DNA from: an uncultured Thermomicrobium sp.
Lineage (GTDB): Bacteria > Chloroflexota > Chloroflexia > Thermomicrobiales > Thermomicrobiaceae
Direction of reading: 5' to 3'
DNA: 33,257 nucleotides
Assembly: GCA_938028665.1 (NCBI GenBank)
Contig: CALIMB010000002.1
Span: forward strand, 1 to 33,257
Shown: positions 1 to 33,257 of the stretch, one piece after another
Layout: every line of letters begins with the position of its first letter
Position numbering within the stretch: position 1 is the first letter of the stretch
Notes under the pieces: model-generated
Told to the model about the DNA's origin: nothing
The model's database searches: none
The model's input: the letters and a program-made list of their open reading frames with translations, nothing else
Program-made: the position numbers and the translations under genes

Positions 1-5
1 GTGCA

Positions 6-54
6 GCCGATCAATGCGTTAGATCGGCGGTGCGCTGGCTTGTTTCCAGCGCAC
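6..54. other. Two adjacent perfect hairpins at the window start
   Basis: GCCGATC (6-12) pairs with GATCGGC (22-28), and GTGCGCTGG (30-38) pairs with CCAGCGCAC (46-54) across a 7-base loop. The second stem is GC-rich but has no T-run after it. It could be a terminator of a gene that ends before the window or a structured leader end; the sequence does not decide which. Confidence 0.4.
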
Positions 55-238
55 GGGGGCGGAGTATACGGAGGCAAGGGTGAGATGTCAAATTCGTGAA
101 GCGATCGTGGGGAGTAATCACAAAACGATGGTTCAGATCGCCCATGATCGTTCACACGCCGATGGATCATTCACTGATAGTAAAAGTATACGAAGAGTCC
201 TTGCTATAGAGATTTAGGGGTTTAGTGAGCTGTGCGCT

Positions 239-267
239 TTGCTTCAGACTGGCTCGTGTCGTACAAT
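239..267 (+). promoter_or_regulatory. Probable sigma-70-type promoter of the pterin dehydratase gene
   Basis: A -35-like TTGCTT (239-244) is followed after 17 bases by a -10-like TACAAT (262-267). The start codon at 301 lies about 27 bases beyond the expected transcription start, with a purine-rich AAGGGGG ribosome site in between. Confidence 0.5.
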
Positions 268-300
268 TGGTGGGAAAGGGGGCCAAAAGAAGGGGGCAGT

Positions 301-582
301 ATGGAGCGACTCGACGAACCAGCAATCGTTCAAGCGCTGGAGAGTTTGCCGGCATGGCAGCGGCAAGGCGATGCTCTCGTGCGTGAGTTGAGGTTCAAAA
401 ACTTTCGTGAAGCGATCGCTTTCGTGAACCGCATCGCCGAAGTCGCTGAGGAGCAGCGGCATCACCCGGACATCACGATCCGCTACAACCGCGTGCAGCT
501 CTTGCTCACCACGCACGAGGCCGGTGGGATCACTGAGCGAGACGTAGAGTTTGCCCGCCGTGTGGACGAGTTGATCAGCTAA
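301..582 (+). CDS. phhB: Pterin-4a-carbinolamine dehydratase
   Basis: A 93-residue protein, the normal length of the PCD/DCoH family, which dehydrates 4a-hydroxytetrahydrobiopterin and so recycles the pterin cofactor of aromatic amino acid hydroxylases. The family signature is intact: EEQRHHPDI with the histidine pair at residues 54-55, then YNRVQLLLTTHEAGG with His72, then TERD. The ATG at 301 is chosen because an AAGGGGG ribosome site sits just upstream and because the protein then has family length; an in-frame GTG at 232 would add residues unlike the family. The 3' end overlaps the convergent phosphatase gene by 4 bases. No aromatic hydroxylase is visible nearby, so the physiological partner is unknown; some bacterial homologues are suspected to serve molybdopterin or other pterin pathways. 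Confidence 0.9.
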   Translation: MERLDEPAIVQALESLPAWQRQGDALVRELRFKNFREAIAFVNRIAEVAEEQRHHPDITIRYNRVQLLLTTHEAGGITERDVEFARRVDELIS

Positions 583-1247
583 TCTTGCGCAGTCAACAGC
601 GGTGCAATCGCCTCCCAGGTTAGTTCCGTGACCACCCAATCAGCCGACAGAAGAGGTGGAAGGGGATATCGAGCGACCGCGATGACGCGCAGTCCCGCTG
701 CACACGCCGCTGTGATGCCAGCAGGCGAGTCCTCGACCGCAATGCTCCGCTGCGGCGCGACGCCGAGTCGCCGGCAGCCGACAAGGTACGGCTCCGGATG
801 GGGCTTGCCATGCTCAACGTCTTCAGCAGAGACGACAACGGCAATTCTTTCAGCCAGTCCCGCTGCGCGCAGAGCCCAGCGTGCTTCATCAGCCAAGGAG
901 CCGGTCACTACGGCCACCGGATAGCCAGCAGCCAGCGCTGCCTCCACGGTGGCGATGCCATCTGCGAGGAGCTCGACTGCGCTCGAGGTAAGAAGATCGC
1001 GATAGGCCAGCGCTTTCTGTTGCAGCGCGCGTTCCAACCACTCGATCGGTACAGCGAGCGCTGCCAAGGCGGTCGCTATTGCTTCACGGTCGGGACGCCC
1101 AAGCATGACTGTCCGATAGAGTTCCTCGGGGAGTTCTGGTAGCCCGAGGTCTTGGAAAGCGCGGCGTGTTGCCTCGTAGTGCGCCTGTTCGCTGTTGATC
1201 AAGACGCCATCCAGGTCGAACAAAATTCCTGCACGCTCTCTGCTCAT
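579..1247 (-). CDS. HAD-superfamily phosphatase, beta-phosphoglucomutase-like
   Basis: A 222-residue cytosolic HAD hydrolase. All four family motifs are visible: the nucleophile motif FDLDGVL (Asp11 and Asp13), motif II VVTGS, motif III lysine in HGKPHPEPYL, and motif IV VEDSPAGI. The alpha-helical cap between motifs I and II places it with the beta-phosphoglucomutase/phosphatase subfamily (HAD-IA), whose members act on small phosphorylated sugars or metabolites; the substrate cannot be read from the sequence. The ATG at 1247 is preceded by GGAGGA at good distance. The frame stays open far upstream, but that part is antisense to gltX and is not coding. The gene is divergent from gltX, with about 100 bases between the start codons that must hold both promoters. 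Confidence 0.85.
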   Translation of the reverse strand: MSRERAGILFDLDGVLINSEQAHYEATRRAFQDLGLPELPEELYRTVMLGRPDREAIATALAALAVPIEWLERALQQKALAYRDLLTSSAVELLADGIATVEAALAAGYPVAVVTGSLADEARWALRAAGLAERIAVVVSAEDVEHGKPHPEPYLVGCRRLGVAPQRSIAVEDSPAGITAACAAGLRVIAVARYPLPPLLSADWVVTELTWEAIAPLLTAQD

Positions 1248-1346
1248 CCTGCTGTTCCTCCGTGCTGTGCAGGTCTCCCCGAGTACGAGCGTTGCATACT
1301 TGCTGACAGCGCGGCCAGCCCGCGCCAGGAGGCGAGGGAAGCAACG

Positions 1347-2864
1347 ATGACAACGCGTGTCCGTGTCCGGTTTGCCCCAAGTCCGACGGGCGATCTTCAT
1401 GTCGGTGGGGCGCGTACCGCGCTCTTCAACTGGCTCTTTGCACGTCAGCACGGCGGTGCATTCATCCTGCGTATTGAAGACACTGACCAGGCGCGCTTGG
1501 TCGGCCAGAGCATCCAAGGAATCATTGAGGGGTTGAAGTGGCTTGGTCTGGAGTGGGACGAGGGTCCCGACATCGGGGGTCCGTACGGTCCCTACATTCA
1601 GAGCCAGCGACTTGCGCTCTACCAGGAGCACGCACGCTGGCTGGTGGAGCACGGCCATGCGTATTACTGCTTCTGTACCCCAGAGCGTTTGGAGCGCGTG
1701 CGGCAAGAGCAGCGGGCGCGCGGCGAGCCTCCTGGCTACGACCGGCACTGCCGTTTCCTCCCACCAGACGAAGTCCAGGCACGTCTGGAGCGGGGTGAAG
1801 CGGCGGTGATCCGTTTCAAGATGCCGCTGGAGGGTGAAACAACAATCGTTGATCTCCTGCGCGGCGCGATCACCTACGAGAATCGCCTGCTGCAAGATCT
1901 CGTCCTGCTCAAGTCAGACGGCTTCCCGACCTATCACCTGGCGAATGTCGTTGACGATCACTACATGGAGATCTCGCATATTCTCCGGGCAGAGGAATGG
2001 ATTCCGTCGGCACCGCTCCATGCCCAGCTGTACCGTGCCTTTGGGTGGGAGATGCCGGTGCTCTGTCACTTGCCACTCATTCTGAGTCCCGACGGGAAGG
2101 GCAAGCTTTCCAAGCGGCACGGTGCGACCGGGGTCCTCGAGTTCAAGCGGCTGGGCTATCTGCCGGAGGCGATGATCAATTATCTCGCTCTGCTTGGCTG
2201 GGCTTATGACGCCGAGCGTGAGATTTTCTCACGTGAGGAACTGATCCAGCTCTTCCGCTTGGAGGAAGTCAATCCGCACCCAGCACGCTTCAACTTTGAC
2301 AAGCTGCTGTGGATGAATCAGTACTACATCAACCATGTCCTCTCACTCGATGAGTTTGCCCGCCGGTGTGTCCCATTCCTGCAAGAGGCCGGGCTGGTCG
2401 GTCCCGAGGCGGAGGAACCGGAACACCCAACCTTCGCCTACGTGCGCGAGGTCGTTGCGCTGGTTAAGGACCGCGCCAAGCTCTTGAGCGAAGTTCCGGA
2501 GCTGACCCGCTTCTTCTTCACCGAAGTCGAGGAGTACGATCCGGAGCTGCTGTTGCAGCGAAAGGTCGAGCCCGAAACGGTTCTCCAAGGACTGGAACGG
2601 GCACTTGCCGTACTGCAGGAGGCGAACTTCACTGATGAGGCTGATCTAGAACAACGGCTGCGGGCACTGGCTGAGGAGCTTGGCTTGAAGACGGGTCAGC
2701 TCTTCATGCCGATCCGTGTGGCAATCACCGGACGCACCGTGTCACCAGGACTGTTTGAGACGCTGCGGGTGCTTGGCCGCGAGCGCTCGCTGGAGCGGTT
2801 GGCACGAGCGCGGGAGAAGTTGGCTGCGCATCTCGCCACACGCGCGGCGAGTGCATCCGACTGA
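1347..2864 (+). CDS. gltX: Glutamyl-tRNA synthetase
   Basis: A 505-residue class I aminoacyl-tRNA synthetase that charges tRNA-Glu (or, in organisms with the GatCAB amidotransferase, also tRNA-Gln) with glutamate. The N-terminus APSPTGDLHVGGARTALFN carries the HIGH-equivalent HVGG at residues 18-21, and KGKLSKR near residue 253 is the KMSKS loop. CFC near residue 110 followed by YDRHC is the zinc-type cysteine cluster of the acceptor-binding region. The C-terminal third is the alpha-helical anticodon-binding domain typical of bacterial GluRS. The ATG at 1347 follows an AGGAGG ribosome site and gives the family N-terminus; the frame is open upstream to 1152, but that stretch overlaps the divergent phosphatase. 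Confidence 0.97.
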   Translation: MTTRVRVRFAPSPTGDLHVGGARTALFNWLFARQHGGAFILRIEDTDQARLVGQSIQGIIEGLKWLGLEWDEGPDIGGPYGPYIQSQRLALYQEHARWLVEHGHAYYCFCTPERLERVRQEQRARGEPPGYDRHCRFLPPDEVQARLERGEAAVIRFKMPLEGETTIVDLLRGAITYENRLLQDLVLLKSDGFPTYHLANVVDDHYMEISHILRAEEWIPSAPLHAQLYRAFGWEMPVLCHLPLILSPDGKGKLSKRHGATGVLEFKRLGYLPEAMINYLALLGWAYDAEREIFSREELIQLFRLEEVNPHPARFNFDKLLWMNQYYINHVLSLDEFARRCVPFLQEAGLVGPEAEEPEHPTFAYVREVVALVKDRAKLLSEVPELTRFFFTEVEEYDPELLLQRKVEPETVLQGLERALAVLQEANFTDEADLEQRLRALAEELGLKTGQLFMPIRVAITGRTVSPGLFETLRVLGRERSLERLARAREKLAAHLATRAASASD

Positions 2865-2876
2865 AAAGGGGGCGGC

Positions 2877-3134
2877 GTGGGGTCGCGATGGGATGGGCCG
2901 AGGGCGGGTAGGCCAGTTCACTCGGCTCCCCAAAATACATCGCGGAAGAGTCATGGGGTTGCGGTTGCACTCGCTCTTGTGCTTGTCGGTCTGCTTGTGC
3001 AAGTTGTGGTCTTTGTCTGGTCCCGTGGAACGATTGGCCCCCTCCAACTCAGTCTGGTGTTGCTTGCACTGGCACCACTTGCCGGGGCGGTGGCGGCTAT
3101 CTTCTGGCTCATCCGGTCTCGACGCCGGCGGTGA
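2877..3134 (+). CDS. Small two-helix membrane protein, function unknown
   Basis: An 85-residue protein beginning at a GTG, 12 bases after gltX, with AAAAGGGGG as ribosome site. After a polar N-terminus it has two hydrophobic stretches, VAVALALVLVGLLVQVVVFV (about residues 28-47) and LSLVLLALAPLAGAVAAIFW (about 58-78), and ends in a run of arginines (RSRRRR). That pattern suggests two membrane helices with both ends in the cytoplasm. Its position suggests co-transcription with gltX. I do not recognise a family and infer no function. The start is uncertain. Confidence 0.6.
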   Translation: MGSRWDGPRAGRPVHSAPQNTSRKSHGVAVALALVLVGLLVQVVVFVWSRGTIGPLQLSLVLLALAPLAGAVAAIFWLIRSRRRR

Positions 3135-3178
3135 GCCTTCTAAGTGAGAGATGGTGCTGCGGTCTTGAGTGGCTGTAG

Positions 3179-3270
3179 CGACTCGCCAAGGGTCTGTAGG
3201 CTTCCTCGCTGAGAGAACCAGTGGGTAGTAGCGGAATGACCGAGTTGGGTCTCTACGCAGTGGCGAGTCG
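3179..3270. repeat. 10-bp inverted repeat enclosing a 72-base loop
   Basis: CGACTCGCCA (3179-3188) is perfectly complementary to TGGCGAGTCG (3261-3270). Inside it lies TTCCTCGCTGAGAG (3202-3215), which matches TTCCTACCTGAGAG of the kimA leader (32014-32027) at 12 of 14 positions, and just after it comes GGCAAGGGAGATAG, similar to the GGGAG box of the two elements described below. It may be a third, diverged copy of that RNA element; the similarity is weak. Confidence 0.35.
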
Positions 3271-3362
3271 GCAAGGGAGATAGACTGACGGCGCCTCCCC
3301 CCTCGGACATCACATTGGGGTTGTGAGGAAGCATCGAGAATTGTTGCGTTTTTGTAACACTC

Positions 3363-3476
3363 TTCTCTTGCGTCCTGCCCCGCCGTGAGTATCCTGAGAG
3401 TAGGCCCCGATGATTCGAGGCCGGGAATCCGAAACCCGCAAGGGGAGTAGGAAACCCGAACCAAGGATCGTCGGGG
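3363..3476 (+). other. Candidate structured RNA element, copy 1 (unknown class)
   Basis: TTCTCTTGCG (3363-3372) can pair over 10 bp, with two G-U pairs, with CGCAAGGGGA (3437-3446). CCCCGATGATTC (3405-3416) can pair over 12 bp, with two G-U pairs, with GGATCGTCGGGG (3465-3476). The two helices cross, so they form a pseudoknot or are alternatives. The core GGGAG-2-GGAAACC-1-GAACCAAG (3443-3465) recurs in the kimA leader at 32122-32146. Orientation is taken as plus by analogy with that copy. No known riboswitch consensus fits: the GACAGCUAAC signature of the c-di-AMP class is absent. Confidence 0.4.
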
Positions 3477-4026
3477 CTCTTCTTCTGTCCTCCCATCGAG
3501 GTTGTGGTATGCATCTACCGGAGCCCTCTGACTGGTGTAGCTACTACCGTGCGTGAAGAGGAGACCGACGCATTCTCGAGGTCCCGTGCCGAATCCCAGT
3601 TCGGGTGTCGATGTCACTGTTCGTGAAGAGGAGGCTGAGTGCAGTTTGCTGGACTCCTCGCTCGCACTTCTGCGGTTCGCTTCCTCTTCCAGCACGCGAG
3701 GTGATGTGCGCAGTGCCCCAAGGCGGGCTTCGCCCACAGATGACGGTGATCGGGGCTTTCTCGGGGAAAACTGCACTCGGCGTGTTCGTCGGTCTTGTTG
3801 AGGATGATTCGGAGGCAGCGTAGCATCTTGCCCTGACTCGCAGGATCGTCTGCGGGAATATTGTCGCAGGAAACCCGTGGTTGCTGACCAGACTTGCGGT
3901 CCTGTTCCGTTCTCGCGCATGGAAGCGATTGAGCGGGACAAGGATAGCGCATTACCGTTGTGCACCTTCCCACGGTCGCCAGCGCTGGTGCTGACGACCG
4001 CATTTTGGCCTGTGTCGCTTCCTCCA

Positions 4027-4056
4027 TTGACACGGCGAGCCTTGAGAGAGTATGCT
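4027..4056 (+). promoter_or_regulatory. Consensus promoter of the fluoride-riboswitch transcription unit
   Basis: TTGACA (4027-4032), 18 bases, then TATGCT (4051-4056). The predicted transcription start near 4063 falls about ten bases before the riboswitch aptamer, exactly where a riboswitch leader should begin. Confidence 0.75.
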
Positions 4057-4072
4057 CTTCTCCAGTTGAAGA

Positions 4073-4135
4073 GGGCGATGGAGTCCGCCCGGGCGTCTTT
4101 ACGCCCGAACTGCCGCTGACGGCTGATGGCTCCTG
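4073..4135 (+). ncRNA. Fluoride riboswitch aptamer (crcB motif)
   Basis: The sequence matches the fluoride aptamer nearly base for base in its conserved parts. Stem GGGCG/CGCCC (4073-4077/4086-4090) closes the 8-base loop AUGGAGUC. GGAGUC in that loop forms the diagnostic pseudoknot with GGCUCC (4128-4133). GAACUGCCG-CUGA-CGGCUGAUGG (4107-4129) contains the second stem GCCG/CGGC and the conserved CUGAUGG. The arrangement is that of the Thermotoga petrophila aptamer, except for an extra 6-bp hairpin (GGGCGU/ACGCCC, 4091-4106) between the two stems. This RNA class senses fluoride and turns on fluoride-resistance genes; here it lies directly before an antiporter gene. Confidence 0.95.
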
Positions 4136-4169
4136 TCCACACGGTCTGTGGGCAGGAGTCAACGTTTTT
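4130..4169 (+). terminator. Riboswitch-controlled intrinsic terminator
   Basis: CTCCTGTCCACA (4130-4141) pairs with TGTGGGCAGGAG (4147-4158) over 12 bp around a CGGTC loop, and a T-run (4165-4169) follows seven bases later. Its 5' arm shares CTCC (4130-4133) with the aptamer pseudoknot, so fluoride binding and termination are mutually exclusive: fluoride should allow read-through into the antiporter gene. Confidence 0.9.
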
Positions 4170-4219
4170 GCCCCCGCCGTGTGGACCACGAAGGTTCACG
4201 GGAATAGGGGGGTGGAACA

Positions 4220-5395
4220 GTGGAAAACGTCTGGGCAATCGCGGCAGTATGGGTTGGGCTGGCCCTGCTGGCAAGTATCTTCTCCATTCGGCTAGGAATT
4301 TCCGTTGCTCTCTTAGAAATCTTAGTGGGGGTCCTGGCCGGTAACCTTCTCCATCTCCACGTAACCGACTGGATCAACACCTTTGCCAGCTTTGGCGCTG
4401 TGCTGCTCACGTTTTTAGCCGGTGCTGAAATCGAACCGGATGCACTTCGCCGACACCTCAAGCCAAGCCTGGCCATTGGTATCGCTGGCTTCTTCTTCCC
4501 CTTCCTTGGTGCCGCTGCTTTCGCCCGATTTGTTGCTGGATGGACAATGCCGCAAGCTTGGATAGCCGGTCTCGCATTGTCGACGACATCGGTCGCTGTT
4601 GTCTACGCTGTCATGGTCGAGACTGGCCTCAATGAGACTGATCTGGGCAAGCTCATCCTGGCTGCCTGCTTTGTGAACGATCTTGGTACCGTTCTGGCTC
4701 TCGGGCTCATCTTTGCTAACTACAACCTATGGCTCTTGGCTTTCGTCGTCAGCACGTTCGTCGTGCTAGCTTTCCTTCCGCGGGCAATGCGCTTTGTGGT
4801 CACCGTGTGGGGAAACCGGGTTAGTGAGCCAGAAGTGAAATTCCTCTTGCTCGTGCTGTTCTTCCTCGGCTGGCTGGCGACACGCGCCAAGAGTGAGGCA
4901 GTTCTTCCCGCGTACCTCGTTGGACTAGTTGTTGCTGGCGTCTTCAGTCAGCAACGAACGCTGATGCTGCGGCTCCGCACCATTGCCTTTGCTCTGTTAA
5001 CCCCGTGGTATTTTCTCAAAGCAGGACTCTACGTCTCCATACCAGCTCTTCTCAGCGGTATTGGCCTCATCCTTGCTTTGCTGTTGGTGAAGATGGCTGC
5101 CAAGCTGGTTGGTGTTGGGCCACTCACCCTGCTTTTCGGTATGGGGCGCCGAAGTGGTACCTACACCACGCTGCTCATGTCCACGGGACTCACTTTTGGG
5201 ACTATCTCCGCACTCTTTGGGCTCAACAATGGAATCATTGACCAGGCTCAATATACCGCGCTGGTGACTGCTGTGATCGGCTCTGCGCTTGTTCCCACTT
5301 GGATTGCCCAGACCTGGTTTTTGCCATCCTCGACTGAAGAGACAGTCATTGAAACTCCGCAGCTGGTGGAGACAAGGATTACCGGAGAGGAGTGA
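4220..5395 (+). CDS. Cation:proton antiporter (CPA/Kef-type), fluoride-controlled
   Basis: A 391-residue integral membrane protein made almost entirely of hydrophobic helices (about 10-12), matching the transport domain of the monovalent cation:proton antiporter superfamily without the C-terminal TrkA-N/RCK domain of KefB/KefC. FVNDLGTV near residue 154 carries the Asn-Asp pair at the ion-binding helix, the form seen in electroneutral CPA members (electrogenic ones usually have Asp-Asp). GTG at 4220 follows AGGGGGG and starts the first helix correctly. Antiporters of this kind are known among fluoride-riboswitch-controlled genes, and the riboswitch lies 50 bases upstream. Likely role: fluoride or pH/ion stress relief at the cytoplasmic membrane. 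The exported ion cannot be told from sequence; direct fluoride/proton exchange by this family is only a possibility. The next gene starts 6 bases later. Confidence 0.88.
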   Translation: MENVWAIAAVWVGLALLASIFSIRLGISVALLEILVGVLAGNLLHLHVTDWINTFASFGAVLLTFLAGAEIEPDALRRHLKPSLAIGIAGFFFPFLGAAAFARFVAGWTMPQAWIAGLALSTTSVAVVYAVMVETGLNETDLGKLILAACFVNDLGTVLALGLIFANYNLWLLAFVVSTFVVLAFLPRAMRFVVTVWGNRVSEPEVKFLLLVLFFLGWLATRAKSEAVLPAYLVGLVVAGVFSQQRTLMLRLRTIAFALLTPWYFLKAGLYVSIPALLSGIGLILALLLVKMAAKLVGVGPLTLLFGMGRRSGTYTTLLMSTGLTFGTISALFGLNNGIIDQAQYTALVTAVIGSALVPTWIAQTWFLPSSTEETVIETPQLVETRITGEE

Positions 5396-5401
5396 ACAGC
5401 G

Positions 5402-5827
5402 ATGTACCGCAAGATCCTTGTTGGGTTTGATGGCTCCCCTGGCGCCAAGGCGGCGATGCGTCATGCTATCGAGCTGGCACGTACTTTTGGAGCCGAACTG
5501 TGGAGCTTATCAGTGATTGAGGCCCCACAATGGGCCACGGCGACAGTCGGTGAGGTGGACGAGCAACGTCGATTGATGGAGCAAGAGCTTGAACGCTTGC
5601 AAGAGGCTGCACGGCAACAGGCTGCAGAGTACGGTATCGAACTCCATACGCTCACGCGCATTGGTCATCCGGCCCAACTGCTCGTTCAGGAAGCACAGCG
5701 GGGTTCGTTCCAGCTTCTCGTTATTGGTCACAGCGGGCACTCAGGGGTCTGGGGCATTTTCCTGGGGACAACGGCCGATAAGGTCGTTCGCCATGCACCG
5801 TGCAGTGTTCTGGTGGTGCGCTGGTAA
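5402..5827 (+). CDS. Universal stress protein, UspA family
   Basis: A 141-residue single-domain Usp protein. It begins MYRKILVGFDGSPGAKAAMRHA, the usual first strand and helix with the nucleotide-binding Asp, and ends in GHSGHSGVWGIFLGTT...CSVLVVRW, which fits the ATP-binding G-2x-G-9x-G(S/T) motif. Such proteins are cytosolic ATP-binding stress factors and often sit beside ion transporters whose activity they may modulate. It starts 6 bases after the antiporter stop, so it is almost certainly translated from the same fluoride-controlled message. The GAGGAGTG before the start serves as ribosome site. Confidence 0.92.
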   Translation: MYRKILVGFDGSPGAKAAMRHAIELARTFGAELWSLSVIEAPQWATATVGEVDEQRRLMEQELERLQEAARQQAAEYGIELHTLTRIGHPAQLLVQEAQRGSFQLLVIGHSGHSGVWGIFLGTTADKVVRHAPCSVLVVRW

Positions 5828-5833
5828 GCGCTC

Positions 5834-6559
5834 ATGAAGAGATCACGCCGCTCTGCTCCGCCGCATTATGCCATTGTCGAGGTTCGCCATTTACTTGCCA
5901 AACCGGGCTGTCCGCTCTGCCATGCTGAAGCCGAAGCGATAGAGCGGTTTCTCTTTTGGTTCTTTCACGAGTCATATGGGGAGCCTGCCGTTGTCAGCCA
6001 ATATGTGCAGGCTCGCGGTTTTTGCCCAGAACACCTGAAACTGATTGCAGAACATGGACCACAATGGCAGATCTCAGCGATATTTTCATGGATCATCGAG
6101 GATATGGTAACGGTCCTCAAGACTTCACTGCCGGCACTACAGGATGGGCGGCAGTGGAGCCTTCGCTCCTGGGGACGGCAACCAACCAAAAGACTGCAAC
6201 CCAGCGCTTCCTGTCTCCTCTGCACCGTTCTGGAACGGACACACGACAATGTTGTCCCAATGCTGCTTGCGGTGCTGGAGTTCGACCAGGCGCTCAGAGC
6301 TCGCTTTGCTGAGGTAGGAGGCTGCTGCGTCCCCCACGCCCTCCTCATTGAGCGGCTGGCGACAAGGGAGCAACAAGCGGGGTTGGCAGTTCTCCTGCGT
6401 GTCTTGTCTGAGCAGCTGCAAGCACTCCAGCATGATCTGGCGGAGTTCTTCCGCAAGGCAGACTATCGATATGCCCATGAACCACGTGGTGCGGAGCAGC
6501 ATGCCTGGCGCCGTGCGCTCGCGCTGTTTGGGTATAGAAGTGACCAGATCATGGGCTGA
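5834..6559 (+). CDS. Cys-rich protein with two CxxC...G(F/C)C..H half-motifs, function unknown
   Basis: A 241-residue soluble protein starting 6 bases after the usp stop. It holds the same pattern twice: KPGCPLCHAE (residues about 24-33) with RGFCPEH about 35 residues later, and ASCLLCTVLE with GGCCVPH about 40 residues later. Each half offers three Cys and one His, which suggests two zinc or iron-sulfur sites in a duplicated fold. I think it belongs to a family of uncharacterised Chloroflexota/Firmicutes proteins with this repeated cysteine pattern (DUF6062-like), but that is from memory. It lies between the stress protein and formate dehydrogenase and could be a maturation or redox factor for either; this is inference. 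The start has no good ribosome site and may depend on translational coupling. Confidence 0.7.
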   Translation: MKRSRRSAPPHYAIVEVRHLLAKPGCPLCHAEAEAIERFLFWFFHESYGEPAVVSQYVQARGFCPEHLKLIAEHGPQWQISAIFSWIIEDMVTVLKTSLPALQDGRQWSLRSWGRQPTKRLQPSASCLLCTVLERTHDNVVPMLLAVLEFDQALRARFAEVGGCCVPHALLIERLATREQQAGLAVLLRVLSEQLQALQHDLAEFFRKADYRYAHEPRGAEQHAWRRALALFGYRSDQIMG

Positions 6560-6653
6560 ATCACCGTCAGACACGGTAAGAAAGGGGTGCTCATCGCGAT
6601 CCTCAGTGACGCAAGCGCGTACACTTAGCTGGAGCGAACAGGAGGGCTTGGCA

Positions 6654-9600
6654 ATGCGGCTGCTGTTGGAGCTCCGTGATCACATTGGTTTAGTTCCCAA
6701 TCCTGTGAGCCAAGCCACACGACAGGCACGGTCCCGCATCCGTGGTGCCGAGGTGAGTATTAGCGTCTGCCCGTACTGTGCGGTCGGCTGCTCCCAGCTC
6801 GTCTATACCAAGGATGGCCGGGTGATCGATATCGAGGGGAACTACGAAAGCCCAATCAATGGCGGTACCCTCTGTCCGAAAGGCGCAGCCACCTGGCAGC
6901 TCATTCACAGTCCCCTTCGCGAACTCCGCGTGAGGTATCGCGCTCCGTACAGTGACCACTGGGAGGAGCGTCCTCTTGACTGGGCGATGGAACGTATTGC
7001 TCAGCTCGTCAAGGAGACCCGCGACGCTACCTTCCTCCATCGTGATGAAAATGGTCTCGTCGTCAATCGGACCCTGGGGATCGCTCACTTGGGTGGAGCA
7101 ACCTTGGATAACGAGGAGAATTATCTCATTAAGAAGCTCTTCACCGGAGGACTGGGTATCGTCGCTGTTGAAAACCAAGCACGCATATGACATTCCAGCA
7201 CGGTGCCCGGTCTGGGCGCCCGACTAGGACGAGGTGGTGCCACAACAACCCTTGCTAGCTTGGCCGAAAGCGACTGTATTGTGATCATGGGCTCTAATAT
7301 GGCCGAAAATCATCCGGTCGGCTTCCGCTTCGTCGTCAAGGCGCGTCAGCGTGGTGCACGCATCATCCATATCGATCCTCGCTTCTCCCGCACCTCTGCG
7401 CTTGCTGACCTGCATGTGCCCATTCGGCCGGGAAGTGACCTCGTTTTTCTCGGTGCCCTGGTGAACTACGTCTTACACTCAGAACGCTGGAACAATGATC
7501 CTTTCTTCCGCGAGTACGTGCTGTACTACACCAATGCCAGCGTCCTCATCTCCCCCGACTTCCGCGATACCGAAGATCTCGCCGGCCTGTTCAGCGGGTA
7601 TGATCCGCATCAGCGTCGCTATGATCCCTCAAGCTGGCAGTATGCGGGACAAGTGCGGAGGCTTGAGGGAGAACGTTGGCCCTGCCGGCCATTCGTTGCA
7701 CCGGAGCGCGATCCGACGCTTCAGCATCCCAACTGTGCCTTGCAGGTTGTGAAGCGTCACTTTGCGCGCTACACACCGGACCTTGTTGAGCAGGCGTGTG
7801 GTGTTCCGCGCGATCTTTTCCTCGCAGTTGCCGACACGATCCTCGCCAATTCTGGACGTGATCGCACGACCGCCTTCTGCTATGCCGTAGCCTGGACACA
7901 GCACACCATTGGGACACAGATCATCTCCTGCTGTGCCTTGCTGCAGCTGCTCCTCGGGAACATCGGGCGTCCCGGGGGTGGCATTTTGGCCTTGCGCGGT
8001 CATGCAACGATTCAGGGATCAACCGATATCCCCACCCTTTTCGACCTCCTTCCTGGGTATCTCAAGATGCCACGGGCAATTCCCCAGCATGCCACACTCG
8101 CTGACTACTTCGCCGCGGAGCGTCCCGCGACTGGTCTCTGGTATGACATGCCCAAGTTCCTGATTTCGCTTCTCAAGGCGTGGTATGGCGATGCGGCAAC
8201 ACCAGAAAATGACTTTGCCTATGAGCTACTACCCAAAATCGGCGGTGACTATTCGTTTCAGTCACTCCTGACGATGATGAAAGACGGCATCATTAAGGGA
8301 CTCTTCGTCATGGGGATGAATCCTGCCGTCGGTGGGCAGAATGCCCGACTGGCTCGCCAGGCCTTGGCCAATCTCGATTGGCTCGTTGTTCGCGACGTCC
8401 ACGAGATCGAAACGGCATCCTTCTGGTATAACGCTCCTGAGGTGCGGAGTGGCGAGGTCCGGCCGCAGGACATCAAGACCGAAGTGATCTTCCTCCCTGC
8501 TGCCATCGCTGCGGAAAAGGATGGCACATTCACGAATACCCACCGACTCGTGCAGTGGCACGACAAGGCCGTCGATCCTCCAGGTGAGGCCCGTTCGGAA
8601 GCACACTTTATCTTTCACCTTGGACGTCGCCTCAAGGAACTCTACGCCGGCGATACGTCACCGGCCGGCCGTCAGATCGCCGCACTGACCTGGGATTACC
8701 CAACAGTGGGACCACATCAGGAACCCGATCTCATGGCAGTGGCTCGTGAAATCAATGGATATCGGGTCAGCGATGGACACCCAGTCGCTGGCTTTCACGA
8801 GCTGGCCGATGACGGCTCAACTGCTTGCGGTTGTTGGATTTATTCGGGCATTGTCACCCCAGAAGGGGAGCACCGTGCGAAACGCCGACGTGGCGATGAT
8901 CGTGCCAGTCTCGACTGGGGCTTTGCTTGGCCCGCTAATCGGCGCATTCTGTATAATCGCGCCTCGGCTGATCCGCAGGGACGTCCGTGGAGCGAACGAA
9001 AGAAATGGATCTGGTGGGACCCCACCCAACAGCGTTGGGTGGGCTATGATGTCCCTGATTTTCCAGCCACCAAACCCCCCGACTACCAGCCACCACCAGG
9101 AAGCCGTGGGCTCGATGCCCATCCGGGTACAGCACCGTTCATCATGATGCTGGACGGGCAAGGCTGGCTGTTTGTCCCGTTTGGTCTCCTTGATGGTCCG
9201 CTACCAACACATTACGAACCCTGGGAAACACCAGTGTGCAACCCACTCTATCCTGAGCAGCCGCGTAGCCCAGTAGCGCCGGTTTTTCTCCGTCCTGACA
9301 ACCCCTATCATGAAATTGGTGACCCCCGCTATCCTTATGTCATCACAACGTACCGCCTTACGGAACATCTCACGGCGGGTGGTATGAGCCGCTGGGTACC
9401 CTGGCTGGCCGAGCTCCAGCCGGCCGGCTTCGTCGAAATCAGCCCGGAGCTTGCCCGAGAGCTTGGGATCACTACTGGCGATTGGGTCATCGTCGAGACG
9501 GCACGGGGCTCTGCCGAGGCGCGTGCCCTGGTGACTGAACGCATGCAGCCCCTCGTGATCGCCGGACGAACAGTGCATGTGATCGGTATGCCCTGGCATT

Positions 9601-9743
9601 TCGGTTTTGGTGGGCTTGCCACTGGTGGCATCGCCAACGAACTAGCCGCACTCATCGAGGATCCGAACTCCTTAATCCACGAGGCGAAGTCGTTTACCTG
9701 CACCATCCGCAAGGGGCGGCTGCACCAGGAGGGTCAATGGTGA
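6654..9743 (+). CDS. fdhA: Formate dehydrogenase catalytic subunit, selenocysteine-containing
   Basis: A 1029-residue molybdopterin oxidoreductase that oxidises formate to CO2. The frame is interrupted only by TGA at 7188-7190, read as selenocysteine 179: the context NQARI-U-HSSTVPGLG is that of the Mo/W-coordinating residue in the FdhF/FdnG family. An N-terminal [4Fe-4S] site is formed by Cys39, 42, 46 and 74 (CPYCAVGC...GTLCPKG). The C-terminal molydopterin dinucleotide-binding domain contains the YRLTEH and GWSRWVP-like stretch and MPWHFGFGGLATG. No twin-arginine signal is visible, so the active site probably faces the cytoplasm, unlike E. coli FdnG. The ATG at 6654 has an AGGAGG ribosome site 8 bases upstream. 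The gene overlaps fdhB by 7 bases. Annotation pipelines that read TGA as stop will split it in two. Confidence 0.95.
7188..7220 (+). promoter_or_regulatory. Sec codon UGA and SECIS hairpin in fdhA
   Basis: TGA (7188-7190) is followed after exactly 11 bases by a 7-bp stem GGUGCCC/GGGCGCC (7202-7208/7214-7220) with loop GGUCU (7209-7213). The loop sequence and the spacing are those of the E. coli formate dehydrogenase SECIS. Counting the U of UGA as 1, U17, G23 and U24, the bases E. coli SelB needs, are all present (7204, 7210, 7211); U17 here faces a G rather than being clearly bulged. Confidence 0.93.
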
Positions 9744-10594
9744 GGAACACGAGCGCACTTGTCGGCACAACCCAGGCTCGCCCCGGTGCCTTCGGCTTCC
9801 TGACCGATACCACACTCTGTATCGGCTGCAAGGCGTGCGAGGTTGCCTGCAAGCAGTGGAACCAGTTACCGATGGATGACTTCGGGTTCACAGGCAGAAG
9901 TTACGACAACACCGGTGATCTTGGTGCAACCACTTGGCGACATGTCGCCTTTATCGAACGTGTCGCTGATCGCGAGGGACGACGCCCGACGCGCCTGCAG
10001 CCTTTCCAAAGCAACTGGCTAATGTTTAGCGACGTCTGTAAACACTGTGTCAATGCCGGATGTCTGGAAGCCTGTCCCACCGGGGCGATTATTCGTACTG
10101 AATTCGATACCGTCGTGATCCAACAGGACATCTGCAACGGCTGTGGCTACTGCGTTCCCGCTTGTCCCTTCGGTGTCCCGGCACTCAGCCCACTCGACGG
10201 TAAAGCGCACAAGTGCACGCTGTGCTATGACCGGCTGAAGGACGGTCTGGAGCCGGCCTGCTCGAAGGCCTGTCCGACCGATGCGATCCAGTTCGGGCCA
10301 GTCCATGCTCTCCTCGATCGGGCCAAGGTTCGCGTCGCTGAGCTCCGGGATCAAGGAGTCGATGCTCAGCTCTATGGTGACTTGGCACTTGGTGGAACTG
10401 GTGGAATCGGCGGACTCAACGCCCTCTTTATTCTCACTGCACCACCAGAGGTCTATAACCTCCCCGCGCAACCGGAGTTGCCTCAACGGCGCGTGCTTCC
10501 GGCCTTTCTGACCACCGCACTCGCAGCACTTGCACTTGGCCTTGCGACACTTCTCACCTTCTGGCGCACAGAGAAGGAGGGGGCGCATGGCTAA
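9737..10594 (+). CDS. fdhB: Formate dehydrogenase iron-sulfur subunit
   Basis: A 285-residue electron-transfer subunit with four [4Fe-4S] cysteine groups: CIGCKACEVACKQWN, CKHCVNAGCLEACP, CNGCGYCVPACP and CTLCYDRL...PACSKACP. It carries electrons from the catalytic subunit towards the membrane. A single C-terminal hydrophobic helix (FLTTALAALALGLATLLTFW, about residues 255-275) anchors it, as in the FdnH/FdoH type. The ATG overlaps the last codons of fdhA (ATGGTGA), and the stop overlaps the start of the next gene by 8 bases, so the three genes are translationally coupled. Confidence 0.95.
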   Translation: MVRNTSALVGTTQARPGAFGFLTDTTLCIGCKACEVACKQWNQLPMDDFGFTGRSYDNTGDLGATTWRHVAFIERVADREGRRPTRLQPFQSNWLMFSDVCKHCVNAGCLEACPTGAIIRTEFDTVVIQQDICNGCGYCVPACPFGVPALSPLDGKAHKCTLCYDRLKDGLEPACSKACPTDAIQFGPVHALLDRAKVRVAELRDQGVDAQLYGDLALGGTGGIGGLNALFILTAPPEVYNLPAQPELPQRRVLPAFLTTALAALALGLATLLTFWRTEKEGAHG

Positions 10595-11609
10595 GATGGG
10601 AGCCGGACACTACCGTCAGGCTTCGGTGCAAGTTGTCAACACCGAGATGGCTCCAGGCTACTATGGCCTTCCGGTCATTCACGGCCCACACTGGCGGTGG
10701 TCGATCGTGTTCTATTTTGTCCTCGGAGGCCTGGCGGGGGGCAGTGCGGTCCTCGCTGCAGTGGCGCAGCTTGTGGGTGGTTACTGGGCACGACCGATTG
10801 TGCGTGCTGGGCGCTACCTGGCCGTTCTGGCTGTGTTGCCCGGCCCGCTCCTCTTGATCATCGACCTGGGACGACCGGAACGCTTTCACCATATGCTGCG
10901 GGTGCTCAAGTTACGCTCACCGATGTCTCTGGGAGTCTGGGGGCTGATCGGGTTTACAGCGACCGCCTTGCTTAATGCTCTGCAACAGGTAGCCGAGGAT
11001 GGGCTGCTCGGTCGACGGAATCCGGTTGCTCACGCTTTGCGTTGTCTTCCTACCCGGCTGCTTGCTGCCACAAGTGCACTCCCAGCCTTCTTTCTTGCCG
11101 GGTACACCGGCGTGCTCCTTGGTGCGACGGCTGTGCCGCTGTGGGCACGCAATGCGCTGCGGCTTGGCCCGCTTTTCCTGTGTTCGGCGCTCTCCAGTGC
11201 GGCCGCTGCACTCTCGCTCCTGATTGGGCACCGACCCACTGCACGCCGTGCCCAGCATGCCCTGGAGCGTGTTGAGCAGGTTGCAGTGCTGGGCGAGCTC
11301 ATCCTGTTGGAAACGCTGCGGCGGAGTGATACGGTGGTGACTCGCCCGCTGCGGGAAGGACGGGAAGGCCTCGCTTACACCGGGGCGCGGGTCGGTTCAG
11401 CGCTCGCGCTTGTTCTCCACTCCATAGCCAAACTGTTGCCTAGAAGTCCACATGTCTGGTTGCGGATGCTCGGCAGCCTCGCTGCCCTGGTGAGCGCATT
11501 TCTTCTGCGTGCCGCCATGATCTTTGGCGGCCGTCGCTCCGCAGAAGACCCGGTCGCTACCATTGCCATCACTCGGAAAGATACTGGTTCACCCAGCACG
11601 GCACCGTGA
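10587..11609 (+). CDS. nrfD: NrfD-type membrane subunit of formate dehydrogenase
   Basis: A 340-residue polytopic protein of the NrfD/PsrC family, predicted to have 8-9 membrane helices and to pass electrons from the iron-sulfur subunit to the quinone pool. Visible segments include WSIVFYFVLGGLAGGSAVLA (about residues 37-56), the RPERFHHMLRVLKLRSPMSLG motif typical of the family, and WGLIGFTATALLNAL. Use of an NrfD-type quinone subunit rather than the diheme FdnI is a real difference from the E. coli enzyme. The ATG at 10587 has GAAGGAGGGG just upstream; the frame is open further 5' but that is inside fdhB. Last gene of the plus-strand cluster. Confidence 0.92.
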   Translation: MAKMGAGHYRQASVQVVNTEMAPGYYGLPVIHGPHWRWSIVFYFVLGGLAGGSAVLAAVAQLVGGYWARPIVRAGRYLAVLAVLPGPLLLIIDLGRPERFHHMLRVLKLRSPMSLGVWGLIGFTATALLNALQQVAEDGLLGRRNPVAHALRCLPTRLLAATSALPAFFLAGYTGVLLGATAVPLWARNALRLGPLFLCSALSSAAAALSLLIGHRPTARRAQHALERVEQVAVLGELILLETLRRSDTVVTRPLREGREGLAYTGARVGSALALVLHSIAKLLPRSPHVWLRMLGSLAALVSAFLLRAAMIFGGRRSAEDPVATIAITRKDTGSPSTAP

Positions 11610-11752
11610 GGAATTCCGGACTCAGGAAGCAAGGGTTGCTGCTGAGGCGCAGCGGGTAAGAGTGGACACCGTGGGGTTCACCGGAGCTGGTGAGGTATCC
11701 GTTTGGTTACGCTCTTGAGCGTAGTACGATAGGTTAACCCCTCGCCAGCGGT
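11610..11752. other. Convergent intergenic gap with a short hairpin
   Basis: A region of 143 bases between two convergent genes. TACGCT (11708-11713) pairs with AGCGTA (11718-11723) around CTTG. There is no T-run on either side, so it is only a weak terminator candidate. Confidence 0.3.
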
Positions 11753-12568
11753 TCAGGCCACTGGGTTTTCCAGCACCAAATCACCAACGCGGATTGTGAC
11801 GCGATCCCCGGGGGCGAGGGAAAAGTCATCAGGCGGCACGATTCCCGTGCCAGTCATGAGGACTCCTCCCCAAGGGAAACGCAGTTCCCTTCCAAGCCAG
11901 CGCACAAGCTCCGCGGGTCGTCGCTTCATCTGTGCTGTTGTTGTCTCGCCATGATAGACCCGCTGCGTGCCGCGTTGGATCAGGAGTTCGATACGGAGAT
12001 CATCCAACTCCTCGATGCGATCAATAACCATGATTCCGGGTCCTAGTGCTCCCGCTCCGTCGTAGACCTTTGCTTGTGGGAGGTATAGCGGATTTTCTCC
12101 CTCGATGTCGCGCGAGGAGACATCGTTCCCCACTGTGTAGCCGAAAAGCTCAAGCGATTGTGTGAAAAGAACAGCGAGCTCTGGTTCCGGGACGTTCCAA
12201 CGGCTATCGCGACGTACCCGAACTGGTTCCCCTGGTCCGACCATTCGCCAGCCCTGCCCCTTAAAAAAGAGTTCTGGCCGATCTGCCTCGTAGACACGCC
12301 AGTAGATGTCCTTGACCTGGGCCTCGGCCATCCGGGCATCACGACTCCGCAGATAGGTGACACCGGCAGCCCAGACCTCCTGTTCGGTATCTACTGGCGC
12401 AAGCAGTGGTCCACTTGCCCGTTGGCCACGGGGAAGCATTGCCAAGGCGTTTCGTGCTGTAACAGCCGGGAGTTCAAGGAGCCAGCTCAGGCGGAATCCG
12501 GCCGGTAACCATTGTCCGTCGCAGGCCCAGCGGGGACCGTCGCGCGTGGCGTGCCGTGTGAGGTACAC
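11753..12568 (-). CDS. Fumarylacetoacetate hydrolase-family enzyme, sugar-acid dehydratase-like
   Basis: A 271-residue FAH-fold protein. AAGVTYLRSRDAR, VPEPELAVLF (metal-ligand glutamates) and GYTVGNDVSSRDIEGENPLYLPQAKVYDG are family motifs. The stretch SSRDIEGENPLYLPQAK with the preceding YWRVYEADRPELFFK is, from memory, closest to the branch that includes 2-dehydro-3-deoxy-D-arabinonate dehydratase of pentose oxidation, rather than true fumarylacetoacetase. It probably cleaves or dehydrates a 2-oxo acid with Mg2+ or Mn2+ in the cytosol. I place the start at the GTG whose first base is 12568, because AAAGGAG lies 7 bases before it; an in-frame GTG at 12592 lacks a ribosome site. It is convergent with the formate dehydrogenase cluster. 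Confidence 0.82.
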   Translation of the reverse strand: MYLTRHATRDGPRWACDGQWLPAGFRLSWLLELPAVTARNALAMLPRGQRASGPLLAPVDTEQEVWAAGVTYLRSRDARMAEAQVKDIYWRVYEADRPELFFKGQGWRMVGPGEPVRVRRDSRWNVPEPELAVLFTQSLELFGYTVGNDVSSRDIEGENPLYLPQAKVYDGAGALGPGIMVIDRIEELDDLRIELLIQRGTQRVYHGETTTAQMKRRPAELVRWLGRELRFPWGGVLMTGTGIVPPDDFSLAPGDRVTIRVGDLVLENPVA

Positions 12569-13035
12569 CGTACCGCTCCTTTCAACCCTCACAGAACATT
12601 CTCACCCGAACGTGCCGTGCAGTCGAGAACTGCCGAGAACAGCATGGCACCACACAAAAGAAGATGGTGCGAATCAAAACACTCGCCTGGCCAGCGAGCG
12701 TGCGCCTTGTTCGGCTGATTGTCCACTTGGCGGCTCCACTGTTAACATCACCTCACTCGGCACCTCGAAACCGCCCTTGGTGTCCCGGCGACTGGTGCTG
12801 GTGAATGGTAACGCTTCACAATGACCCAGTCCTTGCTCCCGTATCAGTCGAGCAATGGACAAGCGCATTTGGCACTGGAGTCTGTGGTATCGAGTTCCGA
12901 GGAATTTGTGGATCTAGAGGAGCTTACCATCCTTTCTCCGAGCTGCACCAACGCTCCTGCGCTCCACAATCGCGCTGCAACGACCTCGACGGAACGCTGT
13001 GCTATACCAGTACTTGAGATAGGGCTGGAGAGCTA
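12569..13035. other. Divergent intergenic region, no gene seen
   Basis: About 470 bases between the FAH-family gene (minus) and the Cof-type phosphatase (plus). It must hold both promoters, but I see no convincing -35/-10 pair, no tRNA and no recognisable small protein. Short open frames here look random. Confidence 0.4.
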
Positions 13036-13938
13036 ATGGGTGAGAGGACGCTAGTCGGCAAAACAAATGAACGCTTGTTCCGTCTCGTTGTGCTCGATAT
13101 CGACGGGACGTTGTTAGATCCCTCGGACGTGGTCCGTCCGGTGGTCCACGATGCAATCCGCGCCTGTCGTGCGTTGGGAATTGACGTGGCACTCGCTACT
13201 GGGCGGCGACTGTGCACGACTCGACCGATCGTTGCGCAGCTTGGTATCCGACTGCCGTTAGTGTTGTACAACGGTGCACTAGTCTGGGATTCCGAACGGG
13301 AAGTAGCGCTTGCGGAACGTCCGCTTGAGTCGGTCTGGCTTGCTCGCACCCTTGCAGAGGCAGAACGCGAGGGGCTTGGTGCGCTGGTCTTGCGTGGCCC
13401 AGCCAGTGGTGAGCGCCTCGTCCTGGTCACGGATCCGCTTCCTGAACTGCCGGAGTTCACAGCGGAACTCCTGCCACGCACCGGTGAGGTCGACCGGCTT
13501 CCGGCTGTGGATGTGCTTGAACTCGCCGATGTGCTGACGGTTGATCTTTTCGGTCCAGAGCGGGCGCTGCGCCATGCGACGGCCCGTTTGGCACGTGCTG
13601 GACTCCCAATCTATCACCATGGCCCGTTCGAGTGGATTCCCCAGCTCCCACGTTGGGTTGCCAACGTGCATGCACCTGGGGTGAGCAAGGCCAGTGGAGT
13701 GGAGCTCCTGGCACAGCAAAGAGGACTGACCCTGATGGATGTGCTCGCCGTGGGGGACGGCGAAAACGATCTTCCACTTCTACGCCGTGCTGGGCTCGGC
13801 GTCGCTATGGGGAACGCCCCCGAGCACGTGCGTGCTCAGGCTGGAGCAGTTGTCCGTGGACACGACGAGGACGGAGTCGCGGAGGCGCTAGAGCGATTTG
13901 TCCTGCAACCTTGGCGACGGGCGCTGCGCGTGGTGTAA
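13036..13938 (+). CDS. Cof-type HAD-IIB phosphatase
   Basis: A 300-residue cytosolic phosphatase. LVVLDIDGTLLDPSD near residue 18 is the nucleophile motif, VALATGRR motif II, and GVSKASGVELL followed by VLAVGDGENDLPLLRRAGLGVAMGNA is the C-terminal Cof signature with motifs III and IV (Gly-Asp-Gly-Glu-Asn-Asp). The C2-type cap domain between them fits the length. Members hydrolyse sugar phosphates, flavin or pyridoxal phosphates; the substrate is not predictable here. The ATG at 13036 follows GGAGAG. The gene is followed after 44 bases by a secreted glycosidase with its own AGGGGAGGA ribosome site. Confidence 0.9.
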   Translation: MGERTLVGKTNERLFRLVVLDIDGTLLDPSDVVRPVVHDAIRACRALGIDVALATGRRLCTTRPIVAQLGIRLPLVLYNGALVWDSEREVALAERPLESVWLARTLAEAEREGLGALVLRGPASGERLVLVTDPLPELPEFTAELLPRTGEVDRLPAVDVLELADVLTVDLFGPERALRHATARLARAGLPIYHHGPFEWIPQLPRWVANVHAPGVSKASGVELLAQQRGLTLMDVLAVGDGENDLPLLRRAGLGVAMGNAPEHVRAQAGAVVRGHDEDGVAEALERFVLQPWRRALRVV

Positions 13939-13982
13939 CAGGCGTGCTGTCGTTGGGCGATAAGGGAAGGGGAGGACTATAG

Positions 13983-15767
13983 ATGGGCCTTGGACGAGGA
14001 CTGCGTGCGTTGCTGGCGCTCGCGCTCCTCGCTATAAGCCTTGCTGGTCGACCGACCGTGACAGTCTCTGCTGCACGTGATCCAGCCAGTCGTGCTGAAT
14101 TTTTCGGCATTGTCGGTCGTGATCCCTGGTATGAATTCAACACTGATCCGGAGCGGGCTCCACTTGACATCAATCGTGTCTTCATCGAGTCGATGATGGC
14201 CGAGATGGCTGGACTCGGTGCCCGCTGGGTGCGCATCGAGTTCCATGCTGAGTATGATCAGGCTCCGGGTCCAGGGTGGATCGACTGGAATAAGCATGAC
14301 TGGTACCTGTTCGATCTGGCACCTCGCTACGGGATGAAGGTGCTCGCGGTGCTCGGTTCGGGGATTCTGGCCGACGTGGACGAGTCCTATCGCTTTCGTA
14401 CCATCAACGAGAGGCCTGACCATGACGGACGTAACCGGTACACCCGGGCGTTTGTTGCGCGGACCGTGGAGATCGTTAGCCGGTATGGGGGAGCACTCAG
14501 CGCTGTTGAGCTCTTGAATGAGCCGAATGCCAACGAACTTCTGTGGGAGGAGACGAACCAGCAAGAACATGCAGTACAACCTGCTGTCTACGGACGGCTT
14601 GCTGTTGACGTTTACCAGGCGGTGAAGCAGGTCAGCCCCACAACCCGCGTGATTGCGGGCAGCCTTCTCTACGATCGCCATCAGGATGGTGATCGACACG
14701 TGAACTGGTGGCGTGCGGTCTACGAGAGTCCGGCCGTTCGCGAATATCAGGCACACACAGGGCACTACCCGTGGGACGGTGTTTCGTTCCATCCATACTT
14801 CTTGCCTGATGCCGCCAGCGTCCTCGCCGCGGTTCGTGAACTCCGAGCAGTCCAGCTTGCGTTCGGTGATACCACGCCGATCTGGGTGACAGAAGTGGGG
14901 ATGCCGGCCGATTCTCCCAGCTGGTCATCGGTAGGTGTTCTCGACCCAACTCCTTCAGAACTTGCCCAAGCAGAATTCCTCCGTCAGGTCTACACGCTGC
15001 TCTGGGAGCAAGCTCCTGAAGTTGAGCGTGTCTTCTGGTTTAAGTTTGAGGACTTTGGCCTCTCACATGGCTATGCGAGTTGGGGTTTGGTTCGTCTGCT
15101 TGACTCGGGTATGGTCTATGGACGCGAAGCGATTCCGTGGCCACGCAAGCCAGCGTTCCTCATGTATCAACAGCTTGCTCGCCCGGAAGGAGTACCTACC
15201 AACCGAGTTCCCCGGCCAAACGATCCGGGTGTGCGCTATTTCCCCGAGACCGGCCATACACTCCGTGGTCCCTTCCGGCGCTACTGGGAGCAAAACGGCG
15301 GGTTGGCCGCCTTTGGTTACCCACTTACCGAGCCGTTCTGGAGCGGTGGTCGGCTTGTCCAGTTTTTTGAACGTGCCCGCTTTGAGTACTGGCCAGAGTA
15401 TCGTGGGACGCCTCATGAAGTTCAGCTGGCTCATCTTGGTCGCTGGGCACTTGGCGACCGCAGCTTTTCTCCGCAGCCTCCTCCTGAGAAACTCGGCCCA
15501 GATCAGCGGTATTTCCCCGAAACCGGCTTCGTCGTTCAGGGGGCCTTTTTGCGATACTGGGAGCGGAACGGTGGACTTGCTCGCTTTGGGTTGCCGATCA
15601 GCCCAGAGTTTCGGGAGGTGAACCCGAACGACGGCAAGGAGTACACCGTGCAGTATTTCGAGCGGGCTCGCTTTGAACTCCACCCGGAAGCGGCTGGGAC
15701 ACCGTACGAAGTCCAGCTCGGGTTGCTCGGAGCGCAGGCAGTACAGACACTCGGCTGGTATCGCTGA
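13983..15767 (+). CDS. Secreted clan GH-A-type glycosidase with two C-terminal LGFP-like repeats
   Basis: A 594-residue exported protein. Residues 1-31 form a signal peptide (two Arg, hydrophobic core LLALALLAISLAG, Ala-rich end). Residues about 38-400 are a TIM-barrel glycosidase: VELLNEPN gives the acid/base Glu180 after strand 4, and WVTEVGMP gives the nucleophile Glu304 after strand 7, as in clan GH-A (GH5/GH39-like). The tail holds two similar repeats, about 418-490 and 509-585, each with RYFPETG, G.F.RYWE.NGGLA.FG.P and FERARFE...GTP.EVQL.LLG. Such repeats are frequent at the C-termini of exported Chloroflexota proteins and probably bind cell wall or polysaccharide. Substrate unknown; a role in plant or microbial polysaccharide turnover is inferred. 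Confidence 0.85.
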   Translation: MGLGRGLRALLALALLAISLAGRPTVTVSAARDPASRAEFFGIVGRDPWYEFNTDPERAPLDINRVFIESMMAEMAGLGARWVRIEFHAEYDQAPGPGWIDWNKHDWYLFDLAPRYGMKVLAVLGSGILADVDESYRFRTINERPDHDGRNRYTRAFVARTVEIVSRYGGALSAVELLNEPNANELLWEETNQQEHAVQPAVYGRLAVDVYQAVKQVSPTTRVIAGSLLYDRHQDGDRHVNWWRAVYESPAVREYQAHTGHYPWDGVSFHPYFLPDAASVLAAVRELRAVQLAFGDTTPIWVTEVGMPADSPSWSSVGVLDPTPSELAQAEFLRQVYTLLWEQAPEVERVFWFKFEDFGLSHGYASWGLVRLLDSGMVYGREAIPWPRKPAFLMYQQLARPEGVPTNRVPRPNDPGVRYFPETGHTLRGPFRRYWEQNGGLAAFGYPLTEPFWSGGRLVQFFERARFEYWPEYRGTPHEVQLAHLGRWALGDRSFSPQPPPEKLGPDQRYFPETGFVVQGAFLRYWERNGGLARFGLPISPEFREVNPNDGKEYTVQYFERARFELHPEAAGTPYEVQLGLLGAQAVQTLGWYR

Positions 15768-15787
15768 TTTGCCGAGAGGATGGTTCG

Positions 15788-16333
15788 ATGAGCGAGCAGA
15801 TCGCACCGACCCAAGCAGCTCTTGTTCCTGCACCGCTGGGAAGTGGCCTTTTGCCGTATGGGCTCCCCGATCCCGGAGCACAACCACTTCTGCCCAGCGG
15901 GCGGACAGTGCGTATTGAAGCGTTTCGGCATGTTGCGATTCGCGTCGCTGACCTCCAAGTAGCGGAGTGTTTCTATCGCGAATTCTTCGGTATGGAGGTT
16001 GTCTGGCGTGTCCGACGTGCGGGTGAGGCCTGGGAGTATTTCCCCTCAGACTTTGACTGGGACGCGGGGCTCCGTAGCGGCGTCTTCCCGCAGTATGTTT
16101 TGCTTCGGAACGGTCCGCTGGCGTTGCTCCTGCAGTTTGCTGGTCGCGGGACAGTCTTTGTCGAGCCGCGTCTTGTCCATTTGAGTTTACGCGTCACACC
16201 AGAGACGCTGTTGGAACTCCGTGCCGATGTGCTTGTCCGTGGGTACGCCGTTGCCGAGAGTAACGAGCACTCCTTTGTCTTTCGTGACCCCTTCGGGATC
16301 ACCTGGCATGTAACCGATCGACCAGCAAGTTGA
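15788..16333 (+). CDS. VOC-superfamily (glyoxalase/dioxygenase-like) protein
   Basis: A 181-residue protein with one vicinal-oxygen-chelate module pair: FRHVAIRVADLQVAECFYREFFGMEVVW (residues about 46-73) is the typical first beta-alpha-beta unit, and LVHLSLRV...FRDPFGITWHVTD closes the second. His48, His in LVHLSL and the terminal acidic positions are candidate metal ligands. About 40 residues of proline-rich sequence precede the domain, so a later start is possible, but the ATG at 15788 is 20 bases after the glycosidase stop and preceded by GAGAGGATGG. The family includes glyoxalase I, extradiol dioxygenases and antibiotic-binding proteins; no specific role can be assigned. Confidence 0.8.
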   Translation: MSEQIAPTQAALVPAPLGSGLLPYGLPDPGAQPLLPSGRTVRIEAFRHVAIRVADLQVAECFYREFFGMEVVWRVRRAGEAWEYFPSDFDWDAGLRSGVFPQYVLLRNGPLALLLQFAGRGTVFVEPRLVHLSLRVTPETLLELRADVLVRGYAVAESNEHSFVFRDPFGITWHVTDRPAS

Positions 16334-16371
16334 GCAGTGAGGCTTGGCGGGGCGCTGAAAGGAGTCTTCGC

Positions 16372-16839
16372 ATGCTCCATCCCTACCAAGAGTTGATTGA
16401 CCTACTGTCTGAGACGCTGCGCCGGCTCCAGAGCATGCTCTGCGACAAGGAGACGAGCGGAAGGGAAGGAGAAACCCGACTGGCGCGTATTGTTGCCCAT
16501 TTAGCCGCGGTCGAAGCGCTGATGCGCCAGCGCATCTTGCGGATGGTTGCCCAGGACACACCGTATTTTCGTGCTGTCGATCTCACTGGCACTGCAGAGG
16601 CAGTGAGCTCGCTGGCTGAAGCGCTGGAGCGGCTTGGCCAAGAGCGGGGCGATACTCTGACGACGCTGATGACACTCTCCCTCAAGGACTGGGAACGGCG
16701 GGCGATCCACGAGCGCCTCGGTGAAGTGACGGTGGAGGATCTTGTCGAGCAGCTTGTGGAGCACGATCGGGTTCACCTCGAACAAGTTGAGCAGTTATTG
16801 TCCGGTCAGGAGCCGGTGTGGCCTCCGGAACCGAGCTGA
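16372..16839 (+). CDS. DinB/YfiT-like four-helix protein
   Basis: A 155-residue all-helical protein. IVAHLAAVEALMRQRI, then LVEQLVEHDRVHLEQVEQLL near the C-terminus, gives the three-histidine metal site (His in AHL, His and His in EHDRVH) of the DinB family. Members are metal-dependent enzymes or thiol-transferases; those with mycothiol or bacillithiol act in detoxification, but the substrate is not evident here. The ATG at 16372 has AAAGGAG 7 bases upstream. The 3' end overlaps the convergent LLM-oxidoreductase gene by 34 bases. Confidence 0.8.
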   Translation: MLHPYQELIDLLSETLRRLQSMLCDKETSGREGETRLARIVAHLAAVEALMRQRILRMVAQDTPYFRAVDLTGTAEAVSSLAEALERLGQERGDTLTTLMTLSLKDWERRAIHERLGEVTVEDLVEQLVEHDRVHLEQVEQLLSGQEPVWPPEPS

Positions 16840-17618
16840 ATGGGTGCTGCCGCTTTGACGAGTGCCAGAACCTCATCGAGACGATCGCGAGCGGTGACTG
16901 CACGCACGACGGTCTCGTCCAACCGTGTCTCCCATGGCTTCAACGCTGTAGCCAACTCTTCGGCGTGCTCTACCGCGAGTGCAGTGGCGAGTGCCCTGAC
17001 GCCCATGCGCGCAAAGTGCTCGCGATAGCCTGGGAAGCGCTCATACCGTGCTGCCTCCTCTTCCAGACGGGGGAACGCTTCGCGGCCCAGTGAGACGCGC
17101 ACATAGGCGTAGCGCCGTGGGAGTGCTCGTCCGGCGGCAGTAGCGCCTTCGGCGAGCCAGTGTGTTGCTTGCTCCACGTGTGCTGGAGTCAGCCAGTTGA
17201 AGAGCACAGCATCGGCCAGTTCGCCAGCCAAACGGCACATGCGCGGGCCGAGCGCCGCGATGACGAGCTCGCCGGGAAAAGCTGCACGCAGTGTCAAGGC
17301 ACCGGTGCGCACACGCAGGAGAGCACCCGGACCCGCCCCTGCACCGATACCGAGGCGTAGGCGATCCAGCGGAAGCTGCAGTTCCCTCACTCGTTCAGCG
17401 ATTCGTTCTGGTGTCCATCGAGTCAGCGGTAAGACACCGACTCCGAGCGCAATCCGTTGGGTCACTGATGCTGCTGCAGCGAGTGCTGCCATCCCATCAC
17501 CATCCGGCGTGTCGTTGACCCAGAAGGTGCGATATCCCAATGCCTCGCAAGCAGCCGCTGCCGCGCGAATCACTTCGTGGGAGACCGTTGCAGCCAGCCC
17601 AAATCCTCGTGCGACCAT
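16806..17618 (-). CDS. LLM-class (luciferase-like, probably F420-dependent) oxidoreductase
   Basis: A 270-residue TIM-barrel protein of the bacterial luciferase superfamily. GLAATVSHEVIRAAAAACEALGYRTFWVND, then VTQRIALGVGVLPLTRWTP, then LDRLRLGIGAG and ALGPRMCRLAGELADAVLFNWLTP are the characteristic blocks. It is somewhat short for the family (usually 290-340). Members use FMNH2 or F420; the cofactor is not certain, although F420 is known in Thermomicrobia. The ATG at 17618 has AAGGAG 8 bases upstream; the frame is open further but lacks a ribosome site there. Confidence 0.82.
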   Translation of the reverse strand: MVARGFGLAATVSHEVIRAAAAACEALGYRTFWVNDTPDGDGMAALAAAASVTQRIALGVGVLPLTRWTPERIAERVRELQLPLDRLRLGIGAGAGPGALLRVRTGALTLRAAFPGELVIAALGPRMCRLAGELADAVLFNWLTPAHVEQATHWLAEGATAAGRALPRRYAYVRVSLGREAFPRLEEEAARYERFPGYREHFARMGVRALATALAVEHAEELATALKPWETRLDETVVRAVTARDRLDEVLALVKAAAPIQLGSGGHTGS

Positions 17619-17742
17619 TGCCCAACTCCTTACGTTCCTCGCTCGGCAATCGTAGCTGAAGAACGGGGCCTGATGGGGAACAGAGCGCAATATCGCCATC
17701 CTGCTAGGCTGCTTCAGTGCGATACAATGGGAGGTTCGTGTT

Positions 17743-19188
17743 GTGGCGCGGACAACGCCACGACGAAGAGGTTGGTTGCTCATGACCAAGGACGCTCACA
17801 CCAGACCAGTGCGAATCGTTATTGCCGGTGGTGGGTTCGCCGGGGTGACAGTAGCGCACGAACTCCGCCGGGCAGCACGCCGCGGGGAGATTGAGGTCGC
17901 GTTGATCTCCCGGGAGAACGCGTTCGTTTTCTATCCACTGATGCCAGAAGTGATTTCAGGTGCCTTACGTGTTGAAACTATCCTGACGTCAATTCGGCAT
18001 GTCGCACCCCATGCGCGACTCTACGCGGGAGAGCTTACCAGTATTGACCTTGAGCGGAGGGTGGTCACGATCCGGCATGGGTTGTACCAACATCGCCAGG
18101 AGTCTTTAGAGCTCTCCTATGACCATCTCGTTCTCGCGTTGGGTGGTGTGCCGGCCACATTTGGTATTCCAGGACTTGACGACTACGCGTTTGATGTTCA
18201 GCGACTCGCGAATGCCTTTGCCCTCCGAAACCACCTTATTGATCTCCTCGAACAAGCCGATATCGAAGCGGATCCAGAGGAGCAGCGGCGTTTACTGACG
18301 GTTGTGGTGATCGGGGGTGGGCCAACCGGGGTGGAAGTCGCAGCTGAGATCCGCAGCCTGTTCACGCATGCGCTCCGCTATTACCAGAACATTCGGCCGG
18401 GAACGGAGCGAGTGGTGCTAGTGGAAGCACTGTCACGCGTGCTTCCGAGCTTTCCTGAGACAGCTGCCGCGCGGGCTGTACAGGAACTCCAGCGGCGTGG
18501 GATCGAGGTCCTGCTTGGTCGCAAGGTTGTCCGAGTGGAACCTGCGGCCGTGACGCTTGAGGATGGGACAGTTCTGGAGTCACGGACGATTGTCAGTGCG
18601 ATCGGCGTGGAACCAAATCCGATTGTACGGAGCTTCAATCTTCCGCTCGATGAACGAGGACGGATCGTCGTCGATGCGTACCTGCGAGTGCAAGGCATGC
18701 CGAACGTTTGGGCACTCGGCGATAATGCGGCCGTCATCGACCCGGCGACTGGTCGACCCTATGCGCCGACCGCTCAGCATGCGGTACGACAAGCCCAGCT
18801 ATTGGCACGTAATCTCTTAGCGACCCTGCATCACCGCGAGCTGGCGCCGATGCGCTATCGCACCCGCGGTATGATGGTCACGCTTGGTGATCATGCTGCT
18901 ATCGCCTGGCTCGGTCGGGTGACGCTTGATGGCTTCCTCGCCTGGTGGCTCTGGCGCACCTATGCGCTCCTACACATCCCGCGTTGGGATCGTCGCATGC
19001 GGTTAGCGATGGAGTGGATGCTCGATCTTTTGTTCCCACCGGAACTGGTTCAGCTCAAGGTGGGACAGCCAGCGCCGGCCACCCGCCGCGTGGTCGACGC
19101 GGCTTTGCGTCGGCTGTGGGAGGGAGTGCCACCACCGAGTCTTTCCGGACTACCGATTGTCGGCTCAGCGCGGCGGCGCTGCGAGTGA
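17743..19188 (+). CDS. ndh: Type II NADH dehydrogenase-like FAD oxidoreductase
   Basis: A 481-residue flavoprotein that should oxidise NADH and reduce quinone at the inner face of the membrane without pumping protons. The FAD dinucleotide fold is RIVIAGGGFAGVTVAHEL near residue 25; the NADH fold is TVVVIGGGPTGVEVAAEI near residue 187. PNVWALGDNAAV and PTAQHAVRQAQLLARNL are the family's FAD-ribityl and quinone-side motifs. A C-terminal amphipathic region (FLAWWLWRTYALLHIPRWDRRMR) likely sits on the membrane, as in Ndh. GTG at 17743 has GGGAGG 8 bases upstream; ATG at 17782 would also give a complete protein. It overlaps the convergent peroxiredoxin gene by 24 bases. A sulfide:quinone oxidoreductase is less likely because the conserved redox cysteines are absent. 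Confidence 0.88.
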   Translation: MARTTPRRRGWLLMTKDAHTRPVRIVIAGGGFAGVTVAHELRRAARRGEIEVALISRENAFVFYPLMPEVISGALRVETILTSIRHVAPHARLYAGELTSIDLERRVVTIRHGLYQHRQESLELSYDHLVLALGGVPATFGIPGLDDYAFDVQRLANAFALRNHLIDLLEQADIEADPEEQRRLLTVVVIGGGPTGVEVAAEIRSLFTHALRYYQNIRPGTERVVLVEALSRVLPSFPETAAARAVQELQRRGIEVLLGRKVVRVEPAAVTLEDGTVLESRTIVSAIGVEPNPIVRSFNLPLDERGRIVVDAYLRVQGMPNVWALGDNAAVIDPATGRPYAPTAQHAVRQAQLLARNLLATLHHRELAPMRYRTRGMMVTLGDHAAIAWLGRVTLDGFLAWWLWRTYALLHIPRWDRRMRLAMEWMLDLLFPPELVQLKVGQPAPATRRVVDAALRRLWEGVPPPSLSGLPIVGSARRRCE

Positions 19189-19647
19189 GCGAAGAGCGGC
19201 GAGTGCTGCTTCGACGTCTGGAAGTGCACGCAGGGGTGCCCGCTCGCGATAGGCAATCGTGCCGCTGCGGTCGACGATAACGATTGCCCGTGCGGGGACC
19301 TCACGGTACCCGATGAGCTCGTCAATCTTCACGTCGTACGCCGTGATAGCCTCGCGGTTCCAATCACTGAGGAAGGGGAAGTCGACACCGAGTTCGCGTG
19401 CCCACACTGCCTGAGCAAAGTGGCTATCGCAGCTGATCGCGTAAACTTCGGCGCCCAGTGCGCGAATCTCCTCAATCTTGTCCCACAACTGGGACAACTG
19501 ATTCCTTCAACCGCTCGTGAAGGCGAAGTGGAAGAAGGTGAGAACAGCGATGCGCTCTTGCAAGATTTCACTCAAGGTGAGTGGCTGACCGAGTGTGCTT
19601 GGGAGACGAAACTCTGGAGCTCGTTCACCGACCTGGCCTGCCATCAT
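19165..19647 (-). CDS. Peroxiredoxin (AhpC/TSA family) with selenocysteine at the peroxidatic site
   Basis: A 160-residue thioredoxin-fold peroxidase, but only if TGA at 19507-19509 is read as selenocysteine 47. Upstream of it the frame encodes GQVGERAPEFRLPSTLGQPLTL and VLTFFHFAFTSG; downstream it runs on without shift as RNQLSQLWDKIEEIRALGAEVYAISCDS...LGVDFPFLSDW...REVPARAIVIVDRSG. The TGA stands where the family has its peroxidatic cysteine (AFT..C), so it replaces the catalytic residue. Known selenoprotein peroxiredoxins have the same substitution. A SECIS-like hairpin follows directly. GGAAGGG serves ATG at 19647 or 19644. The enzyme would reduce H2O2 or organic peroxides in the cytosol. 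Standard gene callers will keep only a TTG-started fragment from 19497, without the active site. Confidence 0.88.
19478..19509 (-). promoter_or_regulatory. Sec codon UGA and SECIS-like hairpin in the peroxiredoxin gene
   Basis: On the minus strand TGA (19509-19507) is followed after 9 bases by a perfect 8-bp stem UUGUCCCA/UGGGACAA (19497-19490 and 19485-19478) with loop GUUG. The loop begins 17 bases after the UGA and opens with G, which fits the general bacterial SECIS description (apical loop 16-37 bases away with an early G), though not the E. coli GGUCU loop. Confidence 0.75.
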
Positions 19648-19741
19648 CGTTCCCTTCCAACTGAACCGATATCTGCATTATGCTGCGATGGTACGATACC
19701 GAAAGCGAGCGGTGGGAGTACTGGAGGGAGTGAGCAAGACC

Positions 19742-20941
19742 GTGCAGCTGTTCAATGAGCTGACGAGGCGAGTTGAGCCTTTCTCTCCAGCCGACGGGCA
19801 TACCGTCCGACTCTACGTGTGTGGTGTCACCCCCTACGATACGACTCACATGGGGCACGCGATGACCTATTTGGTGTTCGATGTCTTCAATCGTATCTGC
19901 CAGCATCATGGCTGGCGCGTCAAGTATGTGCAGAACATCACGGATATCGACGATGACATCCTCCGCAAAGCTCGTGAGGTGGGAGAGCCGTGGGACCGGC
20001 TCGGGGATCGGTATGTCCGGCAGTTTCAGGAGGATTTAAATGCGCTCAACGTGCTTTTCCCCTCGGTCTTTCCCCGAGCCACTGAGGAAATACCGCTCAT
20101 GATCGAGATGATCCAGCGGCTGCTCGAACAAGGTGCAGCGTACATCCGTGACGGTACGGTCTACTTCCGCGTTGCCAGCGCTCCGGACTATGGGCATCTG
20201 TGTCGCTGTAGTCGCGAGGAGATGATCCGCCTCTCGGCCGAGCGGGGCGCCGATCCGCAGGATCCGCGGAAAGAAGACCCGCTCGATTTCATTCTCTGGC
20301 AAGCAGCACAGCCCGGCGAACCGACATGGGAGAGCCCATGGGGGCCTGGGCGGCCGGGCTGGCACATCGAGTGCAGCGCGATGGCGATAAAGTACCTTGG
20401 TTCCCAGATTGATGTGCACGGCGGTGGTTCTGATCTCATTTATCCCCATCACGAGAGTGAGATTGCCCAGGCGGAAGGCTACACCGGCACGAGACCGTTC
20501 TCACGTTTCTGGGTACATGTGGCCATGGTGGAGTACCAAGGTGCAAAGATGTCGAAGTCGCTCGGTAACCTGGTACTGGTCCGTGACACCTTACGGCGTC
20601 ACAGCGGTGACGCTATCCGCCTCTATCTTCTGAGCCATCACTACCGGACGCCATTCACCTACGAGGATGACGGCCCGGCGCGGTTTGAGCCGCTTGTCCA
20701 GCATCTTCGTCAGGCGGTGAACGTCGTAGGGGGTCAGGCAACGCCGCTGGACCTTGCTCCGTTGCGTGACGAGCTGGTGGCTGCGCTCTCAGACGACCTG
20801 AATACCCCGCGAGCGATTGCCGTGCTGGCGGAGGCAGCTGATCGGCTGCTTGCAGCTGCTCGGGAGGGCCGTGACGTGGAACGTGCCCGCGAGCAGCTCC
20901 GGGAAATGGGAAGTCTCATCGGACTTACGGTGACGCGATGA
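19742..20941 (+). CDS. cysS: Cysteinyl-tRNA synthetase / MshC-like cysteine ligase
   Basis: About 399 residues of a class I cysteine-activating enzyme. VCGVTPYDTTHMGHAMTYLVFD carries the first zinc Cys and the HIGH motif (HMGH); YVQNITDIDDDIL, GRPGWHIECSAMA, GGGSDLIYPHHESEIAQAE and KMSKSLGNLV (KMSKS) follow. The TPYDxTHxGHA and YVQN.TD.DD versions, and the short C-terminus, resemble the mycothiol ligase MshC more than standard CysRS (CGPTVY..HIGN), which is also about 60 residues longer. It could be the genome's only CysRS in a divergent form, or a thiol-biosynthesis ligase. I place the start at GTG 19742, giving the usual QLFNELTRR N-terminus behind GGAGGGAG; GTG 19730 and ATG 19688 are alternatives. 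The peroxiredoxin is divergent from it. Confidence 0.85.
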   Translation: MQLFNELTRRVEPFSPADGHTVRLYVCGVTPYDTTHMGHAMTYLVFDVFNRICQHHGWRVKYVQNITDIDDDILRKAREVGEPWDRLGDRYVRQFQEDLNALNVLFPSVFPRATEEIPLMIEMIQRLLEQGAAYIRDGTVYFRVASAPDYGHLCRCSREEMIRLSAERGADPQDPRKEDPLDFILWQAAQPGEPTWESPWGPGRPGWHIECSAMAIKYLGSQIDVHGGGSDLIYPHHESEIAQAEGYTGTRPFSRFWVHVAMVEYQGAKMSKSLGNLVLVRDTLRRHSGDAIRLYLLSHHYRTPFTYEDDGPARFEPLVQHLRQAVNVVGGQATPLDLAPLRDELVAALSDDLNTPRAIAVLAEAADRLLAAAREGRDVERAREQLREMGSLIGLTVTR

Positions 20942-21233
20942 GCTGACACGCTCTTTCGATGTTACCCAATGGTGGTTGAGTCCGTCGTGTGTCAGGCAGC
21001 AATATGCGTGCCGTATCAGTATGTCAACGTCAGTCACCTCGCGGCATGGATTATTGGAACACTCCATAACTAGGCGCAGGTTGCGGTCGCGGACAAGGCA
21101 CGGGGAAGGAATGGGCTCTCGGAGTTTGCCGGGTCCTTATGGTCTCCATTCATTTGACTCGCTTGACAGCTGGCCACACCTGCGGCAGGCTGAAGTTTGG
21201 ACGACTTGGATGCACCGGAAAGGACAGAGAGGA
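20942..21233. other. Intergenic region, nothing recognised
   Basis: About 290 bases between the cysteine ligase gene and the small membrane protein gene. No promoter, RNA gene or terminator stands out. Confidence 0.3.
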
Positions 21234-21491
21234 ATGGGTGAAATACTGCCAATCAGCGCCGGTGTTGTGGTGGGGCTCATCTGCTGGCGGATCGCTTCGG
21301 TGCGGCTCCGCACCGCTGCCTTAGTGATCCTCAGCGTTCTTTTTGGGGCACTGGCCAGTTTTCTTACCGGTGAGCTCGCCTTGACGTGGGCTTTCCTCTT
21401 GATCGACATCCCACTCGTCTTCCTGGTCGCTGTTGGAACAAGCCTTCTGGTGGCACGTGTGGCTCGAGCCCGCCAAATCGCTCGTCATTGA
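21234..21491 (+). CDS. Small membrane protein, function unknown
   Basis: An 85-residue hydrophobic protein with three likely membrane segments: ILPISAGVVVGLICW (about 4-18), AALVILSVLFGALASFL (about 28-44) and AFLLIDIPLVFLVAVGTSLL (about 53-72), then a basic end ARVARARQIARH. The ATG at 21234 is preceded by AAAGGACAGAGAGGA. An in-frame ATG at 21210 would add eight residues. I do not recognise a family. Confidence 0.55.
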   Translation: MGEILPISAGVVVGLICWRIASVRLRTAALVILSVLFGALASFLTGELALTWAFLLIDIPLVFLVAVGTSLLVARVARARQIARH

Positions 21492-21571
21492 CCCGTTGCC
21501 GCGCGTCTGTAGTGAGCGCCGCCTGAGTCGTCACTCGGCGGCGCTCAGCTATCGGAGGATGGGCACCTGAT

Positions 21572-23275
21572 ATGAGCAATCATGCAGACATGTTCCTCGT
21601 GCAGCGGGGGGACCAGGAGAACCGTGTTGACCAGATACTCGGCGAGGAGCGCCGCTGGCACTGGTGGCAGCGTGCAGTCATCTACCATATTTACCCCCGC
21701 TCCTTTGCAGACAGTAATGGTGATGGTGTTGGTGACCTTGAGGGGATTCGCCAGAAGCTTGATTACCTTGTGTGGCTTGGCGTTGACGCCATCTGGCTTT
21801 CCCCTATTTTCCGCTCACCGATGGTTGACTTCGGCTACGACATTAGTGACTATCTTGACGTTGATCCGACGTTCGGGACATTCGAGGATCTTGAGCGGCT
21901 GATCGCGGACGCCCATGCGCGGGGACTGAGAGTGATCCTCGACTTCGTTCCCAACCACACCTCTGATCAACATCCCTGGTTCGTTGAGTCGCGCAGAAGC
22001 CGCGATGATTCGCGCCGCAACTGGTATATCTGGGCTGATCCTGCTCCTGATGGCGGCCCACCGAACAACTGGCGCAGTGTCTTTGGGGGATCGGCATGGG
22101 AGTTCGATGCTGCGACAGGACAGTACTATCTGCACACCTTTCTGAAGGAACAACCCGATTTGAACTGGAGAAATCCGGAAGTCCAAGCAGCCATGCTCGA
22201 TGTCCTGCGCTTCTGGTTCGCGCGGGGAGTTGATGGTTTTCGCCTTGACGCCATCTGGTTCTTGATTAAAGACGCAGAGCTGCGCGATAACCCAGTGAAT
22301 CCAGACTACACGCCTGACCAGCCACCCTATCGTGAGCTCCTTCCTGTCTACTCCAGTGACCGTCCAGAGATCCACGAGATCCTGGCTCGTATGCGCCAAG
22401 TTGCCGATGCGTTCGGTGAGCGCTTGCTCATTGGCGAGATTTACCTGCCGATGGGACGCCTCGTCACCTACTACGGGTGCCCTCATCGGCGCGAACTCCA
22501 CTTGCCGTTTAACTTTGAACTTCTCTTGCTTCCTTGGGAACCTCGCCGCATTGCTGCCGCCATTGACACCTACGAGGCGCTGCTCAGTCCCCACGACTGG
22601 CCAAACTGGGTGTTGAGTAATCATGACCGACCACGTGTGGCCACTCGCGTGGGTGCAGCACAGGCACGGGTTGCTGCTATGCTGCTCCTCACCCTTCGCG
22701 GCACGCCGACGATCTACTACGGTGACGAACTTGGACTTGCTGATGTGCCCATTCCACCCGAGCGACGACGCGATCCGCTGGAACACACGATTGGACCGGG
22801 AGCGGGGCGTGACGCCTGTCGGACACCAATGCCCTGGGATAAGGGCCCGAACGCTGGTTTTACCAGCGGCGAACCGTGGCTCCCACTCAATCCGGATTAC
22901 CCCACGCGCAATGTCGCGGTACAACGGGATGATCCCCACTCGATGCTGGCGCTCTACCGTGAACTGCTTGTGCTGCGCCGTGCGGAACCAGCGTTGGCTA
23001 TCGGGCACTATCGTCCAGTCGGCGCCACTGAGAGTGTCCTTGCGTATCTGCGTGAGGTCGCTGGACGTCGGCTGCTCGTGGTGCTCAACTTCGGTGGACA
23101 CGAGCAGATGTTTGCCAGTACGCGTTTTCCTCTCCGCGGGATAGTTCTCCTTTCCACCTACCTCGACCGGCAAGGAGAGCCTATCCAGGGTGGCATACGC
23201 CTCCGCCCCAACGAAGGCTGTATCGTTGCGCTGCGAGAAGAGCAAACATTGCGAGCGAGCGTGGCTGGAGCGTGA
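21572..23275 (+). CDS. GH13 alpha-glucosidase (oligo-1,6-glucosidase type)
   Basis: A 567-residue cytosolic amylase-family enzyme (no signal peptide). Conserved regions in order: calcium-type loop DSNGDGVGDLEG (about 47-58), region I DFVPNHT, region II DGFRLDAIW with nucleophile Asp226, region III LIGEIY with acid/base Glu289, region IV LSNHDRPR with Asp352. The loop after region II and PMPWDKGPNAGF place it with alpha-glucosidases and oligo-1,6-glucosidases of subfamilies 17/23/31 rather than with trehalose synthase. It should release glucose from short malto- or isomalto-oligosaccharides, or from sucrose or trehalulose. A sugar kinase gene lies next but one intergenic region away, which suggests a sugar-use locus. 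The annotated start ATG at 21572 leaves about 30 residues before the barrel. Confidence 0.9.
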   Translation: MSNHADMFLVQRGDQENRVDQILGEERRWHWWQRAVIYHIYPRSFADSNGDGVGDLEGIRQKLDYLVWLGVDAIWLSPIFRSPMVDFGYDISDYLDVDPTFGTFEDLERLIADAHARGLRVILDFVPNHTSDQHPWFVESRRSRDDSRRNWYIWADPAPDGGPPNNWRSVFGGSAWEFDAATGQYYLHTFLKEQPDLNWRNPEVQAAMLDVLRFWFARGVDGFRLDAIWFLIKDAELRDNPVNPDYTPDQPPYRELLPVYSSDRPEIHEILARMRQVADAFGERLLIGEIYLPMGRLVTYYGCPHRRELHLPFNFELLLLPWEPRRIAAAIDTYEALLSPHDWPNWVLSNHDRPRVATRVGAAQARVAAMLLLTLRGTPTIYYGDELGLADVPIPPERRRDPLEHTIGPGAGRDACRTPMPWDKGPNAGFTSGEPWLPLNPDYPTRNVAVQRDDPHSMLALYRELLVLRRAEPALAIGHYRPVGATESVLAYLREVAGRRLLVVLNFGGHEQMFASTRFPLRGIVLLSTYLDRQGEPIQGGIRLRPNEGCIVALREEQTLRASVAGA

Positions 23276-23785
23276 GCGGGGTGGGATGATATTGTCTGTC
23301 CCTGTGTCAGATCTCACCCCTCCAAGTGCGAATCCTGCCGCACGCGCTCCCCGTTCATTGTGGTAGCGTGGGAGGTAGCCCGATCAGGCAGACGCATTAC
23401 TTCTCTAGGTCCCCCACGCCTCACTTCCACGGCATGCGCACTTCCAGCCAAGAGCCTGCACGGACCGACTTCGTCCTGCCACACCGTTGGTACCAGCGAG
23501 GTTACGTCAGTGACATGCGGCACGTGACGACCCATTACTCCGGTGTCCGTGCAGTCAACGTGATGAGGATGAGAGGACCAAAGCTAGTCGGGAGATCTCA
23601 CTGTTTCGCGCGTCGTCAACCCGGAAAGAAGGTGGAAACAATTAGTATGGTAGGGAGTGAGCTCGTTTGTCTCTGGCACAAGAGGCTGCATCCAGTTGTC
23701 CATGTTGAGGCATCTTGACGACAGGCAGCCAGCATCGGATCATCGCGGTGCTGATGGTCGACACCAGGAGAGGTGGCCGGCCACG
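23276..23785. other. Intergenic region, no gene supported
   Basis: About 500 bases between the GH13 and kinase genes. Frames are open through part of it but give no recognisable sequence. The kinase frame is itself open upstream to 23657, yet those residues do not resemble a PfkB N-terminus. Confidence 0.4.
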
Positions 23786-24793
23786 GTGTTCGATGTCGTA
23801 AGCTGTGGCGAACTCCTTATCGATTTTGTCGCTCTCCGGCGTGGTGTTCGTTTGGCTGAAGCGCCAGCGTTTCGGCGTGCTGCGGGCGGCGCCCCAGCAA
23901 ACGTCGCGGTCGGAGTTGCTCGGCTCGGACATCGGGCAGCATTTCTTGGCCAGGTGGGTGACGATGACTTCGGCCGCTACTTGGCGGAAGTACTCCGGCG
24001 TGCCAGTGTCGATGTGCGCGGTCTGCGGTTTACTGCGGCTGCACGTACGGCGCTGGCGTTTGTCAGTCTGCGTGCTGATGGCGAGCGGGACTTCCTCTTT
24101 TATCGCCATCCCAGCGCTGACATGCTCTGGCGTCCGGAGGATGTTGATCACGAGGTAGTTCGTGCGACTCGCATTTTCCACTTTGGCTCAATATCGCTCA
24201 TCGGCGAGCCGGTTCGCTCGGCGACACTCACTGCGCTGGCTGAAGCGCGGGCGCACGGTGCCCTCGTTTCTTACGATCCGAACTTACGCCTCGCGCTCTG
24301 GCCCTCGGCAGAGGCAGCACGCGAAGGGATACTGCTTGGCTGGCGCGAAGCGGATCTCGTCAAGCTCAGTGAAGACGAACTCGTCTTCCTCACCGGATCA
24401 CCCAATCCCGCAGCAGTGCGTCAGCTCTGGCATGAGCGACTCCGCCTCGTGGTGGTGACACGTGGTGCAGCTGGGTGCACGTATATCACGTCGGAGGGGA
24501 GCGGCACCGTACCAGGATTTTCCGTACCGGTGGTCGATACGACCGGTGCCGGCGACGGTTTTGTAGCTGGGCTGCTCGTCGGCTTGCTCGAGCAGGACGG
24601 AGATTGGTCTCAGGAAGCGATTGAGCTGGCATTGCGACTCGCCAATGCTGTCGGCGCACTGGTCTGCACACGTCGCGGAGCGATCCCCGCTTTACCAACC
24701 CGATCGCGGGTGGTGCGCTTCTTGCACGAGAGGGGTTCGCAGGGGGTCACAGCTGCCGGGCACGGTCAGAACGAGAGCAGAGAGGAAGGATGA
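23786..24793 (+). CDS. PfkB-family carbohydrate kinase (fructokinase-like)
   Basis: A 335-residue ribokinase-fold enzyme that phosphorylates a sugar with ATP in the cytosol. The N-terminal substrate motif is FDVVSCGELLIDFV, the first signature AAGGAPANVAVGVARLG, and the second signature VVDTTGAGDGFVAGLL holds the catalytic Asp257. The overall pattern fits fructokinase or 2-keto-3-deoxygluconate kinase; fructokinase is favoured by the CGELLIDF and GGAPANVA wording. The start GTG at 23786 lies 12 bases after AGGAGAGG and gives the family N-terminus; an in-frame ATG at 23702 is an alternative. The stop overlaps the peptidase start by 4 bases (ATGA), so the two are translationally coupled. Confidence 0.88.
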   Translation: MFDVVSCGELLIDFVALRRGVRLAEAPAFRRAAGGAPANVAVGVARLGHRAAFLGQVGDDDFGRYLAEVLRRASVDVRGLRFTAAARTALAFVSLRADGERDFLFYRHPSADMLWRPEDVDHEVVRATRIFHFGSISLIGEPVRSATLTALAEARAHGALVSYDPNLRLALWPSAEAAREGILLGWREADLVKLSEDELVFLTGSPNPAAVRQLWHERLRLVVVTRGAAGCTYITSEGSGTVPGFSVPVVDTTGAGDGFVAGLLVGLLEQDGDWSQEAIELALRLANAVGALVCTRRGAIPALPTRSRVVRFLHERGSQGVTAAGHGQNESREEG

Positions 24794-26199
24794 TGAATCG
24801 AGAGCGTTTGCGTGAACTTGATCGTGTTGTGCTGGGTGAAATTTGGGCGTCGGATGAAGCCTGGCGAAATCTCGTTTATCTCTGTGACGACCTGGGCCAT
24901 CGTTTTGCAGGCTCGGAGCAGGAGTGGCGAGCGGCTGAATTCCTGGCCGAACGCCTACGCGCTTATGGGCTCGAGAATGTCCATCTCGAGGAGTTCTCGA
25001 TAGCAACGTGGGAACGGGGCTCTTCTCATCTTTGGGTGGTCGAGCCCTTGGAGCGGAAGCTGTCAGTGCTCGCGATGCCCTATTGCCCCAGTGCTCGAGT
25101 TGAGGCTGAAGTCATCGACGTTGGAGAGGGAGAGCTCCCAGACTTTGACCGGCTGGCGAGCAAAATTCCAGGCAAGATCGTCCTGACCGATGCGGAAACG
25201 AATCGTCCCGGCGAGCGTAAGAGCCACCGGACCGACAAGTACAACTGGGCTGTGCAACGCGGGGCTGCAGCAGTGCTCTTTGTCAACCAGAATCCCGGAC
25301 AACTGCATATCACTGGCTCGCTCACGGGTCGGAATCCGAATGGGACGAGTGCTGTGGATCGTGAAGCACCGATCCCCGGTCTCGGGTTGACCTATGAGAC
25401 TGGCCTGTTCCTCCGCCGACTTGCCGAGCGCGGGACGCTTCGCTTGCGCCTTGCAACTGAGAACTGGACGCGCGAAGCACGTTCGGCGAACGTGATTGCT
25501 GAGCTTCCCGGTTGTACTCGCCCAGAAGAGATCATCCTCGTCGGTGGACATTACGATGGCCACGACATTGCCCAAGGTGCGAGCGACGATGGTGCAGGGA
25601 CCGTGGTTGGGCTGGAGGTCGGCCGGGCGCTCGCCCACTTGCGAGGCCAGCTTGCCCGTACTGTCCGCGTGATCTGCTTTGGTGCCGAAGAGCTCGGGCT
25701 CCTCGGAGCCTATCACCATGCTGCGCGGGCAGCAGCACGCGATGAGCGTATCCGATTCGTCCTCAACCTCGACGGTGCAGGTCGCGGTAGTGGTGGACAG
25801 GAGCAGCTTGTCCTCTCCGGCTTCCCGGAACTCGTCCCGTACTTCCAAGCGATCAGCCGAGAGCTTCCCTACGACTTTGCGATCCGCGACGAGCTCAATG
25901 CGCACTCCGACCATTTCCCGTTTGCTTTGCGTGGAATCCCGAACGCAACCTTGAGCAGCCGCGATGCGACGGCCGGGATGATCGGACGTGGTTGGGGGCA
26001 TACCGAGGCAGATACTCTCGACAAGGTAACACTGCGTAGCATGCAGCTGGCTGCAGCACTCGCTGCACGCTTGGTAATCCGACTGAGTGAGGATGAGGAG
26101 TTTCCTGGACGTCAACGCACTCTTGAGGAGGTGCGTCAGCAGTTAGCAGAGGCGGGGCTTCTCGAGCGTGTGCGAGGAACCGAAGGGACTGTGATCTGA
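24790..26199 (+). CDS. M28-family zinc aminopeptidase with PA domain
   Basis: A 469-residue metallopeptidase. The two-zinc site of family M28 is complete: His254 in GGHYDGH, Asp266 in GASDDGAG, Glu300-Glu301 in FGAEELG (catalytic base and ligand), Asp328 in NLDGAG and His404 in GWGHTEADTLDK. Residues about 95-215 form a PA-type insert (ASKIPGKIVLTD...RGAAAVLFVNQNPG) thought to guide substrates. No signal peptide is present, so it is probably cytosolic, which is less usual for M28 enzymes with a PA domain. It should remove N-terminal residues from peptides, although some relatives act as carboxypeptidases or glutaminyl cyclases. Two ATGs in tandem (24790, 24793) follow AGAGAGGAAGG. Confidence 0.9.
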   Translation: MMNRERLRELDRVVLGEIWASDEAWRNLVYLCDDLGHRFAGSEQEWRAAEFLAERLRAYGLENVHLEEFSIATWERGSSHLWVVEPLERKLSVLAMPYCPSARVEAEVIDVGEGELPDFDRLASKIPGKIVLTDAETNRPGERKSHRTDKYNWAVQRGAAAVLFVNQNPGQLHITGSLTGRNPNGTSAVDREAPIPGLGLTYETGLFLRRLAERGTLRLRLATENWTREARSANVIAELPGCTRPEEIILVGGHYDGHDIAQGASDDGAGTVVGLEVGRALAHLRGQLARTVRVICFGAEELGLLGAYHHAARAAARDERIRFVLNLDGAGRGSGGQEQLVLSGFPELVPYFQAISRELPYDFAIRDELNAHSDHFPFALRGIPNATLSSRDATAGMIGRGWGHTEADTLDKVTLRSMQLAAALAARLVIRLSEDEEFPGRQRTLEEVRQQLAEAGLLERVRGTEGTVI

Positions 26200-26592
26200 C
26201 AATCGTTCGTGGAGTATCACGCTCAGACCGAGTGTGCACACTTGACTGCAGCGGGATCCGGAGACGACAGCAGTCAGGCCTCCGGTGCTGTTCGTGAGGG
26301 TTGCTTTCTCATCCGTCATTCCCTTGGTTGGCAAGGTCTCTCCTCCGTGTCGTTGCCTCATCTTGCTTGTCACCAGGACAGGTTTAGCATGCTCGCAGGT
26401 GTGGCGTCTCCAGCTGCTGCCACACGCTGACGCTGTCTCTCACCGGTGTGTTCATCTGAGGAGGAGGTAGTCTCACACGTCTGTCCACCAGTGGACCGAA
26501 GCGTGTCATGACGTGTTATGAGAGGAGCGAGAGCTTCCTGCTTGACGACACCTGACAACGATTGGGAGTACCCCGCTGGTCGGCTCCCCACG
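26200..26592. other. Convergent intergenic region with one stem-loop
   Basis: About 390 bases between the convergent peptidase and amidohydrolase genes. GTGTGGC and GCCACAC (about 26399-26425) form a 7-bp stem around a 13-base loop, a possible bidirectional terminator without a clear T-run. No gene is supported. Confidence 0.35.
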
Positions 26593-28188
26593 TTATGCCT
26601 CGTACACAGTCTGGCCACCGATGACTGTACGCAGCACACGTATCTGAGTGAGTTGCTCTGGCTCGATGCGGCGTGGATCTTGCTCCAGGATAACAAAATC
26701 GGCAAGCATACCGGGGCGAAGCATCCCTTTGCGACGTTCCTCAAAGGTAGCGTAGGCCCCATTCACTGTGTAGAGCGGTAGGGCTTCTTCAACGCGAATC
26801 GCTTCCTCCAGTGCATAGGATCGACCGCTTGCAGTGCGCTCCAAGACGGCGGCTTGGATGCAGCGGAGCGGTTCGTACGACGAAACTGGGCAGTCTGTCG
26901 AGAAAACCAGTCGGATGCCGGCATCGAGCAGACTCCGGAACGGATAGGTAAGTTGAATCCGCTCCAGGCCAAGGTGGCGAATGAAGCCATCACCGTACTC
27001 AGCGATGAAGATGGGCTGGCTGACGACGAGTATCCCAAATCGAGCGATGCGCTCGATCAGGTCAGGGCGTAGTATCCCGCAGTGTTCAATACGATGGCGA
27101 TGATCGGCTCGTGGAAGCCGAGTGAGTGCCCGCTCGTAGGCATTAAGCACCATCTCAATCGCTCGATCACCAATCGCATGCGTCGCCACTTGGAAGCCAG
27201 CACTGTGAGCTTGCCAGACCAGCTCATCCAGTTCTTCCTGAGTCCAGATCGTGATCCCGTAATTGTCTGATTGGGAATCGTTCAAGAAGGGACGGCTGAC
27301 CGCCGCGGTGCGCCCAATGAGGCTACCATCGGCAAACAGCTTCACTGGGCCAATACGGAGTCGATCGTTGCCAAAGCCTTGCTTGATTCCCAGTCCAAGG
27401 AGGTGGGGAAGAAGCTGGTGCCGGATCATCATCGAGGTTCGGAGCTGCAACACGCCGCGCTCGACTGCTCGCTGGTAGGCCTCGACTTGCAGTGGATGGT
27501 CCGAGCCCGCGTCCTGGCTTGAGGTAATACCGGCCGCAACGTATGCATTGTTGCAGCGACCAAGCGCCTCAATCATCTCCTCGAGCGTTGGAGCAGGGAT
27601 CACTCGTTCCACAAGCTCCATCGCGTTCTCCTGGAGCAGACCGGTTGGCTCGCCCGACTCGTCGCGTACGATATGCCCCCCAGGAGGATCGGGCGTTTCT
27701 CGGGTGATGCCTGCTAGCTGGAGTGCTAGCGAGTTGGCCACCAGCATGTGTCCTGAGCTGTGCACCAGGACAAGTGGATGACTCGTGCTAGCCTGGTCGA
27801 GATCCCAGCGAGTCGGGTGGCGATGCTCGGCAAGCACGTTATCGTCATACCCTCGCCCACGGATCCAGCTCCCCGGCGCTGTCTGGCTTGCGCGCTGGGC
27901 AAAGCGTGCCACGATGTCCTCAAGAGAGCGAACATGGGGGTAACGACAGTTAACTTGCCCAAGAACCATGCCAAAGTTGATCATGTGGTTGTGTGCTTCA
28001 TTGAAGCCGGGAAGGCACGTAGCTCCCGCGAGATCAAGTCGCCGGGCAGTGCGAGGCAGGACTGCTTCTACCTCGGCTACCGAGCCGACGGCGACGATCT
28101 GCTCGCCGATGACCCCGAACGCCTCGACTTCTGGTTGCTCCGGATCCATCGTCAAGATCGTGCCGTTCACAACCGCATAGGCATCCAT
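26593..28188 (-). CDS. Amidohydrolase, YtcJ-like
   Basis: A 531-residue metal-dependent hydrolase of the amidohydrolase superfamily. An N-terminal beta-sandwich (YAVVNGTILTMD) leads to the first metal motif NEAHNHM (His66, His68), then HAIGDRAIEMVLNAYERAL, RIEHCGIL and FSTDCPVSSYEPL (metal Asp), and the sandwich returns at the C-terminus (GMLRPGMLADFVILEQDP). This order and length fit the YtcJ group of uncharacterised amidases; the substrate is unknown. The ATG at 28188 has AAGGGGAAG upstream; the frame is open further without a ribosome site. It is likely a single-gene unit. Confidence 0.88.
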   Translation of the reverse strand: MDAYAVVNGTILTMDPEQPEVEAFGVIGEQIVAVGSVAEVEAVLPRTARRLDLAGATCLPGFNEAHNHMINFGMVLGQVNCRYPHVRSLEDIVARFAQRASQTAPGSWIRGRGYDDNVLAEHRHPTRWDLDQASTSHPLVLVHSSGHMLVANSLALQLAGITRETPDPPGGHIVRDESGEPTGLLQENAMELVERVIPAPTLEEMIEALGRCNNAYVAAGITSSQDAGSDHPLQVEAYQRAVERGVLQLRTSMMIRHQLLPHLLGLGIKQGFGNDRLRIGPVKLFADGSLIGRTAAVSRPFLNDSQSDNYGITIWTQEELDELVWQAHSAGFQVATHAIGDRAIEMVLNAYERALTRLPRADHRHRIEHCGILRPDLIERIARFGILVVSQPIFIAEYGDGFIRHLGLERIQLTYPFRSLLDAGIRLVFSTDCPVSSYEPLRCIQAAVLERTASGRSYALEEAIRVEEALPLYTVNGAYATFEERRKGMLRPGMLADFVILEQDPRRIEPEQLTQIRVLRTVIGGQTVYEA

Positions 28189-28502
28189 CGCGCTTCCCCT
28201 TCTCGGTGGAACGCTCCTGGCGATTCCATCCGGGCACGATAACAGGACAGCATCACCGTCGCAAGAAGGAGAAGGCGCTTTCTGAGAGGAGCGTCTGGCC
28301 GCTGGGTCGTTTCCTCTGGAGCCTGGGGATGGAGAGGTCCAGCCGATCCGGGTGGCTGGCGAGTGCGAGTCACTGCGCAGAGCTGTCCGACGGGCCTTCA
28401 TGAATATCACACTCGTTTAGCCATGGTGACTGAGGATCCTCACCGCTCGAGCCGGTGGTCAGCGGTGAGGAGGAGCAATGGTAGGCCTTTAGTGCACTGG
28501 TA

Positions 28503-28531
28503 TTGACAAATATCGATATGCAGGCTATGCT
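28503..28531 (+). promoter_or_regulatory. arsR promoter with embedded palindromic operator
   Basis: TTGACA (28503-28508), 17 bases, then TATGCT (28526-28531). The palindrome ATATCGATAT (28510-28519) lies in the spacer, where a bound repressor would block polymerase. The same words recur before the next gene, which supports autoregulation by the ArsR protein. Confidence 0.8.
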
Positions 28532-28549
28532 CTTCGCAAGGAGAGGGGT

Positions 28550-28891
28550 ATGACGCATCAGCATTGTTGTCCCATGCAATTCGAGACACTCTTCTTGGCC
28601 ACTGAGCGGCTACCTCAGATCGCCGCGCTGGCCCGCGCGCTGGCTGATGAGACGCGTCTAAGACTGCTTCTGCTGCTTGTGCGGCAGGAGCAGCCAGTCT
28701 GCGTCTGCCACCTGGCGGAGCACATGCCGGTTGGTCAGCCCACTGTTTCACACCATCTCAGCATCCTGCGTCAAGTTGATCTCGTCACAGTAGAGCGTCG
28801 CGGTCCGTGGGCCTACTACCAGGCAACCCCGCTTGCACGTGCTGTACTCGACGCACTAAAGCAGGTTCTGACTGAACGGGTCACGACGTGA
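28550..28891 (+). CDS. arsR: ArsR-family metalloid-sensing repressor
   Basis: A 113-residue winged-helix repressor. LARALADETRLRLLLLL is the entry helix, CVCHLAEHMPVGQPTVSHHLSILRQVDLV the DNA-recognition region with the ELCVCDL-type metal motif (Cys-Val-Cys), and ERRGPWAYYQ the wing. Extra cysteines occur at the N-terminus (MTHQHCCPM). Cys-Val-Cys in this helix is the As(III)/Sb(III) site of classical ArsR, so metalloid sensing is likely, but Cd/Pb sensors can look similar. It has GGAGAGGGG before its ATG, a strong promoter and an operator palindrome. Release from DNA on metalloid binding should induce itself and the following oxidoreductase. Confidence 0.9.
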   Translation: MTHQHCCPMQFETLFLATERLPQIAALARALADETRLRLLLLLVRQEQPVCVCHLAEHMPVGQPTVSHHLSILRQVDLVTVERRGPWAYYQATPLARAVLDALKQVLTERVTT

Positions 28892-28932
28892 CCGCACACT
28901 GGTGGTGGCAGGAGAGGCTTCATGTAGTGCAC

Positions 28933-28952
28933 ATATCGATGATTATCGATAT
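28933..28952. promoter_or_regulatory. Second ArsR-type operator (8-4-8 inverted repeat)
   Basis: ATATCGAT (28933-28940), GATT, ATCGATAT (28945-28952): a perfect inverted repeat, AT-rich in a GC-rich genome, sharing the ATATCGAT words with the arsR promoter operator. It lies before the flavin oxidoreductase gene and suggests separate control of that gene by the same repressor. Confidence 0.75.
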
Positions 28953-29029
28953 ATGAGTCACCAGCCTCAAACGTACAAGTGAGCAATGGGGCAGGCGTGA
29001 CGGAATGGTACGAAGCGAAGGGGAAAGAA

Positions 29030-30673
29030 ATGGTATCACCACGGGAACTGCCAGTTGTCGTGATCGGGGCAGGACCCGTCGGGCTTGTTGCTGCCGCACA
29101 CCTCTCCCAGCGGCACCTGCCATTCGTGGTGCTTGAGGCTGGCCCTGCTGTCGGAACAGCGGTTCGGCGCTGGGCGCACGTTCGGATGTTCTCGCCCTGG
29201 CGGTTCAATCTCGATCCGCTCGCGGCACAACTTCTGAGTGTCACTGGCTGGGATACCCCTGCGTCAGAAGCCTACCCGACCGGCGGCGACCTTGTTGCGC
29301 ACTGGCTCGAACCGCTTGCCGCCCACCCAGCGATCCATCCTTTTCTGCACTTGCAGCACCGAGTTCTCGCTGTCGCCCGGCTCGGCCGTGACAAGCTAGC
29401 CGGGTATGATCGGGTGGGGCGACCGTTCGTGGTGCGTGTGGTGGCACCGCACGGTGAAGAAGAGATTCTGGCCCGCGCAGTACTCGATGCATCCGGTGCT
29501 GTTCCCAATCCACTCGGTGCGTGTGGCCTCCCGGCGCTCGGCGAAGGGTTTCTGGCCGATTGCATCACCTACGGTATGCCAGATGTACTCGGTCGTGACC
29601 GAGCGGTGTATGCGGGAAGTCGGACGCTTGTGGTCGGATCTGGCCATTCAGCGTTCGGTGTCCTTCTTGATCTCGTTGAGCTGGCAGCAGCAGAGCCTGC
29701 TACCCAAATTCATTGGGCGATCCGGCGCCGCTCCCTCGGCGGGCGACTTGGGAGTCCGACCGATGAACTCCCCGAACGCGGTCGACTTGGTCTCCGTGTT
29801 GCGGAGGCTCTGGCCAAGGGTCTTGTGACCCTCCACACCGGAGTGCTGGTGGATCGAGTGGAACGGAGCCCACAGGGTGTCGTTGTGCACACGGGCGATC
29901 GGATGCTGCCGCCGGTGGATCAGATTGTTTGTGCGACTGGGTATCGACCCGATCTCACGCCGCTCCGTGAGCTCCGGCTCGCGCTCGATCCGGTAGTTGA
30001 GGCACCAGCAGCCTTAGCACCCCTGATTGATCCGAACTTCCACAGTTGCGGGACCGTCCCTCCGCACGGGGTTCGGGAGCTCGCCCACCCTCAAGAGCCG
30101 GATTTCTTTGTCGTGGGCCTCAAGAGCTATGGCCGTGCACCAACGTTCTTACTCCGGACTGGTTACGAGCAGGTGCGGTCGGTGGTCGCGGCGTTGGCGG
30201 GTGATTGGGAGGCGGCACAGCGTGTCGCGCTTGAACTGCCTGCGACCGGAGTCTGCAACGGAAGCAGCGCGACGGCAGCCTTCCCGCCCTTAGCAGGGAA
30301 TCGGTTGACTGGAACGAGGTTGTCTGAGCGAAGCGCAGTGCGAAGGGGGGTAGCAATGGTTCGACTGTCGGAACAGTGCTGTGCGGTTGAAGGGCCTGAG
30401 CCGGAAGACGCGACCAGCCTGTTGCTGCACCAAACAGCTGACATGACTCAGGAAGCTGAGATTTCTCCTGGTTGTGACCAAGAGGGCTGCGGTTGTGAGC
30501 GTGGTGAGACAGAAGAAGTTGTTCCAGTTGGTTTGACCTGTCCCTGGCCGCGCCCGGGGGGAGATCGCCCGAACGCGTGCTGTACCACCGTTGCTGTCGG
30601 CGAAGACTGTGGCTGTGGGGAACAGACGGTTAGCAGTGAATCGTCCTCAGCGCAGTGTGTGACCTGCTGTTAA
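29030..30673 (+). CDS. FAD/NAD(P) oxidoreductase with cysteine-rich C-terminal tail, ars-linked
   Basis: A 547-residue flavoprotein. PVVVIGAGPVGLVAAAHL near residue 6 is the FAD fold; TLVVGSGHSAFGVLLDL near 205 the NAD(P) fold; IVCATGYRPDL and FFVVGLKSYGRAPTFLLRTGYEQVRS the C-terminal signature. The last blocks resemble, from memory, monooxygenase-like proteins (ArsO type) found in actinobacterial ars operons. About 120 residues follow the catalytic part, with 13 cysteines in clusters (QCC, GCDQEGCGC, ACC, DCGCG, QCVTCC), which could bind As(III) or another soft metal. The ATG at 29030 has AAGGGG upstream. It lies behind an operator of the ArsR type and so is likely metalloid-induced. No arsenite pump or arsenate reductase is seen in the window, so this pair may act alone or with genes elsewhere. 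Confidence 0.82.
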   Translation: MVSPRELPVVVIGAGPVGLVAAAHLSQRHLPFVVLEAGPAVGTAVRRWAHVRMFSPWRFNLDPLAAQLLSVTGWDTPASEAYPTGGDLVAHWLEPLAAHPAIHPFLHLQHRVLAVARLGRDKLAGYDRVGRPFVVRVVAPHGEEEILARAVLDASGAVPNPLGACGLPALGEGFLADCITYGMPDVLGRDRAVYAGSRTLVVGSGHSAFGVLLDLVELAAAEPATQIHWAIRRRSLGGRLGSPTDELPERGRLGLRVAEALAKGLVTLHTGVLVDRVERSPQGVVVHTGDRMLPPVDQIVCATGYRPDLTPLRELRLALDPVVEAPAALAPLIDPNFHSCGTVPPHGVRELAHPQEPDFFVVGLKSYGRAPTFLLRTGYEQVRSVVAALAGDWEAAQRVALELPATGVCNGSSATAAFPPLAGNRLTGTRLSERSAVRRGVAMVRLSEQCCAVEGPEPEDATSLLLHQTADMTQEAEISPGCDQEGCGCERGETEEVVPVGLTCPWPRPGGDRPNACCTTVAVGEDCGCGEQTVSSESSSAQCVTCC

Positions 30674-30678
30674 AGCGG

Positions 30679-31539
30679 TCAGGCGGGCTCACTGGCCATG
30701 CGGCGCCCTTCCTCGTGGAGGAGCCAACGTGCGAGTAGAATGAGCATGATCACGATGTACAGCGTACCGCCACCGATCCACATAAGGAGGCCAGCAACTT
30801 GCTGGTCGACCATAGGGGTAAAACCCCAAGGCATGGCAACGTAACGATAGGGCTGATAGAGTACTTCATCAGCCAGCGTGATAATTGCACCAAGTATTGC
30901 GCTAATCACTGCAGTGATAAAGACCATGAGACTCGCCCAGAGTCCGCTGACACGATGGTGACGGGGTACGGGATCAATAATCGGCCACCAGAAGAGGAGG
31001 GCCGTGCCGAAAAAGCTTAGGTGCTGGAGGTCGTGTACCGGCTGGCGCAGGACTGCCTGGTCGTAAAGGCGTGGGAAGTGCCAAACAACGAGAGCAAGGT
31101 TGGCCAATGCGGCAGCGACCAGCGGTTGCGTCAAGAGTTGGAGCACTCGGCGTGTCCAGAGTGGTCGGAGGAGCAGGCGCGTCAGCATACCAGCGCGTTG
31201 CGGTGGCAGCCCGCGGAGGAGAACCTGCACGGGCCGTCCCAGTAACAGTAGAGGTGCTGTAACTTGAATCAGAACGAGGTGCTGGGCCATGTGCATGGTG
31301 AGGAGTTCATCGTTCCACGTATCGAGGGGACCAGCAAGGGCGATGAGTGCGCTGAACATCCCCCCATAGAACGCTGCTGGCCAGCTGGCAGGAATAGAGC
31401 GACCGATTCGGCGCAACCGCCAGAGTGCGAGACTATAGACCAGGGTTGGAATGATGATTAACGCCAGTGGCGGCGGGTACAGGGTAATCCCGAGCACGCT
31501 CGGGCAGGTTGGGCAGCTATGAAGGATTGGGAAGAGCAT
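30679..31539 (-). CDS. ctaG: CtaG-family cytochrome c oxidase assembly protein
   Basis: A 286-residue membrane protein with about seven helices, of the CtaG/caa3_CtaG family needed for assembly of caa3-type cytochrome oxidase (copper delivery to CuB is proposed). Family marks include LDTWNDELLTMHMAQHLVLI with the conserved His residues, LLLLGRPVQVLLRGLP, VVWHFPRLYDQAV..PVHDLQHLSFF and the YRYVAMPWGFTPMVDQQVAGLLMW block. The N-terminus HSCPTCP is a possible copper-binding site. ATG at 31539 has GAGGTGG upstream. It is convergent with the flavin oxidoreductase, 5 bases apart. No oxidase subunits lie in the window. Confidence 0.92.
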   Translation of the reverse strand: MLFPILHSCPTCPSVLGITLYPPPLALIIIPTLVYSLALWRLRRIGRSIPASWPAAFYGGMFSALIALAGPLDTWNDELLTMHMAQHLVLIQVTAPLLLLGRPVQVLLRGLPPQRAGMLTRLLLRPLWTRRVLQLLTQPLVAAALANLALVVWHFPRLYDQAVLRQPVHDLQHLSFFGTALLFWWPIIDPVPRHHRVSGLWASLMVFITAVISAILGAIITLADEVLYQPYRYVAMPWGFTPMVDQQVAGLLMWIGGGTLYIVIMLILLARWLLHEEGRRMASEPA

Positions 31540-32126
31540 TGGGCCACCTCGTCGATTGCGGCATTTGCCCGTACAGAAGGGTACCACTAGGGGCAAGTCT
31601 CTGCAGGTTTGCGGGTATGGCTGGAGCCACAAAGCCAGGGGCCATCGGCAAGCAACTCTTTCGACTTGGCAGCACTGGGGAAGGGCTTCTCCCCAGGCTC
31701 GTTCTCGTTCGGTGTCTCGCGTACTGCGGCAACGGGCGGTCAGGTATTACCAGGCGCTTGGATCCGAGTGCTGGACACTGGAGGCCTCGACGTCAATTGC
31801 AGCATTCTTGCGGTGACACCTGGCTGAATCACAAATACAGTACACGCTTCGCCAAAAGTTGACTTCTCAGTCTGGTATATTTATGTGAATATACGTGGAT
31901 ACTCTTATGGTTAAACATGTTCATCATATTGAGTTTGTACTAGAATACAGAAACCTCGGAAGAGAAATAGAACGATGTCCTATTTGGTGTGGTGACTATC
32001 ACTGATGTACAGGTTCCTACCTGAGAGCCACAAAGGAAGAAAGATCCCCCCACCTGCGTGGGGCCAGGCGTATACTCATCCGACGGTGCGGAGCAGGGGA
32101 AATACCAGTGCTCCGCCAGGTGGGAG
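31540..32126. other. Intergenic region with AT-rich segment and kimA leader
   Basis: About 590 bases without a supported gene. 31850-31990 is distinctly AT-rich against the GC-rich surroundings and holds possible promoters: TTGACT (31859-31864), 17 bases, TATGTG (31882-31887). The last 120 bases form the structured leader described next. Confidence 0.45.
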
Positions 32127-32146
32127 ATGGAAACCGGCGAACCAAG
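32010..32146 (+). other. Structured kimA leader with shared motif, copy 2 (unknown class)
   Basis: CAGGT/ACCTG (32010-32014/32019-32023) forms a small hairpin. CCCACCTG (32049-32056) pairs with CAGGTGGG (32117-32124), enclosing a hairpin GCGGAGCA/TGCTCCGC (32088-32095/32109-32116) that abuts it and can stack on it. The long stem hides GGTGGGAG, the only ribosome-site-like run before ATG 32127. GGGAG-2-GGAAACC-3-GAACCAAG (32122-32146) matches the core of the element at 3443-3465. This looks like a translational riboswitch; KimA genes are classically under c-di-AMP riboswitches, but the conserved bases of that class are not seen. Confidence 0.45.
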
Positions 32147-33257
32147 CTCTTCGGTGCGCAACGGTACGGCTATTCCCGGGACACACCCGGGAGATCGCTA
32201 TATTCGTCACGTAGCCTCAAGTGATCTACCTATCCGCGAGATCGGTCCTGGGCGTTATGTTGCTGAGTTGGCCGAGCCGACGAATTTGGTCGCGAAGGCG
32301 TGGGTACTTGTTCGGCGCGTCATCATTGGGCGCCCACTCCATAGTGCTGAAGCACCGCACGAGCGCATTGGTAAAGCGAAGGCACTTGCGATCTTTTCGT
32401 CTGATGCTCGCTCGTCAACAGCGTATGGTCCGGAAGAGATTCTACGCATCCTGATTTTGGCCGGGAGCGCTGCTTATGCGTTTCTGCTGCCCATCTGGCT
32501 CGCAATCACGCTGCTCATCGCGATCGTGGTGATCTCTTACCGGCAGACGATCCGTGCCTATCCACATGGTGGGGTACCTACATCGTTTCTCGCGAGAACC
32601 TTGGGACAGCACCCGGGCTGATCGCGGCGGCAGCTCTCCTCAGCGACTATGTCCTAACGGTTGCCGTGAGTATTTCCGCCGGGGTTGCCGCAATCGCCTC
32701 AGCCCTACTAGCGTTGTTCCCCTATCGGGTTGAGCTCGCCGTTGGGGCGATTCTGTTCATCACGCTCGCTAACTTGCGCGGCGTGCGTGAGAGTGCAACG
32801 ATCTTTACCCTACCCACCTACGCCTACATTACTTGCATCGGGATCCTTGTCGCGCTCGGTGTGGCCTCACTCCTCGGTTTTGGCCCTGAGCCTCATCCAG
32901 TGCGGTACGAGCCACCTGCACCAAGTGAGCCGCTCACGCTTTTCCTGATCCTCCGTGCCTTTGCCGCTGGGAGTACAACGTTGACCGGTATTGAAGCCAT
33001 CTCCAACGGCCTTCCAGCTTTTAAGCCGCCAGAGGCCGAGAATGCCCGGACAACGCTTTTGGTTATGGGAGCCATTCTTATTGGGCTCTTTAGTGGTGTC
33101 ACGCTACTGAGTTATCACTTCCACCTCGTGCCAAGTGACCGTGAGACAATTACCTCACAACTGGCACGGACACTCGTCGGTAACTCCTTCCTCTACTATG
33201 TTGTGCAGGCGGCAACTGCTTTGATTCTCTTCCTTGCGGCAAACACTGCTTTCGCTG
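32127..33257 (+). CDS. kimA: KimA-like APC-family potassium importer, frameshifted, 3' end outside window
   Basis: An APC-fold permease close to KimA (YdaO), the c-di-AMP-regulated high-affinity K+/H+ symporter of the membrane. IIGRPLHSAEAPHERIGKAK, ALAIFSSDARSSTAYGPEEIL and SYRQTIRAYPHGG lie in one frame; from 32576 on, the frame shifted by one base reads YIVSRENLGTAPGLIAAAAL, DYVLTVAVSISAGVAAIASA, ITLANLRGVRESATIF, GIEAISNGLPAFKPPEAENA and YYVVQAATALILFLAANT to the window end without stop. Only one G is missing in the run 32571-32574 (HGGG expected), so this is either a sequencing error or a recent inactivating deletion. A short N-terminal extension (DRYIRHVASSDLPIREIGPGRYV), as in some actinobacterial relatives, argues for a start upstream of 32200; ATG 32127 is chosen. 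Confidence 0.85.

Follow-up and report, generated by a model that had tools for sequence, protein, structure and literature searches.

A UGA-containing peroxiredoxin gene of Thermomicrobium, predicted to encode a selenoprotein without the usual active-site proline

The stretch of DNA analysed here (the window) comprises positions 1 to 33,257 of a contig of an uncultured Thermomicrobium sp., a heat-loving bacterium of the phylum Chloroflexota (GenBank assembly GCA_938028665.1, contig CALIMB010000002.1). On its minus strand lies a frame (19647-19165) whose sole in-frame TGA (19509-19507) is codon 47 of 160; the frame is otherwise open and ends at a terminal TGA (19167-19165). It begins with two ATGs (ATGATG at 19647/19644) that are preceded by GGAAGGGA, and since homologues begin at the second of these, the product is 159 or 160 aa long. 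Reading with translation table 11 yields only a 110-aa ORF, which starts at 19497, downstream of the TGA. The features of this locus, along with a further candidate selenoprotein gene of the window, are listed in Table 1.

Table 1. Coordinates of the features described in the window, with the evidence for each
Feature	Position	Strand	Evidence
Sec-type formate dehydrogenase alpha subunit (fdhA)	6663-9740, TGA 7188-7190	plus	Frame through TGA; PF00384/PF04879/PF01568
NADH dehydrogenase-like pyridine nucleotide-disulphide oxidoreductase, convergent	17743..19188	plus	PF07992, 181.2 bits
Putative Sec-peroxiredoxin gene, 159-160 aa	19165..19647	minus	TGA read-through translation; PF00578 and PF08534 matches
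Putative bacterial SECIS hairpin, 8-bp stem, GUUG loop 17 nt after UGA, -11.3 kcal/mol	19478..19497	minus	Four published bSECIS constraints; compensatory changes
UGA (predicted Sec) codon 47, peroxidatic Cys position	19507..19509	minus	Aligned to catalytic Cys of solved peroxiredoxins; homologue column TGA 64, Cys 30
Likely ribosome binding site, all or part of GGAAGGGA	19649..19656, approximate	minus	Read from sequence just 5' of ATGATG
cysS (cysteinyl-tRNA synthetase), divergent neighbour	19733..20941, start uncertain, upstream starts possible	plus	PF01406, 364.6 bits

The surroundings of the gene are conserved. The divergent cysS is adjacent to it in 15/15 loci of the taxonomic family that carry the Sec-peroxiredoxin (the window plus 14; tblastn of flanks), and the convergent oxidoreductase gene, which overlaps its end by 24 bp, is found in the same place in all Thermomicrobium loci by the same searches. 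One genus of this family (g3; L137-L139) has SelA and cysS, and no peroxiredoxin of the present type was found around its cysS; the gene appears to be lost or absent at this stretch, and not changed to a Cys form. Elsewhere in the window, a fluoride riboswitch (RF01734, 47.3 bits) at 4065-4142 on the plus strand lies just 5' of a Na+/H+ exchanger-type gene (PF00999) at 4220.

Translated through the TGA, the product matches PF00578 (AhpC/TSA) with 102.6 bits over residues 6-133 (cut-off 26) and PF08534 with 71.9 bits. Alignment to solved peroxiredoxins gives a match to the Aeropyrum Bcp/PrxQ structure (2cx3, 1.2e-22), with the TGA placed on its peroxidatic Cys, and M. tuberculosis AhpE matches the product over its length. 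An AlphaFold2 model likewise predicts a peroxiredoxin fold (pTM 0.85, pLDDT 84) with the catalytic residue, 46 in the 159-aa numbering, in the first helix turn after a strand, and the Foldseek matches listed are peroxiredoxins throughout, including AhpE (4x0x, TM 0.84/0.87). The NCBIfam PrxU model NF040737 scores below its cut-off (41 vs. 270 bits), and thus the protein is not a PrxU equivalog. An earlier note, made from the letters of this DNA, had held that the minus-strand frame is unbroken on both sides of the TGA, that it encodes a complete peroxiredoxin only by read-through, that the TGA occupies the catalytic position, and that a UGA-as-stop reading keeps the non-catalytic remainder; the read-through translation, the PF00578 match, the alignment with the Cys of solved peroxiredoxins at position 47 and the lone 110-aa ORF bear this description out.

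A total of 94 homologues, one from an acidobacterial genome and the rest from the phylum of the window, were aligned to a profile. The catalytic column contains TGA in 64 sequences (hereafter Sec forms), Cys in 30 and any other residue in none, although the set was chosen partly by the presence or absence of stops and the 64:30 ratio is therefore not a frequency. The absence of a third residue from this column is informative. Among named relatives, Thermomicrobium genomes and two bins, HR27 and HR28, stand nearest; a scan for related loci recovered close relatives and one distant locus only. The orthologue is also present in the genome of the cultured Thermomicrobium strain CFH 73360. The best 21 matches among genomes of the class contain one internal TGA each, located at the same codon in every one read out; a phylum-wide sample adds many more homologues, and the same-codon TGA persists down to about 31-35% identity. 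Six Thermomicrobium genomes, each assembled separately, have it, as do many families of the phylum, and its retention at one codon across 64 homologues excludes chance. Among the Thermomicrobium genomes, dN/dS ranges from 0.02 to 0.18 before the TGA and from 0.04 to 0.09 after it (one pair with saturated dS excluded), all well below 1, and the protein on both sides is under purifying selection. The earlier note had looked to homologues for Cys at position 47 in some and Sec in others, as is observed here, and had regarded sister strains with an ordinary stop and an unconserved upstream part as evidence against a selenoprotein; the opposite was found, since both the TGA and the upstream part are kept.

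These data dispose of two readings in which the UGA is a stop. A lone TGA in one assembly, where a table-11 reading ends, could mark a pseudogene in decay, or a TGC or TGT codon for Cys that was misread in sequencing, but the recurrence of the TGA in six separate assemblies and across the phylum in 64 homologues rules this out, and purifying selection acts on both halves of a gene with no other inactivating change. Termination at the UGA with re-initiation at an in-frame TTG 9 nt 3' of it (19497), to give a C-terminal, non-catalytic protein of 110 aa, has virtually nothing to recommend it either: constraint before the TGA equals that after it, and this selection on the upstream part rules the reading out; the fragment would be without the initial strands of the fold and without the peroxidatic residue, many homologues have CTG, ATG or CTT in place of the TTG, and the Cys homologues are single full-length proteins.

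Directly after codon 47, the sequence UUGUCCCA-GUUG-UGGGACAA forms a hairpin of eight perfect pairs, and both its stem and its distance from the TGA agree with what had been noticed from the sequence before. The published bacterial SECIS model specifies a loop of 3-9 nt with G in the first two positions, a stem of 4-16 bp, a spacing of 16-37 nt and an MFE of -7.5 or lower (PMC13188914), and the hairpin lies within all four constraints and so counts as a SECIS element by these rules. Applied across the homologues, where contiguous stems only were scored, the strict rule is passed by 28/64 TGA forms and failed by 36/64, and is passed by 1/30 Cys forms. The single passing Cys form (L033) has a UPAC motif whose TGA stands three codons before the Cys, which makes it a candidate UxxC-type selenoprotein; without it, the comparison is 28/64 vs. 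0/29 (p = 4e-6, an optimistic value given that the sequences are related). The stem columns contain compensatory changes among homologues (UA/CG, UA/GC and CG/UA), and 74% of the stem cells are paired vs. 25-55% with the 3' arm shifted out of register. Paired percentages and covariation scores as high as those observed arise in 11-20 of 500 shuffles, which makes the excess a modest one, in a stretch that is also coding. By itself the hairpin is weak evidence, because similar ones follow 1-4% of the TGAs in the window (a stem of this length and a comparable loop after 14/1034, and a pass of the bSECIS rule at 37/1034 TGA triplets) and the stability of the 76-nt fold is unremarkable (z -0.97). 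A hairpin this prone to chance was set aside as sole proof.

The 2.78-Mb genome encodes proteins with profile matches over curated cut-offs to SelB (347 bits), SelA (550 bits) and SelD (363 bits), as well as a tRNA-Sec with the anticodon TCA (UCA) that also exceeds its curated cut-off (75.5 bits); the lack of Sec machinery that would have counted against a selenoprotein is thus not what the genome shows. Across the class, the co-occurrence with SelA (21/22 vs. 98/136, p = 0.016) is weakly discriminating, because most genomes of the class have SelA, and a genome that carries the TGA form, G106 (78% complete), yielded no good SelA.

At least four candidate selenoprotein genes occur in this genome, namely the Sec-peroxiredoxin, a Sec-type FdhA, SelD and a UxxC Prx-like protein. 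The fdhA gene, reported earlier as a further selenoprotein of the window with a GGUCU loop, proved real: a hairpin with a 7-bp stem carries this loop 18 nt after its TGA. Subunits of the 4Fe-4S and NrfD types are encoded downstream of fdhA. The Prx-like candidate, encoded elsewhere in the genome (L058; G000:C7 37672-38133, minus), has the UxxC motif GLRUPYCRRH along with a hairpin in which seven perfect base pairs close a GUUG loop, and an orthologue (L059) has the same UPYC. The SelD gene (L060; G000:C19 10584-11519, minus) contains an in-frame TGA in the active-site motif SCAGUAGK, so SelD is probably itself a selenoprotein.

Read-through with Trp or Cys, by a near-cognate or special tRNA, would also yield a full-length protein that is not a selenoprotein, and the assignment of Sec to codon 47 does come from sequence. 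This reading is nonetheless highly improbable: the genome contains a complete Sec system with a UCA-anticodon tRNA-Sec, the SECIS hairpin stands at the right distance and is missing in ordinary Cys homologues, and UGA does act as a stop in this genome, where it terminates this very gene.

Together these results indicate, with a probability of about 95%, that the gene encodes a one-selenocysteine peroxiredoxin, AhpE/BCP-like, whose UGA is decoded as Sec by tRNA-Sec and SelB at the downstream hairpin. What the sequences compared show is the frame with its TGA conserved in the catalytic column, a SECIS-like hairpin, Sec machinery and two-sided purifying selection, and the peroxiredoxin fold is that of the predicted model; from these we infer that Sec is inserted and that the protein acts as a peroxidase, as well as its substrate and electron donor. 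In the proposed mechanism, the hairpin with the GUUG loop, directly 3' of UGA codon 47, would recruit SelB, and SelB would deliver the tRNA-Sec(UCA) that decodes this codon as selenocysteine. At position 47, the selenolate would attack H2O2 or organic hydroperoxides to form a selenenic acid. Outside the catalytic column no Cys is conserved, as even the most frequent one occurs in just 12/64 Sec forms, and a one-Sec cycle is therefore the most likely, in which the selenenic acid would be reduced by an external thiol system.

The active site of the predicted selenoprotein departs from the described motif. It reads H40-F-A-F-T44-S-G-U47 and continues as U47-R-N-Q50, without a UxxC or UxxU motif. 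A Thr or Ser is located three residues before Sec in 62/64 Sec forms (Thr44 here), and the active-site Arg is present in 64/64. The Pro of PxxxTxxC, on the other hand, is found in 4/64 Sec forms vs. 29/30 Cys forms, where the sole exception is the UxxC-type L033 and all ordinary Cys forms have it. The Sec-peroxiredoxin motif has been described as PxxxTxxU (PMC13188914), while listed definitions without the Pro are T/SxxU (PMC1794560) and TxxU (PMC2398784); the protein studied here has His40 at this position. Replacements among the Sec forms are Val, His, Leu, Ala, Tyr, Phe or Ile. In two sequences (L116 and L126, from genomes G363 and G244) the Pro and Thr of PxxxTxxU are both replaced, giving LFDFGRVU and LFDFGRIU.

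The tree needs at most five Sec/Cys changes, which leaves too few independent pairs for significance on the loss of Pro with Sec, and given so few changes the loss may be mostly one ancestral event. No report of Pro loss in Sec-peroxiredoxins was found in a partial search of the literature, and the sequences compared are mainly of this phylum. It is plausible, if still tentative, that, in a branch of Sec-peroxiredoxins spanning the phylum, the replacement of sulfur by selenium was accompanied by loss of a near-invariant active-site Pro, and in two sequences of the Thr as well. If true, a more reactive selenolate would relax the need for the classical PxxxTxxC pocket.

The same residues bear on an alternative that shares the Sec part of the explanation, in which the protein is a selenoprotein but not a peroxidase, acting instead as a Prx-fold thiol/selenol oxidoreductase in another role. 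Loss of a Pro that is present in all ordinary Cys forms from 60/64 Sec forms, including the Pro-to-His replacement here, is in its favor, as is the additional loss of Thr in L116 and L126. However, the Thr/Ser and active-site Arg are retained in nearly all Sec forms, the CxxC/UxxC motif of thiol:disulfide oxidoreductases is absent, and the best solved relatives are peroxidases; we therefore consider a non-peroxidase role unlikely, though not negligible.

If the gene is a one-Sec peroxiredoxin, reading its UGA as a stop reduces the enzyme to a non-catalytic fragment, and antioxidant annotations in Thermomicrobium and in many genomes of the same phylum may therefore miss the active residue. The 64 Sec and 30 Cys forms would constitute a natural series for the role of selenium in peroxiredoxins, and particularly for why Sec forms can dispense with the active-site Pro.

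Published lists of selenoprotein families already include the Sec-peroxiredoxins (PMC1794560, PMC2398784, PMC5029168), to which the Thermomicrobium gene is a well-supported addition with a departure in its motif. A member (Prx, PF00578, T/SxxU) is known from Eubacterium acidaminophilum (Sohling 2001, as cited in PMC13188914), and 12 bacterial Sec-peroxiredoxins (PMC1794560) and 91 in 78 organisms (PMC5029168) have been counted. Three selenoproteins were counted for the phylum of the window (PMC1794560), and the selenoproteome literature searched does not name Thermomicrobium or this gene. Known Sec-peroxiredoxins (T/SxxU) share with the Thermomicrobium protein the Prx fold, Sec at the peroxidatic position, the TxxU and a bacterial SECIS just downstream, but have Pro in the described PxxxTxxU, where the Thermomicrobium protein has His and most Sec forms of the phylum are without Pro. 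The UxxC Prx-like thiol:disulfide oxidoreductases are likewise PF00578-like and Sec-containing, but have a different active-site arrangement with a Cys three residues after Sec, which the Thermomicrobium protein lacks. The AhpC of Blastococcus saxobsidens (PMC5330540) is also of the peroxiredoxin type, with Sec from a recoded stop and a bSECIS, but uses UAG and a CUA tRNA-Sec where the Thermomicrobium gene has UGA. By sequence and fold, the closest solved relatives are AhpE (M. tuberculosis Rv2238c) and the archaeal PrxQ/Bcp (2cx3 from Aeropyrum, 3hjp from Sulfolobus). Like the Thermomicrobium protein, these are short single-domain Prx proteins, and a conserved resolving Cys is missing in the family studied here as in the 1-Cys AhpE. 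Unlike both AhpE and archaeal PrxQ/Bcp, which have a peroxidatic Cys, the Thermomicrobium protein is predicted to have Sec at this position.
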